61,387 nucleotides of DNA, taken from Candidatus Obscuribacter phosphatis. GTDB taxonomy: Bacteria > Cyanobacteriota > Vampirovibrionia > Obscuribacterales > Obscuribacteraceae. Below the pieces are notes generated by a model, which saw nothing but the letters and a program-made list of their open reading frames with translations, had not been told where the DNA came from and made no database searches. Of the stretch, positions 1 through 61,387 are shown one piece after another (the first letter of the stretch is position 1; each line of letters starts with the position of its first letter). The stretch covers positions 1,071,648-1,133,034 of the forward strand of contig MOYA01000001.1 of NCBI GenBank assembly GCA_001899315.1, given 5' to 3'. The position numbers were made by a program, and so were the translations under genes.

Positions 1-92
1 AGTTTGGCTTTGGGTCCGGATTGGCTTTGGGGCCAGATTGACTTTTGCCTTTACTTTTGCGACAGAGCGGCTGATAAATCGGGTTTGGCTTT

Positions 93-154
93 AAATCAGG
101 CTTTGCCTTAATTCTCAAATCAGGCTTTGCCTTAAAGCTCAAATCAGACTTCGC
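93..154. repeat. 24-nt tandem repeat at the 3' end of nth
   Basis: Two near-identical 24-nt units (93-116 and 117-140), each beginning AAATCAGGCTTTGCCTTAA, are followed by a degenerate third copy from 141. The third copy contains the nth stop codon (TGA on the minus strand at 146-144), so the repeat looks like a local duplication of the gene's 3' end. Bases 1-92 hold looser GGCTTTGG-type words and no gene that I recognise. Confidence 0.8.
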
Positions 155-1121
155 TAGATGGGCAGAAAGATTGCAGCGGGCATTCTCCGCAAGCCGGTTT
201 ACGGGCATAACAAAGCCTGCGTCCGTGCCAAATTATCGTTATCGATAATTTGGACCAATCTTCGCCGGGGAAAAGCTTCTGCAAATCGTTTTCAATCTTT
301 AGCGGGTCTTCTTCTCTGGTGAAACCAAAGCGTTTCGACAATCTTTGCACGTGGGTATCCACACTCCAGCCGGGTATGTTGTGCAGGACACCCAAGACTA
401 CATTGGCTGTTTTTCGACCAACTCCGGGCAATATCGTCAGTTCTTCCACCGATTGCGGCACTTTGCCACCATATTTAGTGATGAGCATCCGGGCGCAGTT
501 TTGAATATTATTGGCTTTGGCATTGAAATAGCCGGTAGGTTTGATGATGGCTTTGATTTCTTCCAGGTCGGCTTCGGCTAGTGCTTTTGCATCTGGAAAG
601 CGGGCATAGAGTTTTTCTGTCACCCTATTGACCTGTTGGTCGGTGCACTGGGCTGAGAGTATGACGGCGATCAATAATTGAAAATCGCTGGCGAAAACAA
701 GCTCGCAAGCCGAATCAGGATAGAGAGAGAGAAGGGCGTCCATTATCTCTCTTGCCTGCGCACGACCAGCTTTGGGAACTGCGGCTCCCGAGAGACCAGA
801 TTTAGAAAGTTTGGACTGAGAAATTTCGGACCGAGAAAGATCGGATTTACCGGCTTTAGATTGCCCAGACTTAGATTGCCCAGATTTAGTTTGACCAGAA
901 TTAGATTTATTGGTCTTGGTCTGAGCTTTCTTAGTCTCAGTCTTGTTAGGCTCAGTCTTCTTGGACTTAGTCTCGGTTTTCTTAGTCTTAGTCTCAGCTT
1001 TCTTGCTTTCAGTCTTCTTGCTTTCAGTCTTTTTGCTTTCAGCTTTCTTACTTTCAGCTTGAACTTTTATGCTCTTACTTTGAGCCTGCCTCTTTGTCAT
1101 CCTTAACAGTCCCTCTGCCAT
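144..1121 (-). CDS. nth: Endonuclease III with long Lys/Ser/Thr-rich N-terminal extension
   Basis: This is a DNA glycosylase/AP lyase that removes oxidised pyrimidines in base excision repair. Numbering is from the ATG at 1121. The catalytic core is about residues 118-325, close to the usual 210. It contains the helix-hairpin-helix LPGVGRKTA (about 231-239, catalytic Lys 237), the catalytic Asp in SVDTHVQ (about 255), and a complete 4Fe-4S cluster with spacing C-x6-C-x2-C-x5-C (304, 311, 314, 320). Residues 10-115 are a low-complexity basic tail built on ESKKT-like words, absent from typical Nth, and probably disordered or DNA-binding (inference). The ATG overlaps the ispE stop as TGATG. An in-frame TTG one codon upstream is a less likely start. 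It is the last gene of the corC-rsmA-ispE-nth run. Confidence 0.95.
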   Translation of the reverse strand: MAEGLLRMTKRQAQSKSIKVQAESKKAESKKTESKKTESKKAETKTKKTETKSKKTEPNKTETKKAQTKTNKSNSGQTKSGQSKSGQSKAGKSDLSRSEISQSKLSKSGLSGAAVPKAGRAQAREIMDALLSLYPDSACELVFASDFQLLIAVILSAQCTDQQVNRVTEKLYARFPDAKALAEADLEEIKAIIKPTGYFNAKANNIQNCARMLITKYGGKVPQSVEELTILPGVGRKTANVVLGVLHNIPGWSVDTHVQRLSKRFGFTREEDPLKIENDLQKLFPGEDWSKLSITIIWHGRRLCYARKPACGECPLQSFCPSSEV

Positions 1122-2155
1122 CAATCTAAAATCTTAACGCCGTGCTCTAGGGTTTGCACTACAAAAAGATCCACCGGATCAGATTTGGCCGCGCAAGAAA
1201 TAGTTGTTTCTTTCAATACGCTTTCTTCGAAGGCTTCTTTCAATTGCACCGCATGTTCACTGTCCCGGGCAATGGCATAGATAGTCGGACCCGAGCCGGT
1301 CATATGACAAACCCGGGCGCCAAGATTCATAAAACGTTGCTTGATTCCTTTCAGTTCACGATAGTCTGGAAAGATTGCTTGCTCGAAGTCGTTTCCGAAA
1401 GCGGTGATTGCTTTTTCCTGGTCGCTGGCAAGCAAGTTTTGGCAAGCAAAACCAGTGGCATCATCGGTAATGCCGCGGTCTTTCAATTTTTCCGAGAGTG
1501 AAAACTTATCTTCAAATTGGTCGTATTTCTTGAAGGCCCAAGGGGTGGCAATATGCAAATGGCGTGGTTTGGCCAGAACCATATGTAGTGGCAGGGCTTG
1601 ATTATCGCAAGCCAAATTCAAGGCATGTAAAATCTCGCCGCGCCCCTCTGCCCTAGCTGTTCCCCCTAGAAAGGAAAAGGGCACGTCAACGCCGAGCTTA
1701 GAGCCCATGCTCAACAATTCATCCTGACTAAAGGGGGCTGCTTTGGGGGCGCTTCCTTGATCTGCCCGCCCTTCAAAATAGGTGTTGAGCGCCAAGAGTG
1801 CGGCGGCGGCATTGCCCGAACCACCAGCCATGCCCGCACCAATGGGGATATTTTTTTCTATTTCAACCTTCACCTTGAGGGGTTCGGGTTTTTCCATCGA
1901 CGAGAGATAGAGCCTAATCGCCTTGGCAATGAGATTATCAGGACTTATAGGAAACTCACTGCTAAACTTGCCCTTGGCTGCCTTTAGCTCGATAGCGGGG
2001 GAGTCGTTTCTTTCTATATCGAAAGTGAGTAAATCAGCCAAACTTATGCTTTGCATGAGCGAACTCACCCGGTGATAACCATCTTCGAAAAGTCCCTTCA
2101 ATTCGAATGTGAGATTGATCTTGGCGGGGGCGATGACTTTTATCTTCGAGCTCAT
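1121..2155 (-). CDS. ispE: 4-diphosphocytidyl-2-C-methyl-D-erythritol kinase
   Basis: This GHMP-family kinase phosphorylates the 2-hydroxyl of CDP-methylerythritol in the non-mevalonate (MEP) isoprenoid pathway. The N-terminal APAKINL motif (about residues 9-15) and the glycine-rich ATP loop PIGAGMAGGSGNAAAAL (about 104-120) are clear, as is the C-terminal GSGPT motif. At 344 residues it is somewhat longer than the usual 280-310. It overlaps the rsmA stop by 4 nt (ATGA), a pairing of rsmA and ispE that is common in bacteria and implies translational coupling. Its own stop overlaps the nth ATG. Confidence 0.95.
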   Translation of the reverse strand: MSSKIKVIAPAKINLTFELKGLFEDGYHRVSSLMQSISLADLLTFDIERNDSPAIELKAAKGKFSSEFPISPDNLIAKAIRLYLSSMEKPEPLKVKVEIEKNIPIGAGMAGGSGNAAAALLALNTYFEGRADQGSAPKAAPFSQDELLSMGSKLGVDVPFSFLGGTARAEGRGEILHALNLACDNQALPLHMVLAKPRHLHIATPWAFKKYDQFEDKFSLSEKLKDRGITDDATGFACQNLLASDQEKAITAFGNDFEQAIFPDYRELKGIKQRFMNLGARVCHMTGSGPTIYAIARDSEHAVQLKEAFEESVLKETTISCAAKSDPVDLFVVQTLEHGVKILD

Positions 2156-3009
2156 TTCAAAATTTCAGAGGCAGCATCTGCCAGACGGGCGAACTTCTCA
2201 AGCGAAATGGTTTCGGCTCTGGCTGAGGGCGATATGCCTAGTTTGATCAGCAAGGCCGTCAGTTCGTTGTCGGGTAGACCTAGAAATGCAAGATTATTGC
2301 GAATCATCTTGCGTCTTTCTTTGAAGCCGCTAGCTACAAGTCTGCGGAAAATATGCAAATCTTTCACCTGCACAGCTGGTTCCGCCCGTTTGATAAGCTG
2401 TATCACCGCCGAATCTACCTTGGGTTTCGGCACAAAATGCTCGGCTTTCACCTTAGTCAAAAATTTGGTCTGAGCATAATAGTTGGCTAAAACAGTCAAT
2501 TGTCCAAAGTCTTTAGTGCCTGGTTCGGCTGTTACCCTTCGTGCCAACTCTAACTGCACCATCATGGTCAAAGAATGCAAATAGGGTAACCAAGGCGATG
2601 GACTGTCTATTTCGCCAAGCACTCTCACCAAGATAGGCGATGTGATTTGATAAGGCACATTGCCCACAACTTTGACATTTTTTGCCGCTAGATCGGCTGG
2701 TTCAAACTTGAGAAAGTCTTGGTTCACCACTGTCAGATTTTTGTGTTCTGCGGCCAGCTGGCCGAGGCGCTCGGATAAGTCCTCATCAAGCTCGACAGCG
2801 ATTACACGCGCGCCGGTGGTGACCAGATGCTCGGTGAGAAAGCCTAAACCCGGACCAATCTCAACTACGGTATCGCCGGGAGCGGCATTGAGTGAATCGC
2901 TCACTAATTTATGATAAGACGGTTCAACTAAAAAATTCTGTGAAAGTCTTTTTTTCGCTCTTACCACCATGGCTCGGCGGTAAAGTTCTTCCCTGGTCAT
3001 AGAGGGCAT
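2152..3009 (-). CDS. rsmA: 16S rRNA (adenine1518/1519-N6,N6)-dimethyltransferase
   Basis: KsgA/RsmA dimethylates two adjacent adenines in helix 45 of 16S rRNA late in 30S assembly. SAM motif I is VVEIGPGLG (about residues 48-56), the catalytic motif IV is NVPY (117-120), and the N-terminal substrate-binding stretch KKRLSQNFL (about 19-27) is conserved. The 285-residue length is normal. The ATG follows the corC-like stop with no gap (TGA-ATG), so the two are almost certainly co-translated; the 3' end overlaps ispE by 4 nt. Confidence 0.96.
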   Translation of the reverse strand: MPSMTREELYRRAMVVRAKKRLSQNFLVEPSYHKLVSDSLNAAPGDTVVEIGPGLGFLTEHLVTTGARVIAVELDEDLSERLGQLAAEHKNLTVVNQDFLKFEPADLAAKNVKVVGNVPYQITSPILVRVLGEIDSPSPWLPYLHSLTMMVQLELARRVTAEPGTKDFGQLTVLANYYAQTKFLTKVKAEHFVPKPKVDSAVIQLIKRAEPAVQVKDLHIFRRLVASGFKERRKMIRNNLAFLGLPDNELTALLIKLGISPSARAETISLEKFARLADAASEILK

Positions 3010-4473
3010 TCAGGATCCTTCCTCTTGCTGTTTCTGACCAGATTTCTGATTGCTTTTACCAGAACTGTTTCCATTTTTACCATTGCCACCAGATTTATCG
3101 TTGCCTTCAGGTTCAGGCCTTATGGCATTATTTGTCTGGGTGAGAACTTGGGTGCTTTCGCTGTCGTTGTCTTCCATCTTAATCAGCCGCAGTTTCATAA
3201 TGCGGTGTCTATCCGCTTCAACCACTATCAGCAGGCAACCCTTAGTTTCCACCTGATCGCCTGGTTGAGGCTCACGTCCCAACCTGCCAAAGACGTGGCC
3301 GCCAACTGTGTTGAATTCCTCGTCTTCCATTTCCAGACCCAATTTTTCATTGGCTTCATCTAAGGTCAGCTTTGCGTCAATCAAGAAAGATCCGTCTTCT
3401 TCCTGGGTGATGAACTCTTCCACGATTTCGTGTTCGTCGGCAATGTCTCCCACCAGCTCTTCCAGAAGGTCTTCCAAGGTGACTATCCCTTGGGTGCCGC
3501 CGTACTCATTCATGACCACTGCCATATGGGTTTTGGTGCGCTTGAATTCGGTGAGCAAGTCTTTCAGATTTTTGTTTTCAGGCACAATCAAGACTTTGCG
3601 GGCTAACTCTCTTATATGGGCGTTTTCTTTATGCTCCATGATTGCCCGCAGACCGTCTCTTATATGGACAACACCAAAAATGTTGTCGACGTCTTCGTCA
3701 TAGACAGGCAGTCTAGAGTGACCGTGCTTGAGCGCTTCAGTTACGAATGTCTTGACTGTAGCTTCGGCAGAGACACAGACCATGTCGATACGCGGTGTCA
3801 TCACTTCACTTGCCGTTGTATCGGCAAAGTCGAAGACACTGTGCAGCATTTCTTCCTGTTCCGATTCAAGAACACCTTCTTCGTGGCTTGCCGATACAAG
3901 CATCTTCAGTTCTTCTTCAGAGTGAACAGTATGGGTGGATGGCGGCTCTTTGATTTTCAAGACGCTGACGATGATAGCTGTTGTTCCGTTCAATATTTTC
4001 AAAAAGGGCCAGGTGATTATGCACCAAAAGTGCATAGGCAGCACAGTGGCCAGAATAACCGTTTCAGCACGGCTGTAAGAAAGCATCTTGGGCAGTAGTT
4101 CACCGCCTACCGTTTGCACATAGGCAGTGAATGTAAAGGCGGCGGCATAAGAGAACCAACGCATGCTCTCAATAGTCTTGTGGCTCCAGGCAGCCTGTTC
4201 GCCCACGCGTGTGGCATGTTCGGCTATGCCTTCAGCCAATGCCGATTCGCCGGCCGCACCAAGCAAGAGGGTGGCAATGGTTATGCCAAGCTGGCAGGCT
4301 GATATAAACTTCTCAGGGTCATCTAGATAAAGCTGAGTTTTCTTGGCAAACATATTGCCTTTCTCAGCCAGATGATCGATACGTGTGCGTCTGACGCGGG
4401 CAAGACCCATCTCCGCCGCAACGAAGAAGGCATTCATCAAAATTAGAACTGGTATCCAGGCGATTTGGTACAA
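3010..4473 (-). CDS. CNNM/CBS/CorC-domain membrane protein (CorC/TlyC-like)
   Basis: This is an integral membrane protein of the CNNM family linked to Mg2+/divalent cation efflux; some relatives are labelled hemolysins. The order is a CNNM transmembrane domain with about four hydrophobic segments (residues 1-190), a CBS pair (about 210-330) and a CorC/HlyC domain (about 345-425). A hydrophilic Lys/Asn/Ser/Gly-rich tail runs from 440 to 487. The start is TTG at 4473; an in-frame stop lies just upstream at 4488-4486, and starting at the next Met would cut the first helix. A hairpin lies between a good AAGGAG and the start (separate entry). It is the first gene of the operon. Confidence 0.9.
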   Translation of the reverse strand: MYQIAWIPVLILMNAFFVAAEMGLARVRRTRIDHLAEKGNMFAKKTQLYLDDPEKFISACQLGITIATLLLGAAGESALAEGIAEHATRVGEQAAWSHKTIESMRWFSYAAAFTFTAYVQTVGGELLPKMLSYSRAETVILATVLPMHFWCIITWPFLKILNGTTAIIVSVLKIKEPPSTHTVHSEEELKMLVSASHEEGVLESEQEEMLHSVFDFADTTASEVMTPRIDMVCVSAEATVKTFVTEALKHGHSRLPVYDEDVDNIFGVVHIRDGLRAIMEHKENAHIRELARKVLIVPENKNLKDLLTEFKRTKTHMAVVMNEYGGTQGIVTLEDLLEELVGDIADEHEIVEEFITQEEDGSFLIDAKLTLDEANEKLGLEMEDEEFNTVGGHVFGRLGREPQPGDQVETKGCLLIVVEADRHRIMKLRLIKMEDNDSESTQVLTQTNNAIRPEPEGNDKSGGNGKNGNSSGKSNQKSGQKQQEEGS

Positions 4474-4476
4474 AGC

Positions 4477-4512
4477 AATAAAGGCTCAGTTTCTCACTGA
4501 ACCTGTCTCCTT
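4477..4512 (-). promoter_or_regulatory. Shine-Dalgarno plus hairpin upstream of the corC-like TTG start
   Basis: On the minus strand an AAGGAG (4512-4507) is followed by an 8-bp hairpin, GGTTCAGT-GAGAA-ACTGAGCC (4503-4483), then the TTG start at 4473. In linear sequence the Shine-Dalgarno is about 33 nt from the start, which is too far. If the hairpin folds, the effective gap is about 12 nt to TTG or about 6 nt to an in-frame ATT at 4479. Folding may therefore help select or regulate the start. Confidence 0.35.
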
Positions 4513-4918
4513 TATTTTAAGGACGCCTGAGAGTCTGTGCCTTGCCCCGAAAAAACTCAGGCTGCACAACTGGGGAGGGTCTTCTGATTCTTTACTTGCC
4601 GTACTGCTTGCCGTACCGCTACTAAGAGGGTCGTCCATCAAAGTGCTGTATTGTGCCTCAAGCTGCCTCGAAAATTAATTCCAATTCGGTTTGAGCGGCA
4701 GTCGCCCAATCGAAAAATAACTCCAGTGCTTCCAATATAGATTCCAGAGTTAAAACAATCCTACCACATGCTCTAATGGGGCAAACCAGTAATTTAATGC
4801 ACGTCAAGTGGATTTCTTTAACGGCTGGCAGGCAAATTCAAAGGTTATCAAGAAATTACTTTGGTGTCCCGATAAATTGGCCCTGCTATGACATAATTTG
4901 ACTGTCTTTCGGCTACTA
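4513..4918. other. Intergenic region between divergent genes
   Basis: About 400 nt separate the corC-like operon from the exported-protein gene. A 10-nt word CTTGCCGTAC occurs twice at 12-nt spacing (4595-4604, 4607-4616). A 7-bp inverted repeat, GCCTGAG...CTCAGGC, lies around 4525-4565. Both promoters must be here, but I see no convincing -35/-10 pair and no RNA gene. Confidence 0.5.
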
Positions 4919-5527
4919 ATGAGAAGTATGAGATTTCTTAAAAGTAAAAGCGCATTGGTCGTTCAGATCGGGTTCTTGTCTCTGGGCTTTCTCTTGGCTT
5001 GCTCGCTGCAGCCTGCTTTGGCTGAAACAAAAACAAAAAATAGTAAAGACAAAAATTCAACCGATATCGGTTTAGTTGCACAGGATGGAAGCCAAGCGCA
5101 AAATTTGCCGAGCCCAGCCGGTTCCGGAAGAGCCAAGCAGATTGCCGTAGCCATACCCGGCGTCGGTGAAGCAAAGATAGTGGTCACCCCCGCACCTGCT
5201 GTGGCCAAAGCCGGCAAACCGCTTGTTCAGTCTGGTTTGCCGTCTGGTTCAAATATTTCGGTCAAACTGCCGCGTTCAGTCGACCAAGCTCTAGATGACC
5301 TTTCCGAAGTCGGCAAGCGTTCTAAAGAGGGAGCTTTCCAGCTCTATCAGGAAATGAACAAGATTCTGCACTGGATTGGTGTTTACCTGAAGCAGCATTT
5401 CCATACTCCTGAATTGACTCCGGGGGCTTATCCCTACGTTCAGAACAAAGAGCTTAATCCGGGCACTTTCGCCCACAAAATAGTCTATGGACGAGACGGA
5501 AGAATCAAGACGATAGTGCAGCGCTAG
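4919..5527 (+). CDS. Exported protein of unknown function, possible lipoprotein
   Basis: This protein is about 203 residues and I do not recognise a family. From the ATG at 4919 there is a basic start (MRSMRFLKSKS), a hydrophobic stretch, and LLAC, which fits a lipobox; ALA-ET a few residues later would fit signal peptidase I instead. The middle is Ala/Pro/Ser-rich linker. The last 90 residues include a short amphipathic helix and a Tyr-containing end (FAHKIVYGRDGRIKTIVQR). A TTG at 4898 and an ATG at 4928 are alternative starts. Its last 23 nt overlap the end of the convergent membrane-protein gene. Confidence 0.7.
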   Translation: MRSMRFLKSKSALVVQIGFLSLGFLLACSLQPALAETKTKNSKDKNSTDIGLVAQDGSQAQNLPSPAGSGRAKQIAVAIPGVGEAKIVVTPAPAVAKAGKPLVQSGLPSGSNISVKLPRSVDQALDDLSEVGKRSKEGAFQLYQEMNKILHWIGVYLKQHFHTPELTPGAYPYVQNKELNPGTFAHKIVYGRDGRIKTIVQR

Positions 5528-6233
5528 CAGCCGAGTCGCTGGGTTCTTCACCAGGTTTTGCCGTCTCTCGCCAAACCAGGGCGATCATGCGCGCTTGCAC
5601 CACTTGGGCAAGAAAAGTGAGAAAGGGCGAAATAATAAGACCGATAAAGGTCAGTCCAGGTAGGAAAGAAGCTAGAAAGATTAGGCTCAGCCCTGCCAGC
5701 CAGACGACCAGAAACTTTCCTGGGGCTCTCATCATTCTTATAGATACTTTCAACCATTGAAAGCCTGATTTCATACTTTCTTCTTGGGCGAAATTAGCCA
5801 TAAGTATCGAGGTGAAAAATGAAGTCAGGACAAAATAGCAGTAAACAGAAAGAAAGGTCGTCATCCCCCAGTTGGTGAAGCCTTTGCTGGCTACGAAGGT
5901 GCTGCCTGAAGCGACACCTTGGGTGAGGAAAAGAGCGAGAAGCGCCAAGCCGCCGAATTGGAAGAAGAGGGTCACTGCCAGCCAACTTATTCCTGAAATC
6001 ATCAGGTCGACGAATTGGTCCCATTCGGGAAGTTCTTTGCTGCCCTTTATGTAAGTGCGCATTACTCTGAGCAGATAACCGTTTGTGATACCGCCCATGA
6101 TGACGCTCAGGGGCAGAAAGAGCGGGTTGAAAAGGAAGACGAGCAGAGCGGTGAGATTGACAGAAGTGCCAATTGCTAACTTACTGAGCCAGTTTTGATC
6201 GGCTAGCATTTCTTTGAAAGTAAAAGTGTTCAT
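5505..6233 (-). CDS. DUF4013-like multi-pass membrane protein
   Basis: This 242-residue integral membrane protein has hydrophobic segments at about 25-50, 92-117, 128-160 and 175-215. The stretch GYLLRVMRTYIKGSKELPEW after the first helix matches the family hallmark of DUF4013 (a YxxR...G...LPEW pattern), whose function is unknown. It is convergent with the upstream exported-protein gene (23-nt 3' overlap). The ATG at 6233 has only a weak ribosome-binding site, and the spacer before it contains three 12-nt tandem repeats. Confidence 0.75.
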   Translation of the reverse strand: MNTFTFKEMLADQNWLSKLAIGTSVNLTALLVFLFNPLFLPLSVIMGGITNGYLLRVMRTYIKGSKELPEWDQFVDLMISGISWLAVTLFFQFGGLALLALFLTQGVASGSTFVASKGFTNWGMTTFLSVYCYFVLTSFFTSILMANFAQEESMKSGFQWLKVSIRMMRAPGKFLVVWLAGLSLIFLASFLPGLTFIGLIISPFLTFLAQVVQARMIALVWRETAKPGEEPSDSAASAALSS

Positions 6234-6236
6234 TTT

Positions 6237-6272
6237 AGTTTACTGGTCAGATTACTGGTTAGTTTACTGGTC
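6237..6272. repeat. Three tandem 12-nt repeats
   Basis: AGTTTACTGGTC (6237-6248), AGATTACTGGTT (6249-6260) and AGTTTACTGGTC (6261-6272) are head-to-tail. They fill the spacer between the surE stop and the start of the DUF4013-like gene, both on the minus strand. Confidence 0.9.
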
Positions 6273-6279
6273 AAAATCT

Positions 6280-7053
6280 CTATATCCACTGCGCAAGCTT
6301 ATCGAACAGAGCAAAGTCTGTCATATTGAAAACCACCGGAGTGACTGAAATATAGCCTTGATTTACTGCATAAACATCAGAACTGGTCGACTCCGAATCT
6401 TCAATGGCATGACCGGAAAGCCAATAATAATCACGTCCGTTCGGGTCGGAGCGCTTGTCGAAGCTATCTTTATAGAGGCGCAGTCCCAGCTCGGCAAGTT
6501 TAGCCCCCTTAACTTCATCTTTCTTGAGGGCTGGTACGTTTATGTTAATCAGTCCGCGCGCAGTGCGCGGTGCATCTTTTAACTTGCCGAGCAATTCGCC
6601 GATGTAATGGGCGGCGGTTTCATAAACGAAACGTTTGTCTTGTTTGGCACTGACGGCAATGGCGGGGATATCCATGAAGGCGGCTTCCATTGCCGCAGCC
6701 ACTGTGCCCGAATAGAGCAGATCGCTGCCCAGGTTGGGTCCTGAATTAATGCCAGAGACAACCACATCGGGCGGTGCCGGCATCAGTTCGCAAACAGCTA
6801 ACTTGACGCAATCGGCCGGGGTACCTGTGGTTGACCAAGCGCCCTTGACGGCATTGGTTTGTAAATCGAAAGCTGATTCTTCGTGCTGAACCCTGAGTGG
6901 TTTATGCAAGGTGAGGGAATGACCAGTGGCGCTGCGCTGACGGTCGGGGGCGCAGACATAAACTTCGTGGCGGCTGTCATTAGCTAGATGGGCGGCCAGT
7001 ACCGCCAGACCCGGTGCATGAATGCCGTCGTCGTTAGATAGAAGAATTCTCAC
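6280..7053 (-). CDS. surE: 5'/3'-nucleotidase SurE
   Basis: This metal-dependent survival-protein phosphatase dephosphorylates nucleoside 5'/3'-monophosphates. The N-terminal metal motif LLSNDDG (residues 4-10), the Ser-rich ligand region SATGHSLTL, and VSGINSGPNLG with SGTVAAAMEA are all intact. At 257 residues it has normal length. The GTG start at 7053 has an AGGAAA Shine-Dalgarno 6 nt upstream. The DUF4013-like gene follows on the same strand, while the Clp-N gene is divergent. Confidence 0.95.
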   Translation of the reverse strand: MRILLSNDDGIHAPGLAVLAAHLANDSRHEVYVCAPDRQRSATGHSLTLHKPLRVQHEESAFDLQTNAVKGAWSTTGTPADCVKLAVCELMPAPPDVVVSGINSGPNLGSDLLYSGTVAAAMEAAFMDIPAIAVSAKQDKRFVYETAAHYIGELLGKLKDAPRTARGLININVPALKKDEVKGAKLAELGLRLYKDSFDKRSDPNGRDYYWLSGHAIEDSESTSSDVYAVNQGYISVTPVVFNMTDFALFDKLAQWI

Positions 7054-7147
7054 TTTGTGTTTCCTGTGTTATAGAACCGCCTGTCCAGCCGTTCTCGGTA
7101 TGTCTTGCCCCTTGGACCTCTTTGCTTCTATTTAACGAGGAGGGCAA

Positions 7148-7219
7148 ATGACTTACTATTATATAGTTACCGCAACTCCCAGGGAAATCTATGTTGGATT
7201 CTGTATTCGAGCGCTCTAG
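7148..7219 (+). CDS. Possible 23-residue leader peptide upstream of the Clp-N gene
   Basis: An ATG at 7148 is preceded by GAGGAGGG at 4-nt spacing, one of the strongest ribosome-binding sites in the window. It opens a 23-codon frame (MTYYYIVTATPREIYVGFCI...) ending in TAG at 7217-7219, which overlaps the start of the next gene (ATG 7191) in another frame. That gene also has its own AGGGAA. It could be a coupling leader or a chance frame. Confidence 0.3.
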   Translation: MTYYYIVTATPREIYVGFCIRAL

Positions 7220-8342
7220 TGACAGTCTTTTGCAAGTGATGCAGTTAGCTCTTGATGAGTGCATCAACCTTGAACATGGTTATATTTGCACCGACCATAT
7301 CATTGCCGCTCTTACCAGCGACTATGCCGGCATCGCCGCTGAAGCTCTAGGCAGCATGAAAATTGACGAAGAAGCTGTGCGCAAAGAGCTGGAAGAGAAG
7401 GTAAAGAGCAAGATGGAATCGGAGCTGCCTTTCAGCGGCCGCCCGGATCTTTCTTCCGGTTTACCGTCGGTGACATTGCCGGTGGTGGCACACTCGGCCA
7501 GTGGTGATACGCGCAAAGCCTATGGCATGAGTGACCTAACTGTGCAGGCCTTGCACAGGGCTTACGAGTATGCTCTTTTCTTGGGACTGAATTACATCAA
7601 CCCCGAGCATTTGCTGCTCGGCATCATGGATTTGAAAGAGTGCATAGCGGTGCGCACTATCGTCGATTTAGGCGGTAATGTAGACTTTCTGCGCAAGCAA
7701 ATAATGATGCTCATGGCCAAAAATCTGAGCAGTGATTCCACCTTGCCTGGTTTGAAAGATGCCGTGGTCAACGGACTGCGCGAACTCATCGACAAACACT
7801 ACCGGGCTATTTCCACTCTGCAAGCACTTTCGGTGCGCAGCCGCCATGCTCTAGGTTCTCTGCCGCCTCGCTCCGAGATTGTGCATATGGTTTGCACCGG
7901 GTATGTCCCTGATTTTCTTATCAATCAAATGGCTTTCCGCCGCTATCTTTTAGAAGAAACCCTCAACCAGTTGAATTGCCGCGTTGGTGGCTTGGACAAG
8001 GAACTATCGGCTTCGATTATCTCGGCTGCCGCTCAGAGTTTGCGCATGGAAGTGCGCAATTCTATCGAGTTTATGTTGGCCAATGAATACAGACTATTTT
8101 CGCAAATGCTCGATGATGCCGAGCATGACTTAATAGGCTCGGTGATTGAAGATCTGTGGTGGGCTCAGGGTGAAGAAATAGCTCTGAACGAACTATTTTC
8201 GGAAGCCCTCGATGATCATAGACGCAAGCATCTACTGAGCTTGCAAGAGCGTCGCTTAGAGATCAATGCTCGTCTATCTAAACTAAGAGAGAAGCTTGAT
8301 GAAACTATTCGGCATTGCTTCGTGAAAAGAGCAGCTACCTAA
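7191..8342 (+). CDS. Stand-alone Clp N-domain protein (no AAA+ module)
   Basis: This 383-residue protein carries two Clp-N repeats of the ClpA/ClpC substrate- and adaptor-binding type, at about 1-75 and 115-178. The second has the characteristic ALFLGLNYINPEHLLLGIM. No Walker A/B motifs or AAA+ domain follow. The C-terminal 190 residues are helical with charged ends (a likely coiled coil at about 345-375) and resemble nothing I recognise. By analogy with ClpS or short ClpC-like proteins it could be an adaptor or a competitor for Clp substrates (inference). Start: ATG 7191 with AGGGAA 4 nt upstream. It is divergent from surE and convergent with the XRE gene. Confidence 0.8.
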   Translation: MLDSVFERSSDSLLQVMQLALDECINLEHGYICTDHIIAALTSDYAGIAAEALGSMKIDEEAVRKELEEKVKSKMESELPFSGRPDLSSGLPSVTLPVVAHSASGDTRKAYGMSDLTVQALHRAYEYALFLGLNYINPEHLLLGIMDLKECIAVRTIVDLGGNVDFLRKQIMMLMAKNLSSDSTLPGLKDAVVNGLRELIDKHYRAISTLQALSVRSRHALGSLPPRSEIVHMVCTGYVPDFLINQMAFRRYLLEETLNQLNCRVGGLDKELSASIISAAAQSLRMEVRNSIEFMLANEYRLFSQMLDDAEHDLIGSVIEDLWWAQGEEIALNELFSEALDDHRRKHLLSLQERRLEINARLSKLREKLDETIRHCFVKRAAT

Positions 8343-8358
8343 GCCTATTGGCAGAGGC

Positions 8359-8814
8359 TCATTTCAAAGTGAAGGGGCATTTCTGGCAGAAAGCTTTGGC
8401 AAAGAAGATCGGGTTTTCATTGATGTCCAGACCTTCTTGCACGCGGCAACGCAGTGTATGTCCGCATTGCGGACAGGAAAGCTCCCGCGCCCCCAGCAAA
8501 ATTGATTCGGTTAAGTCGTCTAAAATAGCTTGCCAGCGTTTTGGGTCGGCACTGGGCTCCAGGCGCGGTTTTACTTCTACTTCTTGTAAAACCGGCGGGT
8601 CGACGGTGAGGGCCCGTGCTAGTTTCTGTCTGTCGGTCGCCGAGAGCCAGGTTTCCAGACCGGCTTCGATGTCTTCCAAGCGCGCCACGGTAAAATTGGT
8701 TCTTTCGCTGACTTCTTCCAGAGTCAAATTCCTCAGGCGACGCAGTTGTGAAACCCGCCTAGAGAGGGTCGTTTCCAGTGGTTCGCTGATTTTCCAGAAG
8801 TTTTGTTTTTCCAC
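8359..8814 (-). CDS. XRE-family helix-turn-helix protein with C-terminal zinc ribbon
   Basis: This 151-residue putative transcription regulator has a Cro/C1-type HTH at residues 17-77 (LRRLRNLTLEEVSERTNF then ARLEDIEAG). A linker leads to a C-terminal Cys-rich module, CPQCG (about 115-119) and CQKC (about 143-146), which probably binds zinc. The start is GTG at 8814 with no strong Shine-Dalgarno. It is divergent from the nurA-like gene, and the roughly 100-nt shared spacer is AT-rich, so it may regulate itself or that neighbour (inference). Confidence 0.8.
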   Translation of the reverse strand: MEKQNFWKISEPLETTLSRRVSQLRRLRNLTLEEVSERTNFTVARLEDIEAGLETWLSATDRQKLARALTVDPPVLQEVEVKPRLEPSADPKRWQAILDDLTESILLGARELSCPQCGHTLRCRVQEGLDINENPIFFAKAFCQKCPFTLK

Positions 8815-8915
8815 GTGTTTAGAATTGCACTCGTATTTGAATGTGGCTCAATTAGATTTGAAAAGAGCTTAAAATTGTCTCGTCTAAAGTTTACCGCAAC
8901 TAAAGAAGGGGCGTT

Positions 8916-10103
8916 ATGCTCGATTTTCTAAAGCTTATGCCCTTACTCGATGAGCTTGGCAGCGACAGCCTCCAAGATATCAAAGAGAGTGAAAGGTTGC
9001 TTGAATTGGCTCTCAGGGCTTTTCATCAAGCCAGCCTAGATAAGTCTTTTGCCAGTCGCTTAGACGAGAATAGACCCTGGGTGCTTTGGCCCCTGCTCAA
9101 GCCCCTCTCCGAGCTTGGCTGTTTCAGCCCAGTCACTGAAGAGCCGCATAGTTATGTGGCTGTCGGAGTCGATGGCTCGCAGATTATGAGCAGTCATCAT
9201 GAAGTTTCCACTGCTTATTTGCTTAACGCCGGTGTTGCCTCTATAGATTATCGCGGCTCTGCCAGGCTCTATAGCGAACCCAGGCTCTATGCCCGTCCAG
9301 ATGATCTCTACCCTTTGGTAGACAGAAGACGTGTGCACATTGATGAACTTTATGTGGCTCTCGAGCGCTCTATCTTTGAACTGGAGATACTCTTTCGCGA
9401 ATGTCAGCTAGCCAAGGCAAGCGAGAAAGAAAAGGGCAAGGTCTTGGCTTTGGTGGATGGTTCTCTTTTGAGTTGGTCGCTTGAGAAAATGCCTGTGGGT
9501 TATCAGGAAAGTTATTTGCAGAGGCAGGAGACCCTTTTCGATAGTTTTGCCGCAGCCAAAATACCCTGTGTCGGCTATATCTCCAAAAGCCGCAGTGCCG
9601 ATCTAGTCAATGCCCTTAGGGTCAGTATCTGTCCCTATGAACTGAGTCATTGCCAAAATCTTTGCGCCGGTCTCAACGAAGAAGCCTTTCCTTGCTCGAG
9701 TATCTGGCCCCTCAGCGACAGGCTCATTTATTCGAGATTGCTTGAGCGGGGCCAGTTATCATCAGTCTTCGCTTCACAGGCTTCGGTCACTAAGCTCTTT
9801 AAGGCCGAAAACCAAATTTGTTTTGCCTATCTTTCTGGGCCAAGCGAAGTGGCCAGACTCGAGTTTCCCCGATTTGTCTTTGACGACGACGAAATGTTTC
9901 AGTTTGCCCTTAGGGCCGTTATGTCGCAATGCAACAAGGGTTTTGGTTATCCGGTGGTTCTAAGCGAAGCCCATAATCAGGCTGTGATAAGGGGTGTAGA
10001 GCGCGACCGCTTTTTTGAACTGATAGCCAAAAGAATGCTTGGTTTAGGAGTTGGCCTTTCTGCCAGTCCGAAAGAGCAGAAAAAGCGGCGCAGCTTTATC
10101 TAA
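8916..10103 (+). CDS. nurA: NurA-domain nuclease-like protein
   Basis: This 395-residue protein resembles NurA, the 5'-3' nuclease that works with the HerA helicase in archaeal end resection and occurs in cyanobacteria and other bacteria. The N-terminal metal-binding motif is VAVGVDGSQ (about 81-89), with a second acidic motif LALVDGSLLSW (about 182-192) and a C-terminal DRFFELIAKR helix. ATG 8916 has GAAGGGG upstream. No herA is present in the window, so the partner is unknown. Assignment is by motif only. Confidence 0.75.
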   Translation: MLDFLKLMPLLDELGSDSLQDIKESERLLELALRAFHQASLDKSFASRLDENRPWVLWPLLKPLSELGCFSPVTEEPHSYVAVGVDGSQIMSSHHEVSTAYLLNAGVASIDYRGSARLYSEPRLYARPDDLYPLVDRRRVHIDELYVALERSIFELEILFRECQLAKASEKEKGKVLALVDGSLLSWSLEKMPVGYQESYLQRQETLFDSFAAAKIPCVGYISKSRSADLVNALRVSICPYELSHCQNLCAGLNEEAFPCSSIWPLSDRLIYSRLLERGQLSSVFASQASVTKLFKAENQICFAYLSGPSEVARLEFPRFVFDDDEMFQFALRAVMSQCNKGFGYPVVLSEAHNQAVIRGVERDRFFELIAKRMLGLGVGLSASPKEQKKRRSFI

Positions 10104-10185
10104 TCGGTTCGGCAGTACAACATTGCGATGCTCAATATTTGCAGGGCCAATGTTCTGCTGGTCTGTATATCTAAGGAGTATTTAA

Positions 10186-10272
10186 ATGGTCATGAGTAAA
10201 AAGCTGGTTTATTCTGAGTTTAGTAAGCCGCCTCTTAAATTTAAGGGGGGAAACTACGTAGTCGCGCCTTGA
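10186..10272 (+). CDS. Candidate 28-residue small protein
   Basis: The ATG at 10186 has a near-ideal AAGGAG (10173-10178) with 7-nt spacing. The frame encodes MVMSKKLVYSEFSKPPLKF followed by KGGNYVVAP, a basic soluble peptide with no match I know. The gap between the nurA-like gene and the next gene is otherwise empty, and the spacing suits a short gene. Support is ribosome-binding-site quality only. Confidence 0.45.
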   Translation: MVMSKKLVYSEFSKPPLKFKGGNYVVAP

Positions 10273-10356
10273 CTTGGTACCTGGCTTAACCTACATTGCT
10301 TGCAAGAGAAGTCAAGCGCTTCTGGGCGAATAAGGCGGCGGTTAAGGGAGAAAGAC

Positions 10357-10992
10357 ATGCTATTCAATGTCATGCTATTGGTTAAAGGTCTTACTGAGCT
10401 GGCCCGTCCGGCTGTACTCGCCGAAGTCAATTCAGGAAATCTGCCCATGCCCGACCTGCGAGCCGTAGTTAACGACCAGAGCAAGATGTCGAGCATCAAG
10501 GGCAAGTTCGAAGTAGACCACGCCGCCAATCTAGGCAATCTCAAGCGCCGAGCCACTGGTGAAATTTCCTGCCCGGACGGTCTTTCCACCCGTGACAGAC
10601 AGCGCAAAGCTCTTTCTTATTGGTTCTCGGCCGAAGAAGAAAGAGAAAGTCAAGAGAAAAGTCTGAACGACAGACTGGATGCCGCCGCCAGAGCCACACG
10701 CCTGCCCATGCTCGAGCCCCTGCCCTCCAGTGAAGACTGCTTCCTGGCATGGACTTCGGAAGATGAATATCTCTTCGATCGTCCAGTGAAAGAGTCTTGG
10801 CGCAATTTCGAAGAAAGCAGCAATAGTTTGGTGAAAGTCGAATATGTCCATCAGAGCGGACAGTCTTCTTTCGCTCCGGAAGAAAATTCGCAAAGTAACG
10901 TAGATGCCTTCGCCGAGGTGTCGGATGATATCGGAGTCGGCACCGCCTATCACGGCGGCAACTTGACCATGCCCAGCTACTGGGTAGATTAA
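10357..10992 (+). CDS. Hypothetical protein
   Basis: This 211-residue protein is soluble and acidic, and I do not recognise its family. I start it at ATG 10357 because AAGGGAG (10344-10350) lies 6 nt upstream; the frame also opens at a TTG (10300) with no ribosome-binding site. The N-terminal 30 residues form a hydrophobic/amphipathic helix (MLFNVMLLVKGLTELARPAV). The rest is charged with a Ser/Glu-rich C-terminal third. A rho-independent terminator lies 52 nt downstream, so this ends a transcription unit. Confidence 0.75.
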   Translation: MLFNVMLLVKGLTELARPAVLAEVNSGNLPMPDLRAVVNDQSKMSSIKGKFEVDHAANLGNLKRRATGEISCPDGLSTRDRQRKALSYWFSAEEERESQEKSLNDRLDAAARATRLPMLEPLPSSEDCFLAWTSEDEYLFDRPVKESWRNFEESSNSLVKVEYVHQSGQSSFAPEENSQSNVDAFAEVSDDIGVGTAYHGGNLTMPSYWVD

Positions 10993-11044
10993 CCTGAGTA
11001 ATATAGACTAAGCAAAATAGGCTGAGTAAGCGAATTATTGAATT

Positions 11045-11079
11045 AGAGGGCGGTTGCAGACATCGGCAATCGCTCTTTT
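11045..11079 (+). terminator. Rho-independent terminator
   Basis: An AGAG-bulge-GCGGTTGC arm (to 11057), an 8-nt loop and the complementary GCAATCGC-TCT arm (11066-11076) form a stem with one G-T wobble and one bulge, followed directly by TTTT. It separates the hypothetical gene from rimJ. Confidence 0.75.
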
Positions 11080-11081
11080 AG

Positions 11082-11087
11082 TATAAT
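11082..11087 (+). promoter_or_regulatory. Candidate -10 element of rimJ
   Basis: A perfect TATAAT lies just after the terminator and 22 nt before the rimJ start codon, giving a very short leader. No good -35 hexamer is found at 17 nt spacing. The placement between terminator and gene is the main support. Confidence 0.45.
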
Positions 11088-11108
11088 TCTTCTCCATCAG
11101 CGCCCAAT

Positions 11109-11729
11109 TTGAGTGAAGTGAGGCTCCAATTGCAAGATCTCTCCGCCCAGGCTAAGTTAGTAAAGCCGCAGCCCAAGCTAAATACAGGTCGTTGTATTTT
11201 GCGCCTGCCCGAGCCGGGTGAAGCCAAGGCCGTGGTCGAGTATTACTCTCGCAACCGGGACCATTTATCGGGCTCCGGTCCTGCCTGGCCAGACGATTTC
11301 TTGACCGAGTCCTACTGGGTTAAGCGTCTTACTGAAAATCTGGAAGAATTCGAGCACGATAAATCAGTGCATTTCTTCATCTACGAACGCAATTCTGATT
11401 CGGGCATGGTCATAGGCAGCGCCAGTCTGACAAATATCATCAAGGGCGCTTTTCATGCCGGTATTCTCGGTTATGGCATAGACAAAGAACGAGAAGGTCG
11501 TTCGATGATGAAAGAAGCCTTGCAGTCGGTGATCACCTATGGTTTTTCGGCTCTCAATCTGCACCGCATCATGGCCAACTATCAGCCCGCGAACGAGCGC
11601 AGCGGCTGGCTATTGCGTAGTTTGGGCTTTACAGTTGAGGGCTATGCCCGCGACTATTTGCTTATCGACGGCAAGTTCAAAGACCATGTCCTCACTTCAA
11701 TAGTCAATCCAAACTGGACCGCCCGTTAA
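11109..11729 (+). CDS. rimJ: RimJ-like ribosomal protein alanine N-acetyltransferase
   Basis: This GNAT acetyltransferase of the RimJ/RimL group acetylates N-terminal amines, in E. coli that of ribosomal protein S5. The 206-residue protein has the family pattern throughout: LRLPEPGEAKAV near the N-terminus, FHAGILGYGIDKEREGRSMM around the acetyl-CoA loop, LNLHRIMANYQPANERSG, and a C-terminal GYARDYLLIDGKFKDHVLTS that closely follows RimJ. The start is TTG 11109; a GTG three codons later is possible. The actual substrate here is not proven. Confidence 0.88.
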   Translation: MSEVRLQLQDLSAQAKLVKPQPKLNTGRCILRLPEPGEAKAVVEYYSRNRDHLSGSGPAWPDDFLTESYWVKRLTENLEEFEHDKSVHFFIYERNSDSGMVIGSASLTNIIKGAFHAGILGYGIDKEREGRSMMKEALQSVITYGFSALNLHRIMANYQPANERSGWLLRSLGFTVEGYARDYLLIDGKFKDHVLTSIVNPNWTAR

Positions 11730-11740
11730 ATTCGCACCCA

Positions 11741-11796
11741 ATTAATGACTTAGAGCATTAATGACTTGCTGAATTAAAGAATTGCTGAATTAAAGA
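11741..11796. repeat. Two adjoining direct-repeat pairs in a spacer
   Basis: ATTAATGACTT occurs at 11741-11751 and 11757-11767, and TTGCTGAATTAAAGA at 11766-11780 and 11782-11796. The tract is dense in TAA/TGA/TAG in several frames and follows the rimJ stop. Confidence 0.85.
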
Positions 11797-11892
11797 CTTA
11801 TTGCCTTTACCTTAGAAAGCATGGCGGGGCAATAGCGGGGCTTTGGTGCTACGATTTGACTTGATAGCGGCTATCCGGGGGATTCCAAGGGC

Positions 11893-13062
11893 ATGTCTGA
11901 TTGTCTCGTTTCGGAAAATCATGAATTGAAAGACATCGTCGATAAGGTGATGCAGGGCGAGCGTCTCAGCCGCGAAGACGCAATCAGACTCTATAAAAGT
12001 GATGATCTGCTCACCGTCGGCCGTCTGGCCGAATATGCCAGAGCCAGAGCCGCCGGCGCCGGCAAAGAAAAGCATGTTTATTACATCCACAACATGCATC
12101 TCAATCCCACCAATTTTTGTGTAGAGACCTGCCGCTTTTGCTCTTATGCCAACCCGGTCGAGCGCGAAAAAGCCTATACCTGGTCGGTTGACAGAGTTTT
12201 GCAAGAAGCCGGTAAAGGTGCTGCACTGGGCATCAACGAGATACATATGGTAGGTGGACTAAACCCTGCCTGCGACTTGAATTATTACGAAGAGGTTTTG
12301 CAGGCTATCAAAGCTGATTATCCTCAGATTCATATGAAAGCTTTCACCGCTGTCGAGATTGAGTACCTAGCCAATCTGGAAGGCATAAGCTATGAAGAAG
12401 TGCTGCAAAGGCTAATCAAAGCCGGTTTAGGCTCTATGCCGGGCGGCGGCGCCGAAATATTCGATGAAGAAGTACGGGAGCGTATGGCGGTCAAAAAGAC
12501 ACCGGCTCACATCTATCTTGAAATTCACGGCATTGCTCATAAGCTCGGGCTCAAGTCTAATGCCACCATGCTCACCGGCATCAGTGAAACAGTTGAGAAC
12601 AAAGTCGATCATATGTTGCTTTTGCGCGAGCAGCAAGACAAATCGGGCGGCTTCCAGTGCTTTATTCCGCTCAAGTGCTATTACGAGGGTACCGACATCG
12701 AGCCGGAAGTTCATGAACCGACTGCTCAAGATTTGCTCAAAGATGTAGCGGTATCTCGCTTGGTGCTCGATAACTTTCCCCATATCAAGGCTTATTGGAT
12801 TCAGCTTGGAGTAGAACTGGCTCAGCTGGCTCTTTCCTTTGGCGCAGACGATATGGATGGTACCATCGGCGAAGAGAAAATCACCCATGCCGCCGGAGCA
12901 AAAACACCTTTGCAGTTGGCCAAAGAGCGCATGGAAGAATTGATCTCCTCCAGCGGTTATCAACCGGTCGAGCGCGACACCATATACAATATCAAGGCTG
13001 TTTCCAGCACCGCACCAAAGGCAGTTCCACCTCTGCAAGAGCGCTTGTCGGTTATAGTTTAA
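11893..13062 (+). CDS. mqnE: Aminofutalosine synthase
   Basis: This radical SAM enzyme of the futalosine route to menaquinone joins a SAM-derived adenosyl radical to 3-[(1-carboxyvinyl)oxy]benzoate to give aminofutalosine. The cluster motif is CVETCRFC (C76, C80, C83). HMVGGLNP, KAFTAVEIEYLA, LGSMPGGGAEIF and the Gln/Phe-rich GGFQCFIPL stretches are MqnE hallmarks that separate it from MqnC and CofH. The 389-residue length is typical. No other futalosine-pathway gene adjoins it; a UbiD-family gene lies about 26 kb away. Confidence 0.93.
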   Translation: MSDCLVSENHELKDIVDKVMQGERLSREDAIRLYKSDDLLTVGRLAEYARARAAGAGKEKHVYYIHNMHLNPTNFCVETCRFCSYANPVEREKAYTWSVDRVLQEAGKGAALGINEIHMVGGLNPACDLNYYEEVLQAIKADYPQIHMKAFTAVEIEYLANLEGISYEEVLQRLIKAGLGSMPGGGAEIFDEEVRERMAVKKTPAHIYLEIHGIAHKLGLKSNATMLTGISETVENKVDHMLLLREQQDKSGGFQCFIPLKCYYEGTDIEPEVHEPTAQDLLKDVAVSRLVLDNFPHIKAYWIQLGVELAQLALSFGADDMDGTIGEEKITHAAGAKTPLQLAKERMEELISSSGYQPVERDTIYNIKAVSSTAPKAVPPLQERLSVIV

Positions 13063-13108
13063 GAGCTAGAAAAGCTAGATCTTAGATACTAGACCCTAGA
13101 CTCTTGTC

Positions 13109-14464
13109 TTACATGACAAACTGACCTATTTTAGCCCCTCTCTGAATGATCATTTGCACTCCTTCATTGAGTTGCTTACGCTTGAGCATGTCGTTGAAGG
13201 CATTGTTGTTTTCAGTTATGGTGCCGTCTACCGCTTTGATAATATCGCCCTTCTTCAAACCGGCGCGGTCGGCTCTAGATTGCGGCGCTATCGCTGTTAT
13301 TTCCACACCGCCTTCACCCTTTTTGGTGAGAATGCCATAGGCGGCGCTTGCCTGGGTACTGCCTCGACCGGCTAGATTGCCGCCCTTTATTGCTTTGTTT
13401 GTTTTGCTGCCGTAGGTATCACCACCCTCTTTAGAGATATAAGTGGCTTCCGCTTCAGCTCTTTCTTGTTGAGCCTGCTTGAGGTTGGCCGAGAGTTTTT
13501 CCACGGCTTCTTTATATCGTTCTTCATCGGGTTTGATTTTGTAGGCTTGTTTGAAATAGTCGAGGGCATCCACCGGATTTTTCAAGGCGAGATAGATTGT
13601 GGCGATGTTGTATTTGACCATGGCTTGTCGCGGGGCTTTACTGTCAAGCTCTTTATAAAAGCCCAGTGCCGAATTGTATTCGCCTCGCTTGTATGCGGCC
13701 GATGCCTGCATGGCTAATTCTTTTAGTTCGGCTTTCTCGCCTTGCTCGGCCTGTTCTTTTTCGGCTTTTTTGCCCAATGACGAAACTGCTTCTTGATATT
13801 CTCTCTTGCTGGGATTAAGAGCCAGGGCTCTTTTATATGAGTCGAGGGCTTCGCCGTAACGGCGGGCTGCTTCATAAATTACGCCCATACTAAAATGGGC
13901 CTCGGCATAGTCGGGCGCCAGGCGCAGTACTTGCTGGAATTTCTCTATTGCTTCTTGTCCTTTGCGAGCTTTCCAGAGTTCCACTGCCTCCGCTTGCAGT
14001 TGGCTGACTTCTTCTTCTTTGGCAAGCATGGCGCGGCGCTTGCGGTCCATTAGATCGTCATTAGAGCCTTGGTAAGTCGACTTTTGGCTATTATTTGGCA
14101 CTGTCTTATTTGGCGCTGTCTTAGTGTCAATATTCGGTTTCTTGGGGGCTTCTTTTGCTTCGGGTTTGATCAGTTCTTTCAGTTTGGCAAAGCGCTCCGC
14201 CAGACTGCCCTCGCCTTGGTCGCCAAAGACTTTCTTTTCCAGCCTGGTGATGCGACTTTCCACCTCGCCGTCTTCGTAGTTTTTAAAGAAGAGTTTTTCT
14301 TCCATGCCCTTAAGTCTGGCAAGGTCGTCACTCGACATCTGGGCGGCTGCCGGCAGAAAGAGGCTGAAAGCCCATAAGCCTGCTAGGGTAAGCATCGAGA
14401 GCTTTCGAGACGTTTCGATTTTGCCTGTCCCGACAAATTTTATCTTTGAATCTGGTCTTTTCAT
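13109..14464 (-). CDS. Exported TPR protein with C-terminal PDZ domain
   Basis: This 451-residue protein starts with a basic region and a hydrophobic segment ending LPAAAQ (about residues 22-42), consistent with a signal peptide. A charged helical region follows. Tandem TPR units lie at about 155-320 (for example AEAHFSMGVIYEAARRYGEA and MVKYNIATIYLALKNPVDA). A C-terminal PDZ-like domain (about 372-440, GVEITAIAPQSRADRAGLKK) contains the usual GDIIKAVDG. It is probably a periplasmic scaffold. ATG at 14464. Confidence 0.85.
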   Translation of the reverse strand: MKRPDSKIKFVGTGKIETSRKLSMLTLAGLWAFSLFLPAAAQMSSDDLARLKGMEEKLFFKNYEDGEVESRITRLEKKVFGDQGEGSLAERFAKLKELIKPEAKEAPKKPNIDTKTAPNKTVPNNSQKSTYQGSNDDLMDRKRRAMLAKEEEVSQLQAEAVELWKARKGQEAIEKFQQVLRLAPDYAEAHFSMGVIYEAARRYGEALDSYKRALALNPSKREYQEAVSSLGKKAEKEQAEQGEKAELKELAMQASAAYKRGEYNSALGFYKELDSKAPRQAMVKYNIATIYLALKNPVDALDYFKQAYKIKPDEERYKEAVEKLSANLKQAQQERAEAEATYISKEGGDTYGSKTNKAIKGGNLAGRGSTQASAAYGILTKKGEGGVEITAIAPQSRADRAGLKKGDIIKAVDGTITENNNAFNDMLKRKQLNEGVQMIIQRGAKIGQFVM

Positions 14465-14540
14465 TGAACTTTTTCCGCGGAAAACCTGTCTTAAATGCTA
14501 GCAAGAACTTTAGTGTTAAGCTCTAGGGCAAGAGGTGGAA

Positions 14541-14600
14541 ATGGACGAAGATAAGAAAGCGGTTGAGAATAGTCCGCCTAAAAAGGCTTTCTCTTGCTAA
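14541..14600 (+). CDS. 19-residue leader in frame with dprA
   Basis: ATG 14541, with AGAGGTGGAA just upstream, encodes MDEDKKAVENSPPKKAFSC and stops at TAA 14598-14600. The dprA ATG comes 3 nt later in the same reading frame. It may be a translated leader that couples dprA, or the original dprA N-terminus cut by a nonsense codon. Confidence 0.4.
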   Translation: MDEDKKAVENSPPKKAFSC

Positions 14601-14603
14601 CTG

Positions 14604-15758
14604 ATGCAAGAGTCGGGCTACTCTCTTGATTTCCTTGAGAGTGAAACCAAGTATTGGGTAGCCTTCGACCGCGCCGAGATAGCAATGTCCGGTACCAAGC
14701 TGAGACTGATCTACGACCGGCTTGGTTCCCTTGAAAAGCTTTGGAAAGCAGATCCCTTGCAAATTGCCGAGTTGGGTCAAGACCCTTTTGCGCGCTTGCC
14801 CTTTTTGACCGATGAAGTAGTGGGCAAAATAGTCTCGGCTCGCAGTCGCATCGATCCCGACGCCTTGATGCAAGAGCTCAAAGATAAAGATGTCTGGGCT
14901 CTCTGTCTCGCCCATCCCAATTTCCCCTTTGGTCTCAGAGAGATACATCAGCCGCCGGCGGTGCTCTATATCAAAGGAAAGCCCGATTTTATCCGCTTGA
15001 ACAAATCTATTGCCGTGGTCGGTACACGCAACCCCAGTCCTTATGGGCAAAAGGTTGCCAAGCAATTTGCCTCTGAATTGGGCAAAAGAGGCATCACCGT
15101 CATAAGTGGCATGGCTCTGGGCATTGATTCGCATAGTCATTGGGGTGCCATCGAAGCTGGTGGCACGACGGTGGCTGTTTTGGGTTCAGGCCCCGATGTT
15201 ATCTATCCTGCCACAAACCGCCGTCTCCATCAAAAGCTTATTGATACTCCAGGTTGTGCCGTTCTCTCTGAATATTTCCCTGGCACCAAGCCCCAGACCT
15301 GGATGTTCCCCCAGCGCAATCGCATCATTTCTGGTCTATCGCAAGGGGTGCTCGTGGTTGAGGCTGGTCAAAAATCTGGCTCTCTACTAACCGCCAATCA
15401 GGCCTTCGACCAGGGGCGATTGGTTTTTGCCATTCCTGGACGCATCGACTCACCGGCTTCAGATGGCACCAACCATCTGATTTCTTCTAATAAAGCCAAG
15501 CTTGTCTCTTCTATTGACGACTTGCTGTCCGAGTTTGCTTGGATTACCGGGCAATACGATGGCAAACCGGTACCGGTGGAGTTATTCGGACCAGAGAAAG
15601 AAGTTTATGACCTTATTTGCGCCAATCCGCAAATTCATTTCGACCAGTTGGCTGAGAAAAGTAGTTTGTCGGCCGGCGAGCTTTCCAGTGCTCTAATCAT
15701 GCTTGAGCTGGCTGGCGCGGTGGAAAGGCTTGCCGGGGACAATTATCAGGCATCATAA
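14604..15758 (+). CDS. dprA: DNA processing protein DprA (Smf)
   Basis: DprA binds incoming single-stranded DNA and loads RecA during natural transformation. Its Rossmann-like core has SIAVVGTRNPSPYG (about 134-147), ISGMALGIDSHSHWGA (about 165-180), and GVLVVEAGQKSGSL with the ANQAFDQGR/FAIPG block. A C-terminal winged-helix domain is at about 325-384. At 384 residues the length is typical. The ATG at 14604 has no clear Shine-Dalgarno of its own and sits 3 nt after a short leader, suggesting translational coupling. Confidence 0.93.
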   Translation: MQESGYSLDFLESETKYWVAFDRAEIAMSGTKLRLIYDRLGSLEKLWKADPLQIAELGQDPFARLPFLTDEVVGKIVSARSRIDPDALMQELKDKDVWALCLAHPNFPFGLREIHQPPAVLYIKGKPDFIRLNKSIAVVGTRNPSPYGQKVAKQFASELGKRGITVISGMALGIDSHSHWGAIEAGGTTVAVLGSGPDVIYPATNRRLHQKLIDTPGCAVLSEYFPGTKPQTWMFPQRNRIISGLSQGVLVVEAGQKSGSLLTANQAFDQGRLVFAIPGRIDSPASDGTNHLISSNKAKLVSSIDDLLSEFAWITGQYDGKPVPVELFGPEKEVYDLICANPQIHFDQLAEKSSLSAGELSSALIMLELAGAVERLAGDNYQAS

Positions 15759-15911
15759 CTTTTCTATTGCCAAGCTGATAATTTATCTAGCTGTAGCCCA
15801 GCCGGGAAATCTCTCGGTGTAAGGGCCACATTTTTGGGTAAGTTAAATAAAGACCATAAGATCTTTACTAACTCCTGTGCCTTTCCCCTCCCCTTAAATT
15901 CGGTCAACCCA

Positions 15912-16940
15912 ATGAAGTTGTGCTTGCGATGCAATAACTACTTCGACGACGAGAACACCGTCTGTCCGAATGATCGCGCCCCTCTGGAATATGTTGGTAA
16001 GGAGCCCCTGATTGGTGCGCTCATAAATAACCGCTATGCCGTGGACTGCGTGGCGGGCAAAGGCGCCTCCGGCATAGTCTACAAAGCCACCAGGCTTGTG
16101 ATGGGCGGCTTCGTGGCTGTCAAGGTTCTGCACACTTACCAGGGGGCTGATTCCAAAAGTCTAGAAAAGTTTTCTCGTGAGATCACCGCCCTTGAGAGAT
16201 TGAGACATCCCAATATTGTCAGTTTCTTCGATTCGGGCATCACCGACGACGGTCAGCCATTTCTGGTTATGGACTTTTTGGAAGGCACTGCGCTCACCAC
16301 AATTATTCAAAAGGGTCCGATAAATCCAGGACGAGTCTTAAATATAACGCTCGAGATCTGCAAGGCGCTGCAGTTTGCGCACGATCAAGGCTTTGTGCAC
16401 AGAGATATGAAGCCCGACAATATAGTTCTGGATCATTCCTCCGGCAAAGACATGGTGAAACTTCTCGACTTTGGTATCAGCTATACAATTTTTGAAAATC
16501 GTATGAACGCTATCTCTCGTCCGACCACGGTGGCGGGTTCCCCTGCCTATATGAGCCCCGAACAGTGTCGTGGCTTGCCTCTGGACCACCGCACCGACAT
16601 ATACTCTTTGGCCTTGGTGGTATTCGAGATGTTCACCGGGCGCAAACCCTTCCGGGCCAACTCAAACAAAGAGTTCATGGTTAAGACTGTTAACGAGAAA
16701 GTTCCCCTTATGGCTACCGTCAGACCAGATCTGGGTATTCCTGAGCCAGTGGATCTTGTTATTGCTAGGGCTCTTCAGAAGAATCCAAAGGACCGGCATA
16801 GTTCAATCAACTTGTTCGCGTCCGAACTTACTAAATCTTGCGAGGGTTCAGGCTTTGCCTTTACCAGCGGTAACGAGCAAGACCCCGACAGGTTGCAAAA
16901 TCAACCAAATCGGGTAAGTGAGCGAATGAGGGGGCAATAG
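15912..16940 (+). CDS. Ser/Thr protein kinase with N-terminal Cys motif
   Basis: This 342-residue soluble Hanks-type kinase begins with a short metal-binding-like motif, MKLCLRC then CPND (C4, C7, C18), shared with the kinase at 20714; that shared start is why I choose ATG 15912. The kinase domain runs from about 37 to 310. It has the Gly-rich loop GKGASGIVYKA, the VAVKVL lysine, the catalytic HRDMKPDN, DFG in LLDFGIS, and GSPAYMSPEQ. All core residues are present, so it should be active. No membrane segment is seen. It is first of three genes reading into the disordered protein and the second kinase. Confidence 0.92.
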   Translation: MKLCLRCNNYFDDENTVCPNDRAPLEYVGKEPLIGALINNRYAVDCVAGKGASGIVYKATRLVMGGFVAVKVLHTYQGADSKSLEKFSREITALERLRHPNIVSFFDSGITDDGQPFLVMDFLEGTALTTIIQKGPINPGRVLNITLEICKALQFAHDQGFVHRDMKPDNIVLDHSSGKDMVKLLDFGISYTIFENRMNAISRPTTVAGSPAYMSPEQCRGLPLDHRTDIYSLALVVFEMFTGRKPFRANSNKEFMVKTVNEKVPLMATVRPDLGIPEPVDLVIARALQKNPKDRHSSINLFASELTKSCEGSGFAFTSGNEQDPDRLQNQPNRVSERMRGQ

Positions 16941-16973
16941 GCTCGTAGTTTTGACCTTGAGAGGACGGTAGTT

Positions 16974-19900
16974 TTGAAGGACGATGTGCCAGATCTGACA
17001 CCTTATCTGAGTAAGAAAGGCGGCAATAGCCAGGCCAAGAGCGAGCCGGGCAAGGCAGATATTTCTGAAAAGTTGTCCGCTTTGGTCAAGAAGCCGACCG
17101 GTTCCTCCACCAATGTGCCGGCTGTCGGCTCGATGCCTCCGCAATCTGCCAGTCAATCGTCTAGTAATACTAACTCTTCCCCCACACCCCCCTCCTCTTC
17201 CACTTCTGATAGCTGGGCAAAAGTAGTCTCTGAAGCCAAACCTTCGGTGGTTGATTATTCTGCTTCCAATTCGGACGATGCTCTGGAAGCCATTGACGAA
17301 AGTAATTTTGAAAATAGTGTTGATGCCCGCTTAGAGGCACAGACCGAAATTAATAACTCTCCAAGCGGCGGCAATAATGGCAACGATAACGGTAATAACG
17401 GCCGAGCGGCTGATAATCATAGCTCGATAGAGGCAAAGCCAAGACCGATGGGTGCGGCTGCTGCTCGTCCGCTTGCCTTAGATAAGTTCAAATCTCCTCA
17501 AGCCAAACCTATGAATACGCTTTCTTCGGGAAGCGCCCCGCCTATATTGAAGTCTCCCTCCACACCCAAGCCATCAGGTAGAGTTTCTCAGCCTTACAAT
17601 TTGCGCGACGAAGAGCCAATTATGGAAGGTCTGGCGCCGAAAGCGGTAAGTATTCCACCTAAGTCTGCGGGCAATGCACCGACCGTGGTGCCTAGTCGGC
17701 CGACCCTGCAGAACAATTCGCCGGTCAGGCTACCTTCCGACTTAAATAGAGATAAGCCGTCCGTGCAATTGCCCGGCGCCCCCAAGCCGGTCGAAGAAGC
17801 AGCCAAAGTCGAAGAAAAACCATCTTTTAGTCCGCCCCAGTCGGCAGCGCCTCTGCCTGTTATGGAATCTAACTTGGTTTCGGAGTCTACTCTGGCTTCT
17901 GAACCTAATTTAGCTTCTCAGCCAGATCTTGCTTCACAAGATCTATTTGCTGCTGCCCCTGCCAGTGGTGGCGAGATAGATTTCGCCCAAGCTTTCCGCG
18001 CCGAAGCCGCTCTAGCAAGTACAAACGGATCATTTGAGGCGACGCTTGCCGAAGCTTTCCCTGAGTCCACCTTGGAGGCGCCAAGCGACATGGCCAGTGA
18101 AGTGCAATCTGACTTTAATGCCGCCGCCGCCCTGCCTGAAGCTCAAGTAAAGCCCAGTCCGAGAGTTTCTAATACTCGCATTTCCGGACCGCAGCGCAAG
18201 CTCTCTTCCTTATTTGAAGATCAAGAAGCAAGCAGCGAAGATGTCGGAGCTGATGCTCTGGCTCGGGCTTTTCAGCAAGAACAGGAAGCCCTGCAGGAAA
18301 ACCCTGAAAAGTATGGATTGGAATCGACTTCTTCTCGTCCGCTCGGCTTTGGTAGTTTGCTTGGAGAAAATCTTTCAGAAGACGAGCCCAAAGAAAGTGC
18401 TCTCACTCATTTGATGACCCCCACCGGTCAGCAATCAACTAAGTTTGCCCCAGATAGAGAAGGCGACAGCTTTGACGAACCGGCTTCTTATGCTTCAGAC
18501 AGTGAGCCTGAACCGATGCGTCTTTCGCAAGAAAGTCAGGCGCCGGCTTTCTCTGCTTTGTTCAGCAATGAAATTGTCACTTCCGGTGCCGACTACTCTA
18601 AGTTCGGAGAGTCGCAAGATAGCAGCCAGTCTGAGTTTGCGCAACCTATAGTGGAGCAGCCTGTTTTTGACAATTTCAGTCAACCTGAGATTCTAGAACC
18701 CAAAGCCGAAGAACCTAAATCTGAAGAACCTAAAGCTGAAGAGTTTAAGCCTAAGTCCCCGGTTATCTCTAAACTATTGGCTGGCTTGAACTTACCCGAA
18801 GCCGCTGCGACAAATTCTGAAACTGCTTCAGCCTCGCCAGTATCCACACCGGTAAGTGAAGCCGATGAAGTGGCTCGCCTTTTGGCCGGTGTCGAGACAC
18901 CCAGACATGACGATGAAGAAGTTTCTCTGGAAGAATTGAAGGCATTGCTCAAGAAAGAAAAGCAAGCCAAGAAAGAAGCGGCTAAGAAAGCTCAGGAAGA
19001 GCCAGCTAAGAAAGAAGAATCAAACAAAGAAGAGTCCCCATCTTCCGAGTCGGTAGTTGAGTCGCCCTTTGCCCGACCTGCTTCTGAACCTGAGACTAAG
19101 GCGGCTTCAGAACCTGAAGTTAATCTAGAGCAAGCCGCTGATTCAGCAACGGCTTCTGTAGCGGCTTCCGAACCTGAGAAACCAGCTGCCAAACCAATCA
19201 AAACCAAGCCTGATTTTGATTACGATAACTTCGATGATCGTCCTATCTCTGAAAAACTTGCCGATAGGAAGAAAGCTGAGTCTATTTCTAAGTCTCCCTC
19301 CTCCGGCGGCGATGATGAAGACGATGGACCCTCACTTGGCGATGCCGTAGCCGATGCTCTCGATAAGCTGCTCGATAGTCCAGTTGCTCCCGCTGCCGCT
19401 ACCGGAGCATCTTTGGGAGTCTTCTTAGGTGCTGCTTCCGCCTCAGAGCCCGCAGCAGAGAAAGAAAAATCAATAGAAGAGAAAGCTCTCGAAGAAAGGG
19501 TAATGGCTGCCAATCTTGATAAAGATGGGCAAGCCGGTCTGCCCAATATAGAGGGTCAAGACCCCATGACCCTGACACAGTCTAAAGTCGATGCCTTGTC
19601 TCGGCTTCTGGAAGCGGCGTCGAAAGCGCCTGAGAAAGAAGGAGCGGCACCGGCAAATCGCCCAACCGATTCGGCTTCCAAATTGGCTGAGATGATCAAT
19701 AAGCCTCCGGGCAAAATTTCTCGTCAGATGGATGCAGTGCAAGAAGGTGGAAGCAGCCCTGCTTTTACCTCGCCTTTTGCCAGCCCGGGCAGTTCAATGA
19801 CCAATTATCCCGGACAAAACGCCGCAGCCGCCTCTGGGGCGATGCAGCCGCCTTCGCCAGCAAGCGGCATGCCACAGGCTGCCATGTCGGGCGATGCAGT

Positions 19901-20711
19901 CAGTGCCCGCATCGCAGCTCTCAACCGCAAATTGGAGGAGCAGAGCAAGCCGCCTGGTGCTACATATTCGGGTATGCGAGGACAAGACGTTATTGGAGTG
20001 GGACAGCCTCCCAGTGCTTCGGCTTCCTCTTCATCTCTAGGTCGCGTCGGTACCGGTAGTGTTGCCGGTATGACTCCCCCGCCTATGTCGGACGAACCCG
20101 AGTCTAAGTCTGAACTAGTCAATCGTATACTCAATCAAGCACGCATGAACCCCAACGACACCGGGGTGCGCTCGGCTATGCCTGACCCTGTGCCGCTAGA
20201 ACAAGTGCAGCAATTGCAGCAGCGCAATATGAAAGGGCAGTCGCAGAAATCTAAGCGCGAACCCATGTCCAATAAATCTAGAGGCAGAACCGGCCCGGCC
20301 ATACACCCGGCTGTGATGGTCTTGGCTTTGCTGGTTGTGCTTGGTGCTGCCGGCGGTGGCGTCTTCTATGCCATGCAGCAAGGCTTGATCAAATTCGATG
20401 CTGCTAAACTGCCCGATGTATTGCCTTCCGAGAAAGCTTCAATCGACCAGCATATCAAGAACGGCGAGTTCGATAAGGCTCGTGAGATGCTAGAAAATAA
20501 AGCCAAAGGCTCTAAGTTAAGTGCCTCAGAGCAAGAAAAACTTTATGGCGTCTATTTGTCTATTGCCGAATCGAAAGCTGGTGAAGGCGCTGAAAAAGCT
20601 GAAATGCAAGAGGCTCTGAAAATGCTTGAGAAAATCCCAAGCAAGTTCAAAAAATACAAAGAAGTCCAGAAGCTGATGCGTAAGCTCAAGAAGAAGGTAA
20701 AAAGAGGCTAG
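16974..20711 (+). CDS. Giant disordered single-pass membrane protein between two kinases
   Basis: This 1245-residue protein matches no family I know. Residues 1-1100 are low-complexity, rich in Ser, Ala, Pro and Glu with scattered basic patches, and probably disordered. Glu/Lys-rich repeats (for example KAEEPKSEEPKAEEFKPK) occur near 575. One membrane helix lies at about 1112-1135 (VMVLALLVVLGAAGGGVFYA). The last 95 residues form a Lys-rich, TPR-like helical domain, echoing the TM-plus-helical tail of the kinase next door. The long Ser/Thr-rich region and the flanking kinases suggest a phosphorylated scaffold or substrate (inference). The start is TTG 16974 after GAGAGGA. The next gene begins 2 nt after its stop. 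Confidence 0.8.
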   Translation: MKDDVPDLTPYLSKKGGNSQAKSEPGKADISEKLSALVKKPTGSSTNVPAVGSMPPQSASQSSSNTNSSPTPPSSSTSDSWAKVVSEAKPSVVDYSASNSDDALEAIDESNFENSVDARLEAQTEINNSPSGGNNGNDNGNNGRAADNHSSIEAKPRPMGAAAARPLALDKFKSPQAKPMNTLSSGSAPPILKSPSTPKPSGRVSQPYNLRDEEPIMEGLAPKAVSIPPKSAGNAPTVVPSRPTLQNNSPVRLPSDLNRDKPSVQLPGAPKPVEEAAKVEEKPSFSPPQSAAPLPVMESNLVSESTLASEPNLASQPDLASQDLFAAAPASGGEIDFAQAFRAEAALASTNGSFEATLAEAFPESTLEAPSDMASEVQSDFNAAAALPEAQVKPSPRVSNTRISGPQRKLSSLFEDQEASSEDVGADALARAFQQEQEALQENPEKYGLESTSSRPLGFGSLLGENLSEDEPKESALTHLMTPTGQQSTKFAPDREGDSFDEPASYASDSEPEPMRLSQESQAPAFSALFSNEIVTSGADYSKFGESQDSSQSEFAQPIVEQPVFDNFSQPEILEPKAEEPKSEEPKAEEFKPKSPVISKLLAGLNLPEAAATNSETASASPVSTPVSEADEVARLLAGVETPRHDDEEVSLEELKALLKKEKQAKKEAAKKAQEEPAKKEESNKEESPSSESVVESPFARPASEPETKAASEPEVNLEQAADSATASVAASEPEKPAAKPIKTKPDFDYDNFDDRPISEKLADRKKAESISKSPSSGGDDEDDGPSLGDAVADALDKLLDSPVAPAAATGASLGVFLGAASASEPAAEKEKSIEEKALEERVMAANLDKDGQAGLPNIEGQDPMTLTQSKVDALSRLLEAASKAPEKEGAAPANRPTDSASKLAEMINKPPGKISRQMDAVQEGGSSPAFTSPFASPGSSMTNYPGQNAAAASGAMQPPSPASGMPQAAMSGDAVSARIAALNRKLEEQSKPPGATYSGMRGQDVIGVGQPPSASASSSSLGRVGTGSVAGMTPPPMSDEPESKSELVNRILNQARMNPNDTGVRSAMPDPVPLEQVQQLQQRNMKGQSQKSKREPMSNKSRGRTGPAIHPAVMVLALLVVLGAAGGGVFYAMQQGLIKFDAAKLPDVLPSEKASIDQHIKNGEFDKAREMLENKAKGSKLSASEQEKLYGVYLSIAESKAGEGAEKAEMQEALKMLEKIPSKFKKYKEVQKLMRKLKKKVKRG

Positions 20712-20713
20712 CA

Positions 20714-22249
20714 ATGAAGTTATGCCTAGAGTGCAATACACACTTCCAGGGTGATTTCAGCGAGTGTCCTGATGATGGTTCCAAACTCGTCAATTTGCCC
20801 GATGATCCGATTATCGGCAAGATACTCGGAGAGAAGTATCGCATTCTTTATCCTGTCGGAAAGGGTAGCATGGGCATGGTCTATAAGGCCATACAAGAGT
20901 CGACCGGTCGTGAAATGGCGGTCAAGCTGCTCCATCACTTCCTCGGTGCCAATTCCGACTCGGTCAAGCGTTTCCACCGAGAAGCTCGTGCCGTCAGCCG
21001 CCTTTCTCATCCAAATATAATTAGACTTTATGACTTTGGTGTCATGGACCAAGGTCAGCCCTATATCGTTACTGAACTTTTGAAAGGTGTCACCCTCTCA
21101 GATGTTCTGCGCAAACGCGGTTATTTAGATTTAAAGCAAGCTCTTCCTTTGTTTGAGCAGGTTTGTGCGGCCATCGGTGAAGCCCATCGCAGCCGAGTCA
21201 TTCACCGCGATCTTAAGCCTGAGAACATTGTTCTAGAAGATGTCGACATCAAAGGCGATCTTGATGCGCTTGATCTAATCAAAAAGAATGCCATCAGGGT
21301 GCTAGATTTCGGCGTCGCTAAAATGTGGAGCGACTCCGGTGCTTCCTCCGCTTCTCTTACTTTAGAAGGAAAAGTCTGCGGTTCCCCGGCTTATATGAGC
21401 CCCGAGCAGTGCCGCGGTGTAGATGTCGACTATAGAACCGACATCTACAGTATGGGTGTTGTTTTCTTTGAGACACTGACAGGCAAAAGACCCTTCTCAG
21501 CCGATGATCTCATGGCTCTTATGCTCATGCATGTCAATAATCCCGCTCCCTCACTTGGCGCAGTGCAGCCTGAAGTCACCTTCCCGCCCGAAATGAATGA
21601 AACCATCATGAAGGCCATGGCCAAGAATCCCAATGAAAGACAGCAAAGCGCTGAAGAACTTTGGGAAGACATTCAAGCCGCCTGCAAAGGCAGACAAAAA
21701 ACTGTTTCGGTCAAACCACCGGAAAATTGGATACCCTTTCAGGGCAAGGGCAATTTGGTTTTCAACCCAGGAAAAGACGACGGTGGACCAATGGAAACCT
21801 CGGATAGTTATGCCGCTCTCGGCAATCCGCAGGCTATGCTTGACTATGGACTAGAAGCACGTCCGCTCAAGCCGCGCAAACGCAAAAAAGAAAACCGCAT
21901 GTTTATGATCGTCAGGGCTCTGGTACTGGGGGCAGTGCTGATTGTCGCCGGTAACTATTTTGCCGGCAATTATATGGTGCAGGAAGAAGCCCGCGCTGCC
22001 TGCGCTCTAATCAATAAAGGCCGCTGCGAAGAAGGCGTAGCTATTCTGGAGAGGCTTCTAAAAGAGAAGAAGCTTACTAATGAATTTGATCAGACTTTGA
22101 ATGATGCCTATGTGCAGATGGCTCTTTCTTATGCTAAGGCCGGTCAATACCCTCGGGCGGTGGAATTGCTCAAGAAAGTGGAAGCAAAGTCAAACGCTTA
22201 TTCCCAGGCGCAACAGCTTTTGCGCCGTTATTCATGGCGGGTGCGTTAA
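20714..22249 (+). CDS. Membrane Ser/Thr protein kinase with N-terminal Cys motif and TPR-like tail
   Basis: This 511-residue kinase has the N-terminal MKLCLEC...CPDD motif (C4, C7, C18). The Hanks kinase domain spans about 36-310, with GKGSMGMVYKA, MAVKLL, HRDLKPEN, VLDFGVAKM and GSPAYMSPEQ. A linker of about 80 residues leads to one membrane helix at about 397-418 (VRALVLGAVLIVAGNYFAG), then a TPR-like helical tail of about 90 residues, placed outside if the kinase is cytoplasmic. All catalytic residues are intact. It starts 2 nt after the disordered membrane protein, so the two are very likely co-expressed. Confidence 0.92.
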   Translation: MKLCLECNTHFQGDFSECPDDGSKLVNLPDDPIIGKILGEKYRILYPVGKGSMGMVYKAIQESTGREMAVKLLHHFLGANSDSVKRFHREARAVSRLSHPNIIRLYDFGVMDQGQPYIVTELLKGVTLSDVLRKRGYLDLKQALPLFEQVCAAIGEAHRSRVIHRDLKPENIVLEDVDIKGDLDALDLIKKNAIRVLDFGVAKMWSDSGASSASLTLEGKVCGSPAYMSPEQCRGVDVDYRTDIYSMGVVFFETLTGKRPFSADDLMALMLMHVNNPAPSLGAVQPEVTFPPEMNETIMKAMAKNPNERQQSAEELWEDIQAACKGRQKTVSVKPPENWIPFQGKGNLVFNPGKDDGGPMETSDSYAALGNPQAMLDYGLEARPLKPRKRKKENRMFMIVRALVLGAVLIVAGNYFAGNYMVQEEARAACALINKGRCEEGVAILERLLKEKKLTNEFDQTLNDAYVQMALSYAKAGQYPRAVELLKKVEAKSNAYSQAQQLLRRYSWRVR

Positions 22250-22252
22250 CCT

Positions 22253-23716
22253 CTAACTTAATGTCTCGGCGGTTATTAACTCAAGCAAAGTGCCGCCGGC
22301 TTGTTTGACAGTGCCTCTCTCTTGAGGGTCAAGGGCGGTCAGTGTCTTGATTAGACTATTGAGCCTTTCTCTGATTTTTAGCGTGCCCCGATAAGTTTCA
22401 TTGATATCTATCGTTTTCATGGCGGTTGGGTCTTCTCCTGTCAAGAGAAAAGCAAGGGTGGCGCCCAGGCTGTAAAGATCGCTCTGGGGGCAGGCTTTGC
22501 CCCTAAACTGTTCCGGGGCAATATAGCATTGCTTGCCGACCATAGTACCGGTGGCGGTGCCAATCAGTTCATTGGCGGCGCCAAAATCAATCAAGATCAA
22601 TTTTTCATTCTTGTCTAAAATTATGTTGTCTGGAGTGAGGTCGCGGTGCACCATAGGCGGTGAGAGGCTATGCAGATACTCTAAAATAGAGCAAAGCGTA
22701 AGCGCATCGTTGATAACGTCTAGCTCATGCCTGGGACCAGTTAGTTGCACCAGTTTGCGCAGGTTTTCGCCGCTCAAATTTTCTAGCAAAATATAGTGCC
22801 GGTCGTTGATATTATCGGTGAAATAATCATAGACCTTGACTATGTTTGGGTGTTTGATGCGCATCAATAGCTGGGCTTCACGCTCAAACATCGAAAGCGC
22901 TTTTTCTCTCAGTTGGGCACGGGCACCCGCCGGTATCACAGACTCTTTCAAGACCGCCATGCGCTTGCCGTCTTCTTGGCAAAGATAGACTGCCGACCAA
23001 CCGCCCAAATTAAGCTGTCTCAATACTTCCAGCCGACCGTCCAAAAGCTTCTGCCCCGGATAAAGCGGCATATATGCCGAAGATGAAAAACGACTGGCGA
23101 GCTCTTCTTCCCACATGCTAGTAAAGCTCAAGAGCCTCTTCTCATCGTTTTCTTTAGATATTTTGTCTCTTGCTCTAAGCAGACTTTCGTCCACCGCCCT
23201 ATCGGGGCTGAGCAGTGAAAGTGAAAGCAAAATCTGCTCACGGTCGGTGTTGCTAAAATTAGCCAGATTCATCTCTATATGCTGCTTGTCTTTCAGTGTC
23301 AGCTTCAATGTGGCTGCGCCCAGCTCGTTTTCTTGCTTGTTTTCTTGCTTATTTTGAATATCTGCTTCAGTTACTTCCACTTTCTCGATATGGTGAAAGG
23401 GAATGAAAGAACCGAGTTCGCCTTTGCTTAAACGTAGAGGCAGAGTCAGTCCGGTATTATCTATTTCGATTGTGTTTTCGCGCATGATATTGCAAAGAAT
23501 GATGCCGCCCAAAAAGATTATCAGGGGATAAAAGCAGGCTCCTAGCAAGGTTATGGCTGAGTATAAATCTGGTTTAGCCAGATAGATGAAAGCACCACAA
23601 AATAGCATTAGTATTGCAGCGGCGCTTGAGAGACCCCAGCCGGGAAAGTAAAGAACCAAGAGCCAGTAAACTGGACCGCTCCATCTGTCTTTATAAGTTA
23701 GTCGGTGAATGCTCAT
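22253..23716 (-). CDS. Membrane-anchored Ser/Thr kinase, Thr-type catalytic loop
   Basis: This 487-residue protein has two N-terminal hydrophobic segments (about 17-45 and 52-80), a roughly 130-residue cytoplasmic linker, and a kinase domain at about 222-480. The Gly-rich loop LGGWSAVYL lacks the last glycine. VLKES supplies the ATP lysine, the catalytic loop is HRDLTPDN (Thr in place of the usual Lys), and DFG is LIDFGAAN. The activation-end motif is CYIAPEQFRG. Its ATG overlaps the stop of the preceding kinase by 4 nt, so the two are translationally coupled. Confidence 0.9.
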   Translation of the reverse strand: MSIHRLTYKDRWSGPVYWLLVLYFPGWGLSSAAAILMLFCGAFIYLAKPDLYSAITLLGACFYPLIIFLGGIILCNIMRENTIEIDNTGLTLPLRLSKGELGSFIPFHHIEKVEVTEADIQNKQENKQENELGAATLKLTLKDKQHIEMNLANFSNTDREQILLSLSLLSPDRAVDESLLRARDKISKENDEKRLLSFTSMWEEELASRFSSSAYMPLYPGQKLLDGRLEVLRQLNLGGWSAVYLCQEDGKRMAVLKESVIPAGARAQLREKALSMFEREAQLLMRIKHPNIVKVYDYFTDNINDRHYILLENLSGENLRKLVQLTGPRHELDVINDALTLCSILEYLHSLSPPMVHRDLTPDNIILDKNEKLILIDFGAANELIGTATGTMVGKQCYIAPEQFRGKACPQSDLYSLGATLAFLLTGEDPTAMKTIDINETYRGTLKIRERLNSLIKTLTALDPQERGTVKQAGGTLLELITAETLS

Positions 23717-25911
23717 CCCTCCCTCGCATTAAGCCAGTTTTGCAGCGACTCTTTGCACTGACCAGCTGATTCAAAACGGTTTTCTGCTTCTTGTGCTGTG
23801 CATCCGGCAAGTATAGGCAAGAGATCGGCATATTCTGGGTCGGCCAGCTCTTTTGCCTTTGATAAATCTGTTAATGGTTCTGGCTCTAGGCCGGTTAGCA
23901 TAAAATAGATACAACCGCCCAAGGCATAGATATCGCAGCTCTTATCTACTTGACCGCGCAATTGTTCAATGGGCATATAGCTCTGTTTGCCCACTATACT
24001 GGCTTTCTGTAAGGCAGTTGTTTCTGAACTTTCTAAAGCTACACCAAAGTCAATCAAGCTTAGCTTGCCGTCTTTATCTAAAATCAAGTTGTGAGGGGTA
24101 AAGTCGCGATGTATTACCGGTGGTTCAAGCCCGTGCAAATACTCCAAAATCTCGCACAAAGAGATGGCAAATCTGACTGTTTGCTCCAGTTCAAAAGCTT
24201 CAGAAGAGCCAGAAGAGTCAGAAGAGTCAGAAATTCTCTTATCTAAGATATGGTCAAAGAGACTTTCGCCTTCGACAAAGTCCATCAAAAGGTAGGCTCT
24301 ACCATCATGTACAAAGCTCTCTTTTAGCCCTGCTATTCTGTCATGCTTAACTCTGGCAAGAAGACGACTTTGTTTTTCAAAGTCTTGCAAAAGCTTTTCT
24401 TTCATCAAATAGCCGGTGCGGCTTGGCAAAATAATTTCCTTCAGTACATAGGTCTTAGCTGTCTCGGTGCACTTAAGCAAATAAGTCACACCCTGACCGC
24501 CCGAACCAAGCAAAGATTCTATCTGATAGGGGCGACCTTCCAGCCTTGCACCAGGTGTAAGCGGCGTCAACGTCTCTAGCGCCGGGGCGCTGCTCAGTGA
24601 GCTTAGCCAAAGCTCAGTGAATGAACCACCGACATCTTGCCCCAGCTCCTTAAATAGATCTGGCTCGATGGCGCTTTCTGGTGCCCAGACTTTTAGTGCT
24701 TCGAATAATTTTTCTATGGCTTTACTGTCGTTCAGACTATAAAGCGGAACCGATATCTTTGCCTTGCCCTCTGTATCTGGAGTGAAAACCAGAGCACGGT
24801 TCGCTCTTCCCTTGCCTTCAACGGTCACTTTCTGCAGGTGCTTCCACTGAATATACGAGAGAGGCAAATAGCCTGTCTTTGTTTTGGTGCGACTGGTTAT
24901 GCCGAGATAGTCGATATAGATCTGGTCGATGGCTTGATCTAGTTTTTGAATATGAGCAATGCCTTCCTTAGTTACCAAAACTAAACCGACCAAGCCCAGT
25001 AATCCAATAGCAAGCGACACCGGCAGCAAAGTCGAACCAAATGATTGCAGGGCCGACAGCAAATAGAGCAAACCCCAAATAGGAGTGATAAAGGCTGAAA
25101 GAAATGTTTGCACTAGCGGTAACTTGTGCAGACCTGAGAAAATTATTGCAATTGTGAGCAGCCAGAGAATCGTCCAGCTCTTCATGAAAAACTGAAAGGG
25201 ACTGCTCAAATAGTCAAAATACGAATTGCGCATCCTCAATCTAGACAAATTTAGCTCGATTGATAGATCTCGATCGCTTTCTTTGCCAGGCTCTATGCCA
25301 AGTAAAGAATAGGCTTTGCCGAGCGAGTCTTGTTCGGCACTACCCCAGTCATTCAAAGACTGTCTTAAGGCAAAGTCAATCTCACTGTTTTTGCAGTTCT
25401 TAGCCAGACAATGCCACAAAAGTTTGGCATTTTCTATGGTGAGGTTTTCGATATTGACCGAAATCTTTTCTAGACTGTCGCCTTGTCCCTGCACAGTAAA
25501 ATGCAAGACTCTTTGCATACCGGCGGGATGCTTTACCTTTTCTAGTTTAATTGCTTTGATGTCGCTGTATTTAACAGTGCCAGGAATGATGCCAGGTAGG
25601 TTGATTTGACCCTTCATAAAGCCAAGCTTGAGATTGAAGATACCCAGCAAAACAATTGGCACAATGAGAAAAGCAAGACTGGCAAGTAAGCCAAACACTG
25701 CTATTCTTGAATTGCAACATGCTGCTGCTAGAGACAAGATTAGGAAGAGCCAAAGCGGCAAAATAAAGAGGAGAAAATCAAAGAGAAAGCGGTCTTTGGG
25801 TCCGGCCAGGTCAAGCAAGACCTCATCACCCAAAAGTGTGAGAGCCGTATTGGCATTGCCTGCCTGTGAAGGCGAGCTTGCCTCTGTATTACTATAGTTT
25901 TCGGACATCAT
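23713..25911 (-). CDS. Polytopic membrane Ser/Thr kinase, Thr-type catalytic loop
   Basis: This 732-residue protein has hydrophobic pairs at about 42-110 and 240-312 separated by soluble regions, and a C-terminal kinase domain at about 462-725. Motifs are LGSGGQGVTYLL, the ATP lysine in VLKEI, HRDFTPHN (Thr for Lys in the catalytic loop), LIDFGVALES, and SYMPIEQLRG, where the usual Ala-Pro-Glu is altered. A short Asp/Ser-rich tandem insertion (around 24205-24235) sits inside the kinase domain. The ATG overlaps the tatD stop (ATGA), and the 3' end overlaps the next kinase by 4 nt. Confidence 0.9.
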   Translation of the reverse strand: MMSENYSNTEASSPSQAGNANTALTLLGDEVLLDLAGPKDRFLFDFLLFILPLWLFLILSLAAACCNSRIAVFGLLASLAFLIVPIVLLGIFNLKLGFMKGQINLPGIIPGTVKYSDIKAIKLEKVKHPAGMQRVLHFTVQGQGDSLEKISVNIENLTIENAKLLWHCLAKNCKNSEIDFALRQSLNDWGSAEQDSLGKAYSLLGIEPGKESDRDLSIELNLSRLRMRNSYFDYLSSPFQFFMKSWTILWLLTIAIIFSGLHKLPLVQTFLSAFITPIWGLLYLLSALQSFGSTLLPVSLAIGLLGLVGLVLVTKEGIAHIQKLDQAIDQIYIDYLGITSRTKTKTGYLPLSYIQWKHLQKVTVEGKGRANRALVFTPDTEGKAKISVPLYSLNDSKAIEKLFEALKVWAPESAIEPDLFKELGQDVGGSFTELWLSSLSSAPALETLTPLTPGARLEGRPYQIESLLGSGGQGVTYLLKCTETAKTYVLKEIILPSRTGYLMKEKLLQDFEKQSRLLARVKHDRIAGLKESFVHDGRAYLLMDFVEGESLFDHILDKRISDSSDSSGSSEAFELEQTVRFAISLCEILEYLHGLEPPVIHRDFTPHNLILDKDGKLSLIDFGVALESSETTALQKASIVGKQSYMPIEQLRGQVDKSCDIYALGGCIYFMLTGLEPEPLTDLSKAKELADPEYADLLPILAGCTAQEAENRFESAGQCKESLQNWLNAREG

Positions 25912-26789
25912 ATGGCAAATAACTGCTCGGCATTGGCTGTGGTTTGGGCGACCACCTCATCAAGGCTAGTATTCCTCAGTTGAGCCAATTTTTCTGCCGT
26001 CCACAAAACAAATAATGGTTCATTGCGCTCGCCTCGAACACTTTGCGGGGCGAGAAAGGGACAATCGGTCTCCACTAGCATACGGTCTTCTCTTACCAGG
26101 GCGGCGGCTTCTTGTATGGCTACCGATTTTTTGTAGGTCAAAATACCCGAAAATGAAACATAAAAGTCGAGCCCATTGATTTGATCAAGATGCTCTGGAC
26201 CACCGGTAAAGCAGTGAAAAACGCCCCTTAACTTGCCCTTGCCGTACTCTTTCAAAATAGAAAAGGTCTCCGACCAGGCATCGCGACAGTGAATGATGAT
26301 GGGCAAATTGTGCTTGACCGCAAGCTCTACCTGTCTAGCCAATACCTGCATTTGCGTATCTCTCGGGCTGTTGTCGTAAAAGAAATCAAGCCCGCACTCT
26401 CCTACCGCCACAAAACCTGGTTTGGCTAGATATTCTTCCACCAGGGCGGCGCTATCATCTTGCCAGTCTTTGGCTTCGTGTGGGTGCAGACCGCAGGCGG
26501 CAAAAATCCAATCGTTCTTTTGCGCCATTTCAGCCAGTTCATCAAGGGCGGCACGTTCTAAAGTTACTGCCGGGTTGACCATCTTGCCCACGCCGCCGCC
26601 CTTGGCTCTGGCAAGCACTTGGTCTCGTTCTTCGGCAAAAAACTCGCGGGTGACATGGGCATGGCTATCAATCAAATAGCCCTGGGTCAAAGTGGGCACT
26701 GCTTTGATTTTCTTTGGCTTGCTCTCGGCTTTGCTGCCGACAGCGCCGATATTTTGTTCCGACTTTGCAGAAGATTGGTCTTTACACAT
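25908..26789 (-). CDS. tatD: TatD family metal-dependent deoxyribonuclease/hydrolase
   Basis: TatD proteins are amidohydrolase-fold exonucleases acting on damaged DNA and also on D-aminoacyl-tRNA-like substrates in some lineages. Metal-binding motifs are LIDSHAHV (about 40-47), the Glu in VAVGECGLDFFYD, IIIHCRDAW, VFHCFTGG and VETDCPFLAP. The 293 residues include a roughly 33-residue hydrophilic N-terminal extension. ATG 26789 has AAGG 7 nt upstream. It overlaps the downstream kinase by 4 nt, which makes it the first gene of a tatD-kinase-kinase operon. Confidence 0.93.
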   Translation of the reverse strand: MCKDQSSAKSEQNIGAVGSKAESKPKKIKAVPTLTQGYLIDSHAHVTREFFAEERDQVLARAKGGGVGKMVNPAVTLERAALDELAEMAQKNDWIFAACGLHPHEAKDWQDDSAALVEEYLAKPGFVAVGECGLDFFYDNSPRDTQMQVLARQVELAVKHNLPIIIHCRDAWSETFSILKEYGKGKLRGVFHCFTGGPEHLDQINGLDFYVSFSGILTYKKSVAIQEAAALVREDRMLVETDCPFLAPQSVRGERNEPLFVLWTAEKLAQLRNTSLDEVVAQTTANAEQLFAI

Positions 26790-26899
26790 TGCTTGCCTTA
26801 AAATACTGGGAGAAACGCGAATTTACTTTTTTGGAATATGGAGTACATTAGCATTATCGGGCTTCCTTAGATTTAGACCCTCTTACCAAAGTAGCAGCT

Positions 26900-27805
26900 A
26901 TGAATAAGTCGCTTTTTACCAATTTGACAATCAGTTTGGGTGTTTCGCTCGTATCATTGCTGGGGGCGCCGTTCTCGATTTTGCCGGCGACCGCTCAAAA
27001 TACTCTCCAGGGCGGTGTGCAGGAAGACCACACCCACAGGGGCGATGGTCCCAGCTTGAAGCGTAAAGATGTAGACGGCGACCCTTTTGGCAGTGACCCC
27101 AATGAAAATCCGCTTGATAATGCGCTGGAGCCGCCGCCTGGTTCTTTTGATGTCGAAAGCGCCAAGCCGCCGCGCAAACCCTTGAATGCCGCAGTGACAG
27201 ATCAAGGTGGTCAGTTCAATGGTCAGCAGATGCCTGCTATGGAAGACAGTTTGCCTCCCGAGCCCCCGATTCAGCGCCGCCCGCCCATGCAATCTGGTTT
27301 GCAGCAGCAAGCAGCTAAAGCCGCCGAAGTTGATAATTCGGCTGAGATGCAATTATTGTGGGATGCTTGGCATAAACGTGTGGCCGAGTCTATATATGTC
27401 AAGTTCAACACCTTGGCTCAGATGGCTTTCAAGACCAGTCCGCCTTTGCTATGCCAGGTTGGTTATTGTGTGGCTCGCGACGGTCGCATAGGCAATGTGC
27501 GTGTTTTGCAGAAAAGTCCTAACCCTATGTACAATGCCATGCTTATAGGCGTTATAAATTCGATGACCAATAATCCGGTTTTGCAGTTTCCACCCAATTC
27601 AAAGCGGCAGTTTGTCGAGAAAACCGGCACATTTACCTGGAACTACGGCGATCAAGGCTTCAAGCATATGATCAATGACCGCGAGACAGTTAAACAAGGT
27701 GGCGGCAGACCGATGCAGCAGCAGCCTATGCAAATGCAACCGCAGCAAATGCAACAAATGCAGCAAATGATGCAGCAAATGCAAATGATGCCCATGCAGC
27801 AATAA
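26900..27805 (+). CDS. Secreted protein with TonB-C-like domain and Gln/Met-rich tail
   Basis: This 301-residue protein has a signal peptide (hydrophobic residues 8-31, ending ATAQ). A Pro/Gln-rich linker contains PPPGSF (about 78-83). A domain at about 150-255 resembles the TonB C-terminal fold, with AWHKRVAESIYVKF, CQVGYCVARDGRIGNVRVL and a Pro-containing end. The last 35 residues are almost only Met, Gln and Pro. It might connect the envelope to something outside, but no ExbB/ExbD or receptor is near. ATG 26900; divergent from tatD. Confidence 0.7.
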   Translation: MNKSLFTNLTISLGVSLVSLLGAPFSILPATAQNTLQGGVQEDHTHRGDGPSLKRKDVDGDPFGSDPNENPLDNALEPPPGSFDVESAKPPRKPLNAAVTDQGGQFNGQQMPAMEDSLPPEPPIQRRPPMQSGLQQQAAKAAEVDNSAEMQLLWDAWHKRVAESIYVKFNTLAQMAFKTSPPLLCQVGYCVARDGRIGNVRVLQKSPNPMYNAMLIGVINSMTNNPVLQFPPNSKRQFVEKTGTFTWNYGDQGFKHMINDRETVKQGGGRPMQQQPMQMQPQQMQQMQQMMQQMQMMPMQQ

Positions 27806-27836
27806 TCAGTCTTAAACAGGGGTAGTCTGCAGGCAA

Positions 27837-29270
27837 TTGAGCAAATTAGCGAAGGCTTTGATTGAGCAATTGAAAGACATAGTCGGGGCCGACTATGTGC
27901 TTACCGATAGTCTTGACCTGGCTCTTTATGAATCAGATGCCGAAACCCTCGATATGGCTGTTCCCGACCTAGTGGTCTTGCCTGCCACTATCGAGCAGAC
28001 CCAGGCTGTGGTTAAACTGCTAGCCGCCGCCAAGATTCCAATCACGGCACGTGGCGCCGGCACCGGTCTATCCGGCGGTTCTACCTGTGTGCATGGCGGT
28101 GCCTCGCTGGTTTTTACCAGAATGTCTAAAGTACTTGCTGTCGACCCATACGAAAGGGTTGCTCATGTGCAGGTTGGTGCCACCAATGTTTCTGTTTCAA
28201 AGGCAGCGAGCAAATATGGACTTTATTTCGCGCCCGACCCCAGCTCGCAGATAGCTTCAACCATAGGCGGCAATATAGCCGAGAATGCCGGTGGTCCGCA
28301 CACTCTCAAATATGGCATGACCACCCATCATGTTTTGGCTTTGCGTGGTGTCGATAGTCGTGGTGAAATTGCCGAATTCGGCGGCTTTGGTAGAGGCGGG
28401 GTCGATCTTACATCGCTTATGGTCGGCTCGGAAGGTACTTTGTTTCTCGTCCAAGAAGCCCTACTGCGATTGACCGCCAAAGCCTCTAGGGTCGAGACTT
28501 TGCTTGCCTATTTTTCTACGGTCGGTGAATGCGGGCAGGCGGTATCAGATATAGTGGCGCAAGGTGTGATCCCCGCGGCTATGGAGATGATCGATAAGCT
28601 TACTCTTAATGCAGTGGAAGATTATCTAAAACTAGGTCTCAATAGAGAGGCGGCCGCTCTACTAATCATTGAACTTGATGGTGACGGTATTGATGCCGCT
28701 CATGCTATTGTGCAGAGTTGTCTGGAAAAAAATCAGGTGATATCTGTAACCTGGGCTAAAGACGAAGCCGAGCGCATGCGCATTTGGAAAGCACGTAAGT
28801 TGTCTTTCGGAGCGCTCGGTCGCATTGCACCGCATGGCTATGTCTTAGATGGGGTGATACCAAGATCGCGATTGGCAGAAGCTATCGATGGCATAGCAAA
28901 GATTGGTGAAAGGTTCGACCTGACAATTGCCAATGTTTATCATGCCGGTGATGGCAATTTACACCCCTGCATGCTTTATCACCGTGACAAACTTGATGAA
29001 GTAAAGCGGGTAATGTTGGCCGGCAAAGAAATACTCTCTCTTTGTGTGGCTTTGGGCGGAACTCTCTCGGGTGAGCATGGTATTGGTATAGAGAAGGTTG
29101 AAGAGATGCAGACCTTGCTCAGTTGTGATGATTTAGCTTTTATGGAAAATATTAAAGAGGCCTTCGATCAAGAAGGCTTGTTCAATCCAGGCAAGCTCTT
29201 GCCTTCTTTGAAAAGATGCGGCGAGAGTGGGGCGCGGCCTCTAATTAGGCATAATATTGCTGCCTGCTAG
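27837..29270 (+). CDS. glcD: FAD-linked glycolate/D-lactate oxidase subunit
   Basis: This flavoprotein of the GlcD/D-lactate dehydrogenase family oxidises 2-hydroxyacids to 2-oxoacids. The FAD-binding PCMH domain (about 40-215) shows ITARGAGTGLSGGSTCVHGG and PDPSSQIASTIGGNIAENAG. The C-terminal cap holds NVYHAGDGNLHP (about 365-376) and LSGEHGIGIEK, hallmarks of the family. At 477 residues it is full length. The start is TTG 27837. No glcE or glcF lies next to it, so electron transfer partners are elsewhere or absent. Confidence 0.9.
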   Translation: MSKLAKALIEQLKDIVGADYVLTDSLDLALYESDAETLDMAVPDLVVLPATIEQTQAVVKLLAAAKIPITARGAGTGLSGGSTCVHGGASLVFTRMSKVLAVDPYERVAHVQVGATNVSVSKAASKYGLYFAPDPSSQIASTIGGNIAENAGGPHTLKYGMTTHHVLALRGVDSRGEIAEFGGFGRGGVDLTSLMVGSEGTLFLVQEALLRLTAKASRVETLLAYFSTVGECGQAVSDIVAQGVIPAAMEMIDKLTLNAVEDYLKLGLNREAAALLIIELDGDGIDAAHAIVQSCLEKNQVISVTWAKDEAERMRIWKARKLSFGALGRIAPHGYVLDGVIPRSRLAEAIDGIAKIGERFDLTIANVYHAGDGNLHPCMLYHRDKLDEVKRVMLAGKEILSLCVALGGTLSGEHGIGIEKVEEMQTLLSCDDLAFMENIKEAFDQEGLFNPGKLLPSLKRCGESGARPLIRHNIAAC

Positions 29271-29283
29271 CTGCTTGCCATTC

Positions 29284-29305
29284 GGTTGCTAATCTGTTGC
29301 TAATC
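29284..29305. repeat. 11-nt tandem repeat downstream of glcD
   Basis: GGTTGCTAATC (29284-29294) and TGTTGCTAATC (29295-29305) are head-to-tail, 13 nt after the glcD stop. Both contain TAA. Confidence 0.8.
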
Positions 29306-29355
29306 GGAGCTCGTATTATGATCTGCTAAAATTTGTAGATATTGGTTAACGGGTG

Positions 29356-31092
29356 ATGTCTTTGACGGACGGTCCAGGAAAGAAAAGACCTCCTTCGCCT
29401 TTCGAATCGCATCTGCGTATGCGCAACAAAGAAGAGGCGGAAGCTCAGGCTCTTACAGCTAGTTCTGCTAATTCGACTAGTTCAACTACTAAAGAACAGA
29501 GCAAAAGCACGTTCTCGTCCGACCTACTGGCTTCGGTGGTGGTCTTTCTGGTTGCTCTGCCCTTGTGTATGGGTATTTCCATCGCCTCTGGTCTGACCCC
29601 GGCTCATGGTATTGTCACTGGCATAATCGGCGGCATCGTTGTCGGCTTTCTAGGCGGCAGTCCTATGCAGGTGAGCGGACCGGCAGCCGGACTGGCTGTG
29701 GTTGTGCTCGAACTAATTAAAGAGCATGGCACCGAGAGGCTTGGAGTAATCATCTGTCTAGCCGGCATCGTGCAGATTATCGCCGGTTGTCTCAAGGCGG
29801 CGCCATGGTTTCGTGCCGTTCCGCCGGCGGTTATCAACGGCATGCTCTCTGGTATTGGCGTACTTATTTTTGCCGCCCAGTTTCATGTCATGGTTGATGA
29901 CTCGCCCAAAGGCAGTGGTATCAATAACTTACTTTCTATACCTTCGGCTATTTGGAAAGGTTTGAACGTACCCGGCACCGGAGCGGCGGAAACCACTCAC
30001 CATCTGGCTGCAGCAGTTGGTCTAGTGACTGTCATTATTCTGATTTTGTGGCAAAAGTTTGCTTCGGGGCGGCTGAAAGTATTGCCTGGATCTCTAGTGG
30101 CAGTTCTTTTGGCGACAGGATTTTCTACTTTTTTGGCCCTGCCGGTCAGATATGTAGCCATTCCCGATAATTTATTTGCCTCGCTGACAGTTACAACCAT
30201 CGGTGATTTTCAGCGCTTTTTCAGTACCGAGGTCTTGCTCGACGCCGTTGCCATAGCCTTTATCGCCACCGCTGAGACCTTGCTTACTTGTGCCGCTCTA
30301 GACAAATTGCATAATGGACCTCGTACAAACTATGACCGCGAGCTGGTTGGGCAAGGCATAGGCAATAGTCTCTGCGGTCTGGTCGGTTGTCTGCCTCTCA
30401 CAGGCGTCATGGTGCGCAGCGGGGTTAACTTGGCTGCCGGTGCCAAAACTAGGCTGTCGTGCATTCTGCACGGCTTTTGGATTTTGTTGTTTGTCGTGGT
30501 CTTTCCTCATGTCCTTGAGCATATTCCTACCTCTTCATTGGCGGCCTTGCTTGTCTTTACCGGTTACAAAATGGTCAATTTCAAAGTAATCAAGGATATG
30601 CGCAAATACGGACGCTCTGAGGCTCTCATCTATTTGGCCACGGTCATACTAATAGTCTGTGAAGATCTCTTGACCGGTGTTATTGCCGGAGTAGTGCTTT
30701 CTGTATGCAAATTGCTATATATGTTTTCGCACCTTGAGATCAAGCTGCGTTACGACCCAAAACGCAATCGCACCCACGTGTCTCTCAGTGGCGCAGCCAC
30801 TTTCTTGAGCCTACCTAAATTGGCTGATACCGTAGATAGAGTCAAAGGCGATAGTGAATTGCATATTCATCTTGAAGACTTAGAATATATCGACCATGCC
30901 TGTCTTGATTTGCTAATGAATTGGGACAAGCAGCACCGAGCTGCCGGCGGTACTCTTGTCATGGACTGGGGTGCTCTCGGTACGGTTTTTCGTGAGCGCA
31001 GAAAAGGCACACGGGGCGAGAATCGCGAGTTTCGCGCCGTCACCGAGTCAGAAGAAGATGAAGAAGTTTCGGCTGAGCAAGAGAGCCGCTAA
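29356..31092 (+). CDS. SulP family anion transporter with STAS domain
   Basis: This 578-residue membrane transporter of the SulP/SLC26 family carries sulfate, bicarbonate or other anions. A 55-residue hydrophilic N-terminus leads to about 10-12 membrane helices with LPLCMGISIASGLTPAHGI and VSGPAAGLAVVV. A C-terminal cytoplasmic STAS domain is at about 475-550 (HIHLEDLEYIDHACLDLL). Substrate cannot be read from sequence; a cyanobacterial BicA-like bicarbonate role is possible but no carbonic anhydrase is adjacent. The ATG at 29356 follows an in-frame GTG at 29353. Confidence 0.9.
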   Translation: MSLTDGPGKKRPPSPFESHLRMRNKEEAEAQALTASSANSTSSTTKEQSKSTFSSDLLASVVVFLVALPLCMGISIASGLTPAHGIVTGIIGGIVVGFLGGSPMQVSGPAAGLAVVVLELIKEHGTERLGVIICLAGIVQIIAGCLKAAPWFRAVPPAVINGMLSGIGVLIFAAQFHVMVDDSPKGSGINNLLSIPSAIWKGLNVPGTGAAETTHHLAAAVGLVTVIILILWQKFASGRLKVLPGSLVAVLLATGFSTFLALPVRYVAIPDNLFASLTVTTIGDFQRFFSTEVLLDAVAIAFIATAETLLTCAALDKLHNGPRTNYDRELVGQGIGNSLCGLVGCLPLTGVMVRSGVNLAAGAKTRLSCILHGFWILLFVVVFPHVLEHIPTSSLAALLVFTGYKMVNFKVIKDMRKYGRSEALIYLATVILIVCEDLLTGVIAGVVLSVCKLLYMFSHLEIKLRYDPKRNRTHVSLSGAATFLSLPKLADTVDRVKGDSELHIHLEDLEYIDHACLDLLMNWDKQHRAAGGTLVMDWGALGTVFRERRKGTRGENREFRAVTESEEDEEVSAEQESR

Positions 31093-31213
31093 AGGCCTTT
31101 TAGATAGCGGCTGCAGGTAGTTGTTATACATTAATTATGGGTGTATTTCGACTGATAAACGGGTATGATGCAATGAGATTCGCTCATTTTCTGAAACTCG
31201 CGGAGGTCGCATA

Positions 31214-32962
31214 TTGCACGGCAAACTAGATTTAGGAAGAGCTAAAGGACTCAAGCAGTCTGAAATCAAAAAACTGAATCGGTTACTGCAGAAGCGTATT
31301 CCTAAAGATAAGATATTGACGACGGAAATTGCTGATTCCATCGCCGAAATTACTCATGAGACGGGCTATGCAGTCTCAATTGTCGTGAATAGACGTGGTC
31401 AAGTTGTGAATGTCACAGTCGGCTCACCTGCCGATGTGCAGATGCCTGAACTGCGCGGTGTGCGTGTTGGTCCTGGTCGTCTTTGTGGTCATCGCATTAT
31501 TTCGGCAGTGCAGGCTCCTGCCGAAAATGGCGCACGAGCAGGCAAGAGCCCCCATGCCGAACTGGTTTCATCTAAGGAAAGTCTGCAGTTTATGGCACGC
31601 AATCGTCTTGACCTATTGGCTCAAGTGACGGTTGATCCCCGTGGTAATTTTTCTAGATCTAAAGGGGAACAGGCTAAATTAGCCGATCTTGTTCAGGTTG
31701 CTCATCTTTTGCCCGGACGTGATTCAGACGGCAAACTCTGGAAGATTTTGCCAGCGCAAACAGTGCGCGGAGTGCAAGAAGACAATTTCGAAGAGTTGAT
31801 TTCGGCTCTCGAAGAAGAGTTTCGCACACGCGCCCCCGAATTGGCAGTGGCTGAAGGTGAAGAAAGAGCTTTTCTTATTGGTTTGGTTTGCGACGGCGCC
31901 AATTCTTGGCAGGTAGAAGACGACTTAGATGAGCTGGCGCGCCTAGCCCGTACTGCTGGTGCAACTGTTTGCGGTCGTCTCACCCAGACAAGGCAGGGAC
32001 CCGACCCCAAATTTTTCTTGGGTTCAGGCAAAATTCAAGAAGTGGCTTTGCTTATTCAAGAATTGGGTGCCACCCTGCTTGTCGTCGATCAAGAACTGAC
32101 ACCCAACCAACAGCGCAATATAGAAGAAGCTGTGGCGGTGAAAGTAATTGATCGCACTGAATTGATTTTGGATATTTTTGCCCAACGAGCCCAGACCAAA
32201 GAAGGTAAGTTGCAAGTTGAATTGGCTCAGCTCAAGTATCTTTACCCTCGTCTGATTGGTAAAGGGCAGACCCTATCTAGATTGGGCGGCGGTATCGGTA
32301 CCAGAGGTCCTGGTGAAACCAAGTTGGAAATAGATCGCCGTCGCATTCGCGAGAAAATTACTTTCTTGGAAGAAGAAGCGGCCCGCATCAAGAGTTATCG
32401 AGACACTCAGAGAAAAAGGCGTGTGAGCGAGCATTTGCCGGTGGTGGCTTTGACCGGTTATACCAATAGCGGTAAGTCGACCTTGTTGAATGCCCTGACC
32501 AAAGCCGATGTCTATACCGGCGATAAATTATTCGCCACACTCGACCCGACCACCAGGCGCACCACTTTGCCCGACCATAGTCCGGTGCTCATTTCAGACA
32601 CTGTAGGCTTTATCAAGAAATTGCCCACATCATTGGTGACGGCTTTTCGCGCCACCCTAGAAGAGGTCGCCGTCGCCGATATTCTCTTGCATGTGGTGGA
32701 TGCCTCGCATCCTAATGTGCTTGAGCATATAAGCTCGGTGCATGATGTCTTGAGCGATCTAGGCGCTGTCGATAAACCAATGATTACTGTTCTCAACAAA
32801 GCCGATCGGGTACGCAAAGAAGACCTCGCCTGGCTTGTGGCCCAGGTTCCTAATCCGGTTATTGCTTCGGCTACTATGCGTTTCGGTCTAGGCAGCATAC
32901 TCAACAAGATTCAAGAAGTGATCTCTGAAGTCTGCCCGGAGCGGCAGAAATATAGTGCTTAA
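31214..32962 (+). CDS. hflX: Ribosome-associated GTPase HflX, long N-terminal form
   Basis: HflX is a 50S-binding GTPase that rescues stalled ribosomes. This 582-residue protein carries an N-terminal extension of about 200 residues like cyanobacterial HflX. The classical HflX domain follows (about 215-400, including GSGKIQEVALL and GTRGPGETKLE). The G domain starts around 408 with GYTNSGKST (G1), DPTTRR, DTVGF (G3) and NKAD (G4). The start is TTG 31214 with GGAGGT at good spacing. The TPR gene begins 2 nt after its stop. Confidence 0.94.
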   Translation: MHGKLDLGRAKGLKQSEIKKLNRLLQKRIPKDKILTTEIADSIAEITHETGYAVSIVVNRRGQVVNVTVGSPADVQMPELRGVRVGPGRLCGHRIISAVQAPAENGARAGKSPHAELVSSKESLQFMARNRLDLLAQVTVDPRGNFSRSKGEQAKLADLVQVAHLLPGRDSDGKLWKILPAQTVRGVQEDNFEELISALEEEFRTRAPELAVAEGEERAFLIGLVCDGANSWQVEDDLDELARLARTAGATVCGRLTQTRQGPDPKFFLGSGKIQEVALLIQELGATLLVVDQELTPNQQRNIEEAVAVKVIDRTELILDIFAQRAQTKEGKLQVELAQLKYLYPRLIGKGQTLSRLGGGIGTRGPGETKLEIDRRRIREKITFLEEEAARIKSYRDTQRKRRVSEHLPVVALTGYTNSGKSTLLNALTKADVYTGDKLFATLDPTTRRTTLPDHSPVLISDTVGFIKKLPTSLVTAFRATLEEVAVADILLHVVDASHPNVLEHISSVHDVLSDLGAVDKPMITVLNKADRVRKEDLAWLVAQVPNPVIASATMRFGLGSILNKIQEVISEVCPERQKYSA

Positions 32963-32964
32963 GC

Positions 32965-34311
32965 ATGGATAGACGTAGACTCTTAGAAGTACACCAGGCT
33001 GTCAAAGATGACTTCGATCAAGGTCGCTATAGAGAGCTTACAATTGCTTCTCGCCCGGTCTTGTCCGAGATCTCTGCCGAACTGCGAAATTTGCAGAAGG
33101 GCAAAGTCGATGCCGATCAGATATCGCGCCTTTGCGAATTTTTAGTAATTTTTGCCCGCACACAGTGCCGCATGGAAGAGTTTGATGATGCTCTTGAAAC
33201 CATGGATTTGGCTAGGCAAATTTTAGATACGGCACGCGAACTGCCTCTCTATGAGCCGCTCTTACTTGGCCTTGATTTAGAAGCAATCGTGCTGGAATTG
33301 AGCCGGGGCAGTGTCGATAAAGATTTCTCTGTAGACAAAGAGAAGTGTCTAGCCAAGCTTAAGCATATAGTCGATGGTCTCAAGGCTGAGCGAGAGCAAA
33401 AGAAGAATACCATCGCCTCCTCAAATAGATTGGCTCTCGACAGGCTCTTGGTCAAAGCCTTGTGTCATCTTGGTATGCTTTATCTTGATCTTTCTGAACT
33501 TGAACTTTCCGGGCGCTATCTGAGGCAGTCGCTAGGCCTTAGTCGCAGAGAGTTTGGCGAAAGTGATCGTTCCTCTTACTTTCCTTTACTGGGTTTGGCC
33601 AGGCTGCATGAAAGAGAAGGTAAAGCGGCTTTGGCTGCCGCTCTCTCTAAACAGGCTTATGAATTGGTTCTGCCTGGCACTGTAGAAAACGAGAATTTGC
33701 ACGCCCTCGTGGTCGAGCCCTTACTCATTCGCAGTCGTGCTCTGCTTGTCCAGGGCTTGCCCAGTCAAGCCTTACAAACAGCTAGACAAGCTGTCTATCA
33801 GGCTTTGAATTGTCTAGGAGACGAACATAGTTTGTTCCCTTACTGCTTAGCAGTGCGAGCACGTGCCTCATTTGAGACCTATCAAGAGTCTGAAGCAGTG
33901 AATGATTATGCCCACTTGCTTGAAATGAAAGAGCACAGTCTGGCACGTGAAGCCAGGCATAAGGGTGAACCTCCTGCCAATCATTTGTTGATAGAACCTC
34001 TCTGCGACCTTGCCCAAGCGCATGCTCGTGCCGGCGATAACGCCGCTGCTTCAGCCTGCTTAGAGCGTGCCCTGGATTATTTTGAAAAGGCGCCTTTCAA
34101 GCAAGATGACGCACTCTTTTCATCGACTTGCTATAGAGAAGCACGCATGCTCGATGAGCTTAGTTATGCTTATTTGATGCAAGGCAAATTGGCCGATGCC
34201 GTAAGACTTTTACCCGCCACATTACGCACTGACTATACGATTAGGGTCGATAGAATCACCAGTATTGTTGACGGGCTTTATAAGATGGTTACTAAAAACG
34301 CAAAGAGTTGA
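32965..34311 (+). CDS. TPR-repeat protein downstream of hflX
   Basis: This 448-residue soluble protein is almost all helix with several TPR-like units (LVKALCHLGMLYLDLSELEL, FPLLGLARLHEREGKAALAA, LIEPLCDLAQAHARAGDNAA). There is no signal peptide. It starts 2 nt after hflX and is likely co-transcribed. Function is unknown; TPRs usually mediate protein contacts. The last 20 nt overlap the convergent secreted-protein gene. Confidence 0.8.
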   Translation: MDRRRLLEVHQAVKDDFDQGRYRELTIASRPVLSEISAELRNLQKGKVDADQISRLCEFLVIFARTQCRMEEFDDALETMDLARQILDTARELPLYEPLLLGLDLEAIVLELSRGSVDKDFSVDKEKCLAKLKHIVDGLKAEREQKKNTIASSNRLALDRLLVKALCHLGMLYLDLSELELSGRYLRQSLGLSRREFGESDRSSYFPLLGLARLHEREGKAALAAALSKQAYELVLPGTVENENLHALVVEPLLIRSRALLVQGLPSQALQTARQAVYQALNCLGDEHSLFPYCLAVRARASFETYQESEAVNDYAHLLEMKEHSLAREARHKGEPPANHLLIEPLCDLAQAHARAGDNAAASACLERALDYFEKAPFKQDDALFSSTCYREARMLDELSYAYLMQGKLADAVRLLPATLRTDYTIRVDRITSIVDGLYKMVTKNAKS

Positions 34312-35539
34312 GCCCGCGGTAAAGCATTTGGTTGACACTGCGATTGACGGCGCGGTTCACTGTTCTACCTACTTGATTGGTTACGCCGCGCACTATGGGC
34401 GGTGTGGTCATGCCGCGGCGTGGTGCACCGCCGACGGTGCGATTTTGTACCTGATTTTGTTTGGCCATATTCATCAGTAAGTTCATTGTCTCAGGCATGG
34501 CTGAAGCCTCTGGGCTGACATGGAAGCCGCCGGCGGGCATGCCGTCTGCAGTCTGTTGCGGTGCCGCCATTAAGTTGCCGCCAGCACCCGAACCGCTATT
34601 GTTGAAGTTACCCGTCGGCATGGCACCGGCTGATTGAAAATTGCCGCCGCCGCCTGCTGCCTCTTGTTCAAGCACTTGCCCAAAGAGCGGTTGCTGTTGG
34701 TTTGAGAAGCTATTTCCCCCTTGGGGCATCTGCCAGCCGCTTTGGCTCTGCGATGTGGCGGCTGGACGAGTCTTGCTTGTTTTTACTGTTTTGCCGCCGG
34801 GCAGTTGCCAGCCTGATTGTTCAGGCGAAGTAGCATTATTGAAACCGGTATTAGTAAAGCCAGAATTACCAAAATTAGCATTGCCAAAATTCGAATTACC
34901 AGAATTAGAGTTAGCCGGTACGTTCCAGCCTGACTGTTGTGGCGCGCCGCTTGAGAAATTACCCCCACCCTGATCACCAGTCATGGCATTAGCCGGTACA
35001 GAATAGTTGCCGCCAAATTGGTTGTTAGGCATCGAGTTTGCCGGTACATTCCATCCTGATTGCCCCGGTTCTTCTGCTTGGGCGGATTGATCTGCTTGAA
35101 AAGAAGTATCCGCGCCGTTGTCTCCCATGGGCATATTTTGTGTAGGCATGCCGGAGAGACCGGTATTGGTATTACCCAGGGTGTTCGGTGTCACCCAGTC
35201 AGACTGCCCGAGCCCTGAATTATCTTGCTGTCCGGCATAAGCTGGGGTTTCGATGAAAGGTTTGTGAGAAGGCAGTACTGCACCCGATGGTCCAGTCTGA
35301 GCCGATTTACCTGCTGCTGTTTTGGTTGTCTTTACCGCTGCTTTTGCGACTGGCTTTGCCGCTGTTTGAGCTTTTGCCGGTTTCGGCGCCGGTGTTTTAA
35401 GGTACGCTCCGGGAGGAGCACTTTGCCAATTTTCGTAAGTGGCGGCTTCGGGTGCCTGAGCCATTGCCGGAGCAGAGCTAAGCGAGAGAGCAAGCAAGGT
35501 TCTTGCCCAATGTTTAGCGTTACTCTTCAAATTCTGCAC
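34292..35539 (-). CDS. Secreted Asn/Gly/Gln-rich low-complexity protein
   Basis: This 415-residue protein matches no family I know. A signal peptide (hydrophobic to about 27, AMAQA) is followed by APPGAYL (about 41-47), then Ala/Pro/Lys linker, then Asn/Gly/Ser/Gln-rich repeats of the type QSGWNVPAN and NFGNANFGN. The C-terminal 40 residues are more ordered and basic and end with VNQMLYRGLNSLRF, similar to the end of the upstream secreted protein. The start is GTG 35539 with GGAGGAG about 6 nt upstream. It is last of the ctp-secreted-secreted run. Confidence 0.75.
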   Translation of the reverse strand: MQNLKSNAKHWARTLLALSLSSAPAMAQAPEAATYENWQSAPPGAYLKTPAPKPAKAQTAAKPVAKAAVKTTKTAAGKSAQTGPSGAVLPSHKPFIETPAYAGQQDNSGLGQSDWVTPNTLGNTNTGLSGMPTQNMPMGDNGADTSFQADQSAQAEEPGQSGWNVPANSMPNNQFGGNYSVPANAMTGDQGGGNFSSGAPQQSGWNVPANSNSGNSNFGNANFGNSGFTNTGFNNATSPEQSGWQLPGGKTVKTSKTRPAATSQSQSGWQMPQGGNSFSNQQQPLFGQVLEQEAAGGGGNFQSAGAMPTGNFNNSGSGAGGNLMAAPQQTADGMPAGGFHVSPEASAMPETMNLLMNMAKQNQVQNRTVGGAPRRGMTTPPIVRGVTNQVGRTVNRAVNRSVNQMLYRGLNSLRF

Positions 35540-35604
35540 CTTTTCTCCTCCAGATTACTTCCAAATTAGCACAGTTTAGCCGGTTCCACTTGTTCTTGCC
35601 GATA

Positions 35605-36690
35605 CTAGCGACTGAACATCCTGTAGATTCCTTGGTTGATCAGACTATTGACCGGGTTGGCGTTATAGCCGTATGGAGACATGCCATAAGGAGACATGCC
35701 ATAGGGTGAGCCGCCCATCATGCGCATCGAATTGCCCAGTAAGCCGCCCATGGGGCTACCCATTGCACCACCTGAATAGCCGTAGGGAGACATGCCATAG
35801 GGAGACATGCCGTAAGGACTGCCATAGCCGTAGCCCGATTTTGCCGCCATCACTGCACCCAGACCTCGCACCAGGGCTGAACCGATGCCGGCTGCCACAG
35901 CGCCTGTCCCTGCCAGTGCGCTCGGCTGGTTCTGACTTGTAGCCCCTGTTTCGGGCTGACTTTGACTTTGGTTTTGAGTTTGACTCTGACTTTGACTCTG
36001 TAGATTGCCCTTGTTGAAGTCGTCCATGCTGGGAAAGTCGGCTGTCCAACCGGCTGGCAAATTGCTGTTTACCGACTGCGAGCTTTGACCAAGGTTCTGA
36101 TTTTGCTGCACCATACCTTGTTGCACCCCATTTTGCTGTGTCAGGTCGGGTGCTTGACTGGCAAAGCCGTTGCTATTTTGGTTGCCCTGATAGGGCGGCA
36201 GACTCTGACTTTGAAATTGACTAGGGGCGCCATTGAAGTTTTGCTGTTGAAACGGTTGATTTAGCATAGGCTGCGCCTGACTCATAAATTGGCCCGGATT
36301 CATAGGCTGTGCCTGACTCATAGGCTGCGCCTGACTCATAGGCTGCGCCTGATTTATAAACTGACCCTGATTCGGCATAGGCTGCGCCTGATTTGGCATA
36401 GGCTGCGCCTGATACATAGGCTGTGCTTGATTTATAGATTGACCCTGATTCATAAATTGCCCCTGATTTATCGGTGGCGAATTATATGAATAGTTTGGAG
36501 CCGGCTGCTGCTGCAGTTGTGGCTGTGCGCCGCTTTGCAAGAATGAGCCTGGAGGCGCCTGGTCTGACCCCTGTGCACCCTGGGCTGAGACAGGTCCAGC
36601 TAGACCGGCAAGCAAGATATTAAGCAGCAAGACCGCCGATAGAATCGGCGGTTTGCTCAGTCTCTTATTACTTATATCTTGCTTTGGCAT
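35605..36690 (-). CDS. Secreted Gln/Met/Pro-rich repeat protein
   Basis: This 361-residue protein is of unknown family. It has a signal peptide ending about residue 35, then APPGSFL (about 45-51). A long Gln-rich repeat zone follows with units such as NQAQPM and NQGQ. A hydrophobic Ala/Gly segment (about 262-280) comes next, then repeated SPYGM units and the C-terminal NSLINQGIYRMFSR, similar to the tail of the neighbouring protein. It starts 8 nt after the ctp stop. It is probably cell-surface or matrix-like. Confidence 0.75.
   Translation of the reverse strand: MPKQDISNKRLSKPPILSAVLLLNILLAGLAGPVSAQGAQGSDQAPPGSFLQSGAQPQLQQQPAPNYSYNSPPINQGQFMNQGQSINQAQPMYQAQPMPNQAQPMPNQGQFINQAQPMSQAQPMSQAQPMNPGQFMSQAQPMLNQPFQQQNFNGAPSQFQSQSLPPYQGNQNSNGFASQAPDLTQQNGVQQGMVQQNQNLGQSSQSVNSNLPAGWTADFPSMDDFNKGNLQSQSQSQTQNQSQSQPETGATSQNQPSALAGTGAVAAGIGSALVRGLGAVMAAKSGYGYGSPYGMSPYGMSPYGYSGGAMGSPMGGLLGNSMRMMGGSPYGMSPYGMSPYGYNANPVNSLINQGIYRMFSR
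36265..36480. repeat. Coding repeats of NQ-AQPM type
   Basis: Within the secreted protein, 18- to 24-nt units encoding variants of NQAQPM, SQAQPM and NQGQFM are repeated about a dozen times. GGCTGCGCCTGA is the commonest plus-strand word. The units stay in frame, so the tract can change length without breaking the gene. Confidence 0.85.
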
Positions 36691-36698
36691 TTTAGTGG

Positions 36699-37916
36699 TT
36701 ACTTGGTGAGTGCCAGGTCAAGTTCTCGGCTGCTGGTGCGAATCGGCTTCAGGCTGGCGATTTTTTCCTTGAGGCATTCTCTTGCTACTCTTTCTTGCTC
36801 GCCTTTACCAGTGATGGTGATATCAGGGATGACACCAACTTTGTTGATATCAAGACCGCTTGGGGTGAGGTAGCGAGAAACTGTGATGTGGACGGCGGCT
36901 CCACCAGGCAGGCGGTTGATTTCTTGTACCAGACCTTTGCCGTAGGTTTTTTCACCGACAATAATTGCTCTGCCGTTGTCTTTGAGAGCACTGGCTAAAA
37001 TCTCAGAAGCGCTGGCACTTTCGTTGTCGACCAAGATAACGATCGGTTGGTGAGTCACTGGGCTGCCATCGGCGATGTCGGTGTGTCTGCCGTGTCTGCT
37101 GATGGTGCTGACGATGGCGCCACCTTCAAGAAGCATGTTGGCGATATCGAGAGCGTTGCTGAGCAGACCGCCGGGGTTGTCTCTCAAGTCGATGATCAAG
37201 CCGTCGGCTTTGGCCAAGTTGCGCAGAGCTTCTTTGAATTCGGCGGCGGCATCATTAGAGATGAATGTGTGCAGGGTGATATAGCCGATATTGGTAGATT
37301 TATCGAGCCTCCAGGTGGCGGCTTTAATTTGTATTTGCTGTCTGACGATATTGACTGTTTTGACTTCTTTGCTGTTGCGCAAGGTGAGTTGAACCGGGGT
37401 GCCGGCTTTGCCTCTGATGCGGTCGGCGGCTTGGTCGGGGGTCATGCCTGTGGCATTGAAACCGTCGATGGCAGCAATTTCGTCATTAGATTTGACACCA
37501 CTCTGCTCAGCCGGACCACCTTCGATGACTCGGTTGATGATTAGTCTCTGCAAGTCTTTGCTTTGGGTGAGGTTGATGCCGATACCGACAATTCTGGCGT
37601 CTATGGCGTCGTTCTCGTCTTGAAAAGCGCGAGGGTCGAGAAAACGAGTGTAGGGATCGTTCAATGATTCGAGCATCACTTTGACATATTTGTGGGCGTC
37701 AGCAGTGGTTTTGATCTGGCTGTCAAACTTGTGTTCCAGTTCAGACCAGTTGCGGCCGTTGAAGTTGGCGTCGTAGTAATTGTCTCTGACCAACTGCCAA
37801 GCTCTGTGGTAGATGTCCACAGGCTGCACCCGATGTCCCATGGCGGGAAGGGTGAGATTTGTCGCCGCCACGAAGGCGAGCATGAGAAAACTAGCTATGC
37901 GCTTCCACTTGCTCAT
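36699..37916 (-). CDS. ctpA: S41 carboxy-terminal processing protease with PDZ domain
   Basis: This CtpA/Prc-type periplasmic serine protease is 405 residues. Domain order is signal peptide (to about 27), helical N-domain with YVKVMLESLNDPYTRFLDP (about 70-88), PDZ (about 98-180, with GIGINLTQS, GPAEQSGVKSNDEI), and peptidase S41. The catalytic Ser is in VDNESASASEIL and the Lys in KTYGKGLVQ; GLIIDLRDNPGGLL is also present. I start at ATG 37916; an in-frame GTG lies at 37925. It heads a run of three minus-strand genes with the two repeat-rich secreted proteins. Confidence 0.93.
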   Translation of the reverse strand: MSKWKRIASFLMLAFVAATNLTLPAMGHRVQPVDIYHRAWQLVRDNYYDANFNGRNWSELEHKFDSQIKTTADAHKYVKVMLESLNDPYTRFLDPRAFQDENDAIDARIVGIGINLTQSKDLQRLIINRVIEGGPAEQSGVKSNDEIAAIDGFNATGMTPDQAADRIRGKAGTPVQLTLRNSKEVKTVNIVRQQIQIKAATWRLDKSTNIGYITLHTFISNDAAAEFKEALRNLAKADGLIIDLRDNPGGLLSNALDIANMLLEGGAIVSTISRHGRHTDIADGSPVTHQPIVILVDNESASASEILASALKDNGRAIIVGEKTYGKGLVQEINRLPGGAAVHITVSRYLTPSGLDINKVGVIPDITITGKGEQERVARECLKEKIASLKPIRTSSRELDLALTK

Positions 37917-38026
37917 AGAACACACCGGAGAGAATATGTGATAACTCGAATATGAATTCGTAGTTGTGATATTCCCGTGCCGGTGGGTTTTTCAACACTC
38001 TTAGATTAAATAGTGGCTCTTGGCAA

Positions 38027-39571
38027 CTACTTTTTGAAGCCTAGCTTAGTCCAACGCTCATCAACTCTGCGTTTCACGTCATCCGACATAACGATAGGAT
38101 CTGGCCAGGTGCGGTTGAAACCTTCAGACGCCCATTTGCGTGTGGCGTCTATCCCGACTTTTGAGCCATAACCCATGAGCGGCGAAGCATGATCGAGTAT
38201 GTCGAGGGGACCATCGGCAAACATCATGTCCCTGCGTGGATCGGTGTTTCCAAAGACATGCAGGGCGACTTCCGAAAGGTCGTGCGGATTCACTTCTTTG
38301 TCTACGATGATGGCGAACTTAGTGAACATAAGCTGCCCGAGACCCCAGAGCGCACTCATCACTTTTTTGGCATGACCGGGGAAGCGCTTATCTATCGAGA
38401 GAATGACACAGTTGTGGAAGACCCCTTCCCAGGGCAGGTTCATATCTACTATCTCGGGCACGAGCATCTGCACCATGGGCATAAAGATGCGCTCTGTGGC
38501 TTTGCCCAGATAGCAGTCTTCTTGCGGCGGTTTGCCCACAATAGTGGTTTGATAGATAGGATTTTTGCGGTGGGTGACCGCGGTGACGTGGAAAGTCGGG
38601 AAAAGACCAGCCAGGCTGTAAAAACCAGTGTGATCGCCGAAGGGTCCTTCGGTGCGCAAATCATTTTGGTCGACATAACCTTCGATGACTATCTCGGCGT
38701 TAGCCGGCACTTCTAGATCGATAGTCTTGCATTTGGTTAGTCTCACCGGGCTCTGTCTCAAGAAGCCAGCAAAAATAAGTTCGTCGATTTCGGGAGGCAG
38801 AGGGGCGGTGGCGGCATAGGTGATGGCTGGGTCCGGCCCGAGCACCACGGCCACTTCCATTTTGTTGCCCGGCTTTTGATAGCTTTCTTTGTCAAAGAAA
38901 GTGCCGTAGTTCGGCGGCTCTTCCGGTTGATTGGCATCGCTTTGTTGTGAGCGCCGCCGATTTTCTTCGAAGTTGCGGGCGCCGTCATGGTGCTTATGCC
39001 AGTGCATGCCGGTGGTGACATTGTCGAATTTTTGTAGACGGTACATGCCGACATTGCGGTTGCCGTGCCTGGGGTCTTTAGTGATGACACAGCCAAGAGT
39101 AATGAAGGGACCGCCGTCTTCGGGCCAGCACTTGATTATCGGAATCTTGTCGAGCATTGGCGAAGCGGGGTCGGTGATCACCACTTCCTGGCAAGGGGCT
39201 TGCCCACCTGTAAGCTTGGGGGGAAACTTGGCTACTTCCATGAGCATGGGTAGGAAGGCCAGTTTGTCCATAAAGCTCTCAGGTACTTTCGGCTTTATGA
39301 AGGACCTGATGCGGTCAGCTATTGAATCAAGATTATCAACTTCTAGGGAAAGGCACATTCTCTTGTGCGACCCAAAGGCATTGATCAAAACGGGCATTTC
39401 ATAGCCTTTTACATTGGTAAAAAGTAAGGCCTTGTTGCCCGTATTCATTTTGCTGACTCGATCTGTTATTTCAGCCAGTTCCAAGTCGGCAGAAACTTCC
39501 TCGCTGATGCGCATCAGTTCGCCGTTTCTATCGAGAACATCGATAAAGTCTCTCAGGTCTGTATAGCCCAT
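38027..39571 (-). CDS. UbiD family prenylated-FMN decarboxylase
   Basis: UbiD-family enzymes decarboxylate aromatic or unsaturated acids using prenylated FMN. This 514-residue member has the standard start MGYTDLRDFIDVLDRNGELMRI, which decides for ATG 39571 over an upstream TTG (39634). The C-terminal FTKFAIIVDKEVNPHD, DHASP and SKVGIDATRKWASEGF blocks are family-typical. It could serve ubiquinone- or futalosine-type menaquinone synthesis; mqnE in this window makes the latter plausible (inference). No ubiX is adjacent. Confidence 0.9.
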   Translation of the reverse strand: MGYTDLRDFIDVLDRNGELMRISEEVSADLELAEITDRVSKMNTGNKALLFTNVKGYEMPVLINAFGSHKRMCLSLEVDNLDSIADRIRSFIKPKVPESFMDKLAFLPMLMEVAKFPPKLTGGQAPCQEVVITDPASPMLDKIPIIKCWPEDGGPFITLGCVITKDPRHGNRNVGMYRLQKFDNVTTGMHWHKHHDGARNFEENRRRSQQSDANQPEEPPNYGTFFDKESYQKPGNKMEVAVVLGPDPAITYAATAPLPPEIDELIFAGFLRQSPVRLTKCKTIDLEVPANAEIVIEGYVDQNDLRTEGPFGDHTGFYSLAGLFPTFHVTAVTHRKNPIYQTTIVGKPPQEDCYLGKATERIFMPMVQMLVPEIVDMNLPWEGVFHNCVILSIDKRFPGHAKKVMSALWGLGQLMFTKFAIIVDKEVNPHDLSEVALHVFGNTDPRRDMMFADGPLDILDHASPLMGYGSKVGIDATRKWASEGFNRTWPDPIVMSDDVKRRVDERWTKLGFKK

Positions 39572-39768
39572 TGCATTGTTTCCGTTTTGACCGACTTCAA
39601 TATTATTGGCACAGTGCGGCGGCAGGCAGACCAAATTTATATATAGATAACCGGCGGCATCTCTTTACATGTCCGGCTTTACGAGCAAATGCCCTTCCTG
39701 TGGTGCCCATTGGTTTGCTAACATAGAAACAAAAGTTTTCTGAAAGAGTTTTCTTAGGGGTAGAGGAA

Positions 39769-39894
39769 ATGAAGCAGCAGTCACGATGCAAAGAGTTTTT
39801 TGCTCGGCGCAATCTGACCTGTATATTGTGTCTTCTTGCTGCTGCCTGCCTTGGCTTTCAGTTGATTTTTCAAGCAACTCAGGGCGTCTCTTGA
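39769..39894 (+). CDS. Candidate 41-residue membrane peptide
   Basis: ATG 39769 has AGGGG 8 nt upstream and GAGGA immediately before it. It encodes MKQQSRCKEFFARRN followed by a hydrophobic helix (LTCILCLLAAACLGFQLIF) and a short tail, stopping at TGA 39892. A basic N-terminus plus one membrane helix is a plausible small membrane protein. The rest of this roughly 410-nt gap (39572-39983) shows nothing else; it must hold the promoters of ubiD and the TPR gene. Confidence 0.4.
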   Translation: MKQQSRCKEFFARRNLTCILCLLAAACLGFQLIFQATQGVS

Positions 39895-39983
39895 TTTTTG
39901 TCTATGACCGGCCTGATCGGTATCCCTTACTTCTGACAAAATTTGGCGCAGGCACTCTGACCTGTCTTGTAAGGTATTGAATT

Positions 39984-41219
39984 TTGAAACGAGCTATTCA
40001 GAAACTGGAAGATTACTGGAAGTCGGCTGAGAAAGCCCAGACCGAAGGGAAATACAGTTATGCAGAAAGTATCTGGTATGCCGCACTAGAAGAAGCCCAT
40101 GATCTGCCGCGTACAGATCGCAGGCGAGCCTTGGTCATGGAGCGACTTTGCGAGTGTCTCTGGTTTCAAAAAAAGTTTGAAGATGCTGTGCCGCTGGCTA
40201 AAGAATTGGTAGGCATCTATGGGCAAGTTTTAGGTCATGATCATTTTGATACAGCCTGTATGGTAGCCAATCTTGCCCTCATTTATCATGTGTTGAACGA
40301 TTACAACAATGCCGAACCGCTTCTAGCTAAAGCTCATCAAGTGAAATTGCGCGAATTAGGCGCCCAGCATCCGGAAGTGGTGCACCTCTCTTCGGTTCTT
40401 GGTCAGGTGCGACAGTCGCTTGGTATAGTGCCGGTCGACAAAGACAAAAGCACTGCTTCTTCTCTGATTAGCGGCAGACAGTGGAGCAAGACCGGGCGCT
40501 TTCAGGCGGTTAAGTTGCCTGAGGCACCGACTCCGCCCAAGTTGACCCAGCAAGAAGCCGAAAAACTATGGCAGAAACACTTCGATGAAGCGAGGGCTGC
40601 TGCCGAGCAATGTCAGTGGGCCGCTTCCGAGTCTAGCCTGACCCAGGCGCTTGCCCTGGTCGAGCAGCATAGTATTACCGATAACCGCAGATGGACTACA
40701 CTTTCTGCCCTTGTAGACGTGCTTTCAAAGCAAGACAAGCACTTGCAAGCGGCAAGCCAAGCCGCTCGGCTGCATGAAATTTTGGCATTGAAAGAAGGCG
40801 GGATTACGCCGGTCACGGCCGAAAGTCTCAATAGTCTAGCCAAATTACATTATTACGGCGGCGACATAGACAATGCCATCAAGTACGCTTCGGCTTGTCT
40901 TAAGCAGTACGAGTCGCTTTTTGGTGAAGAAGACCCATCGGTTGCCACTTGCTTGGTCAATTTGGGACTCTTGCAACACCTGGCAAAACATTATGAAGAT
41001 GCCGAGTCTGCCTACAAGACCGCTCTCAATATTCGCACCAAGAAACTAGGTTCGGAACACCCGCTCACCTTGCAAGTGCTCAAGAATTACGCCAATTTGC
41101 TCAAAGAAACCCACCGCGAAGAAGAAGCCGAGCATATGCAAACCATTGTCACCGGCTTTGTCACCGGTACATGGAATGTTATCGAGCTTGATGAAAAGCT
41201 GACCGAAGTCGACTACTAG
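39984..41219 (+). CDS. Kinesin-light-chain-like TPR protein
   Basis: This 411-residue soluble protein has two blocks of TPR/KLC-type repeats, at about 15-150 and 190-400. Examples are HDHFDTACMVANLALIYHVL and EDPSVATCLVNLGLLQHLA with the LGxxHP spacing typical of TPR_10/TPR_12. There is no signal peptide. The start is TTG 39984 with AAGG 9 nt upstream. The stop codon lies at the start of a perfect 17-nt tandem duplication. Function unknown. Confidence 0.85.
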   Translation: MKRAIQKLEDYWKSAEKAQTEGKYSYAESIWYAALEEAHDLPRTDRRRALVMERLCECLWFQKKFEDAVPLAKELVGIYGQVLGHDHFDTACMVANLALIYHVLNDYNNAEPLLAKAHQVKLRELGAQHPEVVHLSSVLGQVRQSLGIVPVDKDKSTASSLISGRQWSKTGRFQAVKLPEAPTPPKLTQQEAEKLWQKHFDEARAAAEQCQWAASESSLTQALALVEQHSITDNRRWTTLSALVDVLSKQDKHLQAASQAARLHEILALKEGGITPVTAESLNSLAKLHYYGGDIDNAIKYASACLKQYESLFGEEDPSVATCLVNLGLLQHLAKHYEDAESAYKTALNIRTKKLGSEHPLTLQVLKNYANLLKETHREEEAEHMQTIVTGFVTGTWNVIELDEKLTEVDY

Positions 41220-41250
41220 CCTTTTGCCAAAACTAGCCTTTTGCCAAAAC
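41217..41250. repeat. Perfect 17-nt tandem repeat that includes the stop codon
   Basis: TAGCCTTTTGCCAAAAC is present twice in direct tandem (41217-41233, 41234-41250). The first TAG is the stop codon of the TPR gene. Confidence 0.92.
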
Positions 41251-41266
41251 CAACAAAGAAGACTCT

Positions 41267-42010
41267 CTAGTTGGAGCGGTAGCCTTTGGCTCTTTGCTCA
41301 GCCTCATACATGACACGCTTGGCTCTCTCTTCCGCTTCTTTGCGAATTTGTGCTTCCCGCTCGTCTGATATGTCTAGGCCTCGGCTACCGTCACTGTATT
41401 TGAAGACCTCATTCGAGTTCTCTTTCTCGTGTTTGATCTGTTCTTCTGCTTCGCGTCTTATCTTGTTTGCTTCTTGTCTTGCCTTGGCCAAAAGCTCATT
41501 GCGAATCTGGGCATTTTTGTCGACCTTCTTCTCAGTCGGCTCATCCTCTTCGCTTTCGGCAGCACTGGCACTGGCGGAGGAAGAAGATCTTGTGCCACTT
41601 GTGCCGGTTGTCCCAGATGTACCGCTAGTACTAGTGGTCCTTCTTAGTGACTGTGCTTGCGCCTGGGCTTGCTTATAAGCATCGACTGTAGCGATGCCGC
41701 CTTTGGCATGGTCTTGAATGCTCCTATCGTTGCAAGTGGCTAGGCATCTTTGATAAGCCGCTTTGGCTTCGTCCATTTTGCCCAGGGCCAAACAAGTATT
41801 GCCTAAGAGATACTGTGCCTGCCAGGCATTGGTTTTGGCATTGGCAGCCTTTTCTAAGAGGGGTAAGGCGGCAGCATAGTTCTTGGCTTGATAAAGCTTT
41901 AGCCCCTGGTCGTAGTCAGAGGCTAGAACCGCACTCTGCATAGAAGCGGCAGAAGTAATGCCAACTGCCAGTAATAACTTAAGAGGCTCAATCTTAATAT
42001 GGTTTTTCAT
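41267..42010 (-). CDS. Exported TPR/coiled-coil protein
   Basis: This 247-residue protein has a signal peptide ending near ASMQSAVLAS (about 31) and a pair of TPR units at about 33-110 (DYDQGLKLYQAKNYAAALPL, QYLLGNTCLALGKMDEA). A Ser/Thr/Gly-rich linker (TSGTSGTTGTSGT) follows, and then a highly charged coiled coil of Glu/Arg/Lys heptads (about 165-247). It is probably a periplasmic scaffold. ATG at 42010. It is on the same strand as the PDZ/thioredoxin-like gene, which lies 77 nt upstream. Confidence 0.78.
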   Translation of the reverse strand: MKNHIKIEPLKLLLAVGITSAASMQSAVLASDYDQGLKLYQAKNYAAALPLLEKAANAKTNAWQAQYLLGNTCLALGKMDEAKAAYQRCLATCNDRSIQDHAKGGIATVDAYKQAQAQAQSLRRTTSTSGTSGTTGTSGTRSSSSASASAAESEEDEPTEKKVDKNAQIRNELLAKARQEANKIRREAEEQIKHEKENSNEVFKYSDGSRGLDISDEREAQIRKEAEERAKRVMYEAEQRAKGYRSN

Positions 42011-42087
42011 GCTGCAAGATACTCTTTAGGAATGCCACCAATTTACTATATCAGTCTCTTTCAAGATAGGCATCTTGCAGCTTAATT

Positions 42088-42945
42088 TTAATGGTCAAGC
42101 CAGGCGTGAGACTTAAGACATTGGTCGAGCGCCTGTTCAAGACTAGCTTGGGGTGCCTGCGCCGGCTTAATCATAGAGTCTTCGTACTGCCAGGCTTGGC
42201 GCGGCAGAAATAGAATACTCGGCTCTTTCAGTCCCATATAATCGATCAATTTCACTATATTGGCATCTGTCATTTCATAAGAAAGATAGTCAGCGCCGCT
42301 GCCTTGTCCCTTGTTTGTCTCTTCGATGAGCTTTTCGACCGGGCTTTCTTTTCGACCTTTGTAAAATTCCACCACCAGCGCTCTTTCTCTATTTTGCCAG
42401 AGAAAGAATGCCGGTAACTGCCCTTTGCCCTCAGAGCCTTCCATCACTGCTTGTTTGGCATATAGACCACTTTCTTCTTCTTTCTTTAGTGACTGAAATG
42501 GGGCTCTTTTGATTTTGAAAGTGGTCGTCGATTTTGCTCCCGGTGGCTCAATCTCTAAAGTTACTTCTGAACCGGCGAGCCCCCTAAGAGAGCTGCCCAG
42601 TACTGTAAGCGGCATCAAACCAGCATCTACGCCGTCTATTTTGCATAAGTGGGCACCGGCTGCGATACCAAGGCTTTGGCTGGGGCTGCCTTCCGAAATC
42701 TTCACCACTACTGGATACGGTGCTAAAGCATATTGCGGCGCTTCTTTAGATCCGCCTATGGTCATAGTCAGACCGACAACCCCCAGGTTTTCTGGATTGT
42801 AGCGACTATTCACCTGCTTGACCTGGTTGAACTCGCTTGGTTTATTGCCCTTACCCGCGTTTGTGCCCGAGTTTATAAAAGACGCAAGCAAGAGAGAGCC
42901 GGCTATGGTGAGGCTGATGATTACCGGTGGAGAATCTAGTTTCAT
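42088..42945 (-). CDS. Exported PDZ plus thioredoxin-like protein (no CxxC)
   Basis: This 285-residue protein starts with a membrane/signal segment (about 8-24). A PDZ-like region follows (about 55-150: VVVKISEGSPSQSLGIAAG then CKIDGVDAG). The C-terminal domain (about 185-265) looks thioredoxin-like: ALVVEFYKGRKESPVEKLI is the first strand-helix, and KEPSILFLP marks the cis-Pro strand. The CxxC redox pair is missing, so it is more likely a binding module. The same architecture is found at 44086-45120; the two flank a metalloprotease gene. Confidence 0.6.
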   Translation of the reverse strand: MKLDSPPVIISLTIAGSLLLASFINSGTNAGKGNKPSEFNQVKQVNSRYNPENLGVVGLTMTIGGSKEAPQYALAPYPVVVKISEGSPSQSLGIAAGAHLCKIDGVDAGLMPLTVLGSSLRGLAGSEVTLEIEPPGAKSTTTFKIKRAPFQSLKKEEESGLYAKQAVMEGSEGKGQLPAFFLWQNRERALVVEFYKGRKESPVEKLIEETNKGQGSGADYLSYEMTDANIVKLIDYMGLKEPSILFLPRQAWQYEDSMIKPAQAPQASLEQALDQCLKSHAWLDH

Positions 42946-42990
42946 GATTTATATAAGGACTTTTTCACTACTGTTCATAATTTCATAGAT

Positions 42991-44085
42991 TTGGTTACAC
43001 TTGTAGACTGGTTACTCCTCGGAAACCGGTCTAAAAACCGGGATCAAACTATTTTTAGACCTTACTTTCAGTCAATACTATTGAAAAGAACGCAACTGTA
43101 TCTAATCTGTCTACTCCTGGTCTCGGTTTCTTTCTGGGCGCTGGGGGCTCTAGCTAAAGGCAAGACCAGTAATCCCAAAGTTCTGGCAGCATTGGGCTAT
43201 AAATATTATCAAAATAGAGACTATGAAAAAGCGCTGCCCCTGCTCAGTAAGGCTAACTCTCTCAATCCGCGCGATATTGCCACTTGCTTTTATCTTGCTT
43301 CTTGTGCGGCGGCAAAGGGTGACAGCGCTGTGGCTATCAATGCCTTTGCCAGGCTCTTTGTCATGTGCGCCCCCATAGACAGTTTCACCTGTGCCGCCGA
43401 ACCCATTTTTCAAAGATTGAGGGGCACAACCAGACCTTATTCTTGCAAATTAAACAGCATCATTTTGCGCTGGCATCCAGCCGCACGCCCGATCAATATC
43501 TATGTAACCGACGGCAAACTTTTGCCCGATGGGTTGGCTGGAAGAATTTTGCCTTCCGATAAGTTAGCGCCTTATGCGGCTTCTTTTCACAGCCCTGCTT
43601 ATCTCAAGGCTCTGCCTGTGGCACCAGGCTATCAGCCCACAACCAAGCAGGTGGTGGCTTCGGCTTTGGCGCCTTGGAGTTTTTTGATGAAAGAGCAAAT
43701 ACTGAGCTATGCCTTAGTGGAAGACCCTGCCATTGCCGATGTCTTTGTCTTCTTCACCAACAATATGGACCGCTGCGGCTATACTATTTATCCGCCTTCG
43801 AGCGGTGTCAATTTCCCTCTTATGGCAGTGCGTGGTTGTCCGGTCATTGTGCAAATTGATACCAAGGTGACTAACTCCAGCTTGCTTTACCGCACCGCTT
43901 GCCACGAATTTGGTCATGTATTCGGCTTGCAGCATTCACGCAACAAAGATGACATCATGTACGATGCCGGCGTCAATAATCCGCTTGGTCCCGCTCAAAT
44001 AAGCGACTCGGATGCCCTCACGATAAGAGCCCTCTATCAGTTGCCTGTAGACGTGTGGCTAATAAAAAACGGCAACAGAAAATAG
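42991..44085 (+). CDS. Exported matrixin-type zinc metalloprotease with TPR
   Basis: This 364-residue protein has a hydrophobic signal segment (about 34-54, LYLICLLLVSVSFWALG). A TPR unit is at about 62-125 (LGYKYYQNRDYEKALPLL). The C-terminal catalytic domain has HEFGHVFGLQHS (residues 305-316), the HExxHxxGxxHS zinc motif of matrixins, and a Met-turn DIMYDA about 5 residues later. It is therefore an active-looking metzincin. The start is uncertain: TTG 42991 or TTG 43081 just before the signal segment. Divergent from the PDZ/thioredoxin-like gene at its left; its stop abuts the end of a similar gene at its right. Confidence 0.85.
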   Translation: MVTLVDWLLLGNRSKNRDQTIFRPYFQSILLKRTQLYLICLLLVSVSFWALGALAKGKTSNPKVLAALGYKYYQNRDYEKALPLLSKANSLNPRDIATCFYLASCAAAKGDSAVAINAFARLFVMCAPIDSFTCAAEPIFQRLRGTTRPYSCKLNSIILRWHPAARPINIYVTDGKLLPDGLAGRILPSDKLAPYAASFHSPAYLKALPVAPGYQPTTKQVVASALAPWSFLMKEQILSYALVEDPAIADVFVFFTNNMDRCGYTIYPPSSGVNFPLMAVRGCPVIVQIDTKVTNSSLLYRTACHEFGHVFGLQHSRNKDDIMYDAGVNNPLGPAQISDSDALTIRALYQLPVDVWLIKNGNRK

Positions 44086-45120
44086 TTATTTCAATAGTTT
44101 CTCTTTCGCCAGTTCTATTTCTCTATTGGTTATTGCTTTCCATCGCTGCGCCAGACTTGGGTAGAGAAGCGGCAGCCCGTTTAGTTTTCGTCCCTGCAAA
44201 AGAGCAATCTCATTCAATTCGGCTTCCAAATCGGCTGCATCAATTTGGTGTCTGACCACGTCGACATAGTCTTTGATGGTATCGCCTTCAAAGCCGATAA
44301 ATATGTATGCGGGGGCCTTGTCGATGCGAAAATGTTGACGCAGTGGCCTTGTGGCCGGGTCGTCAATCTTTATAGATATGATGCCGATTGGTGCAGCCTT
44401 ACTCTCATCTTCAGCCATTTCAAGCTGGGCTTGGCTAAGTAATTTATTGGTCGATGCCACTTTGCTATTAAGAGTTGCATCCGGTTCCTTTAAGTAAAAT
44501 TCGATCACTGCCGGGCCTTCAGCGGCTAGTTTCCTCAAAAAAGTTGGTAAGTCGATGGGGGCGAAGCCGCCTGTTAAGTGGACCAATCTTTCAGGATAAA
44601 TCATGCGATCGTCGGCAAGACGTCTAGCCAGATTGTTGTTCTCAAACTGTGATAAAGCAAGTCTCTTGACCTTGATAGTCTTGGTTTTGCTTGTGCTTAC
44701 GCCATTTGCAGGCATAAATTCTATTTTCTGGCTGCAGTCTTCTTTGCCGGTCAGGGCCGCCTGCAACTGATCGATGCCCATAAATGCAGCGATTTTTCCA
44801 TCGATTGAAACCAAGGCACAACCGCTGCGCAAACCGGCTTTGTATGCGGCACTATTTGGTTCAACTTCTTTGATCAGGGGGTAAAGCCCGGCACCATTTT
44901 TAGTATCAACATCAAGCCCCAGGCTAAAGCGACTAAAATCGGGTTTATAGACAGGCTTTTCCGGTTGAAAGGCCAGTTTATTTGAGACTTGCCCAAGGTC
45001 TAGAGAACCAGCCCAGACGGCTTGGCTTGCAAGCAAATTAGATTGCCAAGCAAAGAGAGCAAATATTAGGCTCCAGACAGCAGCTTTCAAGTGTTTGAGT
45101 GGCTTATCCCGCAAGTACAA
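44086..45120 (-). CDS. Exported PDZ plus thioredoxin-like protein (no CxxC), second copy
   Basis: This 344-residue protein has a signal segment at about 12-37 (VWSLIFALFAWQSNLLAS) and a PDZ-like domain at about 60-150 (IKEVEPNSAAYKAGLRSGC, VSIDGK). A thioredoxin-like C-terminal domain (about 185-300) has GPAVIEFYLKEPDA and a cis-Pro strand KAPAYIFIGFEG, without CxxC. It matches the layout of the gene at 42088-42945. The start is TTG 45120, immediately after an in-frame TAA, with no clear Shine-Dalgarno; later TTGs are possible. It is divergent from the PepSY gene with only 31 nt between starts. Confidence 0.6.
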   Translation of the reverse strand: MYLRDKPLKHLKAAVWSLIFALFAWQSNLLASQAVWAGSLDLGQVSNKLAFQPEKPVYKPDFSRFSLGLDVDTKNGAGLYPLIKEVEPNSAAYKAGLRSGCALVSIDGKIAAFMGIDQLQAALTGKEDCSQKIEFMPANGVSTSKTKTIKVKRLALSQFENNNLARRLADDRMIYPERLVHLTGGFAPIDLPTFLRKLAAEGPAVIEFYLKEPDATLNSKVASTNKLLSQAQLEMAEDESKAAPIGIISIKIDDPATRPLRQHFRIDKAPAYIFIGFEGDTIKDYVDVVRHQIDAADLEAELNEIALLQGRKLNGLPLLYPSLAQRWKAITNREIELAKEKLLK

Positions 45121-45151
45121 TTAACCATTATTATCCAAGTCGAGGTTGTAG

Positions 45152-45466
45152 ATGTATTTTCCCCGTAAATCGTTTCCGACTCTATCACTTTTGCTTCTTT
45201 TGGGACTTCTTGCCATTTTCGCCCCCGCTGCCTGGGCTGATGGCGGCGGCAGTCTGCTAAAGAATGTCACCTTTACAATTGAACAGGCTGAAAACTTAGC
45301 TTTATCCAAATATCCAGAGGCATCAGTGGAAGAAATCGAACTGGAAAGAGACGATACACCTCTAGTCTGGAAAATAGATCTGAAAATGAAGCCTCGTATA
45401 AAGATAGAGATGGAGATTGATGCAAAATCAGGGGAAATCCTAAAAAATGAACAGCATAAGTGGTAA
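45152..45466 (+). CDS. Exported PepSY-domain protein
   Basis: This 104-residue protein has a clear signal peptide (hydrophobic LSLLLLLGLLAIFAPAAWA, cleavage after AWA). A PepSY-type domain follows, with FTIEQAENLALSKYPEASVE, a Trp/Lys strand VWKIDLKM and EIDAKSGEILKNE. PepSY domains occur as inhibitors of secreted metallopeptidases, and a metalloprotease gene lies about 1 kb upstream (inference of a link). ATG 45152 with GAGG about 7 nt upstream. Confidence 0.85.
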   Translation: MYFPRKSFPTLSLLLLLGLLAIFAPAAWADGGGSLLKNVTFTIEQAENLALSKYPEASVEEIELERDDTPLVWKIDLKMKPRIKIEMEIDAKSGEILKNEQHKW

Positions 45467-45594
45467 CTGACCGATTTCGCCACAACAACGCCACAAATCA
45501 CCCCTATAGTAAGGACAATTTCCCGGTAACTCCTTTTACTATTTACTAGCGTCTAGTTTAGACTCGCTCATTAACTGAGCTGGGGTGATTTACT

Positions 45595-46107
45595 ATGTCA
45601 AAATTCAATGCTTGGTCGATGTACATGACTGCTGCCCAGCGGGCGCTCGCTAACGGCGACTGGCGCAATGCCGAAGACTCGCTTTTGGCGGCTCTAGCCG
45701 AAGCTGAAGTAAGCAGTTCGGTGGAAGAGAAATTTTTGGCTTCCACTCTAGATATGTTTGTTGAACTCTATTTGCAGCAAGACCAGCTAGAGCGTGCCGC
45801 TGAGTATGCCTTGCGTGCGGTGCGTGCTAAAGAACATTCGCATGCCTTTGGCAAAACTTGTGTGGTTAAGGCTCTCATCAAGCTATCGCGCATTTACTAT
45901 AAGCAAAACAAGGCAGCCGCCGCTGCCCTGGTCGCCAATCGTGCCTTGCATCTTACCGAAGAGTGTTTGGGACCGGCTCATCCGGCTGTGGGGCTCGTGT
46001 CTTCGCAGCTTAGCGAGATCTATTTGAAGATGGGTGCCCACGATAAGGTTATTGAGCTCAATAGCCGTTGTCAGCCGCACACCGTTTACAATATGAGCCC
46101 CATTTAG
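45595..46107 (+). CDS. Small TPR protein
   Basis: This 170-residue soluble protein has three to four TPR units (AQRALANGDWRNAEDSLLAA, TCVVKALIKLSRIYYKQNK, HPAVGLVSSQLSEIYLKMG). ATG 45595 has GGGGTGA upstream. It resembles the kinesin-light-chain-like TPR proteins at 39984 and 46263. No catalytic domain is seen. Confidence 0.8.
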   Translation: MSKFNAWSMYMTAAQRALANGDWRNAEDSLLAALAEAEVSSSVEEKFLASTLDMFVELYLQQDQLERAAEYALRAVRAKEHSHAFGKTCVVKALIKLSRIYYKQNKAAAAALVANRALHLTEECLGPAHPAVGLVSSQLSEIYLKMGAHDKVIELNSRCQPHTVYNMSPI

Positions 46108-46262
46108 CTTTAGCTCTTTCTAGATTTAGCATTTATAGCTGCGGCTAGCTTAAGTTAGTTTTCGAGAAGGTTAATTAGGTCGGCAGTTGGGCTGGCTGGA
46201 CTGTTATGCTAAAGAGGCGTCCGCAAGGCGTGATGTTAGCCAATGCAGCCTAGAGCCCAGGT

Positions 46263-47372
46263 TTGAAGCATTTCACCCCGGAACCAAGATTAGGCAAGCG
46301 TCCTAGTGCAGGGGGCTCATTTAGGCCTGGATTTTTCTGCTTAAGTCTTTTCTGCTTAAGTCTTTTCTGGTTAAGTCTTTTATTGTTTGCTGCACCTCAA
46401 GCTGTCTTTGCTGCTGAAGAGAAGCCCAATCAAAATTGGCATCGCCTCACCGAGCAAGGTCGCAAACTCTTGTACCAAGGCGATTTACCTGGCGCCGCCC
46501 AAGAGTTCGACAATGCCCTCAAACTGGCTGATTCTTTTGACCAGGACGATAGCCGCAAGGCTGTTTCTTTGAGCAATCTGTCGCTCTTGTATAAGGCCAA
46601 AGGCGACTATGAGAAAGCCGAGGGTTTTTCGCGGCAGGCTTTGAAGCTGCTCAACCGTCGCCCGTCTAAAGATAGTTATATGTTTGCCGTCGAATTGAGC
46701 AATCTAGCGGGCATTCTGACCGAAGCCGGTAAGTATGATGAGGCTATCACTCTCTATGAAAGCTCGATCGCCATACTGAGCAAAGTCAAGGGGGGCGATT
46801 CGCTTGAAGTGGCTGCAGTGATGGACAATCTGGCAGTGCTGCATTTGAAGCTAAAAGAATGGGATTATGCCCTCAAGCTTTCTGAGAAGTCTGTGGCAAT
46901 TTATGAAAGAAAGCTTGGCGGCGACCACACAGACCTGGCTCTGGCACTGGGGAATATGGCTACCGCATTGAGCCAGAAGGGGCAGCTTGAAGAGGCTCGG
47001 CAGGCTTCGGAGCGGTCTTTGTCTATAATGAAGCGCAACTATGGCGAGAGGCATCCCGCCGTGGCTTCAGCTATGGATAATCTAGCCGGAATTTATATCA
47101 AAGAAGGCAAATTAGCCGAAGCGGAAGCCCTGCAACTGAGGGCACTTGATACATTCAAAGAACTATTGGGTGAAGACCATCCCGACGTGGCTATTTGTCT
47201 TGATAATCTCTCAGATCTCTATACAATGCAGAAGCGCTTCAAGCAAGCTTTGCGCCGAGCCGAAGATGCTCTAGCCATAGCAAAAAAATGCTATGGCAAA
47301 GAACATGCCCTGTCGCAGAGCATTGAAAGCCGCATAGTCAGCCTAAAGGAAAAGACCTCTAAAGCTGATTGA
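46263..47372 (+). CDS. Exported kinesin-light-chain-like TPR protein
   Basis: This 369-residue protein has a signal peptide (hydrophobic FCLSLFCLSLFWLSLLLF, cleavage near VFAAEE) encoded by a 15-nt tandem repeat. About six 42-residue TPR units follow (for example HTDLALALGNMATALSQKGQ, HPAVASAMDNLAGIYIKEGK, HPDVAICLDNLSDLYTMQKR). The start is TTG 46263. It lies 26 nt upstream of the Lgt-like gene and could share its transcript. Confidence 0.85.
   Translation: MKHFTPEPRLGKRPSAGGSFRPGFFCLSLFCLSLFWLSLLLFAAPQAVFAAEEKPNQNWHRLTEQGRKLLYQGDLPGAAQEFDNALKLADSFDQDDSRKAVSLSNLSLLYKAKGDYEKAEGFSRQALKLLNRRPSKDSYMFAVELSNLAGILTEAGKYDEAITLYESSIAILSKVKGGDSLEVAAVMDNLAVLHLKLKEWDYALKLSEKSVAIYERKLGGDHTDLALALGNMATALSQKGQLEEARQASERSLSIMKRNYGERHPAVASAMDNLAGIYIKEGKLAEAEALQLRALDTFKELLGEDHPDVAICLDNLSDLYTMQKRFKQALRRAEDALAIAKKCYGKEHALSQSIESRIVSLKEKTSKAD
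46335..46379. repeat. 15-nt triplicate inside a signal peptide
   Basis: TTCTGCTTAAGTCTT is repeated three times head-to-tail (46335-46349, 46350-46364, 46365-46379; the third has one change). Each unit adds five residues of the CLSLF type to the hydrophobic core of the signal peptide. Confidence 0.92.
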
Positions 47373-47398
47373 GACTCTAAGGTAAAGAGCAAAGAAAA

Positions 47399-48190
47399 AT
47401 GTCTCTAGGTCAGCTTCCCATCGAGGTTCATACTTTCTTTGAGTTTTTGGCTGTAGCTCTCGGGTTTAGGCTCTATACCGCTTCGGCTTCTCAGGAAAAT
47501 CAAGATAAATCTGATTCTGAAAGAATACTAGATTCGCATAAGCGCCGAGCTGTCACCGCTGGTGCCTTGATTGGCGCAATTTTGGGAGCAAAACTGGTGG
47601 TCTTGATGAATCACCCGGAGGTCTTCTCTAGCACAAAGTTGGCTCAGTTTCTGGTGAGCAGTAAGGGGCTTGTCGGCGCCCTTGTCTTCGGCTGGCTCTT
47701 TGTCGAAATAGCCAAGCTTATCACCGGTATTAAAGTAAAGACCGGCGATCGTTTCGTCGAACCCCTTCTTCTTGGGATTGGCCTTGGTCGTATCGGTTGT
47801 TTTTTGAGTGGAAAATACGACCAGACCTATGGCATAGAGAGCCGAGTGCTAAGTGCTTTTGGTTTTAGTTTCGACCCTGGTATTGATTTTGGTGATGGAC
47901 TGAGGCGTTATCCGTGCCAGCTTTATGAAATCGTCGCCATAGTAATCTTCTGGTTCTGGCTCAGGTCAAATAGAAAGCATCCGTTTTTTCGTGAACCAGG
48001 CGGTCAGTACCGCTGCTTTATGCTGTTCTATATGACTTTCCGTTTTTTAATTGACTTTATCAAGCCGGTGCCTCATCTTTACTGGGGGCTAAATGCTGAA
48101 CAGTTGCTTGCTTTGCCTGTGATATTTATTTGCCTGGTTTCTCTTTCTAAGACTTACCTGCAGTTGGCCAAACAAGGGGATAGAACCTAA
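47399..48190 (+). CDS. Lgt-family membrane protein, divergent prolipoprotein diacylglyceryl transferase paralog
   Basis: This 263-residue polytopic membrane protein is of the Lgt (PF01790-like) fold. Lgt moves a diacylglyceryl group from phosphatidylglycerol to lipoproteins. Family marks are GLGRIGCFLSG (Lgt has GRxGNFxN) and RYPCQLYE (Lgt has HPxQLYE). The conserved His-Gly-Gly segment of true Lgt is replaced by KGLVGALVFG, so the essential His is missing. It may not act on lipoproteins but may still bind diacylglycerol phospholipids (inference). It is followed by the radical SAM gene after 6 nt. Confidence 0.82.
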   Translation: MSLGQLPIEVHTFFEFLAVALGFRLYTASASQENQDKSDSERILDSHKRRAVTAGALIGAILGAKLVVLMNHPEVFSSTKLAQFLVSSKGLVGALVFGWLFVEIAKLITGIKVKTGDRFVEPLLLGIGLGRIGCFLSGKYDQTYGIESRVLSAFGFSFDPGIDFGDGLRRYPCQLYEIVAIVIFWFWLRSNRKHPFFREPGGQYRCFMLFYMTFRFLIDFIKPVPHLYWGLNAEQLLALPVIFICLVSLSKTYLQLAKQGDRT

Positions 48191-48196
48191 GAGCTT

Positions 48197-49606
48197 ATGT
48201 CAACAATCAACGAGCGTCCCTATATCTTTTATGAGCTAACCAATAGTTTATGCAGTCTTTGTCTCAAGAAAGTGGAAGCTAAAATAGTCTTTCAAGACGA
48301 AAAGGTCTATATGATCAAGACCTGTCTAGAGCATGGCATAGAGAAAGTGCTTATTTCCATCGATGTGGAATATTACAAACGCTCTCGCAATTTCTTGAAG
48401 CCGCCGCAGACACCTTTGCGCTTTAATACTGCCACAGTGCACGGCTGCCCTTATGACTGCGGGCTTTGTCCAGATCATGAGCAGCATAGCTGTCTGACTC
48501 TCATCGAGATTGCCGAGCGCTGCAATTTAACCTGTCCAGTCTGCTATGCCGATTCTTCGCATGAGAAAGGTGGTTTTCGCAGCTTAGGCGAAATTGAATT
48601 TATGCTCGACGAGTTGGTCAAGAATGAAGGTGAACCAGATGTGGTGCAGCTCTCTGGTGGTGAACCGACTATACATCCACAGTTTTTTGAGATTATGGAT
48701 GCCGCCAAGCTTAGACCTATTCGCCATTTGATGGTCAATACCAATGGCATACGTCTGGCTAAAGACAGAGAGTTTGTCAAACGATTGGCTCAATATAAAG
48801 ACGGGTTTGAAGTCTATCTGCAATTTGACAGCCTCAAAGCCGAACCGCTTAAAGTGCTGAGGGGCGAAGACTTGCGCCAAGTGCGTCGACGGGCTCTAGA
48901 TCATCTCAATGAGTTTGATATTTCCACCACCTTGGTGGTGACTCTGCAGAAAGGCTTGAATGACGGCGAAATCGGCGAGATTATCGACTTTGCTTTGAAA
49001 GAACCGGCTGTCAGAGGGGTTACTTTTCAGCCGGTCCAGTCGGCTGGTCGTCTAGAAACTTTTGATCCTGCATCGGATCGTCTCACTCTATCGGAAGTGA
49101 GACAGCAGATTTTGAGCCAGAGCAAACTGTTTTCTGAGTCTGATATTTTGCCTGTGCCCTGTCATCCTGATTGCATTGCTATGGCTTATGCCCTCAAGCT
49201 TGATGATAAGGTTATGCCTCTGTCTGGTCTTATTCCTCCAGAAGAACTATTGAAGGGTGGAAACACCATACAGTATGAGAAAGACCCTGTTATGAAAGAA
49301 AAGCTCTTTCAGCTTTTCTCTCTCAATCAGGCTGAGAAGAATACATCCCATGCAGTCGGTGATCTTCTCTGTTGTTTGCCCAAGCTTGAGGTTCCGACCG
49401 AACTTTCATACCGAAATATTTTCAGAGTGATAATTATTGAATTTCTCGACCGTTATAACTTTGATGTTAGATCGGTTAAGCGAGCCTGTGTGCATATAGT
49501 GCATCCAGATGGGCGTATAATTCCATTTGATACTTACAATATGTTCTACAGAGAAAATCTAGACGTAGAAAAAATTGCAAAATATGGCGTCAAGTTAGCC
49601 CCTTAA
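48197..49606 (+). CDS. Radical SAM protein resembling tetraether lipid synthase (Tes/MJ0619 group)
   Basis: This 469-residue radical SAM enzyme has an N-terminal Cys pair (LCSLC, about 19-23). A second Cys cluster follows, GCPYDCGLCPDHEQHSC, just ahead of the radical SAM motif CNLTCPVC (C109, C113, C116). It also has LSGGEPTIHP and a C-terminal block ending HPDGRIIPFDTYN. This layout, with extra Cys motifs before the radical SAM site and a PDGRxIPFxxYN end, is that of the archaeal Tes and pterin methylase MJ0619 family. The usual Cys near the end (PFC) is Asp here. Tes couples lipid tails by C-C bonds; MJ0619 methylates a pterin. Which of these is done here is open. Confidence 0.8.
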   Translation: MSTINERPYIFYELTNSLCSLCLKKVEAKIVFQDEKVYMIKTCLEHGIEKVLISIDVEYYKRSRNFLKPPQTPLRFNTATVHGCPYDCGLCPDHEQHSCLTLIEIAERCNLTCPVCYADSSHEKGGFRSLGEIEFMLDELVKNEGEPDVVQLSGGEPTIHPQFFEIMDAAKLRPIRHLMVNTNGIRLAKDREFVKRLAQYKDGFEVYLQFDSLKAEPLKVLRGEDLRQVRRRALDHLNEFDISTTLVVTLQKGLNDGEIGEIIDFALKEPAVRGVTFQPVQSAGRLETFDPASDRLTLSEVRQQILSQSKLFSESDILPVPCHPDCIAMAYALKLDDKVMPLSGLIPPEELLKGGNTIQYEKDPVMKEKLFQLFSLNQAEKNTSHAVGDLLCCLPKLEVPTELSYRNIFRVIIIEFLDRYNFDVRSVKRACVHIVHPDGRIIPFDTYNMFYRENLDVEKIAKYGVKLAP

Positions 49607-49637
49607 TTACAGACAATTGCGGTGAGGCAGAGAACAG

Positions 49638-49982
49638 ATGGGCAAGTATACCGGTGAAGAGCTGGATAATAATCACAATTCGATGATTCGGATGAGCCTT
49701 GGCGTGCACTTCCTTTTATTTCTCTCTCTGATGTCTATAAAGTTCTTCAGCAAACTGCCAATCTTAGATTCTATTTGCCGTTTTCTTCCGGTTGATGGCG
49801 TCTTTGCTCTTCTGATGACCGCCTTTACCGGCTTTGCTCTTGTGCCTCTGGCATTTGGCTTATATTTTTTGGTTTTCGAATTTGGCAGTGCTAAGGCTTT
49901 AGGTTCTTTTATCGCAGCCGGCTGTTGTCTTTTCTTTTCTATGATAGGTTGCGGTCTTGGTGCTCAGATTTTTGCCAATTAA
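49638..49982 (+). CDS. Small membrane protein of the Lgt-like/radical SAM operon
   Basis: This 114-residue protein has about three membrane helices (residues 20-40, 50-75, 87-112). A short polar N-terminus has several Asn. ATG 49638 has GAGG-type sequence upstream and lies 31 nt after the radical SAM gene, so it is likely in the operon. I recognise no family. Confidence 0.7.
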   Translation: MGKYTGEELDNNHNSMIRMSLGVHFLLFLSLMSIKFFSKLPILDSICRFLPVDGVFALLMTAFTGFALVPLAFGLYFLVFEFGSAKALGSFIAAGCCLFFSMIGCGLGAQIFAN

Positions 49983-50080
49983 ATGGCACTAGGGCAGGGG
50001 GCTTTTGGGGGCGTTTATTTGTTTTCTTGGCTTGAGGGTTGATAAGAACTGATTGGTTTTGATGTTGTCGTCTCAAAGAG

Positions 50081-50578
50081 CTTTACCGAGCAATAGAGAA
50101 AGAAGGCCGGACTCTGGATTTCTTCTTGTCTCACACGCGAAGCACGGCTATGGCAAAGCGTTTTCTCTGCAAGGCGCTAAGAAAACATAAGCCTTACGAT
50201 AGACCGGACACGATCAATACAGATAAGAACCCTGCCTATGGTGCCGCTCTCAAGGAAATGAAAGACGAAGGTCGATGTGACGCTAACCTTGTGCACAGGC
50301 AGGTCAAATGTCTGAACAACAGACTGGAAGCTGATCACGGCAAGCTTAAGCGGCTTCTTAAGCCAGTCCGTGGATTCAAGTCAATGAAGACTGCTTATGC
50401 CACCATCAAAGGAGTTGAGGTCATGCGCATGTTTCGCAAGGGGCAAATGCGTGTCTGGCAGTTATTTCCAGGCGTCAAGGGCGAAGTGAATCTAGTGGAA
50501 AAACAGTTCGAGCTAGATAGCCAAAATGCCTACAGCGAGTTTTGGAAAACACTGATGGCTGAATTTGAGGCTGCATAA
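50081..50578 (+). pseudogene. IS6 transposase, N-terminally truncated
   Basis: The frame from 50081 matches the C-terminal two thirds of an IS6-type DDE transposase, including the middle Asp (NTDKNPAYGAAL) and the final Glu-containing EADHGKLKRLLKP. The ends are complete on the 3' side (stop at 50576-50578) but the first Asp and the HTH are lost. The protein cannot be functional. Confidence 0.88.
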
Positions 50579-50650
50579 TCAGCCACCCTGACGGAGAGAC
50601 ACGTCCCCAAACTCGTCTCAACTTTTCAGAGTACTAGTTGCAACAGAGCC
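50081..50650 (+). mobile_element. IS6-family element, 3' half with terminal repeat
   Basis: From 50081 the sequence is nearly identical to the reverse complement of 51229-51678. It runs through the transposase 3' end to GTTGCAACAGAGCC at 50637-50650. The outer 13 nt read inward as GGCTCTGTTGCAA, which fits IS6-type ends (GGxxCTGTTGCAA). The 5' half is missing. Confidence 0.85.
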
Positions 50651-50691
50651 ACCTTCTTGGTAGATATTAAAAATGAAGGACAATAAGACTT

Positions 50692-50904
50692 ATGGAAAGA
50701 AGTGAAGTGAGATTCTGCATGCGCTGCTTGACGCCCCTCACGGACGAAACTCGCAGCCCATGCTTCAAGTGCGATCGGGTGACTTGTTCGAGCAAATCAT
50801 GTGGAACCTGGGTGGTATTAAATCGAATCTGGACTTGCCAGATTTGCGTGGACGAGGAGATCAACGCAGTAATCGACCAGCACGAGCGCAAGCAAGACGA
50901 CTAA
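50692..50904 (+). CDS. Small Cys-rich FYVE-like zinc finger protein
   Basis: This 70-residue protein has eight Cys (9, 12, 24, 27, 32, 37, 49, 52). The pattern is C-x2-C-x11-C-x2-C-x4-C-x4-C-x11-C-x2-C, with IWTCQIC before the last helix. It resembles the two-zinc FYVE-type fingers of eukaryotic rabphilin/Slp proteins (Trp-x-Cys-x-Ile-Cys at the end). The match is by eye only. ATG 50692 has AAGGA about 11 nt upstream. It sits between two halves of an IS element. Confidence 0.5.
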   Translation: MERSEVRFCMRCLTPLTDETRSPCFKCDRVTCSSKSCGTWVVLNRIWTCQICVDEEINAVIDQHERKQDD

Positions 50905-51228
50905 ATAGGTTCGAGACTTTAGCCTTTACTGCCCGACTGTGTCCAACAGAGGTGAGGCGAGCATGGCGGCTGGCGTGATAGCTGGCTCGCCCAGCGGAAC
51001 ATGATTGCCAAAGCGTTCTTTCAATTTCGGGTCCCGACATTTTTTTAGGGAGAAACTACGCTAAGCCAGAAAAGCCTGCTCCCCAATGGTTTCAGGACCC
51101 AATCAGGAAGCTTGGACTTTGGTCGGTTTGGCTGATGAACAATACTTCCAGGATCGAATCAATTGCTCATTCCGAAGACTGCAATGTTGATTCAGATAGT
51201 TAGAACCCAGTACGGCGCAGGCTTTCAT
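50905..51228. other. Unassigned spacer inside the IS-bounded segment
   Basis: It holds a 7-bp inverted repeat, GGCGAGC...GCTCGCC (50956-50962, 50985-50991). The tail of the broken transposase frame extends to 51103. No recognisable gene is seen; it may be debris from other elements. Confidence 0.4.
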
Positions 51229-51945
51229 GGCATTTTGGCTATCTAGCCCGAACTGTTTTTCCACTAGATTCACTTCGCCCTTGACGCCTGGAAATAGCTG
51301 CCAGACACGCATTTGCCCCTTGCGAAACATGCGCATGACCTCAAATCCTTTGATGGTGGCATAAGAAGTCTTTATTGACTTGAATCCACGGACTGGCTTA
51401 AGAAGCCGCTTAAGCTTGCCGTGATCAGCTTCCAGTCTGTTGTTCAGACATTTGACCTGCCTGTGCACAAGGTTAGCGTCACATCGACCTTCGTCTTTCA
51501 TCTCCTTGAGAGCGGCACCATAGGCAGGGTTCTTATCTGTATTGATCGTGTTCGGTCTATCGTAAGGCTTTTGTTTTCTTAGCGCCTTGCAGAGAAAACG
51601 CTTTGCCATAGCCGTGCTTCGCGTGCGAGACAAGAAGAAATCTAGAGTCCGGCCTTCTTTCTCTATTGCTCGGTAAAGGTACTTCCACTCACCTTTCACC
51701 TTGACGTAGGTCTCATCAATTTGCCATGAACTGGAGTAGGACGGACGATAGTGCCAGCGCAGGCGCTTTTCGATCTCAGGGGCGTAGTGCTGTACCCAGC
51801 GACAAATGGCGGTGTGGTCGACATCGACGCCACGCTCTTCCATCATCTCTTCGAGGTCTCTTTAACTGATGCCGTACTTGCAATACCAGCGGACACACTG
51901 GAGGATAATCTCACCCTGGAAATGTCGCCATTTGAAGTCGTTCAT
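51103..51945 (-). pseudogene. IS6 transposase with nonsense codon and replaced C-terminus
   Basis: From ATG 51945 the frame gives MNDFKWRHFQGEIIL...YCKYGIS, then TAA (51864-51862), then continues in frame as RDLEEMMEERGVDVDHTAI. Family members have Ser-Tyr-Arg-Asp-Leu here, so TAA replaced a Tyr codon. Catalytic Asp (QIDETYVK) and the middle Asp are kept. After 51229 the frame leaves IS sequence and ends in unrelated residues at 51103. The DNA is 97% or so like the other half by eye. Confidence 0.88.
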
Positions 51946-52010
51946 TTCGTTACACCTTCTGCGGAAGCGTGAACTCTATGTTCCCAATAGGCACTTTTTG
52001 CAACGGAGCC
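51229..52010 (-). mobile_element. IS6-family element, 5' half with terminal repeat
   Basis: The right end is TTGCAACGGAGCC (inward GGCTCCGTTGCAA, 52010-51998), matching the other half's end at 12 of 13 bases. It contains the 5' two thirds of the transposase and stops abruptly at 51229. Together with 50531-50650 a complete element of about 900 nt can be rebuilt, in the normal size range for IS6 relatives. Confidence 0.85.
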
Positions 52011-52063
52011 AAAAAACGAACGTATTCCTTACAGACTGGGCATCACCGGATGTGGTGCCGTCA

Positions 52064-52143
52064 GTCTCAATTAAATCGCTCCATTATCAATTAATTTGCA
52101 TCCGTCTCAATCAATGTGCGCCCAGTCTCAATCAATTTGCGCC
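52064..52143. repeat. Four 20-nt direct repeats (IS21-like end remnant)
   Basis: Four copies occur at about 20-nt spacing: GTCTCAATTAAATCGCTCC (52064), TTATCAATTAATTTGCATCC (52084), GTCTCAATCAATGTGCGCC (52104) and GTCTCAATCAATTTGCGCC (52125). Multiple short repeats at the ends are typical of IS21-family elements. No transposase lies next to them. The 353-nt gap up to the next gene also contains the IS6 terminal repeat and otherwise nothing that I recognise. Confidence 0.7.
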
Positions 52144-52298
52144 AGAATTGACCGATGATCTCGATCCGAGGCTCCGATGACCTCAATCCCGTACAAATAA
52201 GCGCCTTCACATGCTGTAGGCTTGACCATGCGGATCCTAAGAGGCTATGATGTCTGCATGGATTGAAGAAGGAAGCGGCTTTCCGTTGATCTGATCAT

Positions 52299-52880
52299 AT
52301 GAGTTGGCACCACCTCGACACACAAATGAAATTGTTTTCTGCGAGACTGTCGAGTGAGGTTAAACTCACTCCGGAGACGGCAGCAAAACTTGCGACGACT
52401 ATCGCTACAGACATACGCTTTCTATCGCTCGAACAAAAGTCCAAGATCAGAGCCACATCCCCGGTTTCTCTGAAAGACCGCCTGTCAGAGCTGCAAGCTT
52501 TTCAAGGCTGGATGGAAGAGGCGCAAGCAATCCGGAACAATCCGTTTGTGACCAGAGCTCAAGTTCTCTCACAAAACTACATCTGCTTCGTTTATCTGCC
52601 TGAAGCATGCTTCAGGGTATTGGCGAAAGTATGCCCAACCGGATCGGCGGCCCGCAAGTGCGCGAAATTCTTAAGTGACAATCCTGTACGCCTCTTTCGG
52701 AATGCCATCGCTCACGCAAACTGGACGTACCGCTCGGATTTCCAGGCTATTGTCTATTGGGCTCGCAAAGGAAGCGATCCTACCGAGCTGCTTGAACAGT
52801 TTGAGGTCACTCACGATGATCTGCATTTTTGGCAGGCTCTTAGTCGATGTGTTGCGTATGCCACCTATTCCAACTTGTAA
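52299..52880 (+). CDS. HEPN-like protein in accessory DNA
   Basis: This 193-residue all-helical protein contains RLFRNAIAHANW, where R134-x4-H139 fits the catalytic motif of HEPN nucleases. A preceding hydrophobic helix (YICFVYLPEACFRVL) and a following FQAIVYWARK are compatible with a HEPN fold. HEPN proteins are often RNases in toxin-antitoxin or defence systems. No MNT-type antitoxin or other partner is adjacent, so it may be solitary. ATG 52299 has a weak Shine-Dalgarno. Base composition and setting suggest transfer. Confidence 0.55.
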   Translation: MSWHHLDTQMKLFSARLSSEVKLTPETAAKLATTIATDIRFLSLEQKSKIRATSPVSLKDRLSELQAFQGWMEEAQAIRNNPFVTRAQVLSQNYICFVYLPEACFRVLAKVCPTGSAARKCAKFLSDNPVRLFRNAIAHANWTYRSDFQAIVYWARKGSDPTELLEQFEVTHDDLHFWQALSRCVAYATYSNL

Positions 52881-53014
52881 TCTCAGGCTGGGATATCTCT
52901 TTCGCCTTCTCATCCAAAATGCTTGCCTTTGAATAAGATATCTTCCACGTCCCGTGGTTCGACTTAGGCGGCGACGGCTGTTCTGTGCTGGAGTCGCTTG
53001 AGGCTTTCCTGTGT

Positions 53015-53506
53015 CTACCTGTTGCGGGATTTCTCGGTACTCATTAAATCGTGAAGCTCTTTTAGTTTCTCCGAGAATCTGGATCCAAGAATTCCTTGTC
53101 CCAATGGGACACTTATCAAAAGCCCTTTCATTCCGTTTTTCCGCTCGGAAAATAGGAATAAAGAGTAGTCTACAGATCCATCAAAGTGGCGCCCTGGTTG
53201 ATTGAGAGGAGCTAGTACATTCTTCGATATCCAATTCTTTACGTCACTAAAAGAATCGTCTCCCTCGCTTATCTTTAAGGTTTTCTCGCTTACTTGTGAT
53301 GTCCAGCTAGCCTGCAATATTATCTCCTTGCTGTTGGCTAGTAGCCCTGGGCCATAAAAGACCCCGCTTTGGCTCTCACTGTCGAGATTTTGATCTTGCG
53401 AATTCTGAGTCGGATGCGCGTTCAAAGGGTTTCCTATGATCCATTGGCATAAGGCTCCAAGAAGCATCAGCTTACATCGGAAGTACGGAGTCCGTGATTT
53501 TAGCAT
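53015..53506 (-). CDS. Exported protein downstream of the RHS gene; candidate immunity protein
   Basis: This 163-residue protein has a signal-like N-terminus (KLMLLGALCQWIIGNPLNA, about 12-30) followed by a polar, mostly beta/alpha domain ending with charged helices. I recognise no family. It starts 12 nt after the RHS stop on the same strand, the usual place for an RHS immunity gene, and the export signal would fit protection against a toxin acting outside the cytoplasm. Function is inferred from position only. Confidence 0.6.
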   Translation of the reverse strand: MLKSRTPYFRCKLMLLGALCQWIIGNPLNAHPTQNSQDQNLDSESQSGVFYGPGLLANSKEIILQASWTSQVSEKTLKISEGDDSFSDVKNWISKNVLAPLNQPGRHFDGSVDYSLFLFSERKNGMKGLLISVPLGQGILGSRFSEKLKELHDLMSTEKSRNR

Positions 53507-53518
53507 TGCATCCTCGTA

Positions 53519-56500
53519 TTATTTGACCGGCCAGGGCATGGGTTGGACATTAGGATACCACTGATCAGGCGGCGGTGGATTGGTCGCTTCTGACCACCCG
53601 CCGGGTGGCGGCCATGAACCTGGATGAACGTTGCCAGCACCAAAGCCGCGACCAAATGCATCGTCAATATTGACTTTACATTTAGAGCAACTATTGCCGG
53701 GTGGTGACAGAGGCACGGCCCAGTGAGTTGGATACTGATCATTTCCTTTTGGAGTTCCAAAGTCGACAAACCACCGATATGCAGGCTGAAAGGAGGATTG
53801 ACCCAGACCAGACACCGCATTGTTTATTCCTTGCGCCCAATCGTAGCACCAATATCCGTTGGTGGCTTCCCCGTTCGGGTCTAATGCAGACCCGACCGCT
53901 CCCTTATTGGCAGGATCCGAATAATGGTTCACGAAATTGGTCAACGTGCCCGCGATCTTTTGCGCATCGGCTAGGCATTTTGCCCTGTCAGCAGAACTGA
54001 CGCAATCTGGATCGTTGCAAATGTTTCTCAGGGCGTCACCTAAGCTTGAGATGGGATCCAGCCCGAGTTGATCAATATAGCTGATAGGATTATTTCCAAC
54101 GTACGCAAAGAGATTGCTACCGCCAGCTGCAGGATCGCGGCTGAGCCAGCGCGCTAAAGTAGCGCTGTACTCTCGAAAGGCGGCTAAGTTTAGCCCGCTT
54201 CTGCTATGCCAGTAATAGATCGTAAACTGAAAATCTGAATCGACACTACCACGTAACTTCGAGACTCGACCGAATGGATCAAAGCCGTACTCAGCCTGTA
54301 CGACACCACTGGAATCTGTCATTTCTCGAACCGAGCCCGGTGGATCCTTGGCAAAGAAGTAGCTGGTTCCTCCCAATGTCTCGCCGAATCCGAAGTACCT
54401 CGCGTTCACAGCACCCGTTGCGTCCCTGGCTTCACACCTGCGAAATGAGTTCCATGCAAATTGTTTGGTCGTGGATAAAGAACTGCTGACGTACTCTCGT
54501 ATCTGGACGTTACGTCCAAAGCCGTCGTAAGCCAGCGAACTATAATTCCCCACCCCCGGATAAGTGATCTTCACCAGCCTATTCTCAGCATCCCACTCGT
54601 AGGTGTTAGTGCCATCACTGGTCATATTGCCGTTGGCATCAAATGTCGGGCTGCTAGATGCGGAGCCCTTAGCACTTACTCTATATGAACTGGTCTTGGT
54701 CGTGTTGGTACCATCTGTGACACTAGCTGGAACGGTGTTGACACCGCTGCTGAGTGTCGCATTGCCGGCAAACCTTTGTGAGTCAGGCAATGTAGCAGCA
54801 TTACTGTTCACCGTGGCAGACTTCAGAGCCTTGTTGGCGGTTCCTTCAAATCTTGTTGTTCCTCCTGCTGCTATGCTGGTCAGTTCGTTGAGATTGTTAT
54901 AACCATACTGATTAGCACTGGTGGAAGAAGCCAGACTCAAAGTCTCGGTCGCACCACCACTGGTGGAAGAAGCGTATGTGGTTAGCAGCTTCGATCCAGA
55001 GTTTATGAAAACGACCGTGCCACTTGCTGTGGCAGATACAGATATAGCCTGCAAAGCCGTATCTGCCGTTATTGTCGACGCTAAATTGGTCGCGATGCTT
55101 GCCAGGGTGTCGCCTGCTTGCACAACATAATTCACTGCTTTAGAGCCGCCACTCAGTTGCGGGTCAAAGACTGTTACTGTGAGAGTATCTCCTGTGGTCT
55201 TGGTGCCTCCGATAACAAGGACCTGGGCGCCGTTGGTCGGCAAGCCAATCAAGATGGTCTCGGTGGCTGTCGTACTGGTTGTGCCTCTATAGGTTGTCGG
55301 GTTTGTCGAGTTTGACTGCACTGTAACAACTGTTCCGCTGGCAGCTGCTGATACTCCAATGCCTTGCAAGTTTGTATCAGCATTAATTACCGCAGCCAAA
55401 CCACTGGCTATGGTCGAAAGGGTGTCTCCAGCAAGCACAGTATATGTGGTCGTCTTGGTGCCGCCGCTCAGCGCCGCATCATACGTAACCAGAGAAATCG
55501 TATCACCGGTTGTCTTGCTGCCGCCAATTCCTATTCTGACTGGTCCATTCTGATTTACAGAGAGGCTAATGGTCTCAGTTGAGCCAGTGCTTACAGACTG
55601 CGCATAGGTTGTGGCATTCTGCGAGGTAGACCTGATTGTGATGGTGGTGCCTGTTGAAGTCGCTGTCACCCCGATTGCCTGCAAGGCGGTGTCGGCATTA
55701 ATGGCGTTCCTCAACGCCGTGGCTATTGTGGTCAGGGTATCGGCAGCCAGTACTGTGTAGTTGACATTTTTACTGCCGCCAGATAGCGCTTGGTCCTTAA
55801 ACGTTATCGTCAGAATGTCTCCAGTCTTCTTGGTTCCTCCGATAACTGCGTTTTCAACAAAGTTGTCGGTGACATTCAACGTGATGCTTGCAGTGGCACC
55901 ACCACTGGTAGATGCCGCATATGAAGTGACATTTGGCGAAGCCGACTTAATGCTCAAGATAGAGGCATTTGCCGATGCGGTCACGCCAATACTTATCATG
56001 TCGGTATCTGAAGCAATAGCGGCAGCCAACTTTGTGGCGATAGCCGAAAGCGTGTCGCCGCCGACCACGGTATAATTTATCGCTTTAGAGCCAGAGGAAA
56101 GCGCCTGATCTGTGACAGTAACCGTTAAGACATTACCGGCAGTGACAGTTCCGGTGACCCTGCTTCTGGTCACCGTGCTTGATTGCACGCCGGTTCTGTT
56201 TGAGGCGCTATCGTAGGCGTAATAATATTGCTTCAGATAGTTCGGGCTCAATGGTCCTCCGCTGGCGGCTGCTGAAGTAAGCTGACCTGCTTGGTCATAG
56301 TCGAGGGCGTAGTTCAAGCTTGTATTGCCCTGCAGCTGCTGCCATTGCTTAATCTGCCCGGCTGGGTCATACCGGTAACTAAACTGTGAAATTGTGTTGC
56401 CTGCTGGTCCCAGGTTGGCAATCTGCTGCAAGCGCTGGTCTTGCAGATTTGGGTACCAAGAAAATTTCGTGGTCTGTCCATTAGGGTAGCTGACCGATGC

Positions 56501-59500
56501 CAGTCTATCCGAGCCTTTGGAAGACCCCGGAGTATCGTTTTCATAGGCATAGTTGAAAGTACCCAGAGCGTTGACCTCGGAAGTCACCCTACTTATCGCA
56601 TCATACGACCAGGTTACAGAATTCGCTGCTCCGTTTATCGAGCGGTTTGTTGTGCGCCCCAAGGCATCATACTGGTAGGTTATGGCAGAATTTGCAATAA
56701 CGTCGTTAGTGACCTGCTGCAGCCGCCCGCCCCCTGTTATCGGCGTAGCTCCCGAGCTAGTCACATAATTGTTATAGCTATAGTTATAGCTACCCCAGTC
56801 ATTTTTGGTGACCTTATTCAGTCTCTTGAAGAAGTAGTCCCAGTAATATGCGACAGGCGCTGTCGCTGTCACAGCGTTTGGATAGCTTGCCTGGAAGAGG
56901 CTGCGATCTGGGTTGTAAAAATAATTGGTCTTCTGGCCCCTAGCATCAGTTCTTGTTTTTACGTTACTTGTCTTTTGCTCATAGAGATAAGTGTAGGTGG
57001 AAGAATCTGGATAGGTCTTTGTGGTCAAGCGTCCTTGAATATCATGAGACCATGAAGTGGTGCGACCCAAAGGGTCGGTTAAGGCGCCAAGCGAGCCGCA
57101 AGTGCACCAGGTGTACTGAGTCTTTCTGCCGGCTGGGTCGATTACATAGCGCTTTTGGTCCATAGAGTCATACGCTACCTGTGTCCAGCGGTTATTCCTG
57201 TCCTTCATCAAGACAGCATCCATGCGGTTATAGATTGTCTGATCAAAGGTTCCGTCTGGGTAGGTGGTGCGCAACTGCCTATCCAGGTTGTCATAGGTGT
57301 AAGAAACTGTGTAGCCATCGCTGTCCGTTGTCGAGGCTAGCCTGCCGACAGTATCGTAAGTAAAAGTTGTGATGTCTTGATTGCCTGAGAGCGGACCATC
57401 CACCTTGGTCAAAAATCCATAGCGATTAGCGCCAAGGGCGAGCGTCACTGTTGCCCCGCCGCTTGTCGACTTTGTATAAGTGGTGACATTCACCGAGGTC
57501 GATGTCAGAGTCACCACGGCGGCTGCTGAGGTAGCTGTCACTCCGACTGTCGCCAAAGCTGTATCTGCGTTGATAGCATTCCTGATGCCGGTGGCGATAG
57601 AGGTCAGAGTCGCGCCAGAGGGCACGGTGTAATTGATAGACTTTTGCCCGCCAGCAAGCCCGGCATCAAATACGGTGACTGTCAAGACATTGCCGACAGT
57701 GACTGTTCCTCCCACAGTAAGCGGACAAGTGCCGGTATAGGTCATTGTGGTCGTGTTGTTATTCGGGTCTTTTACAGTCAGCACCTGCCCCGAGCTATTG
57801 TATGTATACTCTGTTCGCTGAGCAGAACCATCGATGTAAACCAAGGGCTGGTGCTTTGAGTTGTATTCCCAATGCCCAAGCAAATAGTTGTCCGTTCCTT
57901 GGGTTTCTCTCGCCTCTAAAAGGTCCACTCCATTCGAATCAAAGCTATAGCTGAATTTGCGCCCGATTGGGTCTATAGTCTGGGTCATGTTTCCTGTTGA
58001 ATTGTACTGATTTTCAACAAGAGAAGTGCTGCCGTTTCGGTAAGAGGCAAAACCGAAGCTCTCAGTGCCGGAAGTACCGGTGTTATATGTGACTATCTCT
58101 TGAGAGAAACACTGCAAGTTGATATTGCCACCACTAGCGGTTGCCGTGCCGTTGTAGTACTGCCAACTGCCATTGGCGTTCATCTGCGTAGCAAAGGCTG
58201 AGCAGATTGAAGCGGCTGTATCTCCGGGTTGCACCACATAGCTGAAAGTTATTCTGCTGGTATTGGTGTCCACATACAGATAGACGGTATCTCCAGAAGT
58301 AATCGTTCCGTTTAGAGTCGCTATCGCCGTCTGCCTGGCTTGAGAATTGAACTTCAAAGTCTCGGTGGCGCCGGGGCTATACCAAGCGGCATACTTTGTC
58401 ATGCCCGTTTGCTCAGAGCGCAAGCTGACCACCTTACCAATAGCAGCGGCATAAATGCCTCGGCTCTGATAATCGGTTGAGTTATTCACCGCCTTCGCTA
58501 GCTCGGTAGCAATCTTCTCTAAAGTATCGCCAGCTTGAACTGTGTAGCCGGCATAGACGTAATCTATGTAAAAGGCTATGCCGTCGCCGGCGGTGACTGT
58601 TCCCCCAACTTCAGCATTTACAACCGGGTTTCCAATAGCCTTTGTCATTGTCAAAGGCAAGTTATTGAAGCCTGAATAGTTAGGTCCGGCATTTGTTGCA
58701 TAGGTTAGATAAGTAGGAGTCTCAAGCGGGCTCTGCACCCATTGCATGCTCGAGGCTTCCTGCCCGGTCGCGTTATTATAGGTAAACTTCATCACCTTGC
58801 AGTGCGTATAGACCTTGTTGACTGGGTCATTCGGGTACATCTGCATGACATGCCGGTCCCAGAAATAGCTGCTCTTTGTCTCGTTGATCCAGTTCTCTAA
58901 AACTGAAGAGGTTCCGTCAGGAAAGGTAAAGCGCAGACCGCGCGCCGGCCAGACATCGATGCCGGGCACATAGTCGTAAAAGCTAGTTGTGCCGTAGGGC
59001 GTGGTCATCTGCGAGATAAAGCTCGAGGTGTTGTCATATTGAAATGATGACTTGAGCGACACCGCATCTGTTATCGAAAGCAAATTTGTCACTGTCGAAT
59101 CATACGCAAAAGAGCAGGTGCGACCAAATGGGTCGGCTATGCTCGCTATCTTGTAAAACCCAGCATTGCCGACCGTGTTTGATACATAATTGATTGTCGA
59201 TGCTTGACCGATAGCGTCAACTACTGAGGTTATTCTGAAGTTCGCATCGTACTGGATAGTCACAGTATTGCCCTGAGGGTCCTTCACCTGAGTCATGAAG
59301 ATGCGGGGCAGCGAGCTTGTATCAGCTTGGTTATAGACCTGAACCGAGCCGTCTTTCAGTCGGCGTTCATAGACGCCACTTCCCATATTGACGAGCAATG
59401 CCTGGCTCAGAAAGTCCGGAGTGTAAACCCCAGAGCTGGGGGTATAAACCTCTGTGCCACCTCCCATAATCCTTACCGATGCCACGTTTGAGCCAGAGTC

Positions 59501-60910
59501 TACAGTAAGGTAAGAAAGCCAGCCGAAGTTCCAGTTCTGCCCAAGGTTTGTAAAAGTGAAGGTGCTTGGCTGATCTGGCTGAAGATGGTTGTAATCGAAG
59601 CTAAAGTCAATCGTCGGACCGATAGGCGGCGAGTAACTCAGCGGTGTGTCAGCAATGTGCAAGGTCGTGAGCATGCTGTAAGCATCGGCAGCAGCCATTC
59701 CGGCACCGCCTCCTCCTTGACACTCATCACAGGTGCACATTCCAGTTTTGGGCGCATATTTACTGCAATCTTTGCCGGTCCTTGACGTAGCATTACCCTT
59801 ACCATGGATACTCTTTGCTTCGTCATCAGATGCCAAAGTCCAACCTTGAGGCAACTGCTTATCAGCCGGCACAAGAAAATAGCCATCAGTTTCTTTCTCT
59901 AGCGCGTCGGCTGAAATCCAAAGCTGCCCGTTTGAATCAAATGTCGGGTCTTGCAGGTAATATTTGCCGTTCTCTTCAGAAAGCAAGGCCGCGAAGTGAT
60001 CTAGTTTCCAGTGCACTACCGATGGAGTAATGAAGGGGGCGCCCTTGCTGCGCTTAGCTAACTGATAATTCAAACCTACTTCTTTCGCCCAGTCCTTCAC
60101 CTGCGCGAAAGTTGTTCCAGATTTTGTAGACTGACATTTCTCAAGCTTCTCGTCCATGCCAGGGGCACGCTTGTCTTTCTGCAATATGCTATTGATGGCA
60201 AGCGGACCACATCTAAAGGAGCAGTCCGGGCGGTGCTCCATATTCCAGTAGCCTTCACGAGCACTTCTTACTTTCTCTTCATCAGAGCCGTAGAACGCAC
60301 GACCTTCTATTTCCTGGAAATACTTCTTGAGCTCATCCATGCGCCCAAGTCTTGCGTTCAAGATAAGCAAACTGGCTATTGCCTGATTGGCAACTACGGC
60401 TTTCTCTCTATCTCTTTCTGCCTTTGCAGCCAGCCAAGCATCGCTCCACAAATTCATGGCTTCGCTTAAATAGCCCGAGCGAAACTTGATCTCACCGATA
60501 TTTGCTTTTACCGAAGCTGCCCATCTAGACTTGTGATACCTCGCTAGAAAATCCTCGAAAGCAGACAGGTCATCAACATTATTCTTAGCCTTGAATGCTT
60601 TGATAGCATCTGCAAGAGCAAGATTCTCACCCTCGATAGAACTGCCGCTCATAGGCACAAGCGGCTCATGGAATACTCTAGCAGTACTAATCTCTAAATC
60701 AGTCGGAGCAGGCGAAAAGCGCAACTGGGGCTTCTGTAATTTAACAGTCTTAGAGCCCATTACCGGTTCTTTATTAAGCGAAACCGGCACAGACTTGTCC
60801 ACATATTGCGGCAGCTCTGGTAGTGCCAAGGCATACAGAGGCGTGGTTAACGTGACCATGCCTAAGGAGAGAATCGAACAAACTGCCTTGTAAATCAACT
60901 TACTTTGCAT
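53519..60910 (-). CDS. Giant RHS/YD-repeat secreted protein with C39-like domain and variable C-terminus
   Basis: This 2463-residue protein is secreted (signal segment about 8-28). TPR-like helices are at about 85-215. A C39-peptidase-like domain follows (about 228-345, Cys in RCGPLAI, His in LDHFAAL, Asp in QDPTF). The RHS/YD core runs from about 425, with conserved YDNLDRQL and DSDGYTVSYTYD-type units. It ends at the RHS-associated block LNLAAFREYSATLARW and LSRDPA, then LFAYVGNNPISYIDQLGLDP near 2265-2284. About 180 unique residues follow, with Cys (GYWCYDWAQ), His (THWAV) and Asp (NIDDAFG), a possible papain-like triad. Seven LysM-like modules are inserted. I start at ATG 60910 with AAAGG 6 nt upstream; a TTG lies two codons before. 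Confidence 0.92.
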   Translation of the reverse strand: MQSKLIYKAVCSILSLGMVTLTTPLYALALPELPQYVDKSVPVSLNKEPVMGSKTVKLQKPQLRFSPAPTDLEISTARVFHEPLVPMSGSSIEGENLALADAIKAFKAKNNVDDLSAFEDFLARYHKSRWAASVKANIGEIKFRSGYLSEAMNLWSDAWLAAKAERDREKAVVANQAIASLLILNARLGRMDELKKYFQEIEGRAFYGSDEEKVRSAREGYWNMEHRPDCSFRCGPLAINSILQKDKRAPGMDEKLEKCQSTKSGTTFAQVKDWAKEVGLNYQLAKRSKGAPFITPSVVHWKLDHFAALLSEENGKYYLQDPTFDSNGQLWISADALEKETDGYFLVPADKQLPQGWTLASDDEAKSIHGKGNATSRTGKDCSKYAPKTGMCTCDECQGGGGAGMAAADAYSMLTTLHIADTPLSYSPPIGPTIDFSFDYNHLQPDQPSTFTFTNLGQNWNFGWLSYLTVDSGSNVASVRIMGGGTEVYTPSSGVYTPDFLSQALLVNMGSGVYERRLKDGSVQVYNQADTSSLPRIFMTQVKDPQGNTVTIQYDANFRITSVVDAIGQASTINYVSNTVGNAGFYKIASIADPFGRTCSFAYDSTVTNLLSITDAVSLKSSFQYDNTSSFISQMTTPYGTTSFYDYVPGIDVWPARGLRFTFPDGTSSVLENWINETKSSYFWDRHVMQMYPNDPVNKVYTHCKVMKFTYNNATGQEASSMQWVQSPLETPTYLTYATNAGPNYSGFNNLPLTMTKAIGNPVVNAEVGGTVTAGDGIAFYIDYVYAGYTVQAGDTLEKIATELAKAVNNSTDYQSRGIYAAAIGKVVSLRSEQTGMTKYAAWYSPGATETLKFNSQARQTAIATLNGTITSGDTVYLYVDTNTSRITFSYVVQPGDTAASICSAFATQMNANGSWQYYNGTATASGGNINLQCFSQEIVTYNTGTSGTESFGFASYRNGSTSLVENQYNSTGNMTQTIDPIGRKFSYSFDSNGVDLLEARETQGTDNYLLGHWEYNSKHQPLVYIDGSAQRTEYTYNSSGQVLTVKDPNNNTTTMTYTGTCPLTVGGTVTVGNVLTVTVFDAGLAGGQKSINYTVPSGATLTSIATGIRNAINADTALATVGVTATSAAAVVTLTSTSVNVTTYTKSTSGGATVTLALGANRYGFLTKVDGPLSGNQDITTFTYDTVGRLASTTDSDGYTVSYTYDNLDRQLRTTYPDGTFDQTIYNRMDAVLMKDRNNRWTQVAYDSMDQKRYVIDPAGRKTQYTWCTCGSLGALTDPLGRTTSWSHDIQGRLTTKTYPDSSTYTYLYEQKTSNVKTRTDARGQKTNYFYNPDRSLFQASYPNAVTATAPVAYYWDYFFKRLNKVTKNDWGSYNYSYNNYVTSSGATPITGGGRLQQVTNDVIANSAITYQYDALGRTTNRSINGAANSVTWSYDAISRVTSEVNALGTFNYAYENDTPGSSKGSDRLASVSYPNGQTTKFSWYPNLQDQRLQQIANLGPAGNTISQFSYRYDPAGQIKQWQQLQGNTSLNYALDYDQAGQLTSAAASGGPLSPNYLKQYYYAYDSASNRTGVQSSTVTRSRVTGTVTAGNVLTVTVTDQALSSGSKAINYTVVGGDTLSAIATKLAAAIASDTDMISIGVTASANASILSIKSASPNVTSYAASTSGGATASITLNVTDNFVENAVIGGTKKTGDILTITFKDQALSGGSKNVNYTVLAADTLTTIATALRNAINADTALQAIGVTATSTGTTITIRSTSQNATTYAQSVSTGSTETISLSVNQNGPVRIGIGGSKTTGDTISLVTYDAALSGGTKTTTYTVLAGDTLSTIASGLAAVINADTNLQGIGVSAAASGTVVTVQSNSTNPTTYRGTTSTTATETILIGLPTNGAQVLVIGGTKTTGDTLTVTVFDPQLSGGSKAVNYVVQAGDTLASIATNLASTITADTALQAISVSATASGTVVFINSGSKLLTTYASSTSGGATETLSLASSTSANQYGYNNLNELTSIAAGGTTRFEGTANKALKSATVNSNAATLPDSQRFAGNATLSSGVNTVPASVTDGTNTTKTSSYRVSAKGSASSSPTFDANGNMTSDGTNTYEWDAENRLVKITYPGVGNYSSLAYDGFGRNVQIREYVSSSLSTTKQFAWNSFRRCEARDATGAVNARYFGFGETLGGTSYFFAKDPPGSVREMTDSSGVVQAEYGFDPFGRVSKLRGSVDSDFQFTIYYWHSRSGLNLAAFREYSATLARWLSRDPAAGGSNLFAYVGNNPISYIDQLGLDPISSLGDALRNICNDPDCVSSADRAKCLADAQKIAGTLTNFVNHYSDPANKGAVGSALDPNGEATNGYWCYDWAQGINNAVSGLGQSSFQPAYRWFVDFGTPKGNDQYPTHWAVPLSPPGNSCSKCKVNIDDAFGRGFGAGNVHPGSWPPPGGWSEATNPPPPDQWYPNVQPMPWPVK
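54912..56165 (-). repeat. Four tandem LysM-like modules within the RHS gene
   Basis: Four units of about 315 nt (about 105 residues each) are head-to-tail. Each has GGTKTTGDTLTVTVFD-like, YTVLAGDTLSTIAS, INADT and TTYASSTSGGATETLSL-like segments. They separate two RHS segments (YAYDSASNRT and YGYNNLNELT) that normally adjoin. The YTVxAGDTLxxIA core recalls LysM, but the flanking strands do not. Confidence 0.85.
57423..57735 (-). repeat. Single LysM-like module in RHS core
   Basis: One more copy of the same module (VGGTVTVGNVLTVTVFDAG, then INYTVPSGATLTSIATGI) is inserted between YD units. Confidence 0.8.
58040..58640 (-). repeat. Two divergent LysM-like modules in RHS core
   Basis: Two tandem, more diverged copies (YTVQAGDTLEKIATELAKAV and YVVQPGDTAASICSAFATQM) precede the YD units. 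They are the least alike of the seven, suggesting an older duplication. Confidence 0.75.
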
Positions 60911-60919
60911 TTCCAACCT

Positions 60920-61387
60920 TTACTGAGGTATAGCCACTGTCGGTAACTGAAGATTCATTTCTAACGGTCTTGTGTCTGTCGCGCTCGGCGCAGGCCAGCG
61001 CGTCGCGTCAAGGGTGTAGGTCGCTGTCGTCACTGCACTCGTGATACCATTGGCAATGGCTATCGCCTTCAGCGTAGTCGTGTAATTTATTCGAATCGGC
61101 GCATTATACAAAGCCGAACTTGCCGTAGGCGTTGAATTGTCTAGCGTGTAGCGAAACTCGGCATTTGCTGGTCCGGCTATCGCAATCTCTTGCGGTGCCG
61201 TCAGAGTGCTTGTGCTTACTGAAAATATAGGGGCTGCCGCTGCTGTGGCGGTGTCGAGCTGATACTTGTTAAACAGGTAGCCTTGAATATTCTTTCTCTC
61301 GGTCTCAGTTACAGATCTGTCAAAAACCAAAAGCTCTGCTAACTCTCCATTCCAAAAAGCTGATTGCGTATTGTTTGCACCAAGGAC
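60920..61387 (-). CDS. Partial LamG-like/CHB_HEX_C protein at the window edge
   Basis: The frame is open to the right edge, so the N-terminus is missing (155 residues seen). The first 28 residues, WNGELAELLVFDRSV then ERKNIQGYLFNKYQL, are the end of a LamG/concanavalin-like domain. Next comes a chitobiase/beta-hexosaminidase C-terminal-like domain (FRYTLDNSTPTASSALYN, then LKAIAIANGIT). The RHS gene starts 9 nt after its stop, so it is upstream in the same operon and may form the carrier or adhesin part. Confidence 0.75.
   Translation of the reverse strand, partial: VLGANNTQSAFWNGELAELLVFDRSVTETERKNIQGYLFNKYQLDTATAAAAPIFSVSTSTLTAPQEIAIAGPANAEFRYTLDNSTPTASSALYNAPIRINYTTTLKAIAIANGITSAVTTATYTLDATRWPAPSATDTRPLEMNLQLPTVAIPQ

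Follow-up and report, generated by a model that had tools for sequence, protein, structure and literature searches.

A conserved Lgt-like/Tes-like radical SAM cassette in bacteria and its possible role in attaching an unusual lipid anchor to small membrane proteins

Lgt acts on a cysteine located where an in-to-out helix ends on the outer side. In the E. coli enzyme, Arg143, Glu202, Tyr235 and Arg239 bind the donor lipid (PMC4728403). The archaeal tetraether lipid synthase GDGT-MAS (Tes) is a radical SAM enzyme that binds two phospholipids (PMC9433317). Bacterial Tes homologues were noted by Zeng et al. 2022 (PMC8941075); a text search of that paper for 'neighbor' gave no hit. The nearest concept to the cassette described in this report is MYXO-CTERM/myxosortase, where an invariant cysteine flanks a C-terminal TM helix on one side and lipidation by an Lgt-like enzyme was predicted by the authors (PMC11980579). 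The topology is opposite. In MYXO-CTERM proteins the cysteine is followed by the helix and an Arg-rich cytosolic tail, whereas in the cassette proteins the helix comes first and the cysteine second. The partner differs as well, being a protease in the former and a radical SAM enzyme in the latter. No account of the cassette was found in the literature searched, with partial overlap with Haft 2024 (Cys-containing C-terminal signals) being possible, and none of the Pfam or NCBIfam models matched is specific to the cassette members. The cassette is apparently undescribed so far and its parts are variants of known families.

The analysed window comprises 61,387 nucleotides from Candidatus Obscuribacter phosphatis. 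A first-pass annotation had placed three plus-strand genes, spaced 6 and 31 nt apart, at positions 47399–49982, and the open reading frames are found exactly there. The first gene (47399–48190) encodes an Lgt-fold membrane protein of 263 aa, here termed LgtL. It is followed by the gene of a Tes-like radical SAM enzyme of 469 aa (48197–49606) and by that of a small multi-TM protein of 114 aa (49638–49982), the proposed cysteine acceptor (substrate). Scans for a promoter and a terminator of the operon gave no excess over shuffled sequences. Two TPR-repeat genes (45595–47372) lie directly 5' of the cassette with a gap of 26 nt and are not conserved there in other genera.

LgtL belongs to the Lgt fold family (Pfam LGT, PF01790, 80.6 bits with a cut-off of 24.9; profile match to 5azb with E = 1.4e-17) and is far below the cut-off of the Lgt equivalog TIGR00544 (31.3 vs 118.9 bits). 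Its predicted model has a pLDDT of 91.6. Foldseek found no match of this model at E < 0.001 among solved structures, Lgt included. As the sequence profile does find 5azb, a gap in the library or a Foldseek miss is suspected and the missing match is given no weight. In the alignment, Arg143, Glu202, Tyr235 and Arg239 of E. coli Lgt correspond to Arg131, Glu177, Tyr211 and Arg215 of LgtL. Three of these positions (Arg143, Tyr235 and Arg239) are kept in 45/45 LgtL relatives and Glu202 in 43/45. The phosphatidylglycerol pocket is retained in LgtL, and by this conservation most of the site for the glycerol part of the lipid is intact.

The proposed absence of the essential histidine from this Lgt fold holds true. 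His103 of E. coli Lgt, part of the HGGL motif, aligns with Val92 of LgtL, and the position is occupied by Val, Leu or Ile in all 45 relatives. Compared to Lgt (5azb/5azc), Asn146 is also replaced by Cys and Glu151 is lost, a conserved lysine is present one turn ahead of the His103 position (Lys89 in LgtL; 44/45 relatives) and the gene is tied to a radical SAM gene. LgtL is an extra paralogue, since the same genome encodes an ordinary, canonical Lgt with HGG kept.

The second protein contains the domains Zn_ribbon_HMPTM and Radical_SAM. The Tes-like cysteine motifs that had been pointed out earlier are present, and the protein matches GDGT-MAS (7tol/7tom) with E = 9e-69 and 34% identity. Its model aligns with 7tol over nearly the full length (Foldseek, TM-score 0.78), and 7tol ranks far above all other solved structures apart from 7tom, in which the same enzyme was solved a second time. 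Shared with GDGT-MAS/Tes and invariant are the ligands of the rubredoxin site (Cys19/Cys22/Cys43/His46), the N-terminal cluster (Cys84/Cys88/Cys91) and the radical SAM cluster (Cys109/Cys113/Cys116).

The C-terminal site is different. GDGT-MAS has CC, PFC and Met439 at this site, whereas the aligned clade members have PFD or PFE. In the window protein PFC is replaced by PFD, with loss of the cysteine, Met439 (Met in most relatives) by Ile and Tyr459 by Ile434, so that the C-terminal site does not have the Tes-type residues. Invariant cysteines of the window's clade in this part are Cys322, Cys392, Cys393 and Cys431, the first three of which GDGT-MAS does not have. Judging from their conservation, these four could be ligands of a C-terminal cluster; the model is poor at residues 370–402. 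Furthermore, a 21-residue insert of GDGT-MAS is missing. The comparison with the Tes model (NF045702), suggested as a check by the first-pass annotation, gave 288.9 bits with a cut-off of 450. The model of the TrsS radical SAM (seleno)protein (NF045646) is the top-scoring NCBIfam model and aligns over nearly the full length, yet its score of 328.4 bits is below the cut-off of 490. Membership of Tes or TrsS was rejected on these scores. The partner of TrsS is a DVU_1556-type methyltransferase, that of the window protein is Lgt-like, and the genes on either side of the window cassette include no methyltransferase of the TrsM/DVU_1556 family.

The radical SAM gene has a true orthologue in 6 of 60 relatives, which makes seven genomes including the window's own. 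LgtL adjoins it in six of the seven; the exception is a genome where the start of the radical SAM gene is at most 81 bases from a contig end. The LgtL family profile scores at least 240 bits in exactly those six genomes and at most 92 bits in everything else. Among 386 genomes of the phylum, the radical SAM gene occurs in 11 and LgtL in 9, all nine of them inside the 11 (Fisher p ~1e-16). A GTDB scan with one genome per species extended the comparison. The best 80 loci among the matches listed are 58–99% identical and cover at least seven phyla (Bacillota, Cyanobacteriota, Planctomycetota, Acidobacteriota, Verrucomicrobiota, Bacteroidota and Myxococcota). In 75 of 80 loci examined (the window and L040–L118) LgtL is encoded on the same strand no more than 6 kb away, and in 65 copies (L039–L118) it lies directly 5' of the radical SAM gene at a distance of at most 120 nt, often with overlapping reading frames. 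The neighbourhood of Lgt-like and radical SAM genes that the first-pass annotation expected in relatives is therefore found across phyla. The pairing is a conserved unit, far beyond chance. AtpC and a thioesterase, which flank the gene pair at L105 and L109, were considered as further partners and dismissed, because they are found only at these two loci. One genome without LgtL (G105) carries two partial, divergent relatives of the radical SAM gene (L165 and L167, about 206–260 bits), which probably belong to another clade.

The third gene, correctly described from the start as that of a small membrane protein, proved the most informative part. The product has no family match in Pfam or NCBIfam and contains about three hydrophobic helices, the last of which ends SMIGC-GLGAQIFAN. 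At most loci the gene 3' of the radical SAM gene encodes a small hydrophobic protein. Proteins with three TM helices and roughly 100 aa form the largest family, found in Bacillota and Cyanobacteriota; in other phyla the third protein is dissimilar in sequence, and two, three or four of them may occur in a row (L075, L073 and L085, respectively). In nearly all copies, a cysteine is located 5–18 residues before the C-terminus, close to where the last TM helix ends, e.g. FLLNAAC-FG in Paenibacillus, ALLNGGC-F in cyanobacteria, MLFVAVC-FAIW in planctomycetes and SMIGC-GLG in the window. In the planctomycete locus L085 (6959–8298), four tandem small membrane proteins with a TM-end cysteine are encoded between the Lgt-like and the radical SAM genes.

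The same cysteine recurs where the protein with three TM helices is replaced. One Paenibacillus group without it has a B-box zinc-finger protein encoded just 5' of LgtL, with a single C-terminal helix and the end LLLTICGAILFSY. In three other genomes of the window's phylum, the neighbour is a protein of 60–68 aa with one N-terminal helix, the cysteine and a Pro-rich tail (WFASEAC-SLYPP, WFATQAC-FPILRPP). Together with a form consisting of a zinc ribbon and three TM helices, at least four dissimilar architectures share the TM-end cysteine. By a uniform rule, the signature is present in 78 of 543 nearby same-strand ORFs vs 17 of 5650 others (odds ratio 56, p ~1e-67), p values that overstate independence because the loci are related. 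An earlier test restricted to small membrane ORFs gave 69/80 vs 7/55. The dissimilar scaffolds are the stronger argument, and since they share the cysteine, the small proteins look like a set of acceptor substrates. No recognisable small protein was found near L097, L105, L109, L113 and L117.

The signal-anchor form, with its single N-terminal helix, suggests a topology with the N-terminus inside and the cysteine outside, as in a lipoprotein precursor, and the charge bias ahead of the helix (146 Lys/Arg vs 39 Asp/Glu) agrees. Both place the cysteine on the side of the membrane where Lgt is active. A standard lipobox ([LVI][ASTVI][GAS]C after an N-terminal signal peptide) was rejected for the third protein, as residues -3 to -1 vary and the in-to-out helix preceding the cysteine is usually the last of several.

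A distant version of the cassette, partly plasmid-borne, is found in Actinomycetota (L153 4143–6554, L154 3199–5521 and L151 3093–6470). On plasmids of Mycobacterium branderi and M. avium and in Nonomuraea, the radical SAM protein is encoded together with an Lgt-like protein and either one or two small TM proteins, which end GLCTGLNPADYAG, GVCTGLNPAMYTGA or GICTGINPSLYG. The radical SAM protein is 31–32% identical to that of the window (M. branderi, Nonomuraea), and the cysteines of the N-terminal auxiliary cluster are lost in the two aligned proteins (L151 and L153). This version is taken as an independent distant case with the same partners. TrsS-like genes on Mycolicibacterium and haloarchaeal plasmids (L150 4971–7339 and L152 4971–7134) adjoin a DVU_1556-type methyltransferase gene, and no Lgt-like gene is annotated in their vicinity. 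They score below the NCBIfam cut-offs in both loci and fall outside the window's clade, the deep order being unsure because of long branches.

The variable third partners have one feature in common, the cysteine near the end of a predicted in-to-out TM helix. The cassette may thus constitute a dedicated protein-lipidation system that places an unusual lipid anchor on a small protein, a reading to which a probability of roughly 0.55 is assigned. LgtL would bind phosphatidylglycerol in the retained Arg/Glu/Tyr/Arg pocket and transfer diacylglyceryl to the TM-end cysteine, as Lgt does to the lipobox cysteine; another group, perhaps the conserved Lys89, would do the work of His103. This first step is considered fairly probable by analogy, because Lgt acts on such a cysteine and the neighbours of LgtL present one. 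The tandem copies of the small protein, up to four, fit a substrate role, as expected. In a second step, before or after the first, the Tes-like enzyme would abstract hydrogen from fatty-acyl tails, either of the attached lipid or of the donor, and couple them, resulting in a cross-linked or membrane-spanning lipid anchor on the small protein. This step is put forward tentatively, at somewhat less than even odds. The modelled kinship to GDGT-MAS, a binder of two phospholipids, counts in favour of the lipidation reading, and the Tes-like partner argues for work on lipid tails over pterins. It is rather doubtful whether the attached tails are joined carbon to carbon, to each other or to another lipid, yielding macrocyclic or membrane-spanning lipoproteins in ordinary bacteria. 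Several observations speak against lipidation: LgtL does not have the histidine essential in Lgt, the context of the cysteine differs from a standard lipobox, no small protein is recognisable near a few of the loci and a cytosolic radical SAM enzyme would need an access route to outer-leaflet lipid.

Alternatively, the radical SAM enzyme might make bulk membrane-spanning or tail-linked lipids, with LgtL binding or presenting phospholipids and the small protein serving as an accessory subunit. Such a membrane-spanning or cross-linked lipid system was the proposal of the first-pass annotation. Its pairing of the two genes and its preference for lipid tails over pterins stand. The full-length kinship to GDGT-MAS is consistent with bulk lipid synthesis, as are the branched tetraethers proposed as products of bacterial Tes homologues (PMC8941075), and so is LgtL, where the phosphatidylglycerol pocket is kept and the catalytic histidine lost as in a binding-only protein. 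Nevertheless, it is unlikely. The radical SAM protein is below the Tes and TrsS cut-offs and has a different C-terminal cysteine set (PFC cysteine lost, Cys322, Cys392 and Cys393 extra), the TM cysteine suggests that a protein is modified, and neither its presence in dissimilar small proteins nor the tandem copies are accounted for. Moreover, many carriers (Paenibacillus, Bacillus and filamentous cyanobacteria) are not known to produce such lipids.

Still less likely, the radical SAM enzyme acts on the small protein itself and forms a thioether between a lipid tail and the TM cysteine, while LgtL only holds the lipid. GDGT-MAS passes through a C-S intermediate between lipid and cluster (PMC9433317), LgtL has no His103 and the cysteine often lies a few residues within the helix, close to the acyl chains. 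In the signal-anchor carriers, however, a polar, Pro-rich and presumably external tail follows directly after the cysteine, which places it at the outer surface, away from the cytosolic enzyme. That the small proteins are non-substrates whose cysteine binds a cofactor or forms a disulfide, the cassette methylating a pterin or another cofactor in line with the original MJ0619 annotation, the Pfam name HMPTM of the N-terminal ribbon and the alternative offered by the first-pass annotation, is very improbable. Pterin methylation was rejected on literature and neighbourhood. The pterin role of MJ0619 could not be corroborated (PMC9433317), a lone TM cysteine makes a poor cofactor site when its scaffolds are dissimilar, and the pairs that adjoin a methyltransferase gene (TrsS/TrsM-like) do not belong to the window's clade.

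If the preferred reading, lipidation of the small protein, is true, a second route of cysteine lipidation would exist alongside Lgt/LspA in seven or more bacterial phyla, with Bacillus, Paenibacillus and cyanobacteria among the easily cultured carriers. Its first step would be Lgt-type lipidation; a radical step on a lipoprotein, if confirmed, would be of a new kind and bring radical chemistry into lipoprotein maturation. Bacterial Tes relatives, guessed to be makers of branched tetraethers (PMC8941075), would gain another, directly testable substrate, the small protein encoded alongside. Where bacterial tes homologues serve as survey markers of membrane-spanning lipids, the window's clade would have to be kept apart.

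Just 3' of the cassette, a transposase segment of 450 nt is present twice in inverted orientation (50081–50530 and 51229–51678). The two copies are 98% identical and the one at 50081–50530 is truncated.
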